This document shows, piece by piece, positions 1-64,000 of a stretch of 64,000 nt of DNA. The position numbers were made by a program, and so were the translations under genes. Origin of the DNA: Actinobacteria bacterium 69-20 (GTDB lineage: Bacteria > Actinomycetota > Actinomycetes > Mycobacteriales > Nakamurellaceae); NCBI GenBank assembly GCA_001897425.1, contig MKSW01000021.1, positions 1-64,000 of the forward strand. Reading direction: 5' to 3'. Position 1 is the stretch's first letter. The number at the start of each line of letters is the position of its first letter. Under the pieces are notes generated by a model. It made no database searches, was not told where the DNA came from, and saw only the letters and a program-made list of their open reading frames with translations.

Positions 1-80
1 AACTACACCCTGACACCCAAATAACGTTCATGTAATTTACGCGCAGGCCCTAAGCCTCGATTGAGACAATGTAAGGACGC

Positions 81-100
81 GTTCAGGTTCATTCAGGTTC
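81..100 (+). promoter_or_regulatory. Candidate response-regulator binding site (direct repeat)
   Basis: Two adjacent 10-bp units, GTTCAGGTTC and ATTCAGGTTC, form a direct repeat 47 bp before the response regulator start. OmpR/PhoB-type regulators typically bind tandem repeats with one-turn spacing, so autoregulation is a reasonable inference. Confidence 0.45.
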
Positions 101-146
101 GCTACAGCAGGCGCGCGATTCACTCGGCACCGAAGGGAGGACGACG

Positions 147-827
147 GTGCGGTTACTACTGGTGGAGGACGAGGCGCGGATGGCCGACGCGGTCGCCGGC
201 GGCCTCGCAGCGGACGGTTTCACCGTCGACATCGCACACGACGGGCAGGACGGGCTGTGGCGCGCGAGCGAGCGGGTCTACGACGTCATCGTGTTGGACA
301 TCATGCTGCCGAAGCTCTCCGGGTACGAGGTGGTCAAACGTCTGCGCGCCGCGAAGGTGTGGACGCCGATCCTGATGCTCACGGCCAAGGACGGCGAATA
401 CGACCAGGCGGACGCGCTCGACCTGGGCGCGGACGACTACCTGACCAAGCCGTTCTCCTACGTCGTGCTGCTCGCGCACCTGCGGGCGCTGGTCCGGCGG
501 GCCGCCCCGGCGCGGCCGGTGGTGCTGTCCGCGGGCGACTTGATCCTCGACCCGGCCACCCGCCGGGTGCAGCGCGGCGCCGATGACGAGATCTCGCTGA
601 CGCCAAGGGAATTCGCCATGCTGCAGTATCTCTTGCGGCGCCGCGGCGAGGTCGTGTCGAAGAGCGACATACTGGCCAATGTGTGGGACGAGTTCTACGA
701 GGGCGACCCGAACATCGTCGAGGTGTACGTGGGCTACCTGCGCAAGAAGATCGACACACCGTTCGACCGCCGCAGTATCGAGACGGTGCGCGGGGCGGGC
801 TACCGACTGCGGAGCGACGGTGGGTGA
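147..827 (+). CDS. OmpR-family two-component response regulator
   Basis: 226-residue DNA-binding response regulator. The receiver domain (residues 1-115) has the acidic pair E7/D8, phospho-acceptor D51 in VLDIMLP, T79 and K101 in LTKPFS. The C-terminal winged helix (about 130-222) contains LTPREFAMLQYLL and ends with the usual VRGAGYRL. Starts at GTG 147 after GAAGGGAGG. Its stop overlaps the start of the downstream histidine kinase by 8 bp, so the two are co-transcribed and translationally coupled. The stimulus cannot be read from the sequence. The sequence style recalls TcrA/CutR-like actinobacterial regulators, but I do not assign a symbol. Confidence 0.95.
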   Translation: MRLLLVEDEARMADAVAGGLAADGFTVDIAHDGQDGLWRASERVYDVIVLDIMLPKLSGYEVVKRLRAAKVWTPILMLTAKDGEYDQADALDLGADDYLTKPFSYVVLLAHLRALVRRAAPARPVVLSAGDLILDPATRRVQRGADDEISLTPREFAMLQYLLRRRGEVVSKSDILANVWDEFYEGDPNIVEVYVGYLRKKIDTPFDRRSIETVRGAGYRLRSDGG

Positions 828-2463
828 ACCCGTCCCGGCGGCGGCGCGGCCCGGGGCTCTCGGTGGTTCCGGCGCCGCGGGTGCCGGCGGTGCTGTCGGC
901 GGTTCCGATGCGGCGGGTGCTTCCGATGCCGCTAGTGGTTCTGACGCTTCCGGCGTTTCGGGCACCACCGACGCTACGAACCAGGACCGTGCGGCGCGGG
1001 GTCGCGACACCCAGGATCGAGCTGCACCGGATGGAGCAGGGCCGGATCGGGCAGGGCCAGCCGCAGACGCGCGCGGTCCCGAGCCGGGTCGGCGGCCGTC
1101 ATGGTGGGCGAGAAGGTCGCTGCGCGCCCGGCTGACCGCGGCGACGGTCGTCGTACTCACCGTCGGCATGACCGTGGCGTCGGTGCTGCTGGTCTGGCAG
1201 GTGCACAACTCCCTCATCGCGGGGCTCGACACCGCGGTGACCCAGCAGGTGCAGTCCGTCGCCGCGCAGGCACAGAACGGCGAACTGCAGGCCCACATGC
1301 CGAATCTGGAGGACGGCGGACCCGCTGTGCAGGTGGTGTCGGCCGACGGACAGGTGATCGCCGCCTCGAACGGGCTGCGGCAGCGCGGGCGGATGTTCAC
1401 CCTGGCGGGCGCGGAAGGTGAGGCGGTCACGGCGACGACCAGGGCGACCGGCCTCGGCCCGGATGCCAAGACCTGGTATCGGGTCGCGGTGCTCACCGTC
1501 ACGACCAAACAGGGACCGGTGACGGTCTACGCGGCACTGCAGACCGACTCGGTCACCGACAGCACCGCCGAACTCAGCGCCGCTCTCGCCGTCGGTGTGC
1601 CCGTGGTCGTGGTGGCGCTGGCGGTCGTCGCGTGGCTGCTGGTCGGGCGGGCGCTGCAACCCGTCGAGGCGCTGCGCCGCCAGGCGGCGGCGATCCCGGC
1701 CTCGGACCTGCGCCGGCGACTCGAGGTGCCCGCGGCCCAGGACGAATTGGGCCGCCTCGCCGCGACGCTCAACGACCTGCTCTCCCGTATCCAGGCCTCC
1801 ACCGGCCGGCAGCGCCAGTTCATCGCGGATGCCGCGCACGAGCTGCGCAGCCCGATCGCGTCACTGCACGCACAACTGGAGATCCTGGGACGGCGGGCGG
1901 ACCGCGCCGGCGATGCGCGCGGGGCCGAATGGGCGGCCGGGATGATCGCCGACACCCGGCGCCTGACCCGCCTCGTCAACGACCTCTTGGCGCTCGCCCG
2001 GCTCGACGCGAACCCGAAGATCCATCGGCAGACCATCGACCTCGACGACCTCGTGCTCGACGAGGTGCGGCGCGCGCAGGGCCGTGGCGTCGCCATCGAC
2101 GCCGGCGCCGTCTCGGCCGGCCGGGTGCTGGGCGATCCGGCCGGCCTGGCCCGGGTGGTCCGCAACCTGCTGGACAACGCCGTGCGGCACGCCGCCGGCC
2201 GCGTCGTCGTCGGATTGCGCGGCGACGGGAGGTCGGTGACCCTGACGGTCTCCGATGACGGTCCGGGCATCGCGCCGGCCGATCGCGAGCGCATCTTCGA
2301 GCGCTTCACCAGGCTCGATGACGCGCGGTCCCGGGATGCGGGCGGCGCCGGGCTGGGGCTCGCGATCGTGCGAGACGTGGTGCGCGGCCACGGCGGCTCG
2401 GTCCGGGTCGGCGACAACAAGCCGGGGGCGCGGTTCACGGTGACGCTTCCCGCAGCCGACTAG
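820..2463 (+). CDS. Two-component sensor histidine kinase
   Basis: 547-residue membrane histidine kinase paired with the preceding regulator. From the GTG at 820: a cytoplasmic low-complexity Ala/Gly/Ser/Asp-rich region of about 100 residues, TM1 at about 106-126, an extracytoplasmic sensor of about 130 residues, TM2 at about 256-276, a HAMP linker, the H-box DAAHELRSP with H340, the N-box NLLDNAVRHA, and G boxes DDGPGI and GAGLGLAIV. The first 100 residues are unusually long and compositionally biased for this family. A later start near the first membrane segment cannot be excluded, although the overlap with the regulator stop favours 820. Confidence 0.92.
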   Translation: MGEPVPAAARPGALGGSGAAGAGGAVGGSDAAGASDAASGSDASGVSGTTDATNQDRAARGRDTQDRAAPDGAGPDRAGPAADARGPEPGRRPSWWARRSLRARLTAATVVVLTVGMTVASVLLVWQVHNSLIAGLDTAVTQQVQSVAAQAQNGELQAHMPNLEDGGPAVQVVSADGQVIAASNGLRQRGRMFTLAGAEGEAVTATTRATGLGPDAKTWYRVAVLTVTTKQGPVTVYAALQTDSVTDSTAELSAALAVGVPVVVVALAVVAWLLVGRALQPVEALRRQAAAIPASDLRRRLEVPAAQDELGRLAATLNDLLSRIQASTGRQRQFIADAAHELRSPIASLHAQLEILGRRADRAGDARGAEWAAGMIADTRRLTRLVNDLLALARLDANPKIHRQTIDLDDLVLDEVRRAQGRGVAIDAGAVSAGRVLGDPAGLARVVRNLLDNAVRHAAGRVVVGLRGDGRSVTLTVSDDGPGIAPADRERIFERFTRLDDARSRDAGGAGLGLAIVRDVVRGHGGSVRVGDNKPGARFTVTLPAAD

Positions 2464-2553
2464 CCAGGCCCGACTGACGGCTGCAGCGAGCCGCATCGGT
2501 CCGGTTGTGCGGCGAGTTGTCCCCCTGACCGATTTTCATCCACATGCGGTGAA

Positions 2554-2584
2554 GCGGCGTTGCCGCGAACGGCGTCATCTCCGC
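2554..2584 (-). repeat. Dispersed hairpin repeat, copy 1
   Basis: Hairpin GCGGC-gtt-GCCGC joined to GAACGGCGTCATCTCCGC (core one mismatch), between the kinase and WXG genes. Confidence 0.8.
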
Positions 2585-2637
2585 ATGCTGGGGACCTGTT
2601 TCCAACACCGCAATTTCCAACACCGCGAGGAGGGCAG

Positions 2638-2940
2638 ATGGACGGGTTCGACATCGCGACCGACCGGATCCAGGCGGCGGCGTCCGGCGTCGATCAGGTC
2701 GGCGCATCGCTGCATCGCGAGATCGCCGCCATGGAGGGGACTTTGGCGGACATCGGCGCCGGCTGGCATTCGACGACCGCGGGGCCGCGGTTCGCCGCGG
2801 CCATGGGCGGATACCTGGACGACGCCCGGCGGTTGGCCGAGGCGCTCATCAGTCACGGCGCCAGCCTGGCCGCGGCGTCCCGCACGTTCGAGCAGGCCGA
2901 AGGCGCGATCGCGGCCGCAACGCCGGCGGTGGCCCGATGA
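2638..2940 (+). CDS. WXG100/ESAT-6-like small protein A
   Basis: 100-residue alpha-helical protein of WXG100/EspC-like size, with a central WHS turn in place of canonical W-x-G between two predicted helices. The start ATG at 2638 follows GAGGAGGGCAG. The stop overlaps the next gene in ATGA, so the two small proteins are probably made together, as WXG100 pairs form heterodimers for type VII secretion. No EccC or other ESX gene lies nearby, so export by ESX is inference. Confidence 0.7.
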   Translation: MDGFDIATDRIQAAASGVDQVGASLHREIAAMEGTLADIGAGWHSTTAGPRFAAAMGGYLDDARRLAEALISHGASLAAASRTFEQAEGAIAAATPAVAR

Positions 2941-3224
2941 CGGAGATCAGGGTGAACTACGGGGCCATGAGCGCCGGCCACGAGGATCTGGTCGCGACCT
3001 GGGCCCGCATCGAGGCGCACCTCGCCGAACTCGACGCCGCGATCGCCGCGACCGGGGACATGCGTTCGGAGGCGCTGACCTCGTACCTGGGCCTGAAGGC
3101 ACGCTGGGACGCGTCGGCCGCCGATCGGCAGGTCACATTGCAGGCCCTGGCGAACGCGGTCGACTCGGCGGCCCAGACGTACCGGGAGGTGGACGCCGCT
3201 GCCGCCGCGCAATTCGCCGGGTGA
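2937..3224 (+). CDS. WXG100-like small protein B
   Basis: 95-residue helical protein. It begins MTEIRVNYGAM, typical of WXG100 partners, and has a KARWDASA turn where the WXG motif usually sits; Trp is present but Gly is replaced. It overlaps protein A by 4 bp (ATGA). The probable role is as the second half of a secreted heterodimer. No secretion apparatus is encoded in this window. Confidence 0.72.
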   Translation: MTEIRVNYGAMSAGHEDLVATWARIEAHLAELDAAIAATGDMRSEALTSYLGLKARWDASAADRQVTLQALANAVDSAAQTYREVDAAAAAQFAG

Positions 3225-3264
3225 GCGCCCGATCCGCGAGTGGCGGCCCAGTCGGTGATTGGGC

Positions 3265-4008
3265 TCAGTACACGCCGCGGACCAGGCGCAGCGGCTGGGT
3301 GTGCTGGTAGAACACCCAGCGGTTGACCTCGCGCGGGTGCCGGATGCCGTCGTACCAGATCGCCGTGCCGCTGCCCGGGAGCAGGCCGAACTCGACGGCG
3401 CGGCCGCGGTAGGTGGCCGGCTGGCGCCCGAACCCGAGGATCCGTTTGCGGACCACCGTGACGGCCACGCCGCTGCGGGCATCGGGCTCCACCTCGATCA
3501 CCTTGGCGCTGCCGCCCGGAATGCGCTGCTCGTCGACGTAGAACGTCCCGGTGACCGGGGCGAGCTGCGCGGCACCGAGCAACACCCCGCCTGCGTCGCT
3601 GCGGACCAGCGGCACTCGGTCGACCTCGGCGCGTGTCGCCGCGCGGACCGCCTCGGGACCCGTTGGTAGAGCGTAGATGTCGGTGAACGCGGTGGGGTGC
3701 GGCGTGGCGTAGGCGACCTCGACGGCCCCGAGCAGATCCTTGCGCAGGAGGCGCAGCACGACGGCGTTCAGGTCGGAATCGTCGCCGACCACCAGAACCC
3801 GACCGGCGAGCAGCGGGTCGACCTCCTTCTTCGGCCGACGACCGACGATATGGGTCGGATAGCCGCCGCAGGCGGCGAGGATCGCGCCGATGCCCGCGGC
3901 GTCCGCGGTGCCGGCTTTGGCTCCGCCCGCATCGGTCGCCACCCGGGTGCGGCGGCCGCTTCGCGCCCCGGCGCGAACAGCGTCATCCCCGTAGGCGAGC
4001 GCCGGCAT
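3265..4008 (-). CDS. Conserved hypothetical protein divergent from purA
   Basis: 247 residues from ATG 4008. I do not recognise a catalytic motif. The core has a nucleotide-fold-like strand (GRVLVVGDDSDLNAVVLRLL), and the C-terminal half is basic and beta-rich. Residues about 7-14 (GDDAVRAG) are encoded by a copy of the dispersed hairpin repeat (3962-3992). The true start may therefore lie downstream, for example at the GTG encoding VATDAGG, with the repeat in the leader. Divergent orientation with purA seems conserved in related actinobacteria as far as I recall. Function unknown. Confidence 0.65.
   Translation of the reverse strand: MPALAYGDDAVRAGARSGRRTRVATDAGGAKAGTADAAGIGAILAACGGYPTHIVGRRPKKEVDPLLAGRVLVVGDDSDLNAVVLRLLRKDLLGAVEVAYATPHPTAFTDIYALPTGPEAVRAATRAEVDRVPLVRSDAGGVLLGAAQLAPVTGTFYVDEQRIPGGSAKVIEVEPDARSGVAVTVVRKRILGFGRQPATYRGRAVEFGLLPGSGTAIWYDGIRHPREVNRWVFYQHTQPLRLVRGVY
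3962..3992 (-). repeat. Dispersed hairpin repeat, copy 2
   Basis: Hairpin CGCGCC-cc-GGCGCG joined to AACAGCGTCATCCCCGT; core GAACAGCGTCAT exact. At the 5' end of the purA-divergent gene. Confidence 0.85.
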
Positions 4009-4139
4009 CGACTCGCCTTCGGTGCGGCAGCACAGCACTGTGATACCGCCGGGTCCGTCCAGTTCGGTCAAGCGACTACCCTTCAATGGGCGCGAACCGC
4101 GTCGCGCCGCCACGTTCAACGGCGTGGGATACCGCGTGA

Positions 4140-5483
<1,344 letters not shown>

Positions 5484-5540
5484 GCCTTCGGGACGACCCG
5501 GATCCGCCGCACCAGTGCGGTTTCGCCGGAACCGGAATCA

Positions 5541-5556
5541 CGGCGGCCTGCCGCCG
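5541..5556. terminator. Short GC hairpin between convergent purA and vapC
   Basis: CGGCGG-cctg-CCGCCG forms a 6-bp stem in the 102-bp gap between two converging genes. There is no U tract, as is common in high-GC actinobacteria, so terminator function is inferred from position and shape only. Confidence 0.35.
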
Positions 5557-5585
5557 CGAGCTGCGTCACGGGCGATTGAACCGGA

Positions 5586-6014
5586 CTACAGCACGACGAG
5601 GTGCTCGGCGGTGGCGCCGGGCACGGCCGCCAGCGTGATGCCGCGATCGAAGGTGACGAGCCGGCCACCGTGCGCGACCGCGAGAGCGAGCAAGTAGACA
5701 TCGGTCACCTGTTTGTGGCTGAGCAGATTCGCTCGATGCACCGAGGCCGGGTCACGCAGGCTGACATCGCAGGGCCAGTATTCGTGATCGCCGGCGCGAC
5801 ACGCGTCTTCGAGCGCGTCGACGGCCGCCCGCGACGATGCCATCGCGGGGTAGGCAGGCTGGCTGAAGATCCGGACGAAACCGTTCTCAGTGATGGCGCA
5901 GGACGCCCATCCGGCGCGGCCTACTTCACGGAACCAACGGCGGGCGCGCCCGTGGTGGGTGTGGTTGGCGTCCGCGAGCGCGAGCAAAGTGCTGACGTCG
6001 AGCAACGCCCGCAC
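5586..6014 (-). CDS. vapC: VapC-type PIN-domain ribonuclease toxin
   Basis: 142-residue PIN-domain protein. The acidic residues expected of the Mg-dependent RNase centre are visible: D6 in MRALLDVS, E in ITENGFVR, D in TDVYLLALA and D in VTFDRGI. Starts at GTG 6014 and overlaps the vapB stop by one base, the usual coupling of antitoxin first and toxin second. Likely to cleave RNA when released from VapB. The normal LLDVN motif reads LLDVS here, a small deviation that should not abolish the Asp. Confidence 0.9.
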   Translation of the reverse strand: MRALLDVSTLLALADANHTHHGRARRWFREVGRAGWASCAITENGFVRIFSQPAYPAMASSRAAVDALEDACRAGDHEYWPCDVSLRDPASVHRANLLSHKQVTDVYLLALAVAHGGRLVTFDRGITLAAVPGATAEHLVVL

Positions 6015-6253
6015 TAGATGCCTTCTTCCTCACGAATGCGATCGATCAGTTCGTTGGTGACGACGTCACCTGTCGGCCCGAAGACCGGGAAGCCGTCCAC
6101 CATGGTGTACTCCCGCTCACGCCTCGCACCCTGCCCCGTCAACCGCTCCCTGGCCAGGTCTGAGAGCACCTGCCCAGCGGTGCGCTTCTCGTAACGCGCC
6201 CGTTCCTTCACGGCCTGCAGGACGTCGTCATCGATGCTCAGAGTGGTGCGCAT
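6014..6253 (-). CDS. vapB: VapB-type ribbon-helix-helix antitoxin
   Basis: 79 residues. N-terminal MRTTLSIDDDVLQAVKERA is a typical ribbon-helix-helix DNA-binding segment. The C-terminal tail (about 45-79) has PVFGPTGDVVT, as in toxin-binding VapB tails. It precedes vapC on the minus strand and overlaps it by one base. It should neutralise VapC and repress the operon. Confidence 0.88.
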   Translation of the reverse strand: MRTTLSIDDDVLQAVKERARYEKRTAGQVLSDLARERLTGQGARREREYTMVDGFPVFGPTGDVVTNELIDRIREEEGI

Positions 6254-6391
6254 GCATCTGATGCTACTGCATCAGGGTGACCGATGGTGCTTGCCGACGT
6301 AGGGGTGGTCGGCCGGCTGTGACGGCCGGCAACCGTATCCGAGCGGCCGTGGATTTCATCCGATCCGGGCCGCCCGATACCCTGTCGCATT

Positions 6392-7654
6392 GTGCGCATC
6401 CTGATCATCGGTTCCGGCGCGCGGGAGCATGCCATCGCCCGAGCGCTCGCCAGGGACCCGGCCGTCACGGACCTGCACGTCGCACCGGGCAATGCCGGGA
6501 CCGCGGAACTGGCGACCAACCACCAGGTCTCGGCGTCGGATGCGGAGTCCGTGCTCGCGCTCACCCGCAAAATCGCGCCGGACCTCGTCGTCATCGGCCC
6601 GGAGGCCCCCCTCGTCGCCGGGGTCGCCGATGCTCTGCGCGATGCCGGTTTCGTGGTCTTCGGCCCGTCCGCCGCGGCCGCGCAGATCGAGGGATCCAAG
6701 GCGTTCGCGAAGGGCGTCATGGCCGCTGCCGGTGTGCCGACGGCACGCAGCATCACCGTCACCGACTACGGCGCCATCAAACAAGCGCTTGCCGAAACCG
6801 GGTCGCCGTACGTCGTCAAGGATGACGGGCTGGCCGCGGGCAAGGGCGTCGTCGTCACGACGAACAAGGCCACCGCCATCGACCACGCATGGGCGGTCCT
6901 GTCGAGCGGCAGCCCCGTGCTCGTCGAGGAGTTCCTGTCCGGGCCGGAGGTCAGCCTGTTCGCCGTGTGTGACGGCGTTCGGGCGGTGCCGCTGCTGCCG
7001 GCCCAGGACTTCAAACGGGTCGGCGACGGCGACACCGGCCCGAACACCGGCGGAATGGGCGCCTACGCGCCCCTGCCGTGGGCACCGCCGGACCTGGTCG
7101 CGACCGTCCAGCAGCAGGTGTTCGAGCCGGTGCTCGCCGAGATGCGCCGTCGCGGAACGCCTTTCACCGGGCTGCTCTATGCCGGCCTCGCACTGACCGC
7201 GGCCGGGCCGCAGGTGATCGAGTTCAACTGCCGGTTCGGCGACCCCGAGACCCAGGTCGTGCTGGAGTTGCTCGAGACGCCGCTGTCGGCGGCGCTCTGG
7301 GCATCGGCCGCCGGCGACCTCTCGGCCCTGCCGGCATTGCAGTGGAAGAGCGGCTCCGCCGTCACCGTCGTGATCGCGGCCCAGGGATACCCGGCCAAAC
7401 CGGCGTCCGGCGACGTGATCACCGGCGCCGACGCGGACGGGATCCTGCACGCCGGAACCGCCCGGAACGACGCCGGGAACCTGGTGACCGCCGGCGGTCG
7501 CGTGCTCTCCTGTACAGCCGCTGGGGCGAGCCTTTCCGAGGCGCGAGATGCCGCCTACGCCTTGGTGTCTCGCGTGCAGATACGCGGATCGCACCATCGC
7601 ACCGACATCGCGGCCAAGGCGCTGGCCGGGGAGATCGCGGTGCCGTCGCACTAG
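6392..7654 (+). CDS. purD: Phosphoribosylamine-glycine ligase (GAR synthetase)
   Basis: 420-residue ATP-grasp enzyme joining phosphoribosylamine and glycine in the second step of purine synthesis. N-terminal ILIIGSGAREHA; ATP-grasp core with YVVKDDGLAAGKGV; NTGGMGAYAP; metal/ATP site EFNCRFGDPETQ; C-terminal domain with the GDVITGA turn. GTG 6392 is the only start giving the family N-terminus. It lies near purA but is transcribed separately. Confidence 0.98.
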   Translation: MRILIIGSGAREHAIARALARDPAVTDLHVAPGNAGTAELATNHQVSASDAESVLALTRKIAPDLVVIGPEAPLVAGVADALRDAGFVVFGPSAAAAQIEGSKAFAKGVMAAAGVPTARSITVTDYGAIKQALAETGSPYVVKDDGLAAGKGVVVTTNKATAIDHAWAVLSSGSPVLVEEFLSGPEVSLFAVCDGVRAVPLLPAQDFKRVGDGDTGPNTGGMGAYAPLPWAPPDLVATVQQQVFEPVLAEMRRRGTPFTGLLYAGLALTAAGPQVIEFNCRFGDPETQVVLELLETPLSAALWASAAGDLSALPALQWKSGSAVTVVIAAQGYPAKPASGDVITGADADGILHAGTARNDAGNLVTAGGRVLSCTAAGASLSEARDAAYALVSRVQIRGSHHRTDIAAKALAGEIAVPSH

Positions 7655-7722
7655 CTCCGGTCGCGGTCCGAACCTGCCGGCGGGCGCCCGTTGGCTACTC
7701 GGGGTCTGCTACATGACGTCCG

Positions 7723-9495
7723 TTACTTGGCATCCGCGTAGCAGCGCACGGCGACCGGGCGGACGGGTGTGTGCACCGACGAGCCCGGGAAGACGAGGTC
7801 GCGCGCGGTGGTGGCGGCCGTGACGGCCAGCTCGCACACCTGCTCGGCGTAGGGCTCAGGTACGTGGATCACCAGTTCGTCATGCTGGAAGAGCACCATC
7901 TCCGCCGCCGGCACCTCGTCGAGAAGCGCGAGGCGCAGCGTCGTCATCCATGCGGCCGCCCAGTCGGCCGCGGACGCTTGTATGACGAAGTTCCGGGTGA
8001 AGCGCCCGCGGTCACGCGCCACTCGGCGGGCGCGGCTCTCGTCCGACGCTCCCCCTGCCCCGACCGCACGCCGCCATCCCTCGGACGGTGGTGGGCACGC
8101 CCGGCCGAGGACCGACGCGACCACGCCGCCGGCCTCGCCCCGTCGCGCCGCCGACTCCACGCACGCGACCGCGGCGGGGTAGCGGACCCGCATGGTGGCC
8201 ATCAGGCGGGCGGCCTCGCCCGACGTCTGGCCGTACATCGCGCCGAGCATCGCGAGTTTCGCGTGCCGTCGATCGCCGCCGAAGCCGTCCGCCGCGAGCG
8301 CCGCGTACAGGTCGGCGTCACCCGAGAGCGCCGTCAGCGCAGGGTCTTTGGAGACCGCCGCCAAGATACGCGGTTCCAGCTGCGCCGCATCGGCGACCAC
8401 CAGCACGTGCCCCGGCTCGGCGATCGCGGCCCTCCGCATCGACGTCGGCAGCTGCAGGCCCCCGCCGCCCCGCGTCGCCCACCGCCCGGACACCACGGCA
8501 CCCGGCAGGAACTGTGCCGCGAGCCGGCCGTCGACCACCCAGTCGTCGAGCCAGTTCCACCCGTTCGCGGTGAACAGCCGGGCGAGGTCCTTGTAGCGCA
8601 GCAGTGGCGCGACGGCGGGGTGATCGATCTCGCGCAACACCCATGCGCGGGTGGTTTCGATGTCGAATCCGCTGCGGTGGAACGCTTCCCGAAGGTCGAC
8701 CGGCGAATCGGGATTGACCGGGAAGCCGAACGCCGTGGAAATCTCCTCGGCCAGTCGGGCGAGCGTCGCGGGCCTCGCGCCGTCCGTAGGCCGCGTGCCG
8801 AGAGCGTCGGCTAGGATCTGTCGATGCACATCGGCGTCCCACGGCAGACCGCGGCGGCTCATTTCCGCGGCGACCAATGCCGATCCGGACTCGGCGGCGA
8901 TCAGCAGCCGTAAGGCGCCGGCCGACACGTCGATCCCGGCCGCTGTGGCCTCCGGTCCACCCGCCGACCGGTCTACCCGCCGCATCTGGTCGCGGTAGGC
9001 GGCAATGAGGAGTCTCGGATCGGTCTCGGTCGCCTCGGCAACGGCGTCGTCGAACAGGCCCGGCTGTTCGACGACATGCGGCCGGGCACCGCCGTCGATC
9101 GGTACGGGATCCGCGGGAACCGGTTCGCCGTGCGCGCGGGCGAGGATCGCCGCCGCCCGGCAGGGCTCGCCGAAACGGCCCTCGCGGCCCAGCAGGATGC
9201 GCTCGGTCAGCGCGAGATCGTGGCAGCGACGGACCCGAATGCCGAGAGCGAGCAATGCCGGGTACATTTCGGCGGCTAAGTCGAAGATCCACCGCGGGGC
9301 GTAGCTCTGCTCCCATTCGGCCAGCTCAGCCGGACCGGTTACCTCGGTCACCGCGGCCGCACCGCCGACGGCTTCGGCAGCCGCGTGCGCGACGGGTGCA
9401 TCCGCCGACACGTCACCGACCGCCCCATCGGCCACCACATCGGCCATGCGAACGGCCCGGACCCCGCCGTTCCGGATCGTGACCGCCACCAGCAC
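7723..9495 (-). CDS. PolA-related bifunctional 3'-5' exonuclease/DNA polymerase
   Basis: 590-residue family A polymerase-like protein, much shorter than DNA polymerase I and lacking the 5'-3' exonuclease. The N-terminal third is a degenerate RNase H-like 3'-5' exonuclease region. The polymerase part has motif A (VLVVADAAQLEPRILA), the O-helix-like RRHAKLAMLGAMYGQ and motif C (FQHDELVIHVP) with the metal-binding Asp. Homologues are common beside housekeeping genes in Mycobacteriales and are annotated as an auxiliary exonuclease/polymerase. A repair role is inference. GTG start. Confidence 0.88.
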   Translation of the reverse strand: MLVAVTIRNGGVRAVRMADVVADGAVGDVSADAPVAHAAAEAVGGAAAVTEVTGPAELAEWEQSYAPRWIFDLAAEMYPALLALGIRVRRCHDLALTERILLGREGRFGEPCRAAAILARAHGEPVPADPVPIDGGARPHVVEQPGLFDDAVAEATETDPRLLIAAYRDQMRRVDRSAGGPEATAAGIDVSAGALRLLIAAESGSALVAAEMSRRGLPWDADVHRQILADALGTRPTDGARPATLARLAEEISTAFGFPVNPDSPVDLREAFHRSGFDIETTRAWVLREIDHPAVAPLLRYKDLARLFTANGWNWLDDWVVDGRLAAQFLPGAVVSGRWATRGGGGLQLPTSMRRAAIAEPGHVLVVADAAQLEPRILAAVSKDPALTALSGDADLYAALAADGFGGDRRHAKLAMLGAMYGQTSGEAARLMATMRVRYPAAVACVESAARRGEAGGVVASVLGRACPPPSEGWRRAVGAGGASDESRARRVARDRGRFTRNFVIQASAADWAAAWMTTLRLALLDEVPAAEMVLFQHDELVIHVPEPYAEQVCELAVTAATTARDLVFPGSSVHTPVRPVAVRCYADAK

Positions 9496-9496
9496 A

Positions 9497-9530
9497 GGGG
9501 CATTGTCCCCCGAACAGCGTCATACTCGTC
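9497..9530 (-). repeat. Dispersed hairpin repeat, copy 3
   Basis: Hairpin GGGG-cattgt-CCCC joined to CGAACAGCGTCATACTCGTC; exact core. Upstream of the polymerase start. Confidence 0.85.
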
Positions 9531-9698
9531 GGCCGGCGGCGACGCGGTGACCGCAGCACGTCGCCCAACGCGTTGGATATTAGAAATTCATGAGCAACTC
9601 ATTACTGTTTTATGGCATTACATAATCGTTATCCGAAATCAACCAATATCACACCGGTTCCCGGGTTTCACACATAAATTTGGGGAATCATAGAGGGT
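9510..9698. promoter_or_regulatory. AT-rich control region upstream of PAP2 phosphatase gene
   Basis: A markedly AT-rich stretch (about 9577-9690) in an otherwise GC-rich window. It is preceded by a perfect 12-bp palindrome CCAACGCGTTGG (9565-9576) and includes ATGAG-caa-CTCAT (9590-9602). It lies between the divergent polymerase and phosphatase genes and also carries one dispersed hairpin repeat at its left edge. Likely promoter and operator DNA; the binding protein is unknown. Confidence 0.5.
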
Positions 9699-10478
9699 GT
9701 GCTGCAGCAGAAGGGAACTCACTGGGTGGCCCATGGGCGCGTGTCGTCCTGGGTGCGCCGTGACGTCCCGAGTTGGTGGCTACCTGCACTGATCGCGGCG
9801 ACCGCGGCGTATACGCTGCTCACGCTGCTCGTGCTCGCCGGGTCCGGCATCACCGAGTTCGACTCCTTCTGGTACGACCTCGATCTGGTCCCGCCGACAT
9901 CGCCGCTGCATTTGCCGGTCGAATTGTGGGTCTTTCTCGGGCAGCGCGTCCCGGCGATGATCATTGCCGGTCTGTACTGCTTGTACCGCGCTCGGCGGAC
10001 GCGCAGTTGGACTCCGCTTCTGATGTACGCCATGGCCGGCACCGGGTTCGTGGCGAGCGTCCTCGCGATGAAGTACATGACCGGCCGCATCGGCCCGCGC
10101 TACACCGACGTGGCGCACACCGTGTGGGACGGCGGGGACATCTTCCCGTCCGGACACGTCACCGGGACCGTGGTGATGTACGGGTTGATCGCCCTGCTGG
10201 TGCCGCTGGCATACCGCAAGCTGGCGACCGTGGCCGCGATCGTGCTATCCGTGACGGTCGGCTTCGGCACGGTCGCGCTCAACACGCATTGGCTGTCCGA
10301 CGTGGTCGGCGCTTGGCTCAACGGATCGATCGTGCTGCTGGTGGTGTGGGCGATCACGCCGGAGGTGCAACGCCGGCTGGTCGCCCGACTGCGGCAGATC
10401 AGGGCCTGGCATCGCGCGGCGCTCACCGCCCATGACGGTGTTCTGCCGTCCGCCCCGGTGGGAGAACACCGCTCGTAG
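9699..10478 (+). CDS. PAP2-superfamily membrane phosphatase
   Basis: 259-residue integral membrane protein with about six hydrophobic segments. The phosphatase signature is present: C1 KYMTGRIGP, C2 PSGH with the catalytic His, C3 NTHWLSDVVGA. Likely hydrolyses a lipid phosphate such as phosphatidate or polyprenyl diphosphate outside the membrane; the substrate cannot be told. GTG 9699 chosen; later GTGs would shorten only the soluble N-terminus. The basic C-terminal tail contains a partial copy of the dispersed repeat (10432-10443). Confidence 0.88.
   Translation: MLQQKGTHWVAHGRVSSWVRRDVPSWWLPALIAATAAYTLLTLLVLAGSGITEFDSFWYDLDLVPPTSPLHLPVELWVFLGQRVPAMIIAGLYCLYRARRTRSWTPLLMYAMAGTGFVASVLAMKYMTGRIGPRYTDVAHTVWDGGDIFPSGHVTGTVVMYGLIALLVPLAYRKLATVAAIVLSVTVGFGTVALNTHWLSDVVGAWLNGSIVLLVVWAITPEVQRRLVARLRQIRAWHRAALTAHDGVLPSAPVGEHRS
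10432..10450 (+). repeat. Dispersed repeat, partial copy in PAP2 tail
   Basis: ATGACGGTGTTC, one mismatch to the inverted core, without a clear hairpin, in the variable C-terminal codons. Confidence 0.45.
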
Positions 10479-10479
10479 C

Positions 10480-10507
10480 GGCGCCGGTGATACCGCAGCG
10501 CGGCGCC
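10480..10507. terminator. Hairpin between convergent PAP2 and GroES-like genes
   Basis: GGCGCCG (10480-10486) pairs with CGGCGCC (10501-10507) around a 14-nt loop, immediately after the PAP2 stop and just before the opposing gene's stop. Terminator function inferred. Confidence 0.35.
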
Positions 10508-10510
10508 AGC

Positions 10511-10831
10511 CTATAGGTACATGCCGGTCTTCGCGCCCGGGTGGTCGGTGCCGACGGCATGAAGATCACGCTCGCGCAGCACCAGGTAGGTCTCGCCACC
10601 CACCTCGACCTCGTAGGGGTCCTCGGGGCTGAAGAGCACCCGGTCGCCGGTCTTGACCGATCGCACGTGCTGGCCGACCGCGACCACCTCGCCCCACACC
10701 AGACGCTTGGCGACCTCCGCCGTCGCCGGGATGACGATGCCGGCCCGTGTGGTCCGCTCGCCGACGCCGCCGCCCTGCTTGACCATGACGCGGTCGTGCA
10801 GCATCTGAATGGGAACACTGGATTCGGCCAC
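10511..10831 (-). CDS. GroES-like (Cpn10 family) protein
   Basis: 106 residues with the Cpn10 beta-barrel pattern: PIQMLHDRVMVK at the N-terminus, AGIVIPATA, WGEVVAVG, VKTGDRVLFSP and EVEVGGETYLVLRERDLHAV. No groEL is adjacent, so this is probably not the housekeeping co-chaperonin but a stand-alone paralogue. The mobile loop that contacts GroEL is short and Gly-rich (QGGGVGERTTRAG). GTG start at 10831. Confidence 0.8.
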   Translation of the reverse strand: MAESSVPIQMLHDRVMVKQGGGVGERTTRAGIVIPATAEVAKRLVWGEVVAVGQHVRSVKTGDRVLFSPEDPYEVEVGGETYLVLRERDLHAVGTDHPGAKTGMYL

Positions 10832-10861
10832 GGGAGAAGCCTAATCGCCGCGGTGCGCACA

Positions 10862-10890
10862 TCCGGATATGCCTCCGGATACGCCTCCGG
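10862..10890. repeat. 12-bp tandem repeat
   Basis: TCCGGATATGCC, TCCGGATACGCC, then TCCGG: two and a half units between two minus-strand genes. Function unknown. Confidence 0.5.
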
Positions 10891-10972
10891 GCACCTGCCT
10901 GAGGATTCTCAAGCGGGTGCCCGGATGGTTGATGTCCTCTCCGTCGGGATCGCCGCCGGAGAGGAGGCCGCG

Positions 10973-11122
10973 TCAGTTCGAGCGCGACATGGACCGCTGC
11001 GCGATCATGATCAGCTCGTCGCGCATCGCCGGGGTAGCGGCGTTGTCGATCGCGGCGGCCAGAGCGCGGCGGGTGCGGGAGATCTCACGGTGGCTACGGA
11101 AGGCCTTCGCGAGGCGAGTCAT
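10973..11122 (-). CDS. 49-residue conserved small basic protein
   Basis: A short gene from ATG 11122 with AAGGA ten bases upstream. The protein begins MTRLAKAFRSHREISRTRRA and has a second helix ATPAMRDELIMIAQR. It is highly basic and helical. Close relatives of this size are common in Rhodococcus/Gordonia-type genomes as far as I recall, always uncharacterised. The good ribosome site and regular codon use support a real gene. Function unknown. Confidence 0.75.
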   Translation of the reverse strand: MTRLAKAFRSHREISRTRRALAAAIDNAATPAMRDELIMIAQRSMSRSN

Positions 11123-11401
11123 GACGAATCAGTCCTTACTGGTTGGGTTCTCAACTGCTTACACCTATTAGACGCCCAACGCGGCCCGAGGTTTACCGCA
11201 ATCGCCGGTGAACTGCCTCACAATCCGGATAATCTACGGCGTTGATCTTTCTGGACCATCGTTTATCCGGGTGATCATGAACTGAATCGATCCTGCTCAA
11301 CGATCAAGAAAATCCGGGCATCCAGATAGAAAACGCACAGCGCTGAGGACGGTTCGGGTCGGCCACAGAGACACCGGCCCGTCCGGCCCAGGCACGGCCC
11401 G
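11123..11401. other. Intergenic region upstream of the 49-residue gene
   Basis: 279 bp, less GC-rich than its surroundings. It holds the promoter region for the small gene and an inverted repeat CCGGATAA (11225-11232) / TTATCCGG (11263-11270) with a 30-bp spacer. No ORF supported. Confidence 0.4.
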
Positions 11402-12922
11402 TCAGTACGTGATCGCGAGCCCGGGGTCGGCCAGCAGTGCGCCGACGTCGGCGAGGAATCGGGAGCCCTTCTCCCCGTCGATCACTCGGTGGTCGAAGGA
11501 CAGCGCCAGTTGGCAGACTTTGCGCACGGCGAGTTGCCCGTCGACCACCCAGGGCGCGTCCTTCACCGAGCCGAGCGCCAGGATTGCGGACTGGCCCGGG
11601 TTGATGATCGGGGTCCCGGTGTCCACGCCGAGCACGCCCACGTTCGTGATGGTGAACGTGCCGCCCGTCATGTCCCCGGGCGGCGTCTTCCCGGACCGCG
11701 CCGTCTCCGTCAACTCCGTAAGCGCCCGTGCCAGGCCCATCAGGTCGAGTTGGTCGGCGTCGCGGATCACCGGCACGATCAGCCCGCGGGCCGTCGCCGC
11801 TGCGATCCCCAGGTGCACGTACTGCTTGAACACCACCTCGCCGGCCCGCTCGTCCCACGTGCAGTTCGCTTCGGGTGTCCGGCGCGCGGCCAGACACACC
11901 GCCCGCGCCGCGAACGTCAGCGGCGAGAGCTTCACGCCCGCCCACTCCGGGAGCCGTCGCAGGCGGTCCCGCAGCTCCATCATCGGCGTCACGTCGACGC
12001 TCAGGAACTCGGTGACATGCGGCATGGTGAAGGCACTCTCGACCATCGCCTGCGCCATCATCTTCCGCACGCCCTTGATCGGCTCCCGCCGCTCCCGGGT
12101 CGCCGGGTCGTAGACGATCACCGCGCGCGCAGGCGCAGGCACGCCCGTCTCTGACGCGCCCGTGGTCTGCGAATTTTCCGAGTATGACGCTGTTCGCGCC
12201 GTTCCGGCGGCTACCTCCACGTCACCCCGGCTGATCACCCCGTCGGGCCGTGTCGCGGTGACCGCGCGCAGGTCGATGCCGAGGTCCTTGGCCAGCTTCC
12301 GCACCGGCGGTGTCGCCAGTGGCGCCTGCTGCGGGGCCTCGGGCACCGTCGTAGCAGCCGCCGGCGCTGCTGCCACCTGCATCACTGTCGCCGCGGGCTC
12401 GCCTCCACCCCGCCGGGCGCGCCGGGTCGCCCCGCCCTCGGCGGCGATGTAGCCGACCAGGGTCGCGACGCGACCGTCCGCGGTCTTCTCGCCGATCTTC
12501 GCCCCGCTCTCGGATGAGCCGGCCTCAGCCGCTCCGGCCCCGGCCTCCGCGGGTGTGACGCTGGACGCGGGGGCACCGGCCCGAACGTCGTCATCTGCGG
12601 TTCCCGAGCCGGAACCCGTTACGGCACCGGATGTTTCGCCGCCGGCGTCATCCGGAAGCGGTCCGGCGTCTGGCTGGGTGTCGATCTGGATGATGGGCGT
12701 GCCCACCTCGATCGTCACGCCGACCTCGGCCAGGATCTTGTGCACCCGGCCGGCGTGCGGCGACGGCAATTCCACTGCGGCCTTGGCGGTTTCGATCTCC
12801 ACGATGATCTGGTTGACCGCGAGCAGGTCGCCCTCGGCCACCTTCCACTCGAGGATCTCCGCCTCGGTCAACCCCTCGCCGACATCCGGCAGGGGGAACG
12901 TCTGCAAGCGCGATGAAGTCAT
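11402..12922 (-). CDS. bkdC: Branched-chain 2-oxoacid dehydrogenase E2 (dihydrolipoamide acyltransferase)
   Basis: 506 residues. Lipoyl domain (about 5-80) with the lipoylated Lys in IETAKAAVELP; a long Ala/Gly/Ser linker; a peripheral subunit-binding domain VRKLAKDLGIDLRAV; a second linker; and the catalytic domain ending in SFDHRVIDGEKG with the His-Asp pair. It transfers the acyl group from the E1 heterodimer to CoA. It follows bkdB by 19 bp. The second linker (ARTASYSE) is encoded through an exact copy of the dispersed repeat in antisense orientation at 12181-12200. Confidence 0.96.
   Translation of the reverse strand: MTSSRLQTFPLPDVGEGLTEAEILEWKVAEGDLLAVNQIIVEIETAKAAVELPSPHAGRVHKILAEVGVTIEVGTPIIQIDTQPDAGPLPDDAGGETSGAVTGSGSGTADDDVRAGAPASSVTPAEAGAGAAEAGSSESGAKIGEKTADGRVATLVGYIAAEGGATRRARRGGGEPAATVMQVAAAPAAATTVPEAPQQAPLATPPVRKLAKDLGIDLRAVTATRPDGVISRGDVEVAAGTARTASYSENSQTTGASETGVPAPARAVIVYDPATRERREPIKGVRKMMAQAMVESAFTMPHVTEFLSVDVTPMMELRDRLRRLPEWAGVKLSPLTFAARAVCLAARRTPEANCTWDERAGEVVFKQYVHLGIAAATARGLIVPVIRDADQLDLMGLARALTELTETARSGKTPPGDMTGGTFTITNVGVLGVDTGTPIINPGQSAILALGSVKDAPWVVDGQLAVRKVCQLALSFDHRVIDGEKGSRFLADVGALLADPGLAITY
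12181..12209 (+). repeat. Dispersed hairpin repeat, copy inside bkdC
   Basis: AGTATGACGCTGTTCG then hairpin CGCCG-ttc-CGGCG; exact core, antisense to bkdC, in an interdomain linker. Confidence 0.85.
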
Positions 12923-12941
12923 CGGTCTGTCTCCCGGATTG

Positions 12942-13955
12942 TCAGTAGGCCAGCGAACGGTCGACCGCGGTCAAGATCTTGTCGATATCCGGCAGATACT
13001 CTTCCTCGAGTCTTGTTGGCGGATAAGGGGTGTCGAACCCGGCGATGCGAAGCACCGGGGCCGCCAGCGAGTAGAACGCCTCCTCGGTGACGCGGGCCGC
13101 GACCTCCGAGGTGATGGACGCCTCGCGCGGCGCCTCCGACACCACCACCAGGTGACCGGTCTTCTTGACCGATGCCAGCACCGGGTCGATGTCCAGCGGC
13201 GAAAGCGTGCGCAGGTCAATGATTTCCAGCGACCGCCCCTCCGCCTCGGCCGCCGCCGCGGCCTTCATCAGCACCGGCATCGACGGACCATAGGAGACCA
13301 CGGTGCAGTCCGTCCCCGCGCGGCGCACGATCGACGACGCGACCGTCTCCGGGCGAGAAGACGTGTCTACCACGCCCTTTTCCCAATAGCGGCGCTTCGG
13401 CTCGAAGAAGATCACCGGGTCCGGGCACTCGATCGCCTCCTGGATCATCCAGTAGGCATCCGCCGCCGTCGAGCAGGACATCACCCGCAACCCCGCGATG
13501 TGGCAGAACAGCGACTCCGGCGACTCCGAATGATGCTCCACCGCACCGATTCCGCCGCCGAACGGGATCCGGATCACCATGGGCATCTGCCAGGCGCCCT
13601 GCGACCGGAACTGCACCTTCGCGACCTGCGAGATGATCTGGTCGAACGCCGGGAACGTGAAACCGTCGAACTGCATCTCGCACACCGGCCGATACCCACG
13701 CAACGCCAAACCCACGCCGGTGCCCACGATCCCGGACTCCGCCAGCGGCGTGTCCAACACCCGGTGCGCGCCGAAGTCCTTCTTCAGCCCGTCGGTGATC
13801 CGGAACACGCCGCCTAACGTGCCGACATCCTCCCCCATCACCAGCACCCTCGGGTCCGCGTCCATCGCCGCGCGCAGGCCCATGTTCAACGCCTTGGCCA
13901 TGGTGATCGGTTTGAGCTCGACGTCCGCGGCGCTCGGTGCGCCGGAGGCCGTCAC
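12942..13955 (-). CDS. bkdB: Branched-chain 2-oxoacid dehydrogenase E1 beta
   Basis: 337 residues, transketolase-like. MGEDVGTLGGVFRITDGL and EMQFDGFTFPAFDQI are family landmarks; the C-terminal domain starts at YGPSMPVL. With E1 alpha it forms the ThDP heterotetramer that decarboxylates branched-chain 2-oxoacids. GTG start at 13955 overlaps the E1 alpha stop by 4 bp (GTGA). Confidence 0.96.
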   Translation of the reverse strand: MTASGAPSAADVELKPITMAKALNMGLRAAMDADPRVLVMGEDVGTLGGVFRITDGLKKDFGAHRVLDTPLAESGIVGTGVGLALRGYRPVCEMQFDGFTFPAFDQIISQVAKVQFRSQGAWQMPMVIRIPFGGGIGAVEHHSESPESLFCHIAGLRVMSCSTAADAYWMIQEAIECPDPVIFFEPKRRYWEKGVVDTSSRPETVASSIVRRAGTDCTVVSYGPSMPVLMKAAAAAEAEGRSLEIIDLRTLSPLDIDPVLASVKKTGHLVVVSEAPREASITSEVAARVTEEAFYSLAAPVLRIAGFDTPYPPTRLEEEYLPDIDKILTAVDRSLAY

Positions 13956-15262
13956 CGTGCACCCCCCGCTGCCGAGACGGCATGCGCGTCAGCGCGAACA
14001 GCGTCATCTCCGTGGGCCGCACCATCCGCGGCACCGCCGGCGCCATCCGCGAAACCCGCCAGGTATTCCAGATAGTCCGCCTGCTGCCGCTCCAACTGCT
14101 GATTCGGCGCCGAGAACACGTGCGAGAACATGCGTGTCGGCGGCGGCGTCTCCATCGCCACCGTGAACGCCCGGAAACGCGCGGCCAGCTCATCGGCATC
14201 CGCCTGCACCGACGCGAAGAACGCATCATCGGCCCAACCCGACCGCGTCAACAGCACCCGCACGCGCTCGATCGGATCGAACATCTTCCACGCCTCGGTC
14301 TCGTCGGCCAGCCGGTAACGGGTCGGGTCGTCGGAGGTGGTGTGCGCGTCCATCCGGTAGGTGAAGGCCTCGATCATCACCGGGCCGTTCCCCGAGCGGC
14401 ACTCATCCAGCGCCCAGCGCGTCACCGCGAGGCAGGCCAGCACGTCGTTCCCGTCGACGCGGATGCCCGGAAACCCGTATCCCGCAGCACGTTTGTGCAG
14501 CGGCACGCGGGACTGCGTCTCCACCGGCTCGGAGATTGCCCACTGGTTGTTCTGACAGTAGAAGACCACCGGCGCATCGAAGGACGCCGCATACACCATG
14601 CCCTCGTGCACATCGCCCTGGCTGGTCGCGCCGTCGCCGAAGAAGACGATCGTCGCCTCATCGGTTTCCAGCGCATCCGGGCCGCTCGACCCGACCTTGC
14701 CGTCGAAACGCTGCCCCATCGCATAGCCGGTGGCGTTCAGCGCCTGGTTCCCGATCACGATCGTGTAGTCGTGGAAGCCCTTCTCCTTCGGATTCCAGCT
14801 GGAGTGGTCGGTGCCGCGGAAGATACCGAGCAGCTCGGTCGGATCGACGCCCCGGCACCACGCGATGCCGTGCTCGCGGTACGAGGGGAAGGCCATGTCC
14901 TGCGGCCGCATCGCGCGCCCGGCGCCGATCTGCGCGGCCTCCTGGCCGAGCAGCGGGACCCAGATGCCGAGCTGGCCCTGGCGCTGAAGCGCGTTGCCCT
15001 CGCGGTCGAACCGGCGCACCAGCATCATGTCCCGGTACAGACCCTTCAACAGGTCCGGCGTCACGTCCAGCGGGTAATCGGGGTCGGGGGTCAGCTCGCC
15101 CTCGGGCGTCAGCAGCTCGACGAGCCCTTCTCCGTGGGCGGTCTGCCGCAGACCGTGCACCATCTGTTCCGCGGTCGGCACGCCGGACGTGCCCGGCCCG
15201 GCTGCATCCATTCCAGCATCCGGTCCTGTCCTTGGGTTTCTGATCCACCGATCGGGTGCCAT
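13952..15262 (-). CDS. bkdA: Branched-chain 2-oxoacid dehydrogenase E1 alpha
   Basis: 436 residues from ATG 15262, which is preceded by GAAGGAG; longer upstream reading is rejected. ThDP motif FFGDGATSQGDVHEG...NNQWAIS; conserved MRPQDMAFPSYREHG. First gene of the bkdABC operon for Val/Leu/Ile catabolism. The last 30 residues are an Ala/Gly-rich tail with GDDAVRAD, encoded by an exact copy of the dispersed repeat (13994-14013). That looks like an extension of the reading frame through the element. Confidence 0.95.
   Translation of the reverse strand: MAPDRWIRNPRTGPDAGMDAAGPGTSGVPTAEQMVHGLRQTAHGEGLVELLTPEGELTPDPDYPLDVTPDLLKGLYRDMMLVRRFDREGNALQRQGQLGIWVPLLGQEAAQIGAGRAMRPQDMAFPSYREHGIAWCRGVDPTELLGIFRGTDHSSWNPKEKGFHDYTIVIGNQALNATGYAMGQRFDGKVGSSGPDALETDEATIVFFGDGATSQGDVHEGMVYAASFDAPVVFYCQNNQWAISEPVETQSRVPLHKRAAGYGFPGIRVDGNDVLACLAVTRWALDECRSGNGPVMIEAFTYRMDAHTTSDDPTRYRLADETEAWKMFDPIERVRVLLTRSGWADDAFFASVQADADELAARFRAFTVAMETPPPTRMFSHVFSAPNQQLERQQADYLEYLAGFADGAGGAADGAAHGDDAVRADAHAVSAAGGAR
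13984..14013 (-). repeat. Dispersed hairpin repeat, copy in bkdA tail
   Basis: Hairpin GCGC-gtca-GCGC overlapping GCGAACAGCGTCATCTCCGT; exact core, sense to bkdA, 30 bp before its stop. Confidence 0.85.
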
Positions 15263-15640
15263 GCAGACTCCTTCGCGTGTCGCCTTGCGCCGGGATCGCC
15301 GGTCGCATCGGGCGTGGTAGGTGGGTGCGCTTTCCTCGATCCTGACACGAAAACGTGTTTTGCACGACGGCGCGGGGTTCCGACGATTTGCCTGCCTACC
15401 GTCGGACGTACGGTCGGCGCGGCCGTACATCAAAAACGTGCCTCACCATGCGCTCCGATGCGCTCCGATTCGATGGATGCGCTCCCGATCGGAGGCGCAC
15501 CCAACGAATCGGGGCGCGTCGTCGGCCGGAACCTGTGCGGCTTTGCGCGGTGCGACCGGCGATCGCTCGCCCCGAACTGCCGTTTCGACCGTCCGGCCGT
15601 AGGATCGGCCTACCGAAGTCGCCTGCGCTGGAGGGCCGTC
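15263..15640. promoter_or_regulatory. Divergent control region between bkdA and the CoxG-like gene
   Basis: 378 bp. It holds AAAAC-gt-GTTTT (15350-15361), 88 bp before bkdA and a candidate operator; a tandem ATGCGCTCCG pair (15448-15467) with a third near-copy at 15477; and GTAGG-atcgg-CCTAC (15599-15613) just before the CoxG-like gene. No ORF supported. Confidence 0.5.
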
Positions 15641-16531
15641 GTGGAACTGGAACACCGTTTCGAAGTGCCGGTCGGCATCGACAAGGCATGGATGCACCTG
15701 CTCGACATGAAATTGGTCGCCGCATGCTTCCCCGGCGCAACGCTGTCCAGCGCGGACGGTTCCGAGTACACCGGCACGGTGAAGGTCAAGCTCGGACCGA
15801 TCCAGCTCACGTACGCGGGCTCGGCGCGCATCGTTTCGGCCGATGAAGCGACACACACGGCGACCATCGAGGCGTCGGGCAACGCCGCACGGTCCGGGTC
15901 CACGGCGTCGATGACGGTAGTGGCCGCGGCCGAATCCGTGGCGAGCGACCGGACCGCCGTGACGATGAAGACGGACCTGACGATCACGGGCCGCCCGGCA
16001 CAGTTCGGCCGCGGGGTGATGGTCGAGGTGGGCGACAAGATCCTCGGCAGGTTCGCCGACTGCCTGGCGTCCACCTTGGCAGCGAGCGAGGCGCCGGGTG
16101 AAGTGGCCACGGCAGAGGCCGCCGTTTCCGAAACCGCCGGTGCCGCAGCAGGTTCCACCGAGTATGACGCTTCTCGCGCCGCGAACGCGGCGGAAGGCAC
16201 GGCTCCGGAGGAGGCGGCCGTAGGCGCGGTCCCAGAGGGGGCAGCCACTGGTGCGAAGAGCGCAGCCGCGGGGGCGGCGGAGGGGGTGGCGCGCGCGGCG
16301 GCCGGTGCCCACGCTGCGGGTGGTGGCCCGGCGACAGGCGGAGGGGCCGGTCCGGCATCCACGTACACCCGGGCGCCGGGCACCGCTCCGGCGGCGGAGC
16401 CGATCGACCTGCTCGCGTCTGCCCGCGGCTCCATCATCAAGCGCGTCGTGCCCCTCGTCGTGGCGGTGGTCGCGGTACTGATCCTGCGACGGTGTCTGCG
16501 GCACCGCCGCGCGCGGCGCGCGGAAGACTGA
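15641..16531 (+). CDS. CoxG-like SRPBCC protein with C-terminal membrane anchor
   Basis: 296 residues from GTG 15641 after GGAGGG. Residues 1-150 form a carbon-monoxide-dehydrogenase-subunit-G-like SRPBCC domain (LEHRFEVPVGIDKAWMHLLD; MKTDLTITGRPAQFGRGVMVEVGDK). Then come about 100 residues of Ala/Gly-rich linker and a C-terminal hydrophobic anchor VVPLVVAVVAVLILRR followed by Arg. CoxG proteins help maturation or membrane attachment of molybdenum hydroxylases; no coxLMS genes lie here. The linker EYDASRAANA derives from a degenerate dispersed repeat. Confidence 0.82.
   Translation: MELEHRFEVPVGIDKAWMHLLDMKLVAACFPGATLSSADGSEYTGTVKVKLGPIQLTYAGSARIVSADEATHTATIEASGNAARSGSTASMTVVAAAESVASDRTAVTMKTDLTITGRPAQFGRGVMVEVGDKILGRFADCLASTLAASEAPGEVATAEAAVSETAGAAAGSTEYDASRAANAAEGTAPEEAAVGAVPEGAATGAKSAAAGAAEGVARAAAGAHAAGGGPATGGGAGPASTYTRAPGTAPAAEPIDLLASARGSIIKRVVPLVVAVVAVLILRRCLRHRRARRAED
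16160..16192 (+). repeat. Dispersed hairpin repeat, degenerate copy in CoxG-like linker
   Basis: GAGTATGACGCTTCTCG (two core mismatches) then a strong hairpin CGCCGC-gaac-GCGGCG. Confidence 0.75.
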
Positions 16532-16906
16532 CGCCCCGGCGCGAGCCCCCCGTGTGGGTCGGTGGGGGTCCAGGATGCGGCGGGCGCGCGCATCGGGCTC
16601 GCTCCGTTCGCGTCACTTCGCAGCTGCAGTGTGCATGTAACTGGGACAAATCACCCAGATTGCTGCAGGATGCACACTCCCAAAAGGCCCAGTGTGAATC
16701 CAGCAGCGCGTGTTCGGCGTGTCGCCCTGCTGGATTCACACCCCTAGGCGGGCGCCGGAGTCAGCGCTCCCGGCCCCCATGACGGTGTGCATCCTGCAGC
16801 AGTCTGTCCAAAATGTCCCAGTTACATACACACCCGGGGAAGGCCAGCCAGGGGTTCAACAGGGTCCAGGATGCGAGGGGCGCGACGGTAGTGGAAGCAT
16901 GAGGAC
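16532..16906. other. Intergenic region with large nested inverted repeat
   Basis: 375 bp before the nitrobindin-like gene. It contains no credible ORF but carries the nested inverted repeat at 16630-16832 described separately. Confidence 0.7.
16630..16832. repeat. Nested three-stem inverted repeat (about 200 bp)
   Basis: Three concentric pairs. Outer: 16630-16648 with 16814-16832 (18 of 19 match). Middle: 16661-16677 with 16785-16801 (17 of 17). Inner: 16692-16706 with 16727-16741 (15 of 15) around a 20-nt loop. Spacing between outer and middle stems is identical on both arms (12 bp), so each arm is a diverged 48-bp unit. It could be a MITE-like remnant, a paired operator, or a structured leader RNA. 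Confidence 0.85.
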
Positions 16907-17497
16907 ATGAGCGACGAGTTGGGACCCCTGGAGCAATTTCTCGGCTATTGGGAAGGCAACGTCGGCGTCGACGTCTCCTATCACAACAAGGAAGACGAGA
17001 CAGCCGAGACCGGCTACTTCGAGAAGGCCCGGTTCACGCCCATTCCGATCGTGGAGAACGGCCAGCAGACCATGCACGGCCTGAACTACGAGATGACGGC
17101 CTGGCGGCACGGCGAGGAACAGCTCGACCCGTTCCACGACGAGGTCGGCTACCTGCTGTGGGAGCCCTCCACGAGCACCGTGCTGCGCTGCTTCGCGGTG
17201 CCGCGCGGGCTCGCGATCCTGGCGGGCGGCACGGCCCGGCCGGACTCGAAGTCGCTGACGTTCATCGCAGAGCCCGGCGATCCCACCTTCGGACTGGTGC
17301 AGAACAAGTACCTCGCCCAGCGGGCGCGCACCGGCGGCAAGTTCGTCTCCGAGTACACGGTGCACGACGACGGAACGTTCAGCTACACCTCGGATCTCCA
17401 GCTCACCCTCGCCGCGATCGACCAGACGATGCACCACACCGACCGAAACACCTTGCACCGCACCGGAAGCGACGTGACCTGGCCGCACCGGCTCTGA
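16907..17497 (+). CDS. Nitrobindin-like / FABP-family heme-binding beta-barrel protein
   Basis: 196 residues. The N-terminal LGYWEGNVGVDV corresponds to the family GxWxGxG motif; EVGYLLWEP follows, and the C-terminal HHTDRNTLHR contains the likely heme-ligand His. Nitrobindins are ten-stranded barrels that bind ferric heme and react with NO and peroxynitrite. Whether this member binds heme is inference from the motifs. ATG 16907. Confidence 0.82.
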   Translation: MSDELGPLEQFLGYWEGNVGVDVSYHNKEDETAETGYFEKARFTPIPIVENGQQTMHGLNYEMTAWRHGEEQLDPFHDEVGYLLWEPSTSTVLRCFAVPRGLAILAGGTARPDSKSLTFIAEPGDPTFGLVQNKYLAQRARTGGKFVSEYTVHDDGTFSYTSDLQLTLAAIDQTMHHTDRNTLHRTGSDVTWPHRL

Positions 17498-17578
17498 GCC
17501 GAGCCCGCCCGTTCAGGCGCCTCCCCCGCATCCCGTCGCCAGATCCCGATCCATGCCGTCACCGTCGCGACAGGCCGC

Positions 17579-17607
17579 CTATGACGCTGTTCGCGGCCTG
17601 CCGGCCG
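17579..17607 (+). repeat. Dispersed hairpin repeat, downstream of nitrobindin-like gene
   Basis: CTATGACGCTGTTCG then hairpin CGGCC-tgcc-GGCCG; exact core, 82 bp after the stop, sense orientation. Confidence 0.85.
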
Positions 17608-17650
17608 ACCGACCACCGCGGCGTCCCCCGTGGCCCCAACGCGAAGACGG

Positions 17651-19489
17651 TCAGCGCGCCGCGGCGGTGTCGAAGCGCGCATCCAGCTGCGCCACCGTCG
17701 GCATGGCGTCCGATTGCTCCGACATCCATTGCCGCAGACGTAGTGTCGCAAGCACATCGTCCTCGTTGTAGCGCAGGATGCGGTCGCGGTGCGCGTCGAT
17801 GTCGTCGTGCGATGCTCCGTCGCGCCCGGTGGCGATGCGGTACCACGCCATAGAGTTCTCACCGCCGGGTTCCGGGTCGCGCCACGCGAATCCGGCGACC
17901 GGGGCGATCGCCTTGAGCCGTAGCGAGCCCGGAACGACGAACAGCCTCTTGATCTCCCGGTAAAGATCGACCCATTGCTCGGAGGCGCAGAACGTCGCGA
18001 CCTCCTGGCGCGTCGGCATGCCCGTGTGATCCGGGAACCGTGCCGGGGTGCCGTACAGCCACCGTTCCTCCGCGTGGCGTGAGTAGCAGTACGCCGCGAA
18101 GGTACGGCCGGCTCGCACGCACGCCGCCCGGATCGCAGACAGGTACTCCCAGAAGTTCACGAAATTCGTTGCCGCCGCGTCACTGTCGAGGCGCTCCCAG
18201 GTGACGAACGGCCGGTAGCCGGCGGCGAATCCGGGGACCGGGGCGCCGCTCAAATAGGTACCCCACAGATAGGCGCCGTCATCGAGGTACGACTCCATGT
18301 CGACATCGAGTTCCACGTCCGCGCGCACCGGGTCGACGATTCCGCGCCGAACCAATGGCACCCCGGCGCCCATCGCCCGAGCCCGGATACGTGCTTCGCC
18401 CGCGGGAATCCCCGTCAAGGGGAGCGCCGCGATCTCCGCTTCGCTCATCTGGGCAACATCGTCGTAGGTCGCGGCGCCGGCATCCCGCAGGATCTCCACG
18501 TCGCTCCCGGCGACGAGCAGTGAAACATCGTGCGCTGCTTCAAGTTCCGGCCCACAGACGGGCCACCACGGGCAGAGGCGGCATTCGCTGATCCTGGACG
18601 GGTGCGCCAGCGCAGGCCGCCGCTCGGCGGCTGCCGTAGCAACCCGGAGCCGATCCGCGAACCGCTCGTCGTAATCCTCGAGCACGGTGCGCCCGCTGCC
18701 GTTCGCCGACGCATCCAGCCGATGCCACACCAGGACGTCGCCGTCACTCCAGTCGGGTTCCATCGATGGCCCGCCGAAACCGATGATGCCGCCGAGGGTT
18801 CGGTGCGACGCAAGGCCGAGGCTCTGCAGCAGGCGATACACGTGCGCGAGAGCCAGCGCATCGCCGTAATGCGCGCGGGCCCGCTTCGTCGTCGACCGTT
18901 CGATGGGCAGGCGGCGCGCCACGGCCCATGATGCGGTGCCGCCATTCGCGACGGGTGCACCGAACTCGTTCTCCGCCAACCGATGCGCAGATGACGACGC
19001 AGACAACTCGCGAGACCCGTTCTGCGGTCGCCGTTCCCATGGCTGCTCCGAGGCAGCGGCCCATGACTCGAGCACGCCCAGACCCGTGAGTTCCGCGCCG
19101 GAGCCCGGATCCGTGGTCCGATGGCCGCGGATCAGCACCGGAAGATACCCGCCGTCAGTGTCCAAGAGCAGCAGATCCGGTGTGGCGAAACGTGTTTCGA
19201 AGACCAACCGCGGAGCCCAGATGACGGTAGGCCGCTCGCCGTCCGTCGGTGGCACATCCTCGAACAACGTCATAGTCGCGGCGAGACGATCATGGATCGC
19301 CGAGCGGTGGCCGGCCAGATTCCGGCGGCGCAGGTCCAACCCCGGATCCGGCGCGCGCTGACGGGTGCGATCGGCGTCCGGGTCGTGATCGAGGTGGATC
19401 CTCCGCCGGCAACGACCCGCCGCGACGGGACCGAGACGCACCGGCCGCTCGGCTTCCGTCGGTGCGGGGCGGTCGGGCTGGGGCGTCAC
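17651..19489 (-). CDS. TM0106-family RecB-like putative nuclease
   Basis: 612 residues. The N-terminal half is RecB/PD-(D/E)xK-like with an Fe-S type cysteine cluster ECRLCPWWPVC (C-x2-C-x5-C) plus an earlier Cys in GRCRRRIHLD. The C-terminal part is an RNase H-like exonuclease module ending RYNEDDVLATLRLRQWM. This architecture is the actinobacterial TM0106 nuclease family, role unknown but presumably DNA repair. A one-mismatch copy of the dispersed repeat core (19260-19279) encodes TMTLFED near residue 75. Confidence 0.85.
   Translation of the reverse strand: MTPQPDRPAPTEAERPVRLGPVAAGRCRRRIHLDHDPDADRTRQRAPDPGLDLRRRNLAGHRSAIHDRLAATMTLFEDVPPTDGERPTVIWAPRLVFETRFATPDLLLLDTDGGYLPVLIRGHRTTDPGSGAELTGLGVLESWAAASEQPWERRPQNGSRELSASSSAHRLAENEFGAPVANGGTASWAVARRLPIERSTTKRARAHYGDALALAHVYRLLQSLGLASHRTLGGIIGFGGPSMEPDWSDGDVLVWHRLDASANGSGRTVLEDYDERFADRLRVATAAAERRPALAHPSRISECRLCPWWPVCGPELEAAHDVSLLVAGSDVEILRDAGAATYDDVAQMSEAEIAALPLTGIPAGEARIRARAMGAGVPLVRRGIVDPVRADVELDVDMESYLDDGAYLWGTYLSGAPVPGFAAGYRPFVTWERLDSDAAATNFVNFWEYLSAIRAACVRAGRTFAAYCYSRHAEERWLYGTPARFPDHTGMPTRQEVATFCASEQWVDLYREIKRLFVVPGSLRLKAIAPVAGFAWRDPEPGGENSMAWYRIATGRDGASHDDIDAHRDRILRYNEDDVLATLRLRQWMSEQSDAMPTVAQLDARFDTAAAR
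19260..19279 (-). repeat. Dispersed repeat core in TM0106-type gene
   Basis: TCGAACAACGTCATAGTCGC, one core mismatch, no clear hairpin, sense to the gene. Confidence 0.6.
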
Positions 19490-19648
19490 GCCATCAGACT
19501 ACGGATCGGTACGTCGTCAGCGCCGGCGCCGGGGCACGTCGCTGCGGCGCCCTGCGCCCGGCCGTAGGCTATTCCTACGTTGAGGCGGTGTCCTGCGAGC
19601 TGTACTTCGAACCGGCGCGTGCCGGTCCGTCAGAGGGGAGTTCTTGCC

Positions 19649-20419
19649 ATGGTTCGACGCTCCACCCAGTCCGCCGCCGACGCGCACGCCCAGGAGCGCC
19701 GGACGGCTGCGGTCACCACGGCACCGCCGGAATCAGCCGACACCACGCGAGCGATGAAGGCGCAGTCCAGAGCAGCCCGCGCCGAATCGAAGGCCGCGGC
19801 GAAGGCCGCAAAAGTGGCCGGCAAGCAGGAGCGGAAGACATCGGCCGCGGACAGCAAGCACCGCAAGTCCGAGACCCGCGCGTCGCGGAAGGCGTCCCGG
19901 GCCGAGGCGAAGGCGGCGAAGGCCTCGGTGAAGGCGAGCGAGGCGGAAGCCGCGACGAAGGCGACGCGCCCCGCGCGGATGATCGGGAAGATCACCGACC
20001 CCAAGATCGCGAAGCGAGCCGTGACGATCGGGAAGATCGTGGCGCCCGCTCTGGCACCGGTGCTCATCAAGGCGACGGTGGGCACGCGGCACATGCTCGA
20101 CGAGGCCCGCGCCCGGAAATTAGGCGTATCGGTCGACCAGGTCGCGGCCTTCCGGGGACCCACCGGCCCGGCGGGTGCGCGCATCACCGGGCTCACGCTG
20201 GCGGTCCGAGAGCTGGCCGGTCGCAAGACGAACGACCTCCAGATCACTAGGTTCGCGGAGGTCGCGAGCACGCGGCTGAAGGACCTCACGGCGGCGGTGC
20301 AGGCGTCGGCGACGATGCCCAGGGCGCGCCGCAATGAGGTGCTGCACGCCGTGGGTCGCGAACTCGACGACATCGACGCCGACCTCGTTGCGCATCTCAT
20401 GGGATCGGCCGAGCGGTAG
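19649..20419 (+). CDS. Lys/Ala-rich helical protein (DUF6474-like)
   Basis: 256 residues from ATG 19649 after GAGGGGAG. Residues 30-110 are a highly charged Ala/Lys/Glu/Arg coiled-coil-like stretch. The C-terminal half begins KITDPKIAKRAVTIGKIVAPALAPVL and has an ordered helical pattern. It resembles actinobacterial proteins annotated DUF6474, from memory. No catalytic motif. Nucleic-acid or envelope association is possible but unsupported. Confidence 0.7.
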   Translation: MVRRSTQSAADAHAQERRTAAVTTAPPESADTTRAMKAQSRAARAESKAAAKAAKVAGKQERKTSAADSKHRKSETRASRKASRAEAKAAKASVKASEAEAATKATRPARMIGKITDPKIAKRAVTIGKIVAPALAPVLIKATVGTRHMLDEARARKLGVSVDQVAAFRGPTGPAGARITGLTLAVRELAGRKTNDLQITRFAEVASTRLKDLTAAVQASATMPRARRNEVLHAVGRELDDIDADLVAHLMGSAER

Positions 20420-20459
20420 CACCAACCGGCCGTGCCGATATGGTGGCCACGTGACCCTC

Positions 20460-21398
20460 ATGGCCCGAATCTCCGCTCGCCTGTCCCCCCGCCGCGCCGC
20501 CCGTCAATCGACCCGTGAAGCGACCCGCCCTCGCGAATCCCGGCATGGCCTCGCCCGCCGGGCGGGAGTCATCACGGCGGCCTCGGTGCTGCTCTTCGGT
20601 CTCGGCGCCGGCGTCGCGTTCGCGCACGTCTCGGTGAATCCGAACGAGGTAGCGGCCGGCTCGTGGGCCAAGCTGACCTTCCGCGTGCCGAACGAATCGG
20701 CCACCGCCAGCACGGTGTCGGTCAAGGTGTCGCTGCCCACGGACCACCCGTTCCCGAGCGTGTCGCTGATGCCGATCCCGGGCTGGACGGCGACTCCGCA
20801 CACGGTCACGCTGGACCCGCCCGTCACCGAGGGGAAGTTCACGCTGAACGAGGCAACGGACTCCATCACGTGGACAGCGGCCGACGGCGTCGGGATCAAA
20901 CCCGGTGAGTTCATGGAGTTCTCGATCTCCGTCGGACCGGTGCCCGACGTCGCATCGTTGGCCATGCCCGCGCAGCAGACGTACTCGGACGGCTCCGTCG
21001 TCTCCTGGGATCAGGTCACCTCGGCCGCCCATGACGATTCGGCCGGCCATGACGGCACAGCGGAACCCGACCATCCGGCGCCGATGCTCACGGTGACGAA
21101 GACCGCCGTCGGGGACGCTCACGGCGCGGCAGCGGGTGCCAGCGGTGCTTCCGGTACGGGTGGCACGGCGACCACGGACTCGACCGCACAGTGGCTCGCC
21201 GCGTCGGCCCTCATCCTGGCCGCCATCGCCCTGCTGGTCGCCGTCATCGGCCTGCGGCGAAGGCCGCAACGCGGTGCGGCTCCGTCCGACGCAGCTGTGT
21301 CTGACGCAGCTCCGGATCTCGTGACGTCGGGCGTCGCGACGGACGCCGGCTCCACGGCCGTGACGGAGGCGGCGTCATCCACCGAACGCACGTCATGA
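20460..21398 (+). CDS. YcnI-like (DUF1775) copper-associated exported protein
   Basis: 312 residues from ATG 20460; GTG 20451 is an alternative. A signal peptide ends GAGVAFA, giving a mature N-terminus HVSVNPNEV. In YcnI proteins this N-terminal His helps bind copper. The DUF1775 domain extends to about residue 200, followed by an Ala/Gly/Thr linker, a membrane helix LAASALILAAIALLVAVIGL and a cytoplasmic tail. Stop overlaps the CopC-like gene (ATGA). Together they suggest extracytoplasmic copper handling. Confidence 0.88.
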   Translation: MARISARLSPRRAARQSTREATRPRESRHGLARRAGVITAASVLLFGLGAGVAFAHVSVNPNEVAAGSWAKLTFRVPNESATASTVSVKVSLPTDHPFPSVSLMPIPGWTATPHTVTLDPPVTEGKFTLNEATDSITWTAADGVGIKPGEFMEFSISVGPVPDVASLAMPAQQTYSDGSVVSWDQVTSAAHDDSAGHDGTAEPDHPAPMLTVTKTAVGDAHGAAAGASGASGTGGTATTDSTAQWLAASALILAAIALLVAVIGLRRRPQRGAAPSDAAVSDAAPDLVTSGVATDAGSTAVTEAASSTERTS

Positions 21399-21985
21399 GC
21401 CGACCGGGCCGCCGCGACCGCGCCGGTGCCACCGGCTGGTTGCGGCGCGCGGCGATCGCCGTGCTCATCGCCGGCGGTGCCATGCTCGGTTTCGCCGGGC
21501 CCGCCGCGGCCCACAACGTCCTCGTGTCGTCGGATCCCGCCAATGGTGCGACGCTGGACAAGGCCCCGACGGCCGTCTCGTTCACCTTCGACCAGCCGAT
21601 CGAGAACTTCGACCCGGCGCTCAAGGTGTTCGGCCCCAACGGTCATGACTTCGCGACGAGCGCACCCATCGTCGACGGCAGCACGGTCTCGGCGTCCTTC
21701 GCCGCGGGGCCGGCCGGCGCCTACCGTGCGGTCTATCGCATCGTGTCCGCGGACGGGCACCCGGTGACCGGGCAGATCATCTTCGAGTTGAGTGCGAGCG
21801 CAGCCGGATCCGCGACGGGAATGCCCACCGCGCAAACGAACGCCCCGACCGGGCCGGTCGCCACCGGCGGCACGGCGAGCGGCCTCGGCGGATGGTTGTG
21901 GATCATCGCCATCGTCGCCGCCGCGTTGGTGGCCGCCGCCATCGTCATCGCCCTGCGCAAGCCGCGCGAGCAGCGGCCGCACTAG
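21395..21985 (+). CDS. CopC-domain copper-binding exported protein
   Basis: 196 residues. The signal peptide ends FAGPAAA, leaving HNVLVSSDPANG, the CopC N-terminus whose His ligates Cu(II). The second ligand region is SADGHPVTG. A Gly/Thr linker and a C-terminal membrane helix (LWIIAIVAAALVAAAIVIAL) anchor it. Overlaps the YcnI-like gene by 4 bp. No CopD-type permease is adjacent. Confidence 0.92.
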   Translation: MSRPGRRDRAGATGWLRRAAIAVLIAGGAMLGFAGPAAAHNVLVSSDPANGATLDKAPTAVSFTFDQPIENFDPALKVFGPNGHDFATSAPIVDGSTVSASFAAGPAGAYRAVYRIVSADGHPVTGQIIFELSASAAGSATGMPTAQTNAPTGPVATGGTASGLGGWLWIIAIVAAALVAAAIVIALRKPREQRPH

Positions 21986-22056
21986 ACCACGACTTCCGCG
22001 GCTGGGGGCTGAGAGGGCAGGGCGGACGAGGATGACGCGCGACCTACCAGCCCAGG

Positions 22057-22791
22057 TCAGCTGAGCTGGGCGGAGATGCTCGCCGCGGTCGCCAACAGGT
22101 CGTCGATGTGCTCGCCGAGCGCCGCCAGATCGTGCACCACCCGAATCGACGTGATCGAGATCGCGCCGACGATGGTGCCCGTCGCATTGCCGACCGGAGC
22201 CGCCACGCAGTTCGTGAAGTCCTCGAACTCGCCGTCGTCCGCAGCCCAACCGCGCGCGGCGATCAGGTCGAGCTCACGGTCGAGGTCCGCGCGGGTGGTC
22301 AGCGTCGTCGCCGTGTGCCTCGTCCAATCGACATCGCGGAGCACCTCGTCGCGTCGCCGCGGTGCGAGCCGGGAGAGGACGGCCTTGCCGACCCCGGTGC
22401 ACTGGGGCGGCACGATCTTCCCGATGCGCGAGTACATGCGGAGCCCGGCCGTGTCCTCGACCTTGTCCACGTAGATGACGCTGTTCTCGATGAGTTGCGC
22501 GAGATGGATCGTATTGCCGACACGGCCCTGAAGCTCCCGGAGCTCATCGTGCGCGATGCGCCGCAGGTCGATCCCGTCCAGGGCCTGTTGCGCCATGGCG
22601 ATGATGCGCGGCCCGATCACGTACTGCCCGTCCGACCGGCGCAACAGGTACCCGGCCTGCTCCAGCGGCCGGACCTGGCGCAGCACGGTGGAACGGTGCA
22701 CCTGGAAATGCACGGCCATCTCGCTGAGCGTGCGCGGACCGTCGGCGACGAGATCCATGATCTCGGTGGCCCGCTGGATGGTCTGCGACAC
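22057..22791 (-). CDS. IclR-family regulator of the KDG operon
   Basis: 244 residues. N-terminal winged helix (MAVHFQVHRSTVLRQVRPLEQAGYLLRR) and C-terminal IclR effector domain (CTGVGKAVLSRL; NCVAAPVGNATG). Last gene of the kdgK-eda-iclR operon, 73 bp after eda. By analogy with KdgR it should respond to 2-keto-3-deoxygluconate and act on palindromes upstream of kdgK. GTG start. Confidence 0.9.
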   Translation of the reverse strand: MSQTIQRATEIMDLVADGPRTLSEMAVHFQVHRSTVLRQVRPLEQAGYLLRRSDGQYVIGPRIIAMAQQALDGIDLRRIAHDELRELQGRVGNTIHLAQLIENSVIYVDKVEDTAGLRMYSRIGKIVPPQCTGVGKAVLSRLAPRRRDEVLRDVDWTRHTATTLTTRADLDRELDLIAARGWAADDGEFEDFTNCVAAPVGNATGTIVGAISITSIRVVHDLAALGEHIDDLLATAASISAQLS

Positions 22792-22864
22792 GATGCGCCC
22801 TTCCGATGCTCGACTGCCGGACCTTTATCGGACACTTGCCGGGTCCATCGACGCGCTGCAAGCG

Positions 22865-23539
22865 TTAGGCCCGGCTGCCCGATCCCCTTCGCAGAACCGC
22901 TGCGAGGAGCGGGATCTGGTCCGGATCGGACAGCGCCGACCCCACCGCGACCACGCGCGCGCCGGCCGCAAGAAAGCTCTCCGCATTCGTGGCGTCCATG
23001 CCGCCGGTGGCGACGAACCGCGCCGCCGGGAAGGGGCCGTGCATGGCCCGGAACCAGGCCGGGCCGAGGGCGACCGCGGGGAATGCCTTGAGCCAGGTGA
23101 GCCCGGCCCGCATCGCCACCTGGACCTCGGTGGGGGTGGCGACGCCGGGAAGGTGCGGCAGGCTCCGTTCGCGCGCGGCGACGACGATGTCCAGGTCCAG
23201 GCCAGGGGCGACGGTGAAGGCCGCGCCGGCGGCGTGCGCCACGGCGACCTGCTCCCGATCGAGCACCGTCCCGGCGCCCACCGCCTTGCCGCGTTCCTGC
23301 CCGGCCGCGACCACCGCTTCGAGAGTCTTGACAGCATCGGGTGTTTGGATCGGAACCTCGACCAGGTCGATGCCCAGATCCCAGGCCTGGTTCGCGAGCG
23401 CGAGCGACTGTGCGGTCGGCATATTGCGGAAGATGGCCATCACCGGGGCGCCGGCGAAGAGGCTGTCGAAGGGCGACGCCGCCGCGGCCGTTCCTGCCGG
23501 TGTCGCCGCCGGTGTCGCTGTCGATGCGTGTGAGGTCAT
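22865..23539 (-). CDS. eda: KDPG/KHG aldolase family protein
   Basis: 224 residues from ATG 23539. Class I aldolase barrel: EVPIQTPDAV (catalytic Glu), GAGTVLDREQV, GVATPTEV, the Schiff-base Lys in TWLKAFPA, and ATGGMDATN. Cleaves 2-keto-3-deoxy-6-phosphogluconate to pyruvate and glyceraldehyde 3-phosphate. It starts 11 bp after the kinase gene, whose product is its substrate. The N-terminal 20 residues are Ala/Thr-rich. Confidence 0.92.
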   Translation of the reverse strand: MTSHASTATPAATPAGTAAAASPFDSLFAGAPVMAIFRNMPTAQSLALANQAWDLGIDLVEVPIQTPDAVKTLEAVVAAGQERGKAVGAGTVLDREQVAVAHAAGAAFTVAPGLDLDIVVAARERSLPHLPGVATPTEVQVAMRAGLTWLKAFPAVALGPAWFRAMHGPFPAARFVATGGMDATNAESFLAAGARVVAVGSALSDPDQIPLLAAVLRRGSGSRA

Positions 23540-23550
23540 TGCGTCTCGTG

Positions 23551-24573
23551 TCACCGTCGACCACTCTCCGAACTCGTTGCCGCATAGGCATTGTCGGTCA
23601 AACTGGCACCGGACCGGCACCATGCCTCGTCGCTCCGGCCGGCCAGCTCGTGCAGAGCGGCGACGCTCGGCAGCGCGGGGCTGTCGCTGATATCGCTCAG
23701 CGCGTGCGCCGCCAGCACGTGCCCCAGCCGCAGGCTGAACTCCGCGTCGCGGCCCTCCAGTCGCCCCGCCAGGTAGCCAGCCGCGAACGCGTCCCCGGCG
23801 CCGATCGGTTCGACCACCTCGGCGTGCAGTGCCGGCACGAAGACTTCCCGGCCCCCACGGAACTCCGTCGCACCGATATCGGAATCCTTCACCACGATCG
23901 TGGCCACATCGGGGAAGAGCTCGCGGACATCCTGCGGAGTCTCGGTGCCCCACAACGTATGTGCCTCGTCGCGACCGGTGATGACGATGTTCGCGAGCCG
24001 GGCCAGGTCGCGGATGCGCGGACCCGCCACGTCGGCCGGCCAGAGTTTCGCGCGGAAGTTCACGTCGAAGCTCACGTGCGCGTCGCCGGATTGCGCCAGG
24101 ATGCGCTCAACCAACGCGTCGCAGCCCGGCGACAACGCCGGCGTGATGCCGGTCAAATGGATCAACCGCCGCTCGCCCAGCGCCAGCAGCGACGCGTCGG
24201 AGGGCTCCATGCCGCTGGCCGCGGACCCGGCCCGGTAGTAGTACATGGTGCTCGCGGCACCCATTCGGTCCTTGAAATAGATTCCGGTGGGCCGGGTCTC
24301 GTCGATCACGACCCGCGCGGTGTCGACGCCGCGGGCCCGGAGCGAGTCGAGCACCCGGGCACCGAACGGGTCGTCGCCCACGCGACCGAACCACTCGACG
24401 CGCCGACCGAGGTGCGCGAGCGCACCGGCGACATTGGACTCGGCGCCGGCCACGAACATCCGCGTCTCGTCGCTCGTGCGCAGGCTGCCGACCACCGGCG
24501 CGAAGGCGACCATCGCCTCTCCGACGCACAGCACCTCCGGTACACCCGCGTGTTCGGCGGTCGTCGCGGTCAT
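23551..24573 (-). CDS. kdgK: 2-keto-3-deoxygluconate kinase (PfkB family)
   Basis: 340 residues from ATG 24573. PfkB fold with CVGEAMVAFAP, GGAES-like VAGAESNVAGALAHLG, sugar-lid residues YFKDRMGAASTMYYYR, and the catalytic GAGDAFAAGYLAG. First gene of an operon with eda and an IclR regulator; the product is phosphorylated KDG for the next enzyme. Very long upstream reading in the same frame is rejected as a shadow. Confidence 0.92.
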   Translation of the reverse strand: MTATTAEHAGVPEVLCVGEAMVAFAPVVGSLRTSDETRMFVAGAESNVAGALAHLGRRVEWFGRVGDDPFGARVLDSLRARGVDTARVVIDETRPTGIYFKDRMGAASTMYYYRAGSAASGMEPSDASLLALGERRLIHLTGITPALSPGCDALVERILAQSGDAHVSFDVNFRAKLWPADVAGPRIRDLARLANIVITGRDEAHTLWGTETPQDVRELFPDVATIVVKDSDIGATEFRGGREVFVPALHAEVVEPIGAGDAFAAGYLAGRLEGRDAEFSLRLGHVLAAHALSDISDSPALPSVAALHELAGRSDEAWCRSGASLTDNAYAATSSESGRR

Positions 24574-24881
24574 GGCTCCACCTTCTACCCGGCCCGCCAC
24601 CTGCGGTCCGTCGCCGCGGAGGCGTGCAGCCGGTCGGTCAGTCGTTGCGATATATGCAACGTAGAGTGCAGATGGTGCACGAAAACAAAGTGTAGGGCCG
24701 GCTGCGGTCGGCGTCAATGACACCGAAATGACAACGGACATGACGAAGTGCGTGGTCGGGCGTCGACGGAAATACTGCGCCGACAAGGCATGTGCGGCGA
24801 GGCGGCACGCCCCTGGCGGGGCGCGGCGGTGCGAACAGGGCCCGGCGGCGCGCGTGCGCGCCGCGAACAGCGTCATAGGCG
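24574..24881. other. Intergenic region upstream of kdgK
   Basis: 308 bp holding kdgK operators (24644-24680) at one end and a hairpin plus dispersed-repeat copy (24845-24882) at the other, just after the stop of the AI-2E-type gene. No ORF supported between. Confidence 0.6.
24644..24680 (-). promoter_or_regulatory. Two palindromes upstream of kdgK, candidate IclR operators
   Basis: GTTGC-gatatat-GCAAC (24644-24660) and GTGCA-gatgg-TGCAC (24666-24680) lie 71-107 bp before kdgK. Paired palindromes with a TGCA core are plausible KdgR/IclR sites. Binding is inferred. Confidence 0.55.
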
Positions 24882-24882
24882 T
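24845..24882 (-). repeat. Dispersed hairpin repeat after AI-2E-type gene
   Basis: Perfect 9-bp stem GCGGCGCGC-gt-GCGCGCCGC joined to GAACAGCGTCATAGGCGT; exact core. Directly follows the stop codon; likely the terminator. Confidence 0.9.
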
Positions 24883-26108
24883 TACGAACGCTCCTGACGC
24901 GGGAGCAAGACCTCGCGGACGATCAATTGCGCGGCCGCCGCCACCGGCACGGCCAGAATCGCGCCGATCACACCCAGCAGTGCCGCGCCGACTACGATCG
25001 CGACAATCACTGCGGCAGTGGAGATGTGGACCGTGCGGCGCATGATGCGGGGGTAGAGCCAATAGGCCTCGAAGAGGTGCTGGCAGATGTAGAAGGCGCC
25101 CGCGACGATGCCGATCACGAGCGACTGGGTGAAGCCGAGCAGCGCGATACTGACCCCGATGATCACCGGGCCGACGACGGGTACGAAGTCGAGCACCAGG
25201 GCGCCGGCGCCGATGGCGAGCGGATAGGGCAGGCCGACGATCCAGGAGAAGATGCCGGCGACGAGCCCGGCCTGGATGGCGATCAGCGTGGCGCCGCCGA
25301 GGTACCCGCCCATCTGCTTGATGACGCGGTCGCCAATGTCCTTGATCCGGGCCCGTTTGGAACGCGGCGCGAGACCGTATGCGGCTTCGGTGATCCGCGG
25401 CAGCCCGGCCAGGAAGTACAGCGTGAGGATGAGGACGACGAGCAGGTCGACGGCCACTCCGGCGGCGGTGAAGACGCCGCTCGCGGCGCCGGGCCCGATG
25501 TTCTCGAGGTAGGTCTGCAGCCGTTGGATCAGATGGAACTTGTCGTCGAGCGAGCGGATCGTCGGGTCGCTGGACAGTGCTTGCAGGCGCTTCGGGAGGG
25601 TGGTGACCAGCGCGGCGACCTGCTGAACGATCGGCGGGATGATCGCGTACAGGGCGCCGGCCAGTATCGCGAGCATGCCGAGATACGTGATGGCGACGGC
25701 GATTCCGCGGCGCATCAGCGGGCGCATCGACGGGAGCAACGGCCGACGCAGCCTGCGGCGCATGAGAAGTTGCACCACGGGATCGAGCCCGATCGCGAGC
25801 AGCGCGGAGATCGCCAGCACGACCAGGGTGGTCCGGATGGTGGCCAGCGAGAGGTAGACGGCGTAGGCGACGAGCAGACCGAAACCCACGAGCAGGCCGG
25901 TGCGGAAGGGTGCGGCGATGATGCGACGGGCGGGGAGCGGAGGGTCGGGTGCGGGGTCGGGTGGCGGATCGGCTGGGGGGCCGGGCGGCGGTTCGAGTGG
26001 CCGGTCGACCGCTGGGTCGACGGCAAGTGCGAAGGTCGCCGCATCGCCGAGACGTTGGCCACCGGTGGTCGCGGGACCGCCGAGCGCGTCGTCGCTCGGG
26101 TCTTCCAT
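24882..26108 (-). CDS. AI-2E family transporter (UPF0118-like permease)
   Basis: 408 residues from ATG 26108 preceded by AAGGAGG. Pro-rich cytoplasmic N-terminus (PPPGPPADPPPDPAPD), then seven or eight membrane segments with family features: LDFVPVVGPVI, QHLFEAYWLYPRIM and GVIGAILAVPVAA. The family includes the TqsA exporter and Na+/H+ antiporters; substrate unknown. Stop TAA at 24882 is followed directly by the dispersed repeat and hairpin. Confidence 0.9.
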   Translation of the reverse strand: MEDPSDDALGGPATTGGQRLGDAATFALAVDPAVDRPLEPPPGPPADPPPDPAPDPPLPARRIIAAPFRTGLLVGFGLLVAYAVYLSLATIRTTLVVLAISALLAIGLDPVVQLLMRRRLRRPLLPSMRPLMRRGIAVAITYLGMLAILAGALYAIIPPIVQQVAALVTTLPKRLQALSSDPTIRSLDDKFHLIQRLQTYLENIGPGAASGVFTAAGVAVDLLVVLILTLYFLAGLPRITEAAYGLAPRSKRARIKDIGDRVIKQMGGYLGGATLIAIQAGLVAGIFSWIVGLPYPLAIGAGALVLDFVPVVGPVIIGVSIALLGFTQSLVIGIVAGAFYICQHLFEAYWLYPRIMRRTVHISTAAVIVAIVVGAALLGVIGAILAVPVAAAAQLIVREVLLPRQERS

Positions 26109-26338
26109 GCGCGCCTCCTTGGCGTTCGTCGCGCCGGCGTTGAGTGGCGGACTTCTGCGCCCGATCGTGGCATATGTCGGGCCGTCGTGTGGTGCGCCAC
26201 GGCAGGTGGGCTGTGATCTCGCGAGGAACTTCGGAGGATCTCCCGAGGCCCGCGCCCTCGGTCCGAGCCCGTATGATCGGCACGCATCCGTCTTGCGGCC
26301 GTCCATCGGACCGCTGCCGACCCTCGCCTGGAGATGCC

Positions 26339-27352
26339 ATGCACGCTCGCAGAACCGCGTCACTGATCGTCGCAGCCGTCCTCGCGGCCGGACTCGCGCT
26401 GTCCGCGTGCAGCTCGACTGGATCGACCGGGGGCTCCGGCTCTCCGTCGAACTCAGCGTCGAACTCTGCGTCGGTGGGTGGGTCGTCCAGCGCCTCGGTG
26501 GGATCGTCGAGCACATCGCCCTCGAGTGAATCGCCGAGCGAATCGACCTCGGGCGGATCATCGAGCGAGTCGATCTCGAACGGCCCCTCGACCGGCACGA
26601 CGGCGTGCTCCCCGGCGGACCTGAAGACGAAGAAACCGGGCACGCTCACCATCGCGACCGACCAGCCCGTCTACGAGCCGTGGTTCGTGGACAACGACCC
26701 GGCCAACGGCAAGGGATTCGAGGGCGCGGTGGCCTACGCCGTCGCCCAGCAACTCGGTTACTCGAAGGACCAGGTGACCTGGATGCGCGCCTCCTTCGAT
26801 TCGGTGATCTCCCCGGCGCCGAAGGAGTTCGACTTCGACATCAACGAGTTCTCGATCACCTCGCAGCGCGCGAAGGTGGTCGACTTCTCCAGCGGCTACT
26901 ACGATGTCGCGCAGGCCGTCGTCACGACGAAGGGGTCGAAGATCGCGGGCGCGAAGAGCCTCGCCGACCTCAAGAACGCCACCCTCGGTGCGCAGATCGG
27001 CACCACGAGCCTCAACGCGATCAATAACATCATCAAGCCGTCAGTGAAGCCGGCCGTCTTCACCACCAATGACGACGCCGTCAAGGCGCTGCAGAACGGC
27101 CAGATCGACGGCGTGGTGACGGATCTGCCGACCGCGTTCTACATGTCCGGCGCCCAGCTGGACAACGGCGTCATCGTCGGCCAGCTGCCGGCCGACACCG
27201 GGCAGCCCGAACAGTTCGGCCTGCTGATCGAGAAGGGCTCGCCCATCACGTCCTGCGTATCGGGCGCGGTGGATGCGCTGCGCGCGGACGGCACGCTGGC
27301 CAAGCTTGCCGAACAGTGGCTGGCGCAGGCCGGCGCCCCCGAGCTGAAGTAG
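26339..27352 (+). CDS. Polar amino-acid ABC transporter substrate-binding lipoprotein
   Basis: 337 residues from ATG 26339. Lipoprotein signal with lipobox LSAC; a Ser/Gly-rich tether of about 60 residues; then a periplasmic-binding type 2 domain (GTLTIATDQPVYEPWF; DFDINEFSITSQRAKVVDFS). First gene of a three-gene importer. A polar amino acid such as glutamate or glutamine is likely; exact ligand not readable. Confidence 0.92.
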   Translation: MHARRTASLIVAAVLAAGLALSACSSTGSTGGSGSPSNSASNSASVGGSSSASVGSSSTSPSSESPSESTSGGSSSESISNGPSTGTTACSPADLKTKKPGTLTIATDQPVYEPWFVDNDPANGKGFEGAVAYAVAQQLGYSKDQVTWMRASFDSVISPAPKEFDFDINEFSITSQRAKVVDFSSGYYDVAQAVVTTKGSKIAGAKSLADLKNATLGAQIGTTSLNAINNIIKPSVKPAVFTTNDDAVKALQNGQIDGVVTDLPTAFYMSGAQLDNGVIVGQLPADTGQPEQFGLLIEKGSPITSCVSGAVDALRADGTLAKLAEQWLAQAGAPELK

Positions 27353-27358
27353 CCCTAC

Positions 27359-28213
27359 GTGCCCGACGGCTGGACCCCGTCACCGATCGAGCGAGAGCGG
27401 CTGGCCTACCGTCGCACCCGGACGCGCAGGTCGGCGTTGATCGCCGCGACGTCGACGATCGTGTTGCTCGCGGTCGGGATCCTGGTCGTGATCAACACTC
27501 CGGGCTGGCCGCAGTTCCGCGACAGCTTCTTCGACATCAAGTACGGCTGGCAGGTGCTCCCGCAGATCGCCGAGGGGCTGTGGCTCAACGTGCGGCTGAT
27601 GGTCGTCTGCGAGATCGTGATCCTGGCGCTGGCGATGGCCATTGCGCTCGCACGCACACTGCGCGGCCCGGTCTTCTTCCCGGTGCGCGCCGCGGCGATC
27701 GCGTACACGGACCTGTTCCGCGGGTTGCCGCTGATCCTGGTGTTGTACATGCTGGGCTTCGGCATGCCGTCGTTGCGCGTGTCGTGGCTTCCGTCGTCGG
27801 CGCTGTTCTGGGGCTGCGTGGCGCTGGTCCTCAGCTATTCCGCCTATGTCGCAGAGGTTTTCCGCGCCGGGATCGAGTCCGTGCACCCGTCGCAGCGCGC
27901 GGCCGCCCGCTCGCTGGGACTGTCACACGGGCAGACGATGCGGCACGTCGTGGTGCCGCAGGCCGTGCGTCGCGTGCTGCCGCCGCTGCTCAACGATCTG
28001 GTGTCGCTGCAGAAGGACACCGGGCTGATCTCCGTGCTCGGCGTCATTTATGACGCGGTTCTCAACGCGCGCATCGAGACGGCCGCCACGTTCAACTACA
28101 CGCCGTACGTGGTCGCCGGCCTGCTGTTCGTGCTGCTCACGATCCCGATGACGCGGTTCACCGACTGGGTCGCCCGCCGACAGGGCTGGACCGGCGCCGG
28201 AGGGGCACCGTGA
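27359..28213 (+). CDS. Polar amino-acid ABC transporter permease
   Basis: 284 residues from GTG 27359, 6 bp after the binding-protein stop. HisM/GlnP-type inner membrane subunit with about six membrane segments and the EAA loop YVAEVFRAGIESV...EAARSLGLSHGQ-like region, with VVPQAVRRVLPPLLNDLV. Ends overlapping the ATPase start in GTGA. Confidence 0.92.
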   Translation: MPDGWTPSPIERERLAYRRTRTRRSALIAATSTIVLLAVGILVVINTPGWPQFRDSFFDIKYGWQVLPQIAEGLWLNVRLMVVCEIVILALAMAIALARTLRGPVFFPVRAAAIAYTDLFRGLPLILVLYMLGFGMPSLRVSWLPSSALFWGCVALVLSYSAYVAEVFRAGIESVHPSQRAAARSLGLSHGQTMRHVVVPQAVRRVLPPLLNDLVSLQKDTGLISVLGVIYDAVLNARIETAATFNYTPYVVAGLLFVLLTIPMTRFTDWVARRQGWTGAGGAP

Positions 28214-29085
28214 GCGAGGTCGGAGGGAGCCAGGGCCGTCGCCGCGAAGCGGCAGGCCCGGCGAGCGGAGTGCCGAGCGAACAATTGGACACCGTGAGTG
28301 GAGCGAACGAATCGGGCACCGTGAGCGACGGCGGAGCGGGCGCGGCGTTGCTGCGGATCTCGCACCTACGCAAGGCATATGGCTCGAACGTGGTCCTGCG
28401 GGACCTTTCGCTAGACGTCCCGGACCATCAATGCGTCGCGCTCATCGGCGCGTCGGGCTCCGGCAAGTCCACGCTGCTGCGCTGCATCAACCTGCTCGAG
28501 GTAGTCGAGGACGGACAGGTCTTCTTGCAGGGCAAGGACATCACCGATCCGCGGGTCGACGGCGACACGGTCCGGACCACGGTCGGCATCGTGTTCCAAT
28601 CGTTCAACCTGTTCCCGCACATGACGGTCCTCGACAACATCACCCTCGCCCCGCGCCGGGTCCACCGGGTGGGCCGCCGAGCCGCCGAGGCCGACGGCAT
28701 GGCGATGCTGGAACGAGTCGGGTTGGCCGACAAGGCTTCCGCGAAGCCGGACGAGCTCTCGGGCGGCCAGCAGCAGCGGGTGGCGATCGCCCGCGCGCTC
28801 GTCGGCAAGCCGCTGTTGATGCTCTTCGACGAGGTGACCAGCGCACTCGATCCGGAGCTCGTCGGGGAGGTGCTCGACCTGCTCGCCGAGTTGCGCGAGG
28901 ACGGTATGACGATGCTCGTCGCCACCCACGAGATGAGCTTCGCCCGGCAGGTGGCCGACCGTGTCGTCTTTCTGGCCGACGGCGAGGTCGCCGAAGAGGG
29001 TTCGCCGCAGCAGATCTTCGACGGCCCGACCGATCCGCGAACGCAACGCTTCCTGCGCCGCATCCTCGACGGCGGACGGCTGTAA
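28210..29085 (+). CDS. Polar amino-acid ABC transporter ATP-binding protein
   Basis: 291 residues from GTG 28210. Walker A GASGSGKST, Q-loop FQSFNLFPHMTV, signature [15 protein letters not shown], Walker B LLMLFDEVTSALDP, H-loop ATHEMSFAR. Walker B has DEVTS where most relatives have DEPTS. About 45 extra low-complexity residues precede the domain, so the true start may be an internal GTG such as that before SDGGAGAAL. Confidence 0.92.
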   Translation: MSEVGGSQGRRREAAGPASGVPSEQLDTVSGANESGTVSDGGAGAALLRISHLRKAYGSNVVLRDLSLDVPDHQCVALIGASGSGKSTLLRCINLLEVVEDGQVFLQGKDITDPRVDGDTVRTTVGIVFQSFNLFPHMTVLDNITLAPRRVHRVGRRAAEADGMAMLERVGLADKASAKPDELSGGQQQRVAIARALVGKPLLMLFDEVTSALDPELVGEVLDLLAELREDGMTMLVATHEMSFARQVADRVVFLADGEVAEEGSPQQIFDGPTDPRTQRFLRRILDGGRL

Positions 29086-29246
29086 CCCACGGTTCGCTGG
29101 GGCGTGCCGGTGACGATCAGCCGAAAATCGACGTCCAGACGCGACCAAGATCAACTTCACCTGCAAAAACGCGGCGACCGGCTAATCTAGACGTCAATTC
29201 CCAGCAGATCGGCCCGCGGCGGATCCAGGTGGCCTACGCTCATTAT

Positions 29247-29624
29247 GTGACGACACCGTGGCCGCCCGGGCCCTACGGCGGTTCCCAGCCGAGCCAGCCG
29301 CTCAGTCCGTCCGACGAGAAGATGTGGGCGACGCTGATCCACGTCGGCGGGATCTTCTTCGGTGTCCTGCCGCCGCTCATCGGGTACCTCGTGTTCAAGG
29401 ACCGCGGCCCGTTCGTTCGGGCTCACGCGGCCGCGGCGCTGAACTTCCAGATCACCATCCTCATCGCCTATGTGGTCGGCGTGATCCTGATATTCGTCGT
29501 GGTCGGGCTGCTGATCATCGCGGCGGCCTGGGTGCTGAGCATCGTGCTGGCGATCATGGCAGCGATGAGCGCCAATCGCGGCGAGTGGTACCGCTATCCG
29601 GTGGCCTTCACGTTCGTCAGCTGA
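29247..29624 (+). CDS. DUF4870 membrane protein
   Basis: 125 residues from GTG 29247 (another GTG at 29229). Pro/Gly/Ser N-terminus, then SPSDEKMWATLIHVGGIFFGVLPPLIGYLVFKD and two further helices, the DUF4870 pattern. Small integral membrane protein of unknown role. Followed by hairpin 29638-29652 and the dispersed repeat. Confidence 0.85.
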   Translation: MTTPWPPGPYGGSQPSQPLSPSDEKMWATLIHVGGIFFGVLPPLIGYLVFKDRGPFVRAHAAAALNFQITILIAYVVGVILIFVVVGLLIIAAAWVLSIVLAIMAAMSANRGEWYRYPVAFTFVS

Positions 29625-29637
29625 CGTCGACCAAGAC

Positions 29638-29672
29638 GGCCGCGCAGCGGCCGCGAAAAGCGTCATACTCGT
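29638..29672 (-). repeat. Dispersed hairpin repeat between DUF4870 and lysE genes
   Basis: Hairpin GGCCGC-gca-GCGGCC joined to GCGAAAAGCGTCATACTCGT (one core mismatch), 20 bp after the LysE stop on the minus strand. Confidence 0.85.
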
Positions 29673-29691
29673 TGCGACGCGGGCGATCCCG

Positions 29692-30330
29692 TTACCCGGG
29701 CCGACCGGCGACGGCGATACCCAGCCCGAGGCCGACCATGATCACCCCGCCGGCGCCGCCGACGGCCGCAGCGCGGCGCGGGGACCGGGCGAACCAGTCG
29801 CGCGCGGTACCGGCGACAATCGCCCACACGCTGTCCAACACCAGCGCGGTCACCGGGAAAAGCGCGCCGAGCAACAGCATCTGGGACCACAGCGGGCCGG
29901 CGGCGGGCGCCGTGAACGCCGGCATGACGGTGACGAGGATGACGATGGTCTTCGGGTTGGTGACGCCGACGACGAACCCGTCGCGCGCGGCCCGCCACGG
30001 CGAGATCGCCACGACCCGCGCGGCGAGGGCGGCGGCCATGGAGCGGCGGTGCCGGATGGCTTGCACGCCGAGGTAGCAGAGGTAGGCGGCGCCGGCGTAC
30101 GTGATCGCGCGGTACGCGACCGCGGATGCCTGGACCACGGCGCCCATGCCGAACGCCACGGCGACCACCTGCAGCGCGACGCCCGCAGCGTTCCCGGCGA
30201 CGGTGACGAGGGTGGCCCGGCGGCCGACGGTCAGGGCGCGACTGATCGCGAAGAGCACCGAGGGGCCGGGCACGGCGACGATCACCACGACGGTGACGGC
30301 GAAGGCAAGGACATTGCTGAGCGGCGGCAT
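29692..30330 (-). CDS. LysE/RhtB-family amino-acid exporter
   Basis: 212 residues from ATG 30330. About six membrane segments; VPGPSVLFAISRAL is the LysE N-terminal signature and GFVVGVTNPKTIVILVTVMPAF the central one. Probably exports an amino acid or derivative. Longer upstream reading is not supported. Confidence 0.9.
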   Translation of the reverse strand: MPPLSNVLAFAVTVVVIVAVPGPSVLFAISRALTVGRRATLVTVAGNAAGVALQVVAVAFGMGAVVQASAVAYRAITYAGAAYLCYLGVQAIRHRRSMAAALAARVVAISPWRAARDGFVVGVTNPKTIVILVTVMPAFTAPAAGPLWSQMLLLGALFPVTALVLDSVWAIVAGTARDWFARSPRRAAAVGGAGGVIMVGLGLGIAVAGRPG

Positions 30331-30462
30331 CAGGGAACTGTACTGCGGGGGCCGGGTACTGCGGCGGGACTCGGTGCTGCCGGGGCTTCGGCGATGACGG
30401 GCGATGCATACTCGAACGACGCTCATGACGGCGACACCGACCACCGTGAAAGGCAGTGCCTG

Positions 30463-32085
30463 ATGCTTCTTCCTCGCCCCGAATCGTTCGTGCGCGGCGA
30501 CGGCGCCTTCCGGCTGACCGTGGCGACGGCGATCGCCGCGCCGACCGAGCTGGCGCGCACCGCGGCTTGGTTGCAGGGGGCGCTTCGGCCGGCGACGGGG
30601 CTGCCGCTCGCGACTGGCGTCATAGGCGAGACCGGTGGCACCATTGAACTCTCGCTCGACGAGGCGTTGGGGGCCGAGGCATATCGGCTGTCCGTCGACC
30701 CGACGGTCGTGCGCATCGCCGGCCGCGATCCGGCCGGGGTCTTCTATGGCTGCCAGTCGTTGCTCCAACTACTGCCGCCCGAGATCTTCCGGCGCGCAAC
30801 GGTTTCCGGCGTCGAATGGTCGATTCCGGCGGTGACGCTGCAGGATTCGCCGCGCTTCACCTGGCGGGGCGTGATGCTCGACGTCGCCCGGCACTTCCTG
30901 CCCAAGCACGACGTGCTGCGCTTCATCGACCTGATGGCCATGCACAAGCTGAACGTGCTGCACTTCCATCTGACGGACGACCAGGGATGGCGGATCGAGA
31001 TCCGCGCCTACCCGCGGCTGACGGAAATCTCCAGCTGGCGCAAGGAGTCTCAGGTCGGCGCGGGGGCGGAGCGCCCGGGCGACGGCCGGCCGCACGGCGG
31101 CTTCTACACCCAGGACGACATCCGCGAGATCGTCGCCTACGCCGCGGAGCGGCACATCACCGTGGTCCCGGAGATCGAGATGCCCGGTCACGTGCAGGCC
31201 GTACTGGCGGCGTATCCAGAGTTCGGCGTCACCGGTAAGCCCATCGACGTCGGCACCCGGTGGGGGATCATCGAGGACGTCGCGAACGCGGAAGACCGTA
31301 CGGTGCAATTCTTTTGCGACGTGCTGGACGAGGTGGCCGAGCTCTTCCCGAGCCGGTTCGTGCACGTCGGCGGGGACGAATGCCCACGGGAGCAGTGGGC
31401 GGCCGATCCGCGCACCCAGCAGTTGATGCGGGAGCGCGGGATCACGCGCGAGGCCGATGTGCAGACATGGTTCATGGCCCGCATCGGCGAGCACCTCTCC
31501 CGGCTCGCCAAGCGCATGGTGGGCTGGGACGAGATCCTGGAGGGCACCATCCCGGACGGCTCCGTGATCTCCTCGTGGCGGGGTATGCAAGGCGCGATCA
31601 CGGCCGCCCGCAAGGGATATGACGTGGTCTCGTGCCCGACCGACTACGTCTATCTCGACTTCCGCCAGTCGGACGGTCCGGACGAGCCGATCCCGGTCGC
31701 GATTCCGCTGACCCTGGAGCGGGCCTACGAGTTCGAGCCGGTCCCCGCGGAGCTCTCCCCGGAACAGGCCGCACACGTACTCGGCGCCCAGGCGAATATC
31801 TGGACCGAGTACATGGACTCGGCGCGGATCGTGGACTTCTTCGCGTTCCCGCGATTGTGTGCGGTGGCCGAGGCGTTGTGGACGACCGGGGAGCGCCGTT
31901 TCCCGGAGTTCGCCGATCGACTTACCGAACATCTGAAGAGGTTGGACGCCGTCGGCGTCGAATATCGTCATCTCAGTGGGCCGGAGCCCTGGCAGATGCG
32001 GCCGGGGATCCCGGGACGGCCGACGTCGATGGAGGCCTGGCTCCAGCTCACGGCGGAACTGGTCGCGGACATTCGCGACGAGTGA
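30463..32085 (+). CDS. Beta-N-acetylhexosaminidase (GH20)
   Basis: 540 residues from ATG 30463. N-terminal GH20b domain (about 1-125), then the GH20 barrel: RGVMLDVARHFLP, LHFHLTDDQGWRIEI, VPEIEMPGHVQA and the catalytic Asp-Glu in HVGGDECPREQW; C-terminal PEPWQMRPG. No signal peptide, so probably cytoplasmic, removing terminal GlcNAc/GalNAc. A degenerate repeat-like string at 31959 lies within conserved coding sequence. Confidence 0.93.
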   Translation: MLLPRPESFVRGDGAFRLTVATAIAAPTELARTAAWLQGALRPATGLPLATGVIGETGGTIELSLDEALGAEAYRLSVDPTVVRIAGRDPAGVFYGCQSLLQLLPPEIFRRATVSGVEWSIPAVTLQDSPRFTWRGVMLDVARHFLPKHDVLRFIDLMAMHKLNVLHFHLTDDQGWRIEIRAYPRLTEISSWRKESQVGAGAERPGDGRPHGGFYTQDDIREIVAYAAERHITVVPEIEMPGHVQAVLAAYPEFGVTGKPIDVGTRWGIIEDVANAEDRTVQFFCDVLDEVAELFPSRFVHVGGDECPREQWAADPRTQQLMRERGITREADVQTWFMARIGEHLSRLAKRMVGWDEILEGTIPDGSVISSWRGMQGAITAARKGYDVVSCPTDYVYLDFRQSDGPDEPIPVAIPLTLERAYEFEPVPAELSPEQAAHVLGAQANIWTEYMDSARIVDFFAFPRLCAVAEALWTTGERRFPEFADRLTEHLKRLDAVGVEYRHLSGPEPWQMRPGIPGRPTSMEAWLQLTAELVADIRDE

Positions 32086-32238
32086 GGCACCCGGCGGGCG
32101 GGGGTCCGACGAACCAGCCGCGCATGCGATCTTTGCCTCCTCCTGCCACAACGAGACCCGCAGATTCGCCCGCGCATGCCATTGCTGCATGCTGAGAATG
32201 TCGCTTCCGTATTTCGAGACGCCGGAGACGATGTCTCC

Positions 32239-33324
32239 ATGGATTCCGTGCGCCTCCGGCGCGACATCGCAGCGGTGCCCGCGTATGTCGCAGGGAAGCC
32301 CGCACGCGCCGTCGACGGCCGTCCGGCGTTCAAGCTCTCGTCGAACGAGTTGCCGTGGGGGCCCGACCAGGCCGTCGTGGACGCGGTCGCGGCGGCCGCG
32401 CTTCTCGCCCATCGCTATCCGAGCGCGATCGGTGCCGGGCTCACATCGGCGTTGGCGCAGCGTCTCTCGGTCCCGGCGGAGCGCATCGTGGTGGGCGGCG
32501 GGTCGATCTCGCTCGTGCAGCTACTGGCCCAATCGGTGGCCGACCAAGGCGATGCGGTCGTGTTCGCCTGGCGCTCCTACGAGGCCTACCCGATCGTGAT
32601 TCCGGTGTGCCACGCGATGCCCGTCCCGGTGCCGCTAACCGGCTTCCGACACGATCTGGCGGCGATGGCCGACGCGGTGCGGCGAACCCATGCCCGCATG
32701 GTGATCGTGTGCAGCCCGAACAACCCGACCGGGACGGCGATGTCCGCGAGCGAGCTGGACGAGTTCATCGACGCGGTACCGCGGAATTGCTTGGTGGTGA
32801 TCGACGAGGCCTACCACGAGTTCAACGACGATCCGGACGCGCCGGACGGGATCGCGATCGCACAGCAGCATCCCAATGTTGCTGTGCTGCGCACGTTCTC
32901 GAAGGCGTACGGACTGGCAGGCATGCGGGTGGGCTACTGCGTGGCACCCGACCACGTCGCCGACGCGATGCGCAAGGTCGGCCTGCCGTTCACCGTCAGC
33001 GCGGTCGCCGAGGCGGCCGCCGTGGCAGCTCTCGAAGCCTGGCCCCGGCAGCGCGAGCGGGTCGCCCAGATCATCGAGCACCGGAGCGCGTTCACGGCCG
33101 CGATGCGCGCCGCCGGTTACGAGATCCCGGACAGCCGCGCCAATTTCGTGTGGGTTCCGCTCGGCGGCGAGTCGAGCGACCTGGACGAGGCGCTCCGGCA
33201 GGCGGGCATCAGCGTGCGGACGTTCCCGGGGGAGGGCGTCCGCATCACCATCGGCGAGCCCGAGGCGCTGGACGCGGTGATCGATGTGGCCCGCATGTGG
33301 CGTCTCACGGACGCTCGTCGGTGA
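32239..33324 (+). CDS. pat: HisC-like aromatic / histidinol-phosphate aminotransferase
   Basis: 361 residues from ATG 32239; an upstream ATG at 32176 would add 21 residues. Fold-type I PLP enzyme: FKLSSNELPWGP, VCSPNNPTGTAM, IDEAYHEF, and the PLP Lys in TFSKAYGLAGMRVGY. Such stand-alone HisC paralogues in mycolata act as aromatic aminotransferases (Pat). The assignment over HisC rests on it lying outside a his operon. Confidence 0.8.
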   Translation: MDSVRLRRDIAAVPAYVAGKPARAVDGRPAFKLSSNELPWGPDQAVVDAVAAAALLAHRYPSAIGAGLTSALAQRLSVPAERIVVGGGSISLVQLLAQSVADQGDAVVFAWRSYEAYPIVIPVCHAMPVPVPLTGFRHDLAAMADAVRRTHARMVIVCSPNNPTGTAMSASELDEFIDAVPRNCLVVIDEAYHEFNDDPDAPDGIAIAQQHPNVAVLRTFSKAYGLAGMRVGYCVAPDHVADAMRKVGLPFTVSAVAEAAAVAALEAWPRQRERVAQIIEHRSAFTAAMRAAGYEIPDSRANFVWVPLGGESSDLDEALRQAGISVRTFPGEGVRITIGEPEALDAVIDVARMWRLTDARR

Positions 33325-33368
33325 TCCGCGGCGGTCGCCGCAAGCCGGGCTCGGAGATCAGCAGAGGA

Positions 33369-34703
33369 TCAGCGCAGAAGCTCGCCGATCACGAAATCCA
33401 GTGTGGCGCCGGGCTTGTCGGCCGAGTGATGCCGCCCGCCGTCCACCACGCGCCGCCCGCCCACGATCACGCTGTCCACATCCGACGCCGTCGCGGAGAA
33501 CAGGACGTGCGCCAGCACATCCCCCGACCGCGCCCCCGCCGTGCGCACCGACTCCAAGGTCACCGTGACCATATCCGCGGGCGCACCGACCGCGATCCCG
33601 GTGGTCGGCCAGCCAATGGCCGCCGCACCGTCCACCGAGATCGCGGCGGCGATCTGCCGCGCGGTCAGGTGCCCCCTGGTGCCGGAGACCAGCCGCTCGT
33701 CGAGCTCCATCGCGCGGCCCTCCTCCCACAGGTCGATCATCATGTGCGCGTCGGAGCCGACGCACAGCGGCGAACCTGCGGCATAGAGCCGTGCGGCGGG
33801 CCCGACCCCGTCACCGAGATCCCGTTCCGTAGTGCAGCACATCGAGATCGCGGTTTCGCTGGCCCCGAGCAGGTCGATGTCGTCATCGGTCAGGTGCGTC
33901 GCATGGACCGCAGTGGTCGCCGGACCGAGCGCCTTCTCGGCGGCGAGCAGGCCGACCGGAGTTAGCCCGTACCGCTCGAAACACGCCTCGTTCTCGGCAG
34001 GTTGCTCGGAGACGTGCACGTGCAGCGGCATACCGCGACCGCGCGCGTACGCGGCGACGGGTGCCATCGCCTCCTGCGGCACCGCTCGCACACTGTGGAT
34101 CGCGGCCCCGGCGCGGAACATCGGCCCGTCGGAGAGCTGGTCCACGCGGCCCGCCCAGGCCTGCCAGGTGCCGTCGGTGAACCGGAGCTGCGCGCCGGCC
34201 AGCGGCTCGCCGTTCACCCCGGCCTGCAGATAGACGGTGTCCAGCAACGTGATTCGGATGCCAGCGTCGTTGGCCGCCCGCGCTACCGCCCGGCCCATCT
34301 CGTTCGCGTCGGCATAGCGCGCACCGTCCGGCCCGTGATGCAGGTAGAAGAACTCGCCCACACTGGTGATCCCGGACAACACCATCTCGACGTAGGTGGC
34401 GTGCGCCAGGCGGTACAGCGAGTCCGGATTCAGCCGAGATGCCACCTGGTACATCAGGTCTCGCCAACGCCAGAAGTCCGCAACGCCGGACTGCGCGTGG
34501 CCGCGGATAGCCCGGTGGAACACGTGCGAATGCGTGTTCGCCAGCCCGGGCACGGTGAGCCCGTCCAGTTTTGTTGCCGCCGGATCGACCGCGGCGCCCG
34601 CCGTCACCGCCTGGATGACGCCATCCGCGATCTCGACACGCACGTCCCGTTCGGCCGTCTCGCCGCCGAGCCATGCGTACTCGCAGTGGTAGATCTGCGT
34701 CAT
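33369..34703 (-). CDS. hutF: Formimidoylglutamate deiminase
   Basis: 444 residues from ATG 34703, with AAGGAG seven bases upstream; the GTG at 34706 is alternative. Amidohydrolase fold: metal ligands in NTHSHVFHRA, HVHVSEQPAENEA, CVGSDAHMMIDLWEE. Converts N-formimino-glutamate to N-formylglutamate and ammonia, the five-step Hut route. Overlaps hutI by one base (TGATG). The next enzyme, HutG, is not in the window. Confidence 0.95.
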   Translation of the reverse strand: MTQIYHCEYAWLGGETAERDVRVEIADGVIQAVTAGAAVDPAATKLDGLTVPGLANTHSHVFHRAIRGHAQSGVADFWRWRDLMYQVASRLNPDSLYRLAHATYVEMVLSGITSVGEFFYLHHGPDGARYADANEMGRAVARAANDAGIRITLLDTVYLQAGVNGEPLAGAQLRFTDGTWQAWAGRVDQLSDGPMFRAGAAIHSVRAVPQEAMAPVAAYARGRGMPLHVHVSEQPAENEACFERYGLTPVGLLAAEKALGPATTAVHATHLTDDDIDLLGASETAISMCCTTERDLGDGVGPAARLYAAGSPLCVGSDAHMMIDLWEEGRAMELDERLVSGTRGHLTARQIAAAISVDGAAAIGWPTTGIAVGAPADMVTVTLESVRTAGARSGDVLAHVLFSATASDVDSVIVGGRRVVDGGRHHSADKPGATLDFVIGELLR

Positions 34704-35980
34704 CACATCTCTCCTTGTCGAGTGAGCAGCGGGCGCGCAGCGTCGTCCGCATCGCGTACCGCGACCACCTGCCCACCGGCGAGCACGACTCGCGCATTGT
34801 TCCGACCGATACGGTAGGCGACGTCCTCATGGCTCGGAACATCGAGTATGACGAGATCCGCGCGCCGTCCCGGCGCGATAGACCCGATCTCGTCGTCCAT
34901 GCCCAGGGAGACGGCCGATCCATGCGTGGCCGCCGTCAACGCCTCCGCCACCGACAGCCCGCCGGCCCGGCACGCCATGACCACGACCATCTGCATGCTC
35001 ACCGTCCAACACCCAGGGCAGATGTCGGTGGCGAGCGCGAGCGTCATGCCGGCATCGCGAACCCGGCGCGGGTCCAGCGGTTTCGGGTGTCTGACGGCGT
35101 ACTCGAGACAGGGCAGGTAGACGCCCGCAGTGCCTGCTTCGGCGAGCCGGGAGAGTTCCGCGTCGGTGGTGTAGTTGAGATGGTCCGCGCTCGCCGCGCC
35201 GAGTTCCGCTGTGAGCGCGGCCGCGCCGGTGTGGCTGTAGGCGTCCAGGTGCACCCGCGGCCGAAGCCCGGACTCCAGCCCAGCCTCGAGAATGGTCTGG
35301 GTCTGTGCACGATCGAAATAGCCGTCGTCGCAATAGACGTCGTTGAACTCCGCCAGCCCGTCCGCCCCGGCTCGTCGCGCCTGGTCGGCGACCTGGCGGA
35401 CCCACCCATCGCGGTCCACGCCGGGCGCGAACGCATGCCCGCCGGTGTAGGTGGACAGGATGCGGATAGGGCTGCGCTCGGCGAGCAGGCGGTTGACGTC
35501 GAGCAGCTTCCGCTCGGCCTCGACCGAGAGCCCGTACCCCGTCTTGGATTCCAGCGTCGTGGTGCCGTGCGCGAGCATCTCTGCGATGCGAGCGCCGGAC
35601 TGTTCGACGAGCTCTCGGGCGCTCGCGGCGCGAGTCTCCGTCATGGTGCCGACGATCCCGGCCGGTACGCCGTCTGGCACCGGACGTCCGGCCACCTTCG
35701 CGGCGTACTCGGCGACCCGACTCCCGCCGAACACCACGTGGGTGTGTGCGTCCACAAATCCCGGCATCACGACACCGCCTGCGGCGTCCAGGGTTTCGCG
35801 ACCGCAATACGCCGACACGTCACCCATCGCCACGATGCGGCCGCCGTCCACGGCAACGCCGCCACTCGTTGGCGCGCCATCTGCGCCGGCCGGATCGGTT
35901 GCGGCGCCGAAGATCTCGGCCGCCCCGGAGATGACGAGGTCCACCGTCTGCGGACCGTGCTGCGGCGGAACCTTCGTCAT
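34703..35980 (-). CDS. hutI: Imidazolonepropionase
   Basis: 425 residues. Amidohydrolase opening imidazolone-5-propionate to N-formimino-glutamate. DAHTHVVFGGSRVAEYA carries metal ligands; GTTTLESKTGYGLSVE, LDAYSHTGA and ATDICPGCWT are family motifs. Third gene of hutHUIF. Confidence 0.96.
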   Translation of the reverse strand: MTKVPPQHGPQTVDLVISGAAEIFGAATDPAGADGAPTSGGVAVDGGRIVAMGDVSAYCGRETLDAAGGVVMPGFVDAHTHVVFGGSRVAEYAAKVAGRPVPDGVPAGIVGTMTETRAASARELVEQSGARIAEMLAHGTTTLESKTGYGLSVEAERKLLDVNRLLAERSPIRILSTYTGGHAFAPGVDRDGWVRQVADQARRAGADGLAEFNDVYCDDGYFDRAQTQTILEAGLESGLRPRVHLDAYSHTGAAALTAELGAASADHLNYTTDAELSRLAEAGTAGVYLPCLEYAVRHPKPLDPRRVRDAGMTLALATDICPGCWTVSMQMVVVMACRAGGLSVAEALTAATHGSAVSLGMDDEIGSIAPGRRADLVILDVPSHEDVAYRIGRNNARVVLAGGQVVAVRDADDAARPLLTRQGEM

Positions 35981-36013
35981 ATTCGGAACCTCCTGTGCCG
36001 CACCGGAACGTAG

Positions 36014-37771
36014 CTACTGTTCGTCGTCCGGGCCGAACGTCGCTTGCCGGGTCCACCACAGCGGCACCCTCAGCCCCTCCTGCGGGCCGACGGTGTTCGC
36101 GACCTCGCGAGCCCGGTCGTACCCCGCCTGGGCGTGCCGCACGACGCCGATGCCGGAGTCGACGGTCAATGCCGCCTTCAGTCGATAGTCCGCGATCTCG
36201 GTGCCGTCCGCGATCATGGTGACGCCGGTATGCACCGAGTCGCCCATGGCGTAGTTCGCCTGGATCGCAATGAGATCGCACATGGACGCCGCGTTCAGCA
36301 GCCCGTTCAGGTAAGGCCAGTCGGAGATCACGTCCGAACCGTCGGGCATGTTCTCCGACTCGAACGTCGGGTTGATGATCGAGCCGGAGTCGAGGTTGTC
36401 CCGCGAGAACGCCACGGGGCCTTTGACTTCGCCCTTGCGGATCAGTTCGTTGACGGCCAGGCCGAACTTCTTGCGCTGCCCGAATCCGAGGTAGCACACC
36501 CGCGCCGGCAGGGCCTCGATCGGAACGTGCTGACGCGCGAGCCGGATCCAGCGGGTGACGATGTCGTCGTCCGGGAAGAGCTCCAGCACGAGGTCGTCGA
36601 GGCGAGCCAGATCGGCGGGGTCGCCGGAGGTGCAGGTCCAGCGGAACGGGCCGCGGCCCTCCAGGAACAGCGGACGCAGGTAGGCGGCGACGAAGCCGGG
36701 GATGTGGTACGCGTCGGCATGTCCACCGTGCTCCGCCTCGCGACGGATCTGGTTGCCGTACTCGAAGACGGCGACACCCTGGTCGTAGAGCTTGTTCTCG
36801 GCGGTGAGCTGCCGCACCATCGACTCCCGCGACGTGAAGATGTACTTGTCGCGATCGGCCTTGCGGAACTCCTCTGCCTCGTCCGGCGTATAGCCGATCG
36901 GGATATAGGCGAGCGGGTCGTGAGCCGGCGTCATCTCGGTGACGATGTCCGGCTTGATGCCGTTCTCCAGGCAGTACTCGAAGATCTCGACGGCGTTGGC
37001 CACCACGGAGATGCCGAGCGGCTTGCTCTCGGACTGCGCGGCGCGGGCGAGTTCGAAGGCGTGATCAAGGCTTTCGGCGAGCACATCGCAGTAGCCGGCG
37101 TCGATCCGGCGCTGGATGATGCGCACGTCGGGGTCGGCGCAGATGGACACGCCGCCGAGCATCGTCATGGCGCGGGGCTGGTTGCCGCCCATACCGCCCA
37201 TGCCGGCGCACACCAGCAGACGGCCCACCAGTGATCCGCCGAAGTGCAGATTGCCGACGGAGCGCAGGGTTTCGAACGTTCCCTGGATCACGCCCTGGGT
37301 GCCGATGTACTCCCACGGCGCCGCGGTGTACTGCGCGAAGATCGTCAGGTTCTTGTCCTGCAGGTCGTAGAACTGCTCCCATGTCGGCCGGACGAAGTTC
37401 GTGGTGGCCATCACGACGCGAGGCGCCAGCTCGTGGGTTTGGAACACGGCGACCGGCATGCCGGACTGGACGACGAGCGTCTCGTCGTTCTCCAGGTTCT
37501 TGAGCGAGTCGACGATGGCGTGGTACGACTCCCAGTTGCGAGCCGCCTTGCCGATTCCGCCGTACACCACGAGCTTGTCGGGGTACTCGGCGACCTCCAT
37601 GTTGTTCTCGAGCATCCGCAGGATGGTCTCCTGCTTGGGGCCCTTGCAACGCATCGCGTCGCCGCGCTGGGCCGTGATGTTCTTGACGACGGGTTTCGGC
37701 TGGAACGGCGCGTCGCTCACGGACATGAACTCTGTCTTGTGTCCGGTGGCGGCAGCGGTATCGGTGGCCAT
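36014..37771 (-). CDS. hutU: Urocanate hydratase
   Basis: 585 residues. NAD+-dependent urocanase: MLENNMEVAEYPDKLVVYGG, GMGGMGGNQPRAMTMLGG and the C-terminal HTGVTMIADGTE. Converts urocanate to imidazolone propionate. 36 bp after hutH and 33 bp before hutI, same operon. Confidence 0.98.
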   Translation of the reverse strand: MATDTAAATGHKTEFMSVSDAPFQPKPVVKNITAQRGDAMRCKGPKQETILRMLENNMEVAEYPDKLVVYGGIGKAARNWESYHAIVDSLKNLENDETLVVQSGMPVAVFQTHELAPRVVMATTNFVRPTWEQFYDLQDKNLTIFAQYTAAPWEYIGTQGVIQGTFETLRSVGNLHFGGSLVGRLLVCAGMGGMGGNQPRAMTMLGGVSICADPDVRIIQRRIDAGYCDVLAESLDHAFELARAAQSESKPLGISVVANAVEIFEYCLENGIKPDIVTEMTPAHDPLAYIPIGYTPDEAEEFRKADRDKYIFTSRESMVRQLTAENKLYDQGVAVFEYGNQIRREAEHGGHADAYHIPGFVAAYLRPLFLEGRGPFRWTCTSGDPADLARLDDLVLELFPDDDIVTRWIRLARQHVPIEALPARVCYLGFGQRKKFGLAVNELIRKGEVKGPVAFSRDNLDSGSIINPTFESENMPDGSDVISDWPYLNGLLNAASMCDLIAIQANYAMGDSVHTGVTMIADGTEIADYRLKAALTVDSGIGVVRHAQAGYDRAREVANTVGPQEGLRVPLWWTRQATFGPDDEQ

Positions 37772-37807
37772 GTCGAAGGAATCCTCTCAGGGTTGCGATG
37801 GTGGGTT

Positions 37808-39457
37808 TCAGCGCCCGGCGACGGCGCGTTGGACTGCTCCGGAGCGCACCAGGTCCGCGGCGGCCCGCAGCCGCGGATATATCACGACGTCCCGGGTGAG
37901 ATGGTCGATGGTGCCGCCGTTTCCGGTGGCGGTGCCGCGTACCAGGTCCAGAGCCGCCCGCGTCGCCCGGGCGAGTTTCGCGCCCGCGTGCTCGGGCTGG
38001 GCCAGCCGTAGTTCCAACGCCTGCGCGGCCATGGCGAGCTCGATTCCGATCACCTGGGTGATGTTCTCGACGATCTCGCGGGCGTGCCGGCCGGCGTTGC
38101 CGGCCATGGAGACGTGGTCCTCCTGGTTGGCGCAGGTCGGGATGGAGTCGACGCTGTCCGGGTGCGCGAGCGTCTTGCAGTCCGAGACCAGCGCTGCCGC
38201 AACGTATTGCGGCAGCATGTAGCCGCAATCCATACCGACGTCGACGCTGTCGATGAGCATGTCGGGCAGGCCCCGGTTCAGCGTTCCGTCGTCGAGGCGG
38301 AAGAGTCGGCGTTCCGCGATGGATCCGATCTCGGTGACGGCGATCGACGTGAAGTCGGACACGAAGGCCAGGTATTCGGCGTGGAAGTTGCCGCCGGACA
38401 CCGCCTTCAGGCGCCGCGCGTCCGGCAGGCCGGGGAAGATGAGCGGGTTGTCGGTCGCCGCGTTGATCTCGTTCTCGACGATCTGCCGCCCGAACGCCAG
38501 CGTGTCGCGCACCGCGCCGTGCACCTGCGGAATGCAGCGCAACGAGTACGCGTCCTGCGGGGGTTGCCGCACCGGGTCGGTCGTTTCGCTGCCGTCCACC
38601 AATGTGCTGCCCGCCAACAGGTCTCGGATGTGCGCGGCGGCGGCGATCTGCCCGGCCTGGCCGCGGGCGTCGTGGATCTGCGGCAGGAATGCATCACCGA
38701 AACCAAGGAGTGCCTCGATGGACATGGCCGCGGTGATCTCGGCGGCCTCCACCAGGCGAACAGCGTCATAGACGGCGAGAGCCGCGAGCGCGGTGGAGAA
38801 CGACGTGCCGTTCGTCAACGCGAGGCCCTCTTTGGCCCCGAGCACGATCCGCGGGATGCCCGCGTCGTGCATCGCCGCGAGTCCGGAGACGAGTTCGCCG
38901 TGGACCATCGCTTCGCCGCTGTCGGCCTCGAGGTCCTCATCACCGGCAGGCCGCGTGGCGACCAGCATCACGTGCGCCAGCGGAACGAGATCGCCTGATG
39001 CGCCGAGGCTTCCGATCTCCGGGACGGCCGGCGTCACCCCGGCGTTGAGCATGTCGATCAGCGTCTGAACGACCTCGACGCGGACGCCGGAGTATCCCTG
39101 GGTCAGGCTGGACACGCGGATCAGCATCGCCGCACGCACCACATCCGGGTCCAGATAGCGCCCCACTCCGCAGGCATTGGAGACGATCAATCGGCGCGAG
39201 AGATCCGAGGCCTGGTCCGGGTTCTGGAATGCTGCTCGCCCGGCGAGCGACCCGAAGCCGGTGTTGATCGAATAGATCGGCGCTATCTCGCCGTTCGGCC
39301 CGGACCGGTCGGTGATCGCGTGCTCCACCCAGGCGCGGCTCTCCTGCATCCGCCCAGCCGCGGCCGGATCGAGCTCGACGCGAGCGCCCTCGCGGGCCAC
39401 GGCCACGAGTTGCTCGAGCGTCAGCCGATCGGCACCGATCGCTACGGCTGCGGCCAT
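37808..39457 (-). CDS. hutH: Histidine ammonia-lyase
   Basis: 549 residues, slightly longer than the usual 510. The MIO-forming Ala-Ser-Gly lies in GSLGASGDLVPLAH; the catalytic region SINTGFGSL is near the N-terminus. Removes ammonia from histidine to give urocanate. First gene of the operon, divergent from an IclR regulator across a 75-bp gap. It contains an exact copy of the 12-bp repeat core encoding VYDAVRL (38756-38775) in a conserved helix. Confidence 0.97.
   Translation of the reverse strand: MAAAVAIGADRLTLEQLVAVAREGARVELDPAAAGRMQESRAWVEHAITDRSGPNGEIAPIYSINTGFGSLAGRAAFQNPDQASDLSRRLIVSNACGVGRYLDPDVVRAAMLIRVSSLTQGYSGVRVEVVQTLIDMLNAGVTPAVPEIGSLGASGDLVPLAHVMLVATRPAGDEDLEADSGEAMVHGELVSGLAAMHDAGIPRIVLGAKEGLALTNGTSFSTALAALAVYDAVRLVEAAEITAAMSIEALLGFGDAFLPQIHDARGQAGQIAAAAHIRDLLAGSTLVDGSETTDPVRQPPQDAYSLRCIPQVHGAVRDTLAFGRQIVENEINAATDNPLIFPGLPDARRLKAVSGGNFHAEYLAFVSDFTSIAVTEIGSIAERRLFRLDDGTLNRGLPDMLIDSVDVGMDCGYMLPQYVAAALVSDCKTLAHPDSVDSIPTCANQEDHVSMAGNAGRHAREIVENITQVIGIELAMAAQALELRLAQPEHAGAKLARATRAALDLVRGTATGNGGTIDHLTRDVVIYPRLRAAADLVRSGAVQRAVAGR
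38745..38775 (-). repeat. Dispersed repeat core inside hutH
   Basis: GCCT-ccacc-AGGC then GCGAACAGCGTCATAGACGG; exact core, weak stem, sense to hutH, in conserved coding sequence. Confidence 0.55.
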
Positions 39458-39532
39458 GTGACCTCCCTATGTCTCGGAATCGCCCTCACGCTATGTAGAT
39501 ATTCATATGTTGCAAACTGTTATTCTCAGAAA
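39458..39532. promoter_or_regulatory. hutH / iclR divergent promoter region
   Basis: 75-bp AT-richer gap between divergent starts, containing GATATTCATATGTTGC and GTTATTCTCAG. It must hold the promoters of both units and the regulator's operator; I cannot define the palindrome with confidence. Confidence 0.45.
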
Positions 39533-40318
39533 GTGAAAACACAGCAACCCGCGACCGCCACCCAGGGCACGTCCTTCGCGAAGGGGCTCAGTGTGCTCGG
39601 CGCGATCCTCGATCACGACGGGATCCGCGCGGACGAGGTCGCCGAGACGGTCGGGCTGCCGCTGTCCAGCGTGTACCGCTTCCTACGCAGCCTGCGCGAT
39701 GCCGGATTCGTGACGGACGACGAGGGCATTTACCAGGCCGGCCGGCGCCTGGCCGGTCACGGTTCGGGGTTGCCCAGCACCAACATCTCCACCGTCGCAG
39801 CGCCCTTCCTGGAGCACCTCGCCGCCGTCACCGGCGAGACCGCCGTGCTCACCGTCCGGCACGGCCTGCACGCGGTGTGCGTCAGCCAGGTCGAATCGGC
39901 ACACCAGATCCGGCTCGCCTTCGAGCTCGGCCAGCTGCTGCCGCTGTACGCCGGCGCCGGCCAGCGGGTGCTGCTCGCCTTCGCCCCCGATGACGTCCAG
40001 CGCGCGGTGCTACAGGGGGACATCCGCGCCCGCACGCCCAACACCCCCACCCGCGGCGAGCTCGGCCGGGTGCTCGCCCGAATCCGCGCCGACGGCTACG
40101 CGCTCTCCCGCGGCGAGTTGTACGCGGCATCCATCGCCATCGCGATGCCCGTGCTCAAGGGCGGTCTCGCCGTAGCCGGGGTGTGCGTCGCCGGTCCGCA
40201 GAACCGCTGCGGGGTCGCCTGGCGGGACGCCGCGCGTCGCGAACTCGCCGCCGCCGTTCACTCCATGACGGCGACCCTCGGCGACGCGGCAACCCATCAC
40301 GCGCCGGATATGACGTAG
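39533..40318 (+). CDS. IclR-family regulator divergent from hut operon
   Basis: 261 residues from GTG 39533. Winged helix LPLSSVYRFLRSLRDAGFV and IclR effector domain (GAGQRVLLAFAP; LYAASIAIAMPVLKGG). Divergent position argues for control of hutHUIF, likely responding to urocanate or histidine. Its stop TAG lies inside a two-mismatch copy of the dispersed repeat. Confidence 0.88.
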   Translation: MKTQQPATATQGTSFAKGLSVLGAILDHDGIRADEVAETVGLPLSSVYRFLRSLRDAGFVTDDEGIYQAGRRLAGHGSGLPSTNISTVAAPFLEHLAAVTGETAVLTVRHGLHAVCVSQVESAHQIRLAFELGQLLPLYAGAGQRVLLAFAPDDVQRAVLQGDIRARTPNTPTRGELGRVLARIRADGYALSRGELYAASIAIAMPVLKGGLAVAGVCVAGPQNRCGVAWRDAARRELAAAVHSMTATLGDAATHHAPDMT

Positions 40319-40336
40319 TTCGCGCCCGCTTCGCGG
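40307..40336 (+). repeat. Dispersed hairpin repeat at the IclR stop
   Basis: GATATGACGTAGTTCGCG (two core mismatches, including the TAG stop) then CCGC-ttc-GCGG. Confidence 0.65.
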
Positions 40337-40469
40337 TCGGCACGGTCCCCATGACCGCGACAGAACGGCTGCAATGCGGCGGCACTCCCGATCCGCCGGC
40401 CGTGGTCCAGTCGGGAAGCGCCTGAAGGGTAGCTGCGATAGGCGCACCGAGGAGGTGCAGCCGAGCCGG

Positions 40470-41702
40470 TCAGGTTCCGCACGGCGTCCGACCAGAATAT
40501 CTGCGGACGAGTTCCGCACCGCGCTGCTGCAGCTCGGAAACCGTTGTCACGCCGAGCAATTGCATCGCGCGGGTGAACCCGTCGCCCAGCATCCCGATGG
40601 CTGCGGCGCACCCGCGCTCACCCGCCGCACCCAGCCCGTACAGATAGGGGCGGCCGATCAAGCAGCCGGTCGCGCCCAATGCGAGTGCAATGGCAATATC
40701 GGTGCCACGCCGGATCCCGGAGTCGACGAAGAGCGGAAAGTCCGCCCCGATCGCCCCGCGGATCTCGGGCAGGGCCCGGATCGGGGTCCACGCCTGGTCG
40801 AGTTGCCGGCCGCCATGATTGGACAGCGCCACTGCGTCGACGCCGCATTCCCGCGCGCGTCGCACGTCCGCCGGCGAGAACGCGCCCTTGAGGAGCAGCG
40901 GCCCCGGCCATCGTGTTCGCACCTCGGCGATGTCGTCCCACGTCACGGACGGGTCGAACTGGCGCGCGGCGAAGGCCATCACGGTCTCGCCGGCCGCTCC
41001 GGCCGACCGCTCGACGTTGGCGAAGGTGATACCTGGGCCGGCCAGCAGCCCGGCCCACCAGGCGGGGTGCAGCGCCATGTCGGCCACCGCCGCCGGGCTC
41101 AGCCGCGGCGGCAGGGTGAACCCGTTGTGATGATCGCGGACGCGCAGGCCGCTCACCACCGTGTCGACGGTGACCATCAGGCAACGGTATCCGGCTGACG
41201 CCGCGCGAGAGATGAGCTCGCGCATCAGGTCTCGGTCACGCCAGATGTAGAGCTGGAACCATAGGTCGCCGCCCACGGTCGCAACATCTTCCAGCGAGAC
41301 GGTCCCCATGGTCGAAAGCGTGTACGGGATGCCGGTCGCCAGCGCGGCCTTGGCGACGGCCCACTCCCCGTCCGGATGCATCATGCGGGTGTATCCGGTG
41401 GGGCCTAAGGCGAACGGCATGGGACTCGTCCGCCCCAGCAACGTGGTGCTGGTATCGACGGTCGTCACATCGCGCAGCACCGTCGGAACCAGATCGAAGT
41501 CCTGGAAAGCGGCCCGGTTGCGGGTGAGGCTCACCTCGCCGTCGGCGCCCCCGTCCACATACCCGCGAACCCCACGCGGCCAGTACCGCATCGCAGCTCG
41601 GTGCAGATCGTCGACGGTGACGCAGTTCGCCAGCACCCGCTCGGTTCGGCGCAGCTGTGGACGACGAAACTGCAGCAGTTCCTTGAGCTCGGCCGCGCGC
41701 AC
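40470..41702 (-). CDS. FMN-dependent alpha-hydroxy-acid oxidase/dehydrogenase
   Basis: 410 residues of the LldD/glycolate-oxidase family. FALGPTGYTRMMHPDGE, WFQLYIWRDRD, the catalytic His in SNHGGRQLDQAW, and VDSGIRRGTDIAIALALGA for flavin phosphate. Oxidises an L-2-hydroxy acid, lactate-like or mandelate-like. It is 36 bp downstream of a polar amino-acid ABC ATPase on the same strand, so imported substrate or product could be linked. Substrate unresolved. Confidence 0.9.
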   Translation of the reverse strand: MRAAELKELLQFRRPQLRRTERVLANCVTVDDLHRAAMRYWPRGVRGYVDGGADGEVSLTRNRAAFQDFDLVPTVLRDVTTVDTSTTLLGRTSPMPFALGPTGYTRMMHPDGEWAVAKAALATGIPYTLSTMGTVSLEDVATVGGDLWFQLYIWRDRDLMRELISRAASAGYRCLMVTVDTVVSGLRVRDHHNGFTLPPRLSPAAVADMALHPAWWAGLLAGPGITFANVERSAGAAGETVMAFAARQFDPSVTWDDIAEVRTRWPGPLLLKGAFSPADVRRARECGVDAVALSNHGGRQLDQAWTPIRALPEIRGAIGADFPLFVDSGIRRGTDIAIALALGATGCLIGRPYLYGLGAAGERGCAAAIGMLGDGFTRAMQLLGVTTVSELQQRGAELVRRYSGRTPCGT

Positions 41703-41738
41703 CTCACCCTCCGGATCGGGCGCGGCCCGAAAGCACCG

Positions 41739-42578
41739 TCATGCCAGCACCTTTGCCAGGAAGCTGCGCGTGCGTTCCTGTTGCGGGCTCAAGAGAACCG
41801 CTGCGGGAGTTCCGCTTTCGACGACGACGCCGTCCGCCATGAAGTACACCGCGTCGGCGACCTCGCGGGCGAAGCCCATCTCGTGGGTCACGACGATCAT
41901 CGTCATCCCCGATGCGGCGAGGTCCTTCATCACATCGAGCACCTCGCCGACCAGCTCGGGGTCGAGTGCGGACGTCGGCTCGTCGAACAGCATCAGCGAC
42001 GGCTCCATGGCGAGCGCCCGCGCGATCGCCACTCGCTGCTGTTGGCCGCCGGACAGTTGGCTGGGGTAGTGGTTCGCGCGGTCGGCGAGCCCCACCCGAT
42101 CGAGGAGTTCCATGGCCACGCCGGCGACCTCGGAGCGCTGTCGACGCCGGACGATGACAGGGCCCTCGATCACGTTCTCCAGCGCGGTCCGATGCGGGAA
42201 CAGGTTGAACTGTTGGAACACCATGCCGATGCCGGCGCGGCGTCGGGCCACCTCCCGTTCCTTCAGCTCGTGCAGCACCCGGCCCGATCGGCGGTAGCCG
42301 ACCATCTCGCCGTCCACCCACATCCGGCCGCCGTCGATCTTCTCCAGGTGGTTGACGCACCGCAGGAAGGTGCTCTTCCCGGAACCCGACGGGCCGAGCA
42401 GGCAGGCGACCTCACCGCGCTGCACCGTCATGCTGACACCGCGCAGCACCTCGACGTGGCCGAAGGACTTGCGCACCGCGTCGGCGCGGAACATCGGCAC
42501 CGTAGGCGCCGTAGACGCTGTAGCCACTGTAGGCACCGTAGACACTGCCGGAACAGGTTGCGGCACAGACGAACTCAT
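41739..42578 (-). CDS. Polar amino-acid ABC transporter ATP-binding protein
   Basis: 279 residues. Walker [11 protein letters not shown]-loop [12 protein letters not shown], signature [15 protein letters not shown], Walker [15 protein letters not shown]-terminal 30 residues are a Thr/Ala/Val/Pro repeat encoded by a short tandem array (about 42496-42550), probably dispensable. Overlaps the permease gene by 4 bp. Confidence 0.93.
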
Positions 42579-43594
42579 GAGTGACCCCCGCCCGAACTCA
42601 GCGTCTCACCGAGGACTTCCGCCGCCTGGAGCTCCTGCAGCGACTCACGGGCGACGAGGCGGTTGCGCGCCTTCCGCGAGGTGGTGAGCACCTGGTACCC
42701 CCGCCCGAAGTGGCGCTCGATGTAGTGCTGACCGACGGACAGCACCGCCGTGATGACCAGGTACCAGAGGGCCGCGACGATTAGCAGCGGAATCGTCTCG
42801 TAGGTGCGGGCGTAGATCAGCGATACGGAGGTCAGCAGTTCCGTGTAGCCGATGACGAAGACGAGGGACGTGTTCTTGAGCATCCCGATCGTCTCGTTGC
42901 CGGTCGGCGGGATGATGACGCGCATGGCTTGCGGCAGCACGACCCGCCGCATCGCCTGCATCCGCGACATGCCGATGGCCAGTGCCGCCTCGGTCTGGCC
43001 GCGCGGCACCGACAGAATCCCCGCCCGCACGATCTCGCTCATATAAGAGCCCTCGTTGATGCCGAGCCCCACGATCGCCGCAAAGAACGCCGTGATCAAC
43101 GTGTTCGCGGAGACGGACGCGAACTCCGGCCCGAACGGGATGCCGATCGAGATCCGTGGCAACAGGGCCCCAAGGAAGAACCAGAACAGCAGCTGGACGA
43201 GGAGCGGGGTGCCCCGGAAGAACCAGACGTACAGTAGCGCCGTGCGAGACACGATCGGGTTCGGGGACAACCGGGCGATCGCGGCGACGACACCGAGCAC
43301 CACGCCGATGATCATCGCGATGGCGGTGAGTTCCAGCGTCTTCAGCACACCGGTCAACACCGGCTCGGCGAAGAGGTAGTGGCCGACGACGTTCCATTGG
43401 AACCGCTCGTTGGTGACCAGCATGTGCACGGCCATCGCCACCAGCACGGCGATCACCGCGACCGCCACCAGGCGCCACGGGTGCCGGACCGACTTCACCA
43501 CGAGGTTTTCGTCATCCTCGGTCGGCAGTGCCAGCAGGGCGGGCGCTTGCTCCGAAGCGCCCGCCCCACCGATCGAGGTGCCCCGCGGGCTCAA
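42575..43594 (-). CDS. Polar amino-acid ABC transporter permease
   Basis: 339 residues. HisM/GlnP type with about six membrane segments, [17 protein letters not shown] and [23 protein letters not shown] (EAA loop). The reading frame can begin at TTG 43594, overlapping the binding-protein stop (TTGA). Long cytosolic N-terminus and C-terminal tail. Confidence 0.92.
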
Positions 43595-44640
43595 CTTCCG
43601 AGCCCTCCGCCGGTGGTGATCGCGCCGTTGATGGTGAACTCATCCACGGTGGCGTCACCGAGGCCGTACTTCTCATAGATCTTCTGGTAGCTGCCGTCCG
43701 CCTTCATCGCCTGGAGCGCGGCCTGCACGGCCTTCTCCAGCTGGTCCGCCCCCTTCGGGAAGACGATGCCGAAGTACGACGCGTTGTACGGCGGCAGCGC
43801 GATCAGCTTGCCGTCCGACTCCTTCGCAACCTGCGCGCCGGACACAGAATCGATCATCGCGGCGTCGGCGCGACCGGTCTGCAGGGCGAGGATCATCTGG
43901 TTGTTGCCCGGGTAGACCGTCGTGTTGAGCGCCTTCTTGCCGTCCTTGACGCACTTGTCGCTCTGCACGGTGGCGTCGTCCACCTCGGTGGTGCCCTTGT
44001 CGACGGCGATGTTCAGCCCGCACAGGTCGTCCGGGGTCTTGATGCCCTTCGGATTGTCCGCGGGGAGCAGGATGCCGCCACCGGCCTTGACGTAGTCGAC
44101 GAAGTCGACCTGCTTCTCGCGGTCCTTGTTGTCCGTCATGGCCGACATGACCATGTCGTATCGAGCGGAGACCAGGCCCGGGATCAGCGAGTCGAATGCG
44201 GCGTTCTGGAACTCCAGCTTCACGCCGAGTTCCTTCTCCAGGCCGTCCGCCACGTCCCGGTCGAGGCCGACGACGGTCTTGTTGTCGGCCGCGTACGCCT
44301 CGAACGGCGGGTACTCGACGTCACTGCCGACGACGATGGTGCCCTTCGCGGCGAGATCCGCGGGCAGCAACGATTTGGGATCGGCCGCGACTGCCGAGCT
44401 CGATGTGTCGGAGCCACTCGCCGCGGTGTCGGACTGCTGCGATGAGTCGGTGGACGAGTCGGTCGAGGATGATTGCGAGGACGACTGAGACGACTGAGAT
44501 GTCCCGGACGAGCTCGACGACTGGCCGCCGGAGCCGCCAGCGGCCCCAGCAGAACCGCATGCGACGAGGGCGACGGCGCAGCCGGCGCCGGCGATGAGCA
44601 TGAGCAGCCGTCGCGGCGAATGACGTACCGGACCGTACAT
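43591..44640 (-). CDS. Polar amino-acid ABC transporter substrate-binding lipoprotein
   Basis: 349 residues from ATG 44640, with GAAGGAG upstream. Lipobox LVAC, then a tether of about 55 residues of nearly pure Ser/Thr/Gln/Asp, then the type 2 binding domain (GSDVEYPPFEAYAADNKTVVGLDRDVADGL). Ligand not certain; a basic or acidic amino acid is likely. Position next to the hut operon makes histidine import a possibility. Confidence 0.93.
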   Translation of the reverse strand: MYGPVRHSPRRLLMLIAGAGCAVALVACGSAGAAGGSGGQSSSSSGTSQSSQSSSQSSSTDSSTDSSQQSDTAASGSDTSSSAVAADPKSLLPADLAAKGTIVVGSDVEYPPFEAYAADNKTVVGLDRDVADGLEKELGVKLEFQNAAFDSLIPGLVSARYDMVMSAMTDNKDREKQVDFVDYVKAGGGILLPADNPKGIKTPDDLCGLNIAVDKGTTEVDDATVQSDKCVKDGKKALNTTVYPGNNQMILALQTGRADAAMIDSVSGAQVAKESDGKLIALPPYNASYFGIVFPKGADQLEKAVQAALQAMKADGSYQKIYEKYGLGDATVDEFTINGAITTGGGLGS

Positions 44641-44803
44641 GGGTGTTCTCCTTCGCATCGGACATGCAGAAGTGGGCAGTGACATGCGGTGCTATCCAGC
44701 GGCTTTCGCCGGTTCTCGCGGGGGTCCGCGCCTTGTGAGCGGGGTCTGACCGGTCCGCGTATGGGCGAAGGTTATGAACCGACTACCAACATGTGCAAAA
44801 CCA

Positions 44804-44834
44804 ATTCTTAGAATGCGAGAACGCGGTGATCACC
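44804..44834. promoter_or_regulatory. Palindromes upstream of the binding-protein gene
   Basis: ATTCT-t-AGAAT (44804-44814) and GGTGATCACC (44825-44834) lie about 165-195 bp before the substrate-binding gene and just after the stop of livGF. Candidate operators or part of a terminator; unproven. Confidence 0.35.
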
Positions 44835-44859
44835 ACGCGGCAATCGTCGGCGCGCGGCG

Positions 44860-46521
44860 CTACATCTCGAGGTAGGCGGCGATGACGCGGTGGTCTTGGC
44901 GTAGGTCGGCGGCGGGGCCGGTCATGGTCATGTGGCCGACTTCCATGACGTAGGCGCGGTCGGCGGCGGCGAGTGCGACGGCGGCGTTCTGTTCGGCGAG
45001 GAGGACGGAGATGCCGGAGGCGGCCATGCGGGTGAGGTGCTCGAAGAGTTCGTCGACCACGACGGGGGCGAGGCCGAGGGTGATCTCGTCGGCGACGAGC
45101 AGGTGCGGTTGGGTCATCATGGCCCGGCCCATGGCGAGCATGGATTGTTCGCCGCCGGAAAGGTTGCCGCCGAACTGATGTCGCCGCCTAGCGAGGGAGG
45201 GGAACATGGCGAAGACCTGGTCGATCATGGGGGCGGCGCCGTCGGGGTGGGCGCCGGCGGTCACCTTCAGGTTCTCCTCCACGGTGAGCCCGGGGAAGAT
45301 CCGGCGTCCCTCGGGGACGTAGCCGATACCGCCGGCGGCGCGTCGATGGGCGGGTTCGGACAGGAGATCCCGGTCGGAGAAGATCATGGTGCCGGCGCCC
45401 GGGACGAGGCCCATCACGCACTTGAGCAGGCTGGATTTGCCGGCGCCGTTGGCGCCGACCACGGTGACGAACTCGCCGGGGTGCACGTTCAGGCTCACGC
45501 CGCGGACGGCGGAGACGTGGCCGTAGGTGACCGACAGGTCCGCGATGCGCAGCAGGGCGGCGCCGTCCGTGGTCGGCGGGGCGACGGTCCGGGCATCGGC
45601 GCGGGCGGATGGGGTGGCGCCGACCGTGGACGACTCCTGCTGCGCTGCAGCGGTTCTCGCTCTATTCGCCAGCGGGCCGGCGGCGGTCGAGGCGGACGGC
45701 GGCAGCGCGGCGGGGGCGGTCTCGGCTCCGTCCCGGCCACCGCTCGCGGCGGAACCCTCGGCGGCGCCGGCCTGGCCGGAGTGGCCGAGGTAGGCGGTGA
45801 TCACCCGCGGGTTCGCGCGCACATCGGCCGGGAGCCCTTCGGCGATCTTCTCGCCCATGTCCAGCACCACGGCCCGGTCGACGAGCGAGAGCGCCCATCC
45901 CACATAGTGTTCCACCAGTAGCACGGACACGCCGCGGCCGCGCAGGCTCGAGATCAGCTCCCCGAGGCTGCGCATGCCGTCCACGCCGATACCGGCGGCC
46001 GGCTCGTCCAGCAGCAGCAGCGCCGGATCGCCCGCAAGCGCGCGAGCGATGTCCAGGCGGCGCACGTCACCGATGTTGAGCGCATCCGCCCGGTCACGCG
46101 CACGGCGGGACAGGCCCGTGTCGGCCAGCAGTTGCGCCACCCGATCCGACACCTCGCTGTCCGCGCGGTAGCGCCGCAGCGCACCGAGCGGCCGCAGCAG
46201 CCGACGCCCCGCCGCGGCGATCGCCACGTTCTCGGCGACCGTCAACGAACCGAAAACCCTTGACACCTGGAAGGTCCGGGCGATCCCGCGATGCCGCATG
46301 GTCGCCGGGCGGGCCCGATGAACAACCGCGCCGTCGAACCGGAACCGGCCGCTACTCGGCCGGATCACGCCGGCGATCACATTGAACAGGGTGGTCTTGC
46401 CGGCACCGTTCGGCCCGATCACCGCGCAGAACTCACCGCGCTCCAGCGACAGGTCGATCCCGGACAGCGCCGTCACACCGCCGAACCGGACCGTCAGGTC
46501 CTCGATCTCCAACAGCGGCAT
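44860..46521 (-). CDS. Fused LivG-LivF branched-chain amino-acid ABC ATPase
   Basis: 553 residues from ATG 46521, with GGGGAG upstream. Two complete ABC domains: LivG-like (about 1-245; GPNGAGKTT, LLLLDEPAAGIG) and LivF-like (about 320-553; GANGAGKSS, VPEGRRIFPGLTVEEN, LSGGEQSMLAMGRAM), joined by a 75-residue Ala/Ser/Gly linker. Most organisms encode these as separate genes. The second Walker B reads ADEITLGLAP instead of DEPSLGLAP but keeps Asp-Glu. A Liv-type uptake system with the next three genes. Confidence 0.95.
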   Translation of the reverse strand: MPLLEIEDLTVRFGGVTALSGIDLSLERGEFCAVIGPNGAGKTTLFNVIAGVIRPSSGRFRFDGAVVHRARPATMRHRGIARTFQVSRVFGSLTVAENVAIAAAGRRLLRPLGALRRYRADSEVSDRVAQLLADTGLSRRARDRADALNIGDVRRLDIARALAGDPALLLLDEPAAGIGVDGMRSLGELISSLRGRGVSVLLVEHYVGWALSLVDRAVVLDMGEKIAEGLPADVRANPRVITAYLGHSGQAGAAEGSAASGGRDGAETAPAALPPSASTAAGPLANRARTAAAQQESSTVGATPSARADARTVAPPTTDGAALLRIADLSVTYGHVSAVRGVSLNVHPGEFVTVVGANGAGKSSLLKCVMGLVPGAGTMIFSDRDLLSEPAHRRAAGGIGYVPEGRRIFPGLTVEENLKVTAGAHPDGAAPMIDQVFAMFPSLARRRHQFGGNLSGGEQSMLAMGRAMMTQPHLLVADEITLGLAPVVVDELFEHLTRMAASGISVLLAEQNAAVALAAADRAYVMEVGHMTMTGPAADLRQDHRVIAAYLEM

Positions 46522-46526
46522 CCGGA

Positions 46527-47519
46527 TCACTCCCCCGCGCTTCCGGCCCCGGGCGCGTCCACCGGCCCGGGAAGCGAACCGCCCGCCGCCCCGACCGCCC
46601 CGTACGGGCCGGCACCGCCGCCGCTACCATCGTCATCGGCGCTGTGACCCGGCCTCCGGAACCGGCTCCACCACCCGGCCGCGGCACTGTCCGTGCCGAT
46701 GATGCCCTGCGGCTGGAAACGCAACACCAGCACCAGGATTCCGCCGAAGATCAGCAGCCGGTAGTCCGAGACGAACCGGAAGATCTCCGGCAGGGCGCCG
46801 AGCACCACCGCGCCCAGGATCGCGCCGCGGATCGTGCCCACCCCGCCGAACATCACCATCGCCAGCATCACGATCGACTCGGTGAACCCGAAACTCGTCG
46901 GTGTGACCGCCGACAGGAACGGCGCATACAACGCGCCCGCCATCCCGGCGATCGCCGCGGACACCACGAACGCGGTGATCTTGAACGGCGCCACCGGCGT
47001 GCCCGACGACGCCGACGCCAGCTCGTCATCACGCAGGCTCGCCAACCCCAAACCCAGCCAGCTGCGGGCCAGATATCCGCTCACCGCAACGGCTATCGCC
47101 AGCATCACCAGGCCCAGGATCAGAAACTCGCCGTTGCCGAACTGCTGCCCACCGATCGACGGCAGCGGGATCGCGTACACCCCGGTCGCCCCGCCGAACC
47201 ACGGCACGTACTGGAAGATCGCCACCACCACGAAGTTCACGCCGATCGTCACGATCGCCAGGAAGTCGTCCCGCAGCCGCAGGCTGATCACCCCCAGCAG
47301 CAACCCCGACGCCGCCGTCACCGCGATCGCGATCAGCATCGAAACCCAGAACGACAGCTCGTACCGGGTGGAGAACACGGCCACCATGTAGGCGCCGATC
47401 CCCAAGAACGCGCCCTGCGCCAGATGCGGCTGCCCCGCGTACCCGACCGCGATGTTCAAACCCACCGACAACACCGCGTAGATCACCACGGTCGTCGCGA
47501 CCACCAGCAGATAGCTCAC
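46527..47519 (-). CDS. livM: Branched-chain amino-acid ABC permease LivM
   Basis: 330 residues from GTG 47519, overlapping the livH stop by 4 bp. LivM pattern: GLNIAVGYAGQPHLAQGAFLGIGAY, DDFLAIVTIGVNFVVVAIF, and a C-terminal Gly/Pro-rich cytosolic tail of about 50 residues. Far longer upstream frame rejected as a shadow of livH. Confidence 0.95.
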   Translation of the reverse strand: MSYLLVVATTVVIYAVLSVGLNIAVGYAGQPHLAQGAFLGIGAYMVAVFSTRYELSFWVSMLIAIAVTAASGLLLGVISLRLRDDFLAIVTIGVNFVVVAIFQYVPWFGGATGVYAIPLPSIGGQQFGNGEFLILGLVMLAIAVAVSGYLARSWLGLGLASLRDDELASASSGTPVAPFKITAFVVSAAIAGMAGALYAPFLSAVTPTSFGFTESIVMLAMVMFGGVGTIRGAILGAVVLGALPEIFRFVSDYRLLIFGGILVLVLRFQPQGIIGTDSAAAGWWSRFRRPGHSADDDGSGGGAGPYGAVGAAGGSLPGPVDAPGAGSAGE

Positions 47520-48382
47520 GCCCGCGTCAACCCCTTCGGCAACAACCCCGCCGGACGGATCAACAAGATCGCGATCAACACCAGGAACGCGATCGTGTCC
47601 CGCGGCAGGATGAAACCCCAGTACGTGTTGACGATCGACTCCGCCAGGCCGATCACGAACGCCGCCAGGATCGTGCCCATCGGATTGCCCAATCCCCCCA
47701 ACACGATGATCGCCAACATCTTGTAAGCCGGCACATCCCCCATGTCCGGGGTCACCGTGTTGTACCGGATCGCGAACAACACCCCGGCCAACGCCGCCAA
47801 CGCATACCCGGCCGCGAAAATCCCTGCGACGACACGGTTCACGTTGACGCCCATCGCCCGGGCCGTCTCCCGATCCTGCGCCGTCGCTCGCCAGGTGAAC
47901 CCCAGCCGGGTGTGCCCCAGCACCCACCAGCTGCCGAGCAACACCACCACGCCCAGGATCAGCATCAGCACCTGGACACCGGTCACCGGGGTCCCCGCGA
48001 TCGTGCCGTGCGGCAGCGGCACTGTCACCGGAAACTGGCGCGGATATGGCTTCCAGATCAGCCGGAAGGCCTCCTCCATCGCGATGAACACGCCGATCGA
48101 AGCCACCAGGACGACCAGCGGTCCCTGGTCCAGCAGCGGGCGATACAAGAAGCGCTGCAACAGAAGTCCGAGGATCACCGAGCCGGCCATGCCCGCCAAC
48201 GCACCCAACCACCACGGCAGACCATGCTGGAACAACGTCACCCCGATATAGGCACCCAGCACCAGCGCCGCCGCGTTCGCGATATCCAACACCCGCAGCA
48301 AGCCGTACACCAGCGACGGACCCAAGGCCAGCAACGCATACAACGCGCCCACAGTGATGCCATCCACCAACGCCGGAAACAT
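47516..48382 (-). CDS. livH: Branched-chain amino-acid ABC permease LivH
   Basis: 288 residues from ATG 48382, preceded by AGGGAGGGGG. Pattern ALVDGITVGALYALLALGPSLVYGLLRVLDIANAA and VLGGLGNPMGTILAAFVIGL. Forms the channel with LivM. Confidence 0.95.
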   Translation of the reverse strand: MFPALVDGITVGALYALLALGPSLVYGLLRVLDIANAAALVLGAYIGVTLFQHGLPWWLGALAGMAGSVILGLLLQRFLYRPLLDQGPLVVLVASIGVFIAMEEAFRLIWKPYPRQFPVTVPLPHGTIAGTPVTGVQVLMLILGVVVLLGSWWVLGHTRLGFTWRATAQDRETARAMGVNVNRVVAGIFAAGYALAALAGVLFAIRYNTVTPDMGDVPAYKMLAIIVLGGLGNPMGTILAAFVIGLAESIVNTYWGFILPRDTIAFLVLIAILLIRPAGLLPKGLTRA

Positions 48383-48511
48383 GGTCCCCCTCCCTGGAAC
48401 TCGCCGAAGTGTCAAGCAGCGAACGGTGCGCGTCGCCGATCGCCGGGGTCACATCAGTGTGAGCGGCGACCGGTCCGTTGTCGACGGGCAGGCCGCCACG
48501 ATGGAAAAGCA

Positions 48512-48538
48512 ACGAGTATGACGGGCAGTGCGCTGCCC
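48512..48538 (+). repeat. Truncated dispersed repeat with hairpin
   Basis: ACGAGTATGACG runs directly into GGGCAG-tgcg-CTGCCC. The tail matches; the CTGTTCG part is missing. Faces the next copy. Confidence 0.55.
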
Positions 48539-48583
48539 TCGAGTAACACCGTCAGGTGACGCGACACCCCGACCGGCGCCGCG

Positions 48584-48638
48584 CCCCGACCGACGTGAAC
48601 AGCAGCACGCCGGTCGGGGCGAACAACGTCATCTCCGG
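48584..48638 (-). repeat. Dispersed hairpin repeat after livK
   Basis: CCCCGACC (48584-48591) pairs with GGTCGGGG (48612-48619), followed by CGAACAACGTCATCTCCGG (one core mismatch), two bases from the livK stop. Confidence 0.8.
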
Positions 48639-48639
48639 A

Positions 48640-49872
48640 TCACGGATTGATGACGTTCGGATCGTCGACCACGCCGTAGTGATGCACGGTGCCGTCCTTG
48701 AAGACCTCGAGGTCCACCGGGTGCACCGACACGCGGTTGGTGAACTTCTCGATCGTGCCGGTGACGCCCTGGAAATTGCTCAGGTTGGTGATGCCGGTCT
48801 TCAGGTCGCTCGCGGATGTGCCGCTCTTCGACGCCGCCTGCAGCACCATGAACGCGTCATAGGTGGTGGCGCCCACCATGTCTGGCGCGTGCGAGTACGC
48901 CGCGGCGAAGTTCTTGAGGAAGGCCTGCGTCTTCGGATCGGTGCTGTCGCGGTTGAGGACCGTGGTGAAGACCATGCCGTCGGCGAGCTTGCCGTTCGGC
49001 TCGATGAACTGCTGCGTCGAGTCGATGCCCTCGGTGCCGACGATCTTCTGGGTCAGGTTGCGCTGCCGGAACGCCGTCAGGAACTGCTGGCCCTCCGCGG
49101 CGTACTCGACGAGGTAGAAGCCGTCCGCTCCGGCGGCGACGGCCTTGTCGATCACCGGGCCGAAGTCCTTCTCCCCGAACTGGTTCATGCTCGTGGACAG
49201 GACCGTCGCGCCGAGCGTCCCGGCCTCGTCCTTGAAGCCCTTCACCAACGCGTTGCCGAAGTCGTTGTCGATGGCCACGATCGCGATCTTCTTGGCGCCG
49301 AGGTCCTTGGTCAGCGCCACGGCGCCGGCCTTGCCCTCGACAGGCCCGGAGGTGGCGATCTGGAAGATCGCGTCACCGGTGCCCGGGATTCCGGGGTTGA
49401 CGGCGTAGGCGGCGAGCATCGGCACGCCGGCGCGCTGGAAGATCGACGCCCCGGCCAGGGTCTGGTCGCTGTAGGAGCCGGACACCACCGCGGCCACCTT
49501 GTCCTGCGTGGTCAGCTTCGTGGCGATGGACACCGCCTGCTTCGGATCGGAGCCGTCGTCGTACTGGACGAGTTCGATCTGTTTGCCGTCCAGCCCGCCG
49601 TTGGCGTTGATGTCCTTGACGGCGAGCTGCGCCGCGTCGAGCGCCGACTTGCCGTCGGAGGCCTCGATGCCGGATTGCGGCGAGAAGAATCCGATCTTGA
49701 TCGTTCCGCCCGAGGCACCGGCCCCGCCGCCGGAACCGCCGGACGCGGAACTCCCCGAGCTCGGCTGATTTCCGGAGGTCGTGCCGCTGGATCCACAGGC
49801 GGCGACGACCGAGATGCCCATGAGCGCAACGGCCGCGACCGCGACCATCCGCCCCGCACGTGCTCTGTTCAT
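48640..49872 (-). CDS. livK: Branched-chain amino-acid type substrate-binding lipoprotein
   Basis: 410 residues. Lipobox VVAAC, Gly/Ser tether, type 1 periplasmic-binding fold (KIGFFSPQSGIEASDGKSALDAAQLAVKDINANGGL). Separated from livH by 257 bp, which hold two facing copies of the dispersed hairpin repeat. Ligand may be a branched amino acid, amide or another carboxylate. Confidence 0.92.
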   Translation of the reverse strand: MNRARAGRMVAVAAVALMGISVVAACGSSGTTSGNQPSSGSSASGGSGGGAGASGGTIKIGFFSPQSGIEASDGKSALDAAQLAVKDINANGGLDGKQIELVQYDDGSDPKQAVSIATKLTTQDKVAAVVSGSYSDQTLAGASIFQRAGVPMLAAYAVNPGIPGTGDAIFQIATSGPVEGKAGAVALTKDLGAKKIAIVAIDNDFGNALVKGFKDEAGTLGATVLSTSMNQFGEKDFGPVIDKAVAAGADGFYLVEYAAEGQQFLTAFRQRNLTQKIVGTEGIDSTQQFIEPNGKLADGMVFTTVLNRDSTDPKTQAFLKNFAAAYSHAPDMVGATTYDAFMVLQAASKSGTSASDLKTGITNLSNFQGVTGTIEKFTNRVSVHPVDLEVFKDGTVHHYGVVDDPNVINP

Positions 49873-50144
49873 GAATCCTCCATATCCATCGGGAGTGTCG
49901 GCCGACCCGGTGACGCCGCGAGCGAAGGCACACGGCGCCGGGGCAATCCGGTCACGCGGGCGGACGGGCCGGGAGCGGCTGGGCGGTCACGACTCCGCAG
50001 GCGGCGCGTGGCATCGAGGAGCGCACCCGGCGCGGTCCGCGGGCGATTCCGGCGGGGACGGCGCGATCAGGCTGATCTTCAGCGTGCCACATCATTTCCA
50101 CAGCCTGGCCGAATAGTTTTCATATGCTGATAATTGCGCATCGC

Positions 50145-50191
50145 GGGCGGCACGGGCCCCGCCCCGCAGCCGCGAACATCGTCATACCCGA
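50145..50191 (-). repeat. Dispersed hairpin repeat upstream of livK
   Basis: Hairpin GGGCGG-cacgggcc-CCGCCC, seven bases, then GCGAACATCGTCATACCCGA (one core mismatch). No minus-strand gene ends here. Confidence 0.75.
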
Positions 50192-50286
50192 TGGGTCGCC
50201 GCCGAGACGCGCGACGGCCGCGGACGTGTGACAGTGGGCCTACGCCGACCCGCATCGCGACCACCAGGAACGCCGATGTTGCGCAC

Positions 50287-50335
50287 TTGACACCGCTTGT
50301 GACGCGCATTACCCTAACTATCGTTAGATAGGTAC
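50287..50335 (+). promoter_or_regulatory. Promoter and palindromic operator for meaB-hcmAB
   Basis: TTGACA (50287-50292), a 17-bp spacer and TACCCT (50310-50315) form a sigma70-type promoter. The 20-bp palindrome CCTAACTATCGTTAGATAGG (50313-50332; 16 of 20 symmetrical) overlaps the -10 and start. The 38-bp block 50298-50335 recurs, inverted and with one mismatch, at 63752-63789. Confidence 0.82.
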
Positions 50336-50569
50336 GAATTCAACGCATCCGTCGAGCCGCCCTGGCGCGGGGGTCGATCGAGGTCATCGTGCACCACGAC
50401 GACTCGGACCACGGCAGCCGACACCACGGCAAACGCGCTCGCGTCCCCGCCCCAGAAAGGCTTCTGACCCGGATCAGTCCGCCGCGCACCGGCCACCACC
50501 ACGACGCCACACGCTGGCTCGCCGCGGAGCAGGTGGCCGCGCGCGAGACGAGAGACAGGAAGGTTGGTC

Positions 50570-51478
50570 TTGTTCGATTCCGAACGACTCGAAAGCCTGC
50601 TGGCGAAGGCGCGCGGCGGCTCGTGGGCCGCGCTTGCCCGCGCGGTGTCGATCGTGGAGAACAATCCGCCGTGGGAGGTGGCCGTCCCACGCGCCGACAC
50701 GGTGTGCCACGTCGTCGGCATCACGGGACCGCCGGGAGCCGGGAAGAGCACCCTGACCGGTCGACTCATCGAATCCTTCAGCGACGCCGGGCAACGGGTG
50801 GCGGTGCTCGCCATCGACCCGTCAAGCCCGCTGACCGGCGGCGCACTGCTCGGCGACAGGCTGCGAATGGAGGTGCAGCTCGACAGTCGGCCCGACGTGT
50901 TCGTCCGCAGCCTGGCCAGTCGCGGCTCGCACGGCGCGGTCGCCGGATCGACCCGCAACATCGCTCGCCTCATGGAACTGTCCGGCCTGTTCGACGTGGT
51001 GTTGATCGAGACGGTCGGCGCCGGTCAAACGGAGGTCGCGGTCGTCGAGATCGCCGACACCGTGGTCCTCGTCACCGTCCCCGGGCTCGGTGATGCGGTA
51101 CAGGCCATCAAGGCGGGCCTGATGGAGATCGCGGACCTGTTCGTCGTCAATATGGCGGACCGTTCGGGGGCGGCCGAGACCGCGCGGCACCTGCGGCTCG
51201 CCGTGGCGAACAAGCGTGGCGTCGTGCACCAGACCATCGCCCTGGACGGCACCGGCGTCGACGGCGTCCGCGAAAGCCTGCAGCAGCGCTGGGACGCCCT
51301 GCGCGCCGACGATCGGCTCACCGAGCTGCGCCGCCACAAGTGGGGGGCGGACGCGGCGCTGGTGGCCGAGGCGTGGGTGTCCGACCGCGCCAAGACCATC
51401 CCGTTGGACCCGCACGCAACCATGCACGACTCCGTTGACCGGATCTTGAAGGAGGCACTGAGCCAATGGACTCGCTGA
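50570..51478 (+). CDS. MeaB-type GTPase chaperone of B12-dependent acyl-CoA mutase
   Basis: 302 residues from TTG 50570, six bases after AGGAAGG. G3E GTPase: Walker A GPPGAGKST, VAVLAIDPSSPLTGGALLGDRLRM, LIETVGAGQTEV. MeaB proteins gate cofactor loading of acyl-CoA mutases and protect them from inactivation. It overlaps the mutase large-subunit gene by 13 bp, so it is dedicated to it (MeaH-like). Confidence 0.93.
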   Translation: MFDSERLESLLAKARGGSWAALARAVSIVENNPPWEVAVPRADTVCHVVGITGPPGAGKSTLTGRLIESFSDAGQRVAVLAIDPSSPLTGGALLGDRLRMEVQLDSRPDVFVRSLASRGSHGAVAGSTRNIARLMELSGLFDVVLIETVGAGQTEVAVVEIADTVVLVTVPGLGDAVQAIKAGLMEIADLFVVNMADRSGAAETARHLRLAVANKRGVVHQTIALDGTGVDGVRESLQQRWDALRADDRLTELRRHKWGADAALVAEAWVSDRAKTIPLDPHATMHDSVDRILKEALSQWTR

Positions 51479-53148
51479 CCAGAGACGCCTGGCAGGACCG
51501 TGTTCGAGAGTGGAAACGCAGCAAGGTCGCCTCCGACTACGAGCGGATCCCGCCGCGCCACACCGAGTACACGACCATGTCCGGTATCCCGGTGCAGGAC
51601 ATCTACACCCCGGCCGACCTGGCAGGGACCGACCCGGTGACGGACATCGGGCTGCCCGGCGAATACCCGTTCACCCGCGGCGTGCACGCCACCATGTATC
51701 GCGGGCGGCCGTGGACGATCCGCCAGGTCGCCGGCTTCGGTCAGGCCGAGGACACGAACAACCGCTACAAATACTTGCTGAAGACCGGTCAAACCGGCCT
51801 GTCGACGGACTTCGATCTGCCGACCCTGCTCGGCTACGACTCGGATCACGAGGTGTACCGCCGCGAGGTGGGTCGCATTGGCGTCGCGGTCGACACGGTC
51901 GTCGACATGCATGCGCTCTTCGACGGCATCGCCCTCGACCAGATCTCCACGTCGATGACGATCAACCCGTCGGCCGCAGTCATCCTGGCGATGTATCGGG
52001 TGGTGGCCGAGGAACGCGGAATTCCGGCGAACGCCCTGACCGGGACGACCCAGAACGACATCCTCAAGGAGTACATCGCTCAGAACGAATTCATCTTTCC
52101 GCCGCTGCCGGCGGTACAACTGGTCGTCGACACGATGGAATACGGCGCGGACGTGATGCCGCGGTTCAATCCGCTCAACGTGTGCGGCTACCACATCCGG
52201 GACGCCGGCGCCACGGCCGTGGAGGAACTGGGCCTGACGATCGCGAACGCCCTGTGCTACCTGGAGCACGCCAAGGAGCGCGGGATCGACGCCGATCGGC
52301 TTGCGCCGCGGGTGTCGTTCTTCTGGAACGTGCACAACAACTTCTTCGAGGAAGTCGCGAAATTCCGCGCGGCTCGGCGACTCTGGGCGCGACTCACCCG
52401 AGAACGCCTCGGCTGCAAAGACCCTCGATCATGGCTGATGCGGGCGCACAGCCAGACGTCCGGCGTCTCGCTCACCGCGCAACAGCCGTACAACAACATC
52501 GCCCGAACCGCCGTGCAGGCGCTCGCCGCCGTGCTCGGCGGAACCCAGTCGCTGCACACCAATTCGCTGGACGAGGCGCTCTCCATTCCCTCGGAAAGCG
52601 CCATCAAGATCGCGGTCCGCACCCAGGCGATCCTGCTGCACGAAACTGGAGCCGCGGACGTCGTCGATCCGCTCGCCGGCTCGTACTATGTCGAGTCCCT
52701 AACGAACACCTTGGAAGAGCAGGCGATGGACCTGATCGGCCGCGTCGATGAACAGGGCGGCATGATCGAGGCCGTCCAGTCCGGATACGCCATCCAGCTC
52801 ATCGCCGACTCGTCGTGGGAACAGCAGATGAAGATCGAGAGCAAGGAGTCGATCATCGTCGGGGTCAACGACTATGTCGATGAGAACGAGACTCAGGAGA
52901 TCGAGATCGATCGACCCATTCCCGGGGTGATGGAGCGACAGATGGAGCGGCTGGCCGAGGTCAAGCGTTCGCGGGAGGATCGTCAGGTTTCCGCCACCCT
53001 GCGCGCCATCGAGCACGCCGCACCGAACCTACACACGAATCTCATGCCGCTGATCGAAGACGCCGTCCGTGCGCGCGCCACCGTGGGCGAGATCTGCGAC
53101 GTGCTGCGCGGCGTGTGGGGGCACCACCAGCCATCCACCGTGTTCTGA
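51466..53148 (+). CDS. hcmA: B12-dependent acyl-CoA mutase large subunit, 2-hydroxyisobutyryl-CoA mutase-like
   Basis: 560 residues, the length of stand-alone large subunits lacking the B12 domain. The active-site region reads TIRQVAGFG and STDFDLPTLLGYDSD. Methylmalonyl-CoA mutase has RQYAGFS and SVAFDLATHRG; isobutyryl-CoA mutase has Phe at the Tyr position; 2-hydroxyisobutyryl-CoA mutase has Ile90 and Asp117. Here the equivalents are Val88 and Asp115, so Asp is kept and Ile becomes Val. Expected reaction: 2-hydroxyisobutyryl-CoA to 3-hydroxybutyryl-CoA or a close branched substrate. Residue numbers of relatives are from memory. Confidence 0.83.
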   Translation: MDSLTRDAWQDRVREWKRSKVASDYERIPPRHTEYTTMSGIPVQDIYTPADLAGTDPVTDIGLPGEYPFTRGVHATMYRGRPWTIRQVAGFGQAEDTNNRYKYLLKTGQTGLSTDFDLPTLLGYDSDHEVYRREVGRIGVAVDTVVDMHALFDGIALDQISTSMTINPSAAVILAMYRVVAEERGIPANALTGTTQNDILKEYIAQNEFIFPPLPAVQLVVDTMEYGADVMPRFNPLNVCGYHIRDAGATAVEELGLTIANALCYLEHAKERGIDADRLAPRVSFFWNVHNNFFEEVAKFRAARRLWARLTRERLGCKDPRSWLMRAHSQTSGVSLTAQQPYNNIARTAVQALAAVLGGTQSLHTNSLDEALSIPSESAIKIAVRTQAILLHETGAADVVDPLAGSYYVESLTNTLEEQAMDLIGRVDEQGGMIEAVQSGYAIQLIADSSWEQQMKIESKESIIVGVNDYVDENETQEIEIDRPIPGVMERQMERLAEVKRSREDRQVSATLRAIEHAAPNLHTNLMPLIEDAVRARATVGEICDVLRGVWGHHQPSTVF

Positions 53149-53212
53149 ATCGACGTATCGGGATGTTCCAGACAGTTGGCAGCCATGCTTGTGAGTGCGA
53201 GGAAGGATCATC

Positions 53213-53638
53213 ATGAATCCGAATTCTGAGACCGTCGCCCCGCTGAAGGTCGTCATCGCCAAACCCGGCCTCGACGGACACGACCGCGGCGCGAAGGTGG
53301 TGGCCAGGGCTCTGCGGGACGCCGGGATGGAGGTGGTCTACACCGGCATCTACCAGAGCCCGGAATCGATCGTTCGAGCGGTGATCCAGGAGGACGCGGA
53401 TGTGCTCGGGTTGTCGAGCCTGTCCGGCGCGCACATGGAGTACGCACAGGCGGTCGCCGATCTGCTCCGCCAGAACGAACGCGACGACGTACTCTTCCTG
53501 GTCGGCGGCACGATTCCTCCGGAAGACGCCGCGGTCCTGAAGGACTATGGCATCGACGAGGTCTTCGGCCCCGGTACCCCCACCGAAACCCTGGTGACAT
53601 TCGTATTCGAGCACGCCCGCGCCACTGCCAAGAGTTGA
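53213..53638 (+). CDS. hcmB: B12-binding small subunit of acyl-CoA mutase
   Basis: 141 residues from ATG 53213 after AGGAAGGA. The cobalamin signature D-x-H-x2-G is DGHDRG with axial-ligand His23; then LSSLSGAH and GGTIPPED. Length matches HcmB/IcmB small subunits. Its last codons and stop lie in a 15-bp tandem duplication (53626-53655). Confidence 0.93.
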   Translation: MNPNSETVAPLKVVIAKPGLDGHDRGAKVVARALRDAGMEVVYTGIYQSPESIVRAVIQEDADVLGLSSLSGAHMEYAQAVADLLRQNERDDVLFLVGGTIPPEDAAVLKDYGIDEVFGPGTPTETLVTFVFEHARATAKS

Positions 53639-53655
53639 CCTGCCAAGAGTTCACC
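53626..53655. repeat. 15-bp tandem duplication across the hcmB stop
   Basis: TGCCAAGAGTTGACC followed directly by TGCCAAGAGTTCACC, one mismatch. The first copy contains the TGA stop; in the second the codon has become TCA. Confidence 0.8.
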
Positions 53656-53664
53656 TGAAGCCCA

Positions 53665-53700
53665 CGCCGTAGTCGTCGATTCGATCCGACGACTACGGCG
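53665..53700. terminator. Bidirectional terminator hairpin, hcmB / acyl-CoA ligase
   Basis: CGCCGTAGTCGTCG (53665-53678) pairs perfectly with CGACGACTACGGCG (53687-53700), a 14-bp stem with an 8-nt loop in the 77-bp gap between converging genes. Confidence 0.8.
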
Positions 53701-53715
53701 CGATGGCTTGAACTG

Positions 53716-55221
53716 CTACGGCGTGGTGATGCGAATCTCGCCGGATTCGATCATCTTCTTCACCCGTACCTTGTCCACCTTGCCGATGCCGGTGGTCGGC
53801 AGGGTCGGCACCAGCGCGGCCGCCGACGGTCGCTTGTAGGTGGACAGCCGGGCTCGGCAATCGCGCAACAGGTCCATCGCGGTCAGCGCGCTACCCGCCG
53901 TGGGAACGGCGACCACCACCGGCGTCTCGCCCCACCGGTCACTGGGAATACCGACCACCACCGCCTCGCGCACCCCGGGGTTGGCGAACGCCACCGTCTC
54001 GATCTCGGCGGGGGCGATGTTGAAACCGCCGGAGATGATGATGTCCTTGACGCGGCCCGTCAGATACAGCAGACCGCGTTCGTCGAACCTGCCAATGTCG
54101 CCGGTGCGCAGGGCATGCTCCGAGGTCAATGCGGCGTCGGTCGCCGCCGGATTGTTGAGATAGCCGCGCATGCACGACGGGCTCGACGCCACGATCTCGC
54201 CTTCGTCGCTCCCATGGCCCTCGACCGGGTCCAGCACGATGCCCGTGCTCGGAAAGGCGCGTCCCACCGTCGACGGCACTTGCCGCAACAGCGCATGCGG
54301 AGCCGCCGTCAACGTGAGCAGCTCGGTCATCCCGTAGAACTGGTGCGTCTCGACGCCGGGAAGCTCATCCCACCATCGTTGCAGCAGATGCACGGGCATC
54401 GGTTCCGAGGCGAACAGGATCCACCGCAGGTTCGCCAGCTTGTGCAGTGGTGCGTGTTCCAGCAACCGGCTCATGATGGTCGGCACGGCGTCGAACGTGG
54501 TGGCGTGGACGCAGGCATCCGCCACCCGCTCGGGATCGAAACCCGGCAGGATGTCGAGGGAGCCGCCCGTGCAGAGCGTCGGCAGCGCTTGTTCCGGCGT
54601 GCAGGTGTAGAGCGGCAGGAAGACGACACCCCTATCGCCGCGATGGTGCGGGAACGCCGACGCCATCTGCCACACGGCGTGGAACAACGAGGCATGGGTG
54701 TGCTGCGCGCCCTTCGGCTCGCCACTCGATCCGCTCGTCATCATGATGATGGCGGTGGTGTCGGGGCCGACCTCCGGTAGATCGAACGCGCCGGCTCCCG
54801 TCGGCGGCTCCGCCAGGTCGAGGAGCAGGTAGTCGCCGGCCAGCGCATCTCGCGTGTCGTCGGCGAGTCGGCCGGTGATCACGACCCGAGCACCAGCCGC
54901 CGCCAGCTGGGCGCGCACCGACGAGGGCGCGATCATCGTGCTGATCGCCGCCGTGGCGCAGCCGGCCCGCATGATGCCCAGGTACGCCGCGAGATAGGCG
55001 GGCTCGTTGCTGCCGATCAACCCGACGACATCCCCTGGTGCCGCGCCCGACGACAGCACGGCCCGGGCATAGGTCTCCGTCCGCGCCCACAGCTCGCGGT
55101 AGGTCCAGGTGCACCCATCCGCCATCAGCGCCGGATCGTTCGGGTGGGCGCGGGCGACGGCGCCGACCTGCGCGATCACCGAATCCACAGGTTTCATGTA
55201 CGGGGCCTCACGTCCGTTCAT
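53716..55221 (-). CDS. Acyl-CoA ligase, probable 2-hydroxyisobutyrate-CoA ligase
   Basis: 501 residues. ANL superfamily: P-loop MMTSGSSGEPKG, QFYGMTELL, GDIGRFDERGLLYLTGRVKDIIISGGFNIAP, and the catalytic Lys in TTGIGKVDK. It follows the ThDP lyase gene with a 4-bp overlap. An order of lyase directly upstream of the 2-HIBA-CoA ligase gene (hcl) is what was described in Actinomycetospora, and hcl is otherwise found with the mutase. Both contexts occur here, which supports 2-HIBA as substrate. ATG 55197 is an alternative start. Confidence 0.82.
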   Translation of the reverse strand: MNGREAPYMKPVDSVIAQVGAVARAHPNDPALMADGCTWTYRELWARTETYARAVLSSGAAPGDVVGLIGSNEPAYLAAYLGIMRAGCATAAISTMIAPSSVRAQLAAAGARVVITGRLADDTRDALAGDYLLLDLAEPPTGAGAFDLPEVGPDTTAIIMMTSGSSGEPKGAQHTHASLFHAVWQMASAFPHHRGDRGVVFLPLYTCTPEQALPTLCTGGSLDILPGFDPERVADACVHATTFDAVPTIMSRLLEHAPLHKLANLRWILFASEPMPVHLLQRWWDELPGVETHQFYGMTELLTLTAAPHALLRQVPSTVGRAFPSTGIVLDPVEGHGSDEGEIVASSPSCMRGYLNNPAATDAALTSEHALRTGDIGRFDERGLLYLTGRVKDIIISGGFNIAPAEIETVAFANPGVREAVVVGIPSDRWGETPVVVAVPTAGSALTAMDLLRDCRARLSTYKRPSAAALVPTLPTTGIGKVDKVRVKKMIESGEIRITTP

Positions 55222-57017
55222 GACGGGTACCGGTCGGGCGTCACGTCGTCGGCGGAGCCGCTACGAGTGTCGCTATGAGTGCCGCCGTCGGTGCCGCCGA
55301 CAGCGTCACACAGCCATGCGCGCTCCGCGTCATCCCAGGCAGCGAGCGCGTGGTACTCGGGAATCTCCGCCAAGCCGCTGCGGGTATCCGGAGATGCCGG
55401 ATCCCGCGAGACCCGCACGTCCACGACGGCGGGCGCCGACGCGAACGCCTCGGCCAGCACGCCGGGCAGCACGCTCGCGTTCTCGACGTGGAAACCCCGG
55501 ACACCTAGGCTCTCGGCCAACCGGTCGTAGGCGCAGTAGCCGGTCTCGGTACCGATGATTCGGCCGCGGTAGTTCAACACCTGGTGGGCGCGCTCGATAT
55601 TCCAAGCACTGTTGTTCGCCACCACCACGACGATGCGAGCGCCGACCCGCGCCGCGGTTTCCAATTCCATGACGTTGAACCCCAACGAACCGTCACCCAC
55701 CAGGGCGATCACGCGCCGATCCGGGTAGTTGACCGCGGCGGCGATCGCGGACGGGACGCCGACGCCGAGGCAGCCGAACGGCCCCACGTCGAGATACGTG
55801 GGGGCCCGCAAGCTCGACCGCGCCCACGAGAGTATGTCGCCACCGTCCACGATCACTATCGCGTCATCGGTGACGTGTGCGTTGACCGCATCGATCACCT
55901 GATACGGGTGCAGCCCGCCGGCGGGGTCGGCCACCGACTCGCGCATGCGCCGCGCGAGTGACGCACGTTTGTCCGCGTTGCCGCGGAGGAGCTCGTCGCG
56001 CCACGTGCGGTCCAGGTGAACCGGTGCGGCGTTCGCCCGAAGGAGTGCGTGCAACGCCGAAGATGCATCGGCTCGCACTTCGACATCGCCGCGACGGTTG
56101 GCCAGTACCTGCTGCGAGTTGCGCCCGATGCGCAGAAAGCGCCGCGCGCCGCGGAACACCGCCGGGGAGCCGTAGGCCACCTCGAAATCCAGGGCGCGGT
56201 CGATCGTGATGACGAGATCGGCCTCCGCCATGGCCCTGGCGCGCATCGCCGGGACACTGGAGGGGATCGCGTCGGTGAGCGCGCCTTTGCTCTCCCGGGT
56301 ATCGAGGTAGAGCGCGCCGGTCGCTTCCACGAACGCGGACACCAGGTCCGGTATGCCGAGCGCCTCCCGGCCGGCCACGACGAGCGGGCGCGTGCTCGCC
56401 GACAGCACGGCGGCGGCGTCCGCGACCGCGGCCGGGTCTGCGTGCTTCGGGGCGCGGGCGCGCCGCGGATAGGTCGCATACGGCCGCACGCGAGGTGAGC
56501 GCAGCAGGCGACTGTCGAACTCGACGAACGCCGGACCACTCGTTGCGTCGTCGCCGAGCGCCGCGCTGACTGCCTGATCGAGCGCGTCAAGGACGTGCCG
56601 CGCTGACCGCACAGACCGCGCGAATCGGCAGACCGGGCGGACCAGCGCCATCTGGTCGACCTCTTCCAGCGCGCCCATCCCGGCTTGTTCCGCCGGCGGC
56701 GAGGTGGAGATCACCAGGATTGGTGATCGCGCGACATAGGCCGAAGCAAGCCCGGTGACCGCGTTCGTCAGGCCCGGCCCGGCCGTCACGATCGCCACGG
56801 CGACCTGTCCGCGAAGCTCGGCCTCCGCCTGCGCCATGTGCACCGCCGCGACCTCATGACGCGTGCTGACGACCGTCACACCGCGGGCATCGAGTTCGTG
56901 CCAGATGGGCTTCATGTGCGAGCCCGGCAGGCTGTACACGCGCTGGATGCCCTGCGCGACAAGGTATTCGGCGATCTCGCCGGCGACCCCCCCTGCGGCC
57001 TTCAGCTGCTCGTCCAC
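55218..57017 (-). CDS. ThDP-dependent 2-hydroxyacyl-CoA lyase-like enzyme
   Basis: 599 residues from GTG 57017 (a TTG at 57083 without a ribosome site would add 22). Oxalyl-CoA decarboxylase / acetolactate synthase fold: the ThDP-activating Glu in STRHEVAAVHMAQ (Glu55), central domain, and a C-terminal ThDP motif GDGSLGF...NNSAWN. A C-terminal extension with LAEIPEYHALAAWDDAERAW could form the active-site lid. Expected to cleave 2-hydroxyisobutyryl-CoA to acetone and formyl-CoA, as in Actinomycetospora. Other 2-hydroxyacyl-CoA substrates are possible. Confidence 0.82.
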   Translation of the reverse strand: MDEQLKAAGGVAGEIAEYLVAQGIQRVYSLPGSHMKPIWHELDARGVTVVSTRHEVAAVHMAQAEAELRGQVAVAIVTAGPGLTNAVTGLASAYVARSPILVISTSPPAEQAGMGALEEVDQMALVRPVCRFARSVRSARHVLDALDQAVSAALGDDATSGPAFVEFDSRLLRSPRVRPYATYPRRARAPKHADPAAVADAAAVLSASTRPLVVAGREALGIPDLVSAFVEATGALYLDTRESKGALTDAIPSSVPAMRARAMAEADLVITIDRALDFEVAYGSPAVFRGARRFLRIGRNSQQVLANRRGDVEVRADASSALHALLRANAAPVHLDRTWRDELLRGNADKRASLARRMRESVADPAGGLHPYQVIDAVNAHVTDDAIVIVDGGDILSWARSSLRAPTYLDVGPFGCLGVGVPSAIAAAVNYPDRRVIALVGDGSLGFNVMELETAARVGARIVVVVANNSAWNIERAHQVLNYRGRIIGTETGYCAYDRLAESLGVRGFHVENASVLPGVLAEAFASAPAVVDVRVSRDPASPDTRSGLAEIPEYHALAAWDDAERAWLCDAVGGTDGGTHSDTRSGSADDVTPDRYPS

Positions 57018-57113
57018 TCCATCCGCACCTCTCCGCTGCGCTGGCAGCACGGTTGGCTCCGCTTCCGGCAGAACCGTTAGCAAGTTTTCGCTGCGTACCG
57101 TCCGGCCGTCGCT

Positions 57114-57539
57114 CTAGCGCGCCAGACGGTCGGCGGACACGATGGTGGCCCGCGCCGTTGCGACCACGGTCGTCGGGTCGGCGAGGTCCGCGCGGCCCTC
57201 CGGCGTCAGCGTGATCCGGCGGTAGAGCGTCAGTTCCACCTTGCGGCTGGTCCGGCCCACGTGAATCACCCGACCGACACCTTCCAGAAAATCGCCGCTG
57301 CGAATCGGGCACAGGAATTCCACGGACTCGTAACCGGCGCACAGGCCCTCGTTACCGAAGACTCGCAGTGCGATCTCGGTCTCGACATCCGCAAAGATCG
57401 ACATGACCTTTGCGCCCGAAGCAATCGAACCCATGTAGCTCAAATCGGTAGGACCAATGCGCACCCGAATGCATCCGTCGGCGCTCACGTGCGAATCTTC
57501 GCTCTCCAATGTGGTTACTTCCGATTGCGTCACGGGCAT
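57114..57539 (-). CDS. Hotdog-fold protein resembling 3-aminobutyryl-CoA ammonia-lyase
   Basis: 141 residues. Single hotdog domain: SGAKVMSIFADVETEIALR, NEGLCAGYESVEFLCPIRSGDFLEGVGRV, GRTSRKVELTLY. The pattern recalls Kal (lysine fermentation) and related hotdog thioesterases. It precedes the lyase gene on the same strand. In this setting a thioesterase acting on formyl-CoA or another CoA intermediate is plausible, but that is inference. Confidence 0.75.
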   Translation of the reverse strand: MPVTQSEVTTLESEDSHVSADGCIRVRIGPTDLSYMGSIASGAKVMSIFADVETEIALRVFGNEGLCAGYESVEFLCPIRSGDFLEGVGRVIHVGRTSRKVELTLYRRITLTPEGRADLADPTTVVATARATIVSADRLAR

Positions 57540-57657
57540 TCTTCCTTACTGGTTCGATGTCATTGATACAACACTTCGTCGGGCGCCTTACATCACGAGA
57601 TCACCCGCACCGATGTCCGGAGCGGCGGGAACGACGGAGTTCTTCATCCCTAGTTCT

Positions 57658-58272
57658 TCACTGCTGATCGTGGGCGGGCCTGACGTCATAGCTGGCGAGC
57701 CCGGACCGGATGAGCGTTGCGTACTGCCGGGCGATGAACTCGATGGCGTGCCGCCCCTTCGGCGAGTACCACGACGCCACCCCCGTGCACGTGCTCAATA
57801 TCGCGTAGCTCATCAGGTCGACGTCCGGCCCCGAGACGTGCGCCTCGTCGAGACACGCTCGGACGAGTTCCTTGTAGAAGCGCCCGTACTCGTCTCGGAT
57901 GGCCACTATCTCGGTGCGGTAGTCGCCCTCCAGTGCCCGCACCTCCGAATCGGCGATGAACACTTCCTTTCGCCGCTCCGCATGCATGGTGATGTGCGCC
58001 TCGATTGCTGCCTCGAGACGCATCCAAGGATCGTCGACCGCGGCCGTCGCAGCCAGCACTTCGGAATGAACGTCCGTCAGGATCCGCTTCATGATGGTGT
58101 ACAGCAGATTCTGCTTGCTTTGAATATGATAATAGATGCTCGGCGTCGTAATACCCACGGCCTCAGCCAATGCGCGCAATGTGGTTCCGTGATAGCCGTA
58201 CTCGAAAAGCATATCGGTGGCCACGGCGAAGACTCGCTCTTCGGTCGACTGCGCGGCCAATTGCGTGCTCAT
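57658..58272 (-). CDS. TetR-family regulator of the 2-HIBA module
   Basis: 204 residues from ATG 58272, with GAGGAG upstream. N-terminal helix-turn-helix TLRALAEAVGITTPSIYYHIQSKQNLL; C-terminal TetR_C-like ligand domain typical of regulators sensing acyl-CoA or small acids. It sits between livK and the lyase operon and is the only regulator in the module. The obvious candidate to bind the flanking CCTAWCTAWCGWTAGWTAGG palindromes. Confidence 0.88.
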   Translation of the reverse strand: MSTQLAAQSTEERVFAVATDMLFEYGYHGTTLRALAEAVGITTPSIYYHIQSKQNLLYTIMKRILTDVHSEVLAATAAVDDPWMRLEAAIEAHITMHAERRKEVFIADSEVRALEGDYRTEIVAIRDEYGRFYKELVRACLDEAHVSGPDVDLMSYAILSTCTGVASWYSPKGRHAIEFIARQYATLIRSGLASYDVRPAHDQQ

Positions 58273-58344
58273 GGTGATCTCCTCTCCTTTCCCGGTCGCC
58301 AACCGACCCGAATATCGTTGTGCCGGGCGTTGCCGAACCACTAC

Positions 58345-58360
58345 CACCGGTGTACCGGTG
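58345..58360. promoter_or_regulatory. 16-bp palindrome upstream of tetR
   Basis: CACCGG-tgta-CCGGTG, a perfect palindrome about 73-88 bp before tetR. It differs from the 20-bp operator at the module ends, so it may serve another protein. Confidence 0.4.
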
Positions 58361-58406
58361 ACACGTTAGTAGCGGATCGGCAACGCGCCGTCACGTCGAT
58401 GGATTC

Positions 58407-59792
58407 CTAGCCGGTCGCCCCGCCGCCCTGGGCATCAGGGTTGTACGAGATCTGGCCGACGGTGCTCATGGTGCCGTCTTTGAACGTGTAGATATCGAAC
58501 GTGCCGGCCTGCGGGTCGCCGTGCTCGTCGAGGTTCACTGCGCCGGAGACACCCTCGTAGTCGATGTCCTCGCCGGCCTGCAGCGCCTTGATAGCGTCGG
58601 CGAGTTGCAGGTACGTGTATTTCTTACCGGGCGGACCACTCACGGCATGGATCTTCTTCGCCATGTCGGTGCCGTTCGTGCTGCCCGCCGCGACGGCCGA
58701 CAGGAAGCAGAGCATGGTGGCGTCGAAGGCGTTGCCGACGTAGGACCCCATCTTGATGTCCGGGTCTTCCGACTGGTACAGCTTCGAGAACTCCGTGCTC
58801 AGATCGGTGCCTTCGGGCACGCCTGGAGTCAGACCCTGCATGCCGTTGGTGACGGTCTTCCCCGCACTATCGGGGAGCTGCGGCGACGCGAGGGCATCTG
58901 AGGTGAATGTCTTTGCAGGATCCCACTTTCCGGTGCGAGCCAGCGCCGGACCGAACTTGCTGAAAGTCTCCGGGAAGTCGGCGATCACCCATCCTGCCGG
59001 GTTCCCCTCGACGAGCGCGCCCGCCTCGGCGTCGTAGCTGTTCTGCCCCGGGTTGTAGGTGACGAACTTGCCGACGGTGCCACCCCACTCCTTCCACTGG
59101 TTCTGGAAGTTCTCGGCGATACTGAGGTTGCCCGCATCGTTGCGGCTGCCGACGTTGATCGTGACGCCCTTCGGGCCGCCGATCTTCTCCTTGATGATCT
59201 GCGCCAGCGCGCGGCCCTCGAACATGTTCGCGACCACCGTCCGGTTGATCAGGCCGTTTGATTGGAGTTTCGTGATCTCGTCCGACGTGGAGGACGGTGA
59301 AATCTCCAGGATGCCGCCGGGAATCGTCACTGACCTGGCGATCGCGAGCGTCCCGGACGATGCGATATCGCCGATGATGCAACTCGCGCCCTTGGACACG
59401 ACGGTGCGTGCCGCTTGCACGCCGATCTCCGGCGAGCTACCGGTATCGGCGCTGACGAGCTTCACGGTGGAGTCGCTGCCGATCTCCTTGAGCGCCGCCT
59501 GGATCTGCTGCACGGCGAGCTTGTCCGCCTTGGCCAGCGGTGGCCCGAAGTCGGCCAGGTCGCCACTCATGGCGAGCGCTTGGCCGATCGTCAGATTGAG
59601 GGTCTTGCCGGATCCGCCCGTACTCGCGCCCTGTGTGGTGTTACCGCCGGCCGAATCGTTGGACTGGCTACTGCTCTGCGAGGAGTTGGTGCCTCCCCCT
59701 GTTCCGGTCGACGTGCCACATGCTGCGACGGTCACCAGCACGCATCCCGCGGCCGCCAGCCACACGGTCCTTCTTCGACTTCTGTTCGACAC
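58407..59792 (-). CDS. Liv-type substrate-binding lipoprotein of the 2-HIBA module
   Basis: 461 residues, GTG start. Lipobox VAAC, a Ser/Gln/Gly tether of about 45 residues, type 1 periplasmic-binding fold (IGQALAMSGDLADFGPPLAKADKLAVQQIQAAL; GDIASSGTLAIARSV). Last gene of a complete second Liv system. The operon context suggests uptake of a branched hydroxy acid rather than an amino acid; that is inference. Confidence 0.9.
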   Translation of the reverse strand: MSNRSRRRTVWLAAAGCVLVTVAACGTSTGTGGGTNSSQSSSQSNDSAGGNTTQGASTGGSGKTLNLTIGQALAMSGDLADFGPPLAKADKLAVQQIQAALKEIGSDSTVKLVSADTGSSPEIGVQAARTVVSKGASCIIGDIASSGTLAIARSVTIPGGILEISPSSTSDEITKLQSNGLINRTVVANMFEGRALAQIIKEKIGGPKGVTINVGSRNDAGNLSIAENFQNQWKEWGGTVGKFVTYNPGQNSYDAEAGALVEGNPAGWVIADFPETFSKFGPALARTGKWDPAKTFTSDALASPQLPDSAGKTVTNGMQGLTPGVPEGTDLSTEFSKLYQSEDPDIKMGSYVGNAFDATMLCFLSAVAAGSTNGTDMAKKIHAVSGPPGKKYTYLQLADAIKALQAGEDIDYEGVSGAVNLDEHGDPQAGTFDIYTFKDGTMSTVGQISYNPDAQGGGATG

Positions 59793-59860
59793 TCTGCTTG
59801 ACCTCCTCGATGAGTTCTTGCATGGACGTGCTCCCCGGGCGGTTCCCGTCCGGGGATTGA

Positions 59861-60592
59861 CTAGTCGTCGACGTGGCCTCCTCCCAGATACAGGTCCACG
59901 ACCTCTGGGTTCTCCAGGAGCGAGGCCGCCGGGCCGCTCAGCCGGGTGGCGCCGCCTTCGAGCACGTAACCGCGATCGGAGATCTCCAACGCTCGGCTCG
60001 CGTTCTGCTCGACCATCAGCACCGTGACGCCCATCTTGTTCACGTCACGGATCAACTCGAATGTGACGTCGACCAACGCTGGCGAGAGAGCCGCGGACGG
60101 CTCGTCCAGTAGCAGCACTTCGGGGCCGCTCATCAGCGCTCGGCCGATCGCGAGCATTTGGCGCTCACCGCCCGACATGGTGTTCGCGACCTGTCGCCGC
60201 CGCTGCGCCAACCGGGGGAACAAATCCAGGACCTCGGTCAACCGTGTGGCGGCCTTGGCATGTTTGAGCGCCCCGATTTCCAGGTTCTCCATGACGGTGA
60301 GACTGGGAAAGACGTTCGCGACTTGCGGCACGTAGGCCATACCGAGACGCGTGATGCTGTGCGGCTCGAGCCCCGATATCAGCCGATCTCGCAAATGCAC
60401 TGTGCCGCGCCGCGGCCGCAGCAGCCCGAAGATCAGCTTCATGCCGGTCGACTTGCCGGCGCCGTTGGGACCTATGAGCGTGACGATCTCGCCCTTGTGG
60501 ACCTCCAGCGACAGTCCGTTGAGCACGTCGGCGCCGGGCACGTACCCCGCCACCACGTCGGTGACGGTGAGGACCGGTGCCGGGGCGGACAT
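59861..60592 (-). CDS. livF: Liv-type ABC ATP-binding protein LivF
   Basis: 243 residues. Walker A GPNGAGKST, YVPQVANVFPSLTVMENL, MSGGERQMLAIGRALM, Walker B LLLDEPSAALSP. Overlaps livG by one base (TGATG). Confidence 0.94.
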   Translation of the reverse strand: MSAPAPVLTVTDVVAGYVPGADVLNGLSLEVHKGEIVTLIGPNGAGKSTGMKLIFGLLRPRRGTVHLRDRLISGLEPHSITRLGMAYVPQVANVFPSLTVMENLEIGALKHAKAATRLTEVLDLFPRLAQRRRQVANTMSGGERQMLAIGRALMSGPEVLLLDEPSAALSPALVDVTFELIRDVNKMGVTVLMVEQNASRALEISDRGYVLEGGATRLSGPAASLLENPEVVDLYLGGGHVDD

Positions 60593-61530
60593 CAGTTCCC
60601 TCCCGCAAGGTCGGCGTGCACCGCTCGCCCGGACACCGCTTGCCCGGGCGCTGTGTGCCTGGCGATGACGGCGGCCGCACCCCCGACTCGGTCGGAGCCG
60701 GTTGCCGTCGCCGCACGTTTGCCGATGTACGCCTCGATGACCGCCGGATCGTGACGAACCGTCATCGGGGTGCCCTGGGACACCACCCGTCCCTCCGACA
60801 TCACGATCACCCGGTCGGAGTTCCGCATGATGACACCCATGTCGTGCTCGATGAAAAGGATGGTCGTTCCGAGCGACGCGTTGAGATTCCGAATGTGCTC
60901 GAAAACTTCCTTACCCAACGTGGGGTTAATACCTGCCATCGGCTCGTCAAGGAGCAGCAGGTGCGGCTTCGCCATCAAAGCACGAGCGATCTCCAGCAAT
61001 TTCCGCTGGCCTCCGGACAATGTCCCCGCGTAAGCCTTGGCGTGAGACTTCAAGTTTAGGATCTCGAGGATGTCCATCGCGTCGTCCTGAGCGCGCCGTT
61101 CATAGGCCCGACTCGCGAAAGGGCGGAAGAACAGGTTGCGGAGCCGAACGCCCGGATGTGCCTGCGCAGCCAGCAAGACGTTGTCCAGAACAGTTCCCCG
61201 ATTCAACACCCTCGTCAATTGGAAAGTGCGGATGAGGCCTTGCCGGGCGATCTCATACGGCGGCTTCCGGAATATCTCCTCGCCGTTCAGGAGCACCGAA
61301 CCGCTCTTCCCTCGGTAGAAGCCCGCGATAACGTTGAACGCGCTCGTCTTGCCGGCCCCATTGGGGCCGATGAGGGAGGTGATGGAATGCCTCTCGACAT
61401 CGAACGTGGCGCCGTCCACCGCGTGAATTCCGCCGAAACGCAGCGAGACGTTCCGCACGGACAACAGCGTGTCGTTTCCAAGGAATCCGTCGCTGTCGGT
61501 GCGGGAAACGGAGCTTTGTACCTCAGTCAC
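60592..61530 (-). CDS. livG: Liv-type ABC ATP-binding protein LivG
   Basis: 312 residues, GTG start. Walker A GPNGAGKTS (the second Thr replaced by Ser), GLIRTFQLTRVL, LSGGQRKLLEIARALM, LLLDEPMAGINP, EHDMGVIM. The C-terminal 40 residues extend beyond the usual end. Overlaps livM by 8 bp. Confidence 0.94.
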   Translation of the reverse strand: MTEVQSSVSRTDSDGFLGNDTLLSVRNVSLRFGGIHAVDGATFDVERHSITSLIGPNGAGKTSAFNVIAGFYRGKSGSVLLNGEEIFRKPPYEIARQGLIRTFQLTRVLNRGTVLDNVLLAAQAHPGVRLRNLFFRPFASRAYERRAQDDAMDILEILNLKSHAKAYAGTLSGGQRKLLEIARALMAKPHLLLLDEPMAGINPTLGKEVFEHIRNLNASLGTTILFIEHDMGVIMRNSDRVIVMSEGRVVSQGTPMTVRHDPAVIEAYIGKRAATATGSDRVGGAAAVIARHTAPGQAVSGRAVHADLAGGN

Positions 61531-62509
61531 CGAGGACCATCTCCTCTCGCTTGCCCATCAATCCTTGCGGGCGGAAAGCCATCAGGGCCATGATCACGAC
61601 GCCGGCGATGATGTATCGGATCGCGGCCTGTTTGTCGGGCGCCATGCCCAGGTCGATCTGCTCGGTGCCGGCGATGACGAACCAGGTGATCACGCTGGCC
61701 AACGGAATGGCCCAGTAATTGCCCAGCCCACCGATCAGCAGCACGACGAATCCGAGGAAGGTGACCAACGGGTTGAACTGAGTGGGCGATACGGACGCCA
61801 GGTTCAATGCGATGAAGAACCCAGCCAGCGCGCCCAGCGAACCGCCGATGGCCATCGACTGCATCTTGTAGGCGAGGGTGTTGTGGCCGACCGCGCGGGC
61901 GGCGTTCTCGTCCTCCGCGATGGCGCGCAGCACGCGACCCCACGGGCTCTTCTTCAGGTACACCAGCAGCACGGTCAAGACCAGCGCCGACGCCCATTCG
62001 ACGACGACCAGCGGCACCATCGGGTCGACGTTGGTCCACCCGAGCGAGTGTGCGAAGTCGATCATTCGACCCGCCAGCGCATTCCAGCCGTCGTCGAAGC
62101 AGACATTGCTCTCGTCGCAGGCGACGCCGTTGTCGCCGTGCGTCACGTCGAGCCAGTTCAGCGCGACGAGGCGAATTGCCTCCGCGGAGACGAGCATCGC
62201 GATGGCCAGGAAATCCGCGCGGAGTCGCAGCGCCGTCAGGCTCATCAGCAGGGAGAAGACGTTCGCGACGATGATCCCAAGGACCAGCGCCAGAATCGTA
62301 GGCAACCCTGCGCGCAGAATGAACAGCGCGGTGCCATACGCGCCGAGAGCCGCGAACCCGACCTGTCCGAAGTTCATGATTCCGGTTTGCGACACATTTA
62401 ATTGTAAACCGAGAGTGAATATCGTATAGATCCCGGCGGTGACCAAGACTATACCGATGAGGAACCCCGGGCTGAACAGCGGGCTGAAGTCGATACCGAA
62501 TATTGTCAT
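61523..62509 (-). CDS. livM: Liv-type ABC permease LivM
   Basis: 328 residues from ATG 62509. About nine membrane segments; LGLQLNVSQTGIMNFGQVGFAALGAYG and RLRADFLAIAMLVSAEAIRL. An extracytoplasmic loop with two Cys (GVACDESNVCFDDGW) could form a disulfide. Starts one base after the livH stop. Confidence 0.94.
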   Translation of the reverse strand: MTIFGIDFSPLFSPGFLIGIVLVTAGIYTIFTLGLQLNVSQTGIMNFGQVGFAALGAYGTALFILRAGLPTILALVLGIIVANVFSLLMSLTALRLRADFLAIAMLVSAEAIRLVALNWLDVTHGDNGVACDESNVCFDDGWNALAGRMIDFAHSLGWTNVDPMVPLVVVEWASALVLTVLLVYLKKSPWGRVLRAIAEDENAARAVGHNTLAYKMQSMAIGGSLGALAGFFIALNLASVSPTQFNPLVTFLGFVVLLIGGLGNYWAIPLASVITWFVIAGTEQIDLGMAPDKQAAIRYIIAGVVIMALMAFRPQGLMGKREEMVLGD

Positions 62510-62510
62510 T

Positions 62511-63593
62511 TCATTTGACTTTCGCCGTTGCGAGAACGCCGGTCGGCCGTATCACCATGACGATGATCAACACGACGAAGCCCACCACCATTTTGTAGGA
62601 GTAGGGGATGATCAACGTCGACCATTCGATCATCAAGCCTAGCAGGAGGCCTCCGGCGAGTGCGCCGAACGCGTTCCCGGCACCCCCGAGCACGACGACC
62701 GCGAATATCGGCAGCAAGAGCTTGAAGCCGAGTTCCGGCCAGGTCGACAACAACCACCCACCCAGGACTCCGGTGATACCCGCGGCCGCGCCGGCGAGAA
62801 TCCACATGTATCGAATGGTGGCGGCTGTGTTGATTCCGGCGATCTCGGCGAGAGACCGATCGTCGGAGATCGCGCGCATCTGCTTGCCGATGGAGGTGAA
62901 CTTCAGGAGCAGGCCGATGGCGACCAGGGCCGGAAGCCCGATGATGATCGTCCATGCCTGCGACTCGCCGACATGCAGGCCGAGAATCGAATACGTGGCC
63001 GCTGGATCGACGTTGAACTGCCTGATCTTGGTCCCGCTCACCATCTGGATCACGTATCGCACCACGAACATCAGCCCGATGGACATCAGCATCGTCTGGA
63101 ACATGCCTGCGCCGACCTTGCGCATCGGTTTCCAGATCGCGAGTTCGGTTGTCAGCGCGAATACGGCCGTCAGCGCCATCGAGATCAGCGCCGCGAACAC
63201 TAGCGGGAATCCCAACGCGACGTTGAAGATGATCGTCATATACGCGGCGAAGGTGATGAGTTCGCCGTGTGCGAAGTTCACCAGGTTCAGCACCCCGAAC
63301 ACCAGGGTCAGGCCCACCGCACCGAGCGAGAACAGCGCGCCCTCGGCGAGCCCGAAGACGGTGAGTTGCGCCATTTTCTCTTTGCCGAAGACGAGCGCGA
63401 GGACGATCGCCAGCAGCACGACTCCGAGATACGTCACGTATTGCGGGTCGCGAACCAGACGCGCGACCCATGATGGTCGGTGAACATCGAGTTGCCCGCG
63501 CGGCGACACGGCGGCGGCTCCGGGGGCTTCCGGGCCCGGGGAATGCTCGGCCACTGCCGCTTTCCCCGCACGGCTTTTGACATCAGGCTGCAT
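62511..63593 (-). CDS. livH: Liv-type ABC permease LivH
   Basis: 360 residues from ATG 63593, with GAGG eight bases upstream; a GTG at 63713 would add 40 residues. Cytosolic N-terminus of about 60 residues, then GLTLVFGVLNLVNFAHGELITFAAYM and VLGGAGNAFGALAGGLLLGL. First gene of the long minus-strand operon fired from 63.77 kb. Confidence 0.92.
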   Translation of the reverse strand: MQPDVKSRAGKAAVAEHSPGPEAPGAAAVSPRGQLDVHRPSWVARLVRDPQYVTYLGVVLLAIVLALVFGKEKMAQLTVFGLAEGALFSLGAVGLTLVFGVLNLVNFAHGELITFAAYMTIIFNVALGFPLVFAALISMALTAVFALTTELAIWKPMRKVGAGMFQTMLMSIGLMFVVRYVIQMVSGTKIRQFNVDPAATYSILGLHVGESQAWTIIIGLPALVAIGLLLKFTSIGKQMRAISDDRSLAEIAGINTAATIRYMWILAGAAAGITGVLGGWLLSTWPELGFKLLLPIFAVVVLGGAGNAFGALAGGLLLGLMIEWSTLIIPYSYKMVVGFVVLIIVMVIRPTGVLATAKVK

Positions 63594-63751
63594 AGGGCTG
63601 TCCTCATCAGATTCGGTGACTCGTCCTTCGGCTGGTGCCGACGCGGATGCTCTCCGCTGCCGGCCCTGTAGTGCCGCCCTCCACCACCGAGACGCCCTCG
63701 CCGCTATCGGCACCCGCGGTCGCGGGGCTGAACATGGGCCTCTGGGGTTGT

Positions 63752-63800
63752 GTACCTATCTAACGATAGTTAGGGTAATGCGCATCACACCGGCTGTCAA
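63752..63800 (-). promoter_or_regulatory. Promoter and palindromic operator for the liv-tetR-lyase-ligase operon
   Basis: Read on the minus strand: TTGACA (63795-63800), 17 bp, TACCCT (63772-63777), with the 20-bp palindrome 63755-63774 over the -10/start. The 38 bp 63752-63789 match 50298-50335 with one mismatch. It may also serve the plus-strand gene at 63887. Confidence 0.82.
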
Positions 63801-63886
63801 CAAGGTCTTCGAACCCGCCTCGGAGCGGCGGAGGCCGAGGTACCTAGCCCGCCTTGGCGCAATGTTGAACGGAGAAGGACCATCTC

Positions 63887-64000
63887 ATGACCGAGTCGTC
63901 GATCTGGGAGCCATACGCCTACCGGGTTGTGTCGGCGGCGATGGTGACGCCGGTGGTGCGGGAACTATGGCTCACACCGCGGCGGCGTTCCTTGCCGTAC
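63887..64000 (+). CDS. Partial oxidoreductase, ferredoxin/flavin reductase-like N-terminus
   Basis: 38 codons from ATG 63887, with GGAGAAGG upstream, cut by the window end. YRVVSAAMVTPVVRELWLTP...LPY matches the start of the FAD-binding domain of FNR-type oxygenase reductases, where the LPYLPGEYV-type FAD loop follows. It could supply electrons to a monooxygenase acting earlier in branched-compound oxidation. Only the first strands are visible. Confidence 0.55.
   Translation, partial: MTESSIWEPYAYRVVSAAMVTPVVRELWLTPRRRSLPY

Follow-up and report, generated by a model that had tools for sequence, protein, structure and literature searches.

A lineage-restricted, REP/BIME-like family of intergenic repeats in two Nakamurella species, with a putative recognition role at transcript ends

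REP-like repeats are known mainly alongside RAYT transposases, and their benefit to the host has long been debated. Published REPs lie between convergent or same-direction genes, downstream of coding regions, and occur as singles, dimers or clusters of alternating units (PMC3733652, PMC2817692), whilst REPINs are duplicated by RAYTs and their singlets decay (PMC8049555). Here we describe a nested inverted repeat in a 64,000-nucleotide stretch of DNA (the window) from a host genome taken to be that of a Nakamurella species. Rather than a single structure, the repeat is made up of a reversed A unit, a B unit and a forward A unit (Table 1), all belonging to a dispersed family of 49-50 bp repeats, and the nesting arises because the A units face each other around B. 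Like the REP/BIME elements of gamma-proteobacteria, this family consists of short intergenic repeats of alternating orientation, found in convergent and same-direction gaps and at gene 3' ends.

Direct reading and a repeat search both placed three concentric stem pairs at 16629-16833, confirming the nested repeat described in a sequence-only reading of the window, together with its equal spacing of outer and middle stems (12 nt on each arm). Read as a single pair of 49-nt arms, the outer and middle stems are 84% complementary, and RNA folding of a 261-nt stretch gave -140.7 kcal/mol (z = -9.8), a stability reached by 0 of 200 shuffles. The same reading held that no ORF lies inside; mechanical ORFs do cross the repeat (for example 16492-16782), but none looks coding and the gene caller leaves the interval intergenic.

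Table 1. Features of the window cluster and its neighbourhood, and one cassette locus elsewhere in the host genome (positions are those of the window unless a locus is named).
Feature	Position	Strand	Evidence or remark
CoxG-domain gene, upstream, 3' end towards cluster	15458..16531 (start approximate)	+	Pfam PF06240, E=3e-16; gene call
Outer stem	16629-16648 with 16814-16833		19/20 bp paired
Middle stem	16661-16677 with 16785-16801		17/17 bp paired
Inner stem	16692-16706 with 16727-16741		15/15 bp paired
A unit (49 nt), reversed, GTGTGCATCCTGCAGCAATCTGGGTGATTTGTCCCAGTTACATGCACAC	16629..16677	-	Model R1, E=1.1e-12; nearly identical at the sister's matching site
Spacer (14 nt) between facing half-sites	16678..16691	.	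Spacer census; family mode 14-15
B unit (50 nt), two inverted half-sites around CGCGTGTTCGGCGTGTCGCC	16692..16741	+	HMM B match; orthologous sister cluster without B
Spacer (43 nt) following B unit, containing a small GC-rich inverted repeat	16742..16784	.	
A unit (49 nt), forward, same direction as flanking genes	16785..16833	+	Model R1, E=5.2e-14
Nitrobindin-like gene, downstream, start 73 bp past cluster	16907..17497	+	Pfam PF08768 THAP4_heme-bd, E=3.3e-21
Direct repeats and cassettes	L094:3541-6085 (G000:C22:55.5-58.1k)		

When the feature was searched against the host's own genome (4.48 Mb in 43 contigs, 98% complete), 68 matching pieces were recovered from more than 20 places. These were collected and profile searches iterated, which defined the A (49 nt) and B (50 nt) units, and the family was found to form ~37 clusters, with ~64 copies of A and a dozen of B; the search for other copies proposed in the earlier reading thus led to related units at dozens of loci. 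Within the fetched regions, profiles matched 62 A and 12 B units in the host; for a sister genome the figures were 69 A and 9 B (~78 units). A few A units that reach 68 nt by carrying a second half-site are included in the B counts. A model built on the sequence of A alone gave 67 matches in the host genome; 64 scored at least 41 bits and none fell between 41 and 22 bits, and this empty interval indicates that decayed relics of A are absent. The half-site GTGTGNRTNCWGCAG had 76 exact matches genome-wide, compared with 0 for a reversed control pattern.

A units share the motif GTGTGnRTnCTGCAGCA ... GnCC ... TCCCnGTTnnAynCACAC at fixed spacing and follow the grammar h(15 nt)-17-k'(17 nt), often continued by 4 nt and an inverted h'. 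Clusters contain one to four units in equal or opposite orientation, with facing half-sites h' and h most commonly separated by 14-15 nt; further spacers measure 24-27 and 40-53 nt, and spacers of 43-45 nt recur after B units at other loci. A third unit type, with B-like half-sites and a different core (GGCGAAACGGCCCTGGGGCC), was seen at L134:4875-4924 (G000:C33:672.4k). Some units also have in common a further 5' extension of ~50-70 nt (GGGGCGTGGGTTGACTGGGGCG...GGGGCTCCGTGCGGGG; L018:4508-4580, L018:5668-5735, L009:4731-4782 and L083), which suggests a longer ancestral element. Within 100 bp of clusters, a second short motif is enriched, GGCTCGCT(T/C)CGCTCGC (for example at L094:3575-3590 and at 16598-16613 of the window), the 8-mer CTCGCTTC by 28-fold.

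When 84,980 species genomes were scanned with the B-core pattern, matches came solely from contigs of the MAG Nakamurella sp. HJP_bin23, which was taken to be the sister (G003). Among 200 genomes of the order, including 17 Nakamurella, only host and sister carried the family, which was absent from the 15 other Nakamurella and 183 other genomes searched. Searches of plasmids, phages and viral contigs returned no match, and a phage or plasmid origin was dropped on these grounds.

According to a simple codon-usage gene caller, from which all gene neighbours were taken, the clusters are intergenic, any overlap with a called gene being 15 bp at most. Across both species, 60 clusters had two called neighbours, and these were convergent in 25 cases, same-direction in 33 and divergent in 2 (9 further clusters with one neighbour missing fall outside this tally). 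Relative to cluster-free gaps of at least 150 bp from the same host regions, host clusters avoided divergent gaps (2 clusters versus 27 cluster-free divergent gaps, Fisher p = 0.0005) and preferred convergent ones (p = 0.002). Orientation was also biased: between same-direction genes, the unit nearest the downstream gene pointed along transcription at 18 of 19 host loci (p = 8e-5), and the distal unit was co-directional at 11 of 14 sister loci, the host and sister sets not being independent. On a larger scale, 30 of the 43 host contigs (~1.8 Mb, C1, C2, C6 and C11-C14 among them) carry zero clusters, far fewer than a uniform spread of ~37 would place there. With dnaA at C33:557,299 in the host, marker positions in three complete Nakamurella genomes showed cluster-bearing and cluster-free contigs intermixed along the origin-terminus axis, and chromosomal macrodomain marking was rejected, this mapping giving no simple origin-terminus pattern.

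When flanks were compared, a sister cluster was found at the corresponding site for approximately 33 of 36 host clusters, with one more added later (~34/36); these matches were read manually and a few rest on one flank. Inside the clusters, units have been gained, lost or swapped between the species. In orthologous alignments, divergence was 4.2% for core columns, 27.3% for variable columns and 27.4% for flanking intergenic sequence, and when core columns were set on half of the host loci and tested on the remaining half, the corresponding values were 4.4%, 26.9% and 23.2%. As the core is constrained and low-scoring relics are absent, this comparison argues for purifying selection on the sequence motif, possibly with some contribution from gene conversion, which, if continuous among copies, could itself mimic core constraint.

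At the window cluster, the sister has an inverted, extended A unit in place of B, whilst the reversed A unit on the outside has changed very little. The earlier claim of perfect maintenance does not hold for the nested stems, since the middle unit has been exchanged and the arms do not covary; the broader view that conservation implies function agrees with the constraint on core columns. Close to this cluster the sister (L075) lacks ~430 bp corresponding to 16885-17322 of the window. The missing segment takes in the first 139 codons of the nitrobindin-like gene, and a breakpoint lies ~55 bp away from the cluster. A 23-nt direct repeat, GGGTCCAGGATGCG (91% identical), lies on both sides of the window cluster at 16566-16588 and 16862-16884.

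Structure itself does not appear to be what is kept. The column pairs of highest mutual information within units were neighbours rather than base pairs, facing arms were no more alike than shuffled pairs at variable columns (indeed slightly less), an RNAalifold search found no compensatory pairs, and the outer helix scored no better than shuffles; with none of these four covariation tests positive, conservation of base-paired stems was rejected. A single unit folds weakly and alike on both strands (z about -1.2), no U-tract or terminator-like site was found, and an Rfam search gave no match at gathering score, its one chance miRNA match falling far under the cut-off. Because covariation is absent and single units fold weakly, we place the constraint on sequence. 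Given arms that do not covary and a middle unit exchanged in the sister, the long hairpin is a side effect of repeated half-sites and of how the units are oriented, and not the selected object. The invariant columns do permit short GTGTG/CACAC stems, for which a structural role is possible.

The family itself, its location and orientation biases, its positional conservation and the constraint on its core underlie our leading explanation, to which we attach roughly even confidence: the window holds three clustered units of a lineage-restricted, REP/BIME-like family that forms a putative recognition site at transcript ends. We infer both protein binding to the units and an effect on transcript ends. 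Each A unit would present recognition motifs at fixed spacing and, with clusters at gene 3' ends and operon boundaries, the units would most likely be read there by a sequence-specific DNA-binding protein or a transcript-reading factor, which once bound would alter how transcription or supercoiling ends at the boundary. The long hairpin would arise merely when two A units face one another, with selection keeping something else. A more ambitious version, in which the units are candidate sites for a sequence-specific protein marking transcription-unit ends in one actinobacterial sub-lineage, as a genome-wide boundary system gained in the ancestor of the two species and strongly constrained since, is offered tentatively and is rather improbable as a whole. 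Such recognition sites have to be weighed against an action at the RNA level, whereby the units form transcript hairpins that stop transcription or shield mRNA 3' ends. The 3'-end position, co-directional orientation and very stable folding of the whole cluster would suit hairpins of this kind, but stems lacking covariation, arms slightly less alike than shuffled pairs, units that fold weakly and equally on both strands without a U-tract, and a long hairpin that tandem clusters cannot form all make this account unlikely. A structured RNA or operator serving the nitrobindin-like gene, as first proposed for the repeat, is ruled out in its gene-specific riboswitch or operator form by the same units at unrelated loci, beside dozens of unrelated genes and, in 25 of 60 clusters, between convergent ones.

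Could the units instead be non-autonomous mobile repeats, of the REP/REPIN or MITE kind, that a transposase spreads or has recently spread? Dispersed multi-copy intergenic units in inverted and tandem pairs, their gain, loss and swapping inside clusters, and the GGGTCCAGGATGCG repeat flanking the window cluster (16566, 16862) would fit, but nearly all clusters occupy orthologous sites and decaying singlets are missing, in contrast to REPINs, whose singlets are mostly decaying remnants (PMC8049555). Moreover, the Y1 transposase (PF01797) had no match in the 98%-complete host genome, on which basis RAYT-mobilised REPs were rejected. A direct repeat does flank the window cluster, but it stands 28-40 bp away from the units, occurs in the sister as well and was not seen at other clusters when sought, which speaks against a target-site duplication. 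Mobility in general is thus an improbable account, and the specific suggestion of a MITE remnant is rejected in view of shared sites in both species, the lack of decayed copies and the constrained core. Very unlikely, in our assessment, is a role as recombination or cassette sites, with units serving as direct repeats or recognised sites for the gain and loss of cassettes, often toxin-antitoxin. At L094/L082, a PIN/Phd cassette and an AAA_14-DUF4143 cassette lie between three ~110-bp direct repeats, each made of a 60-nt leader and an A unit, where the sister carries another PIN module; at L011/L084, B+A units delimit an 814-bp PemK/MazF-type segment that is extra in the host. At both loci, the breakpoints of the gene-content differences are unit ends. 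Ordinary homologous recombination between dispersed repeats is nevertheless enough to explain both loci, and most clusters stand beside ordinary genes with unchanged cassette content. A toxin-antitoxin association was likewise set aside, being suggestive at a few loci whilst PIN genes are not clearly enriched (2 of 50 within 1.5 kb of clusters versus ~1.4 expected).

That the core is preserved at matching gene ends in both species points to a functional DNA or transcript-end signal, not to a dead mobile element. With ~37 defined loci at fixed positions in two species, and no Y1 match in the host, the question of host function becomes directly testable; the constraint on the core is measurable (5-6-fold), and the family is tied to transcription direction.

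Integron attC sites carry conserved GTTRRRY/RYYYAAC boxes. The Nakamurella units are likewise imperfect palindromes that sometimes bound toxin-antitoxin cassettes, but these boxes were not seen in them by eye and most copies bound no cassette. With MITEs, which are characterised by terminal inverted repeats, a target site duplication and related transposase ends, the family shares dispersed non-coding inverted repeats, yet its copies showed no conserved terminal inverted repeat plus target duplication, and its clusters vary in unit number and are conserved in position. Inverted pairs around a short, diverse spacer (14-15 nt) recall REPINs, from which the family differs in having no Y1 transposase (RAYT) match in the host and no decayed copies found. 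In location it resembles the REPs defined by GTAG/CGTC tags, being intergenic, downstream of genes and in convergent and same-direction gaps, but its units measure 49-50 nt and start GTGTG, as opposed to the 20-40 nt palindromic units of those REPs, and have no GTAG/CGTC end. As in BIMEs, which are also characterised by binding of gyrase, IHF or Pol I, alternating units form mosaics with recurrent spacers (14-15, 24-27 and 40-53 nt); the family departs from REP/BIME elements in its two unit types, its sites and core conserved across sister species and its non-covarying variable arm positions. Overall, the family is best regarded as a new REP-like variant, restricted to this lineage, for which the evidence of constraint is strong.
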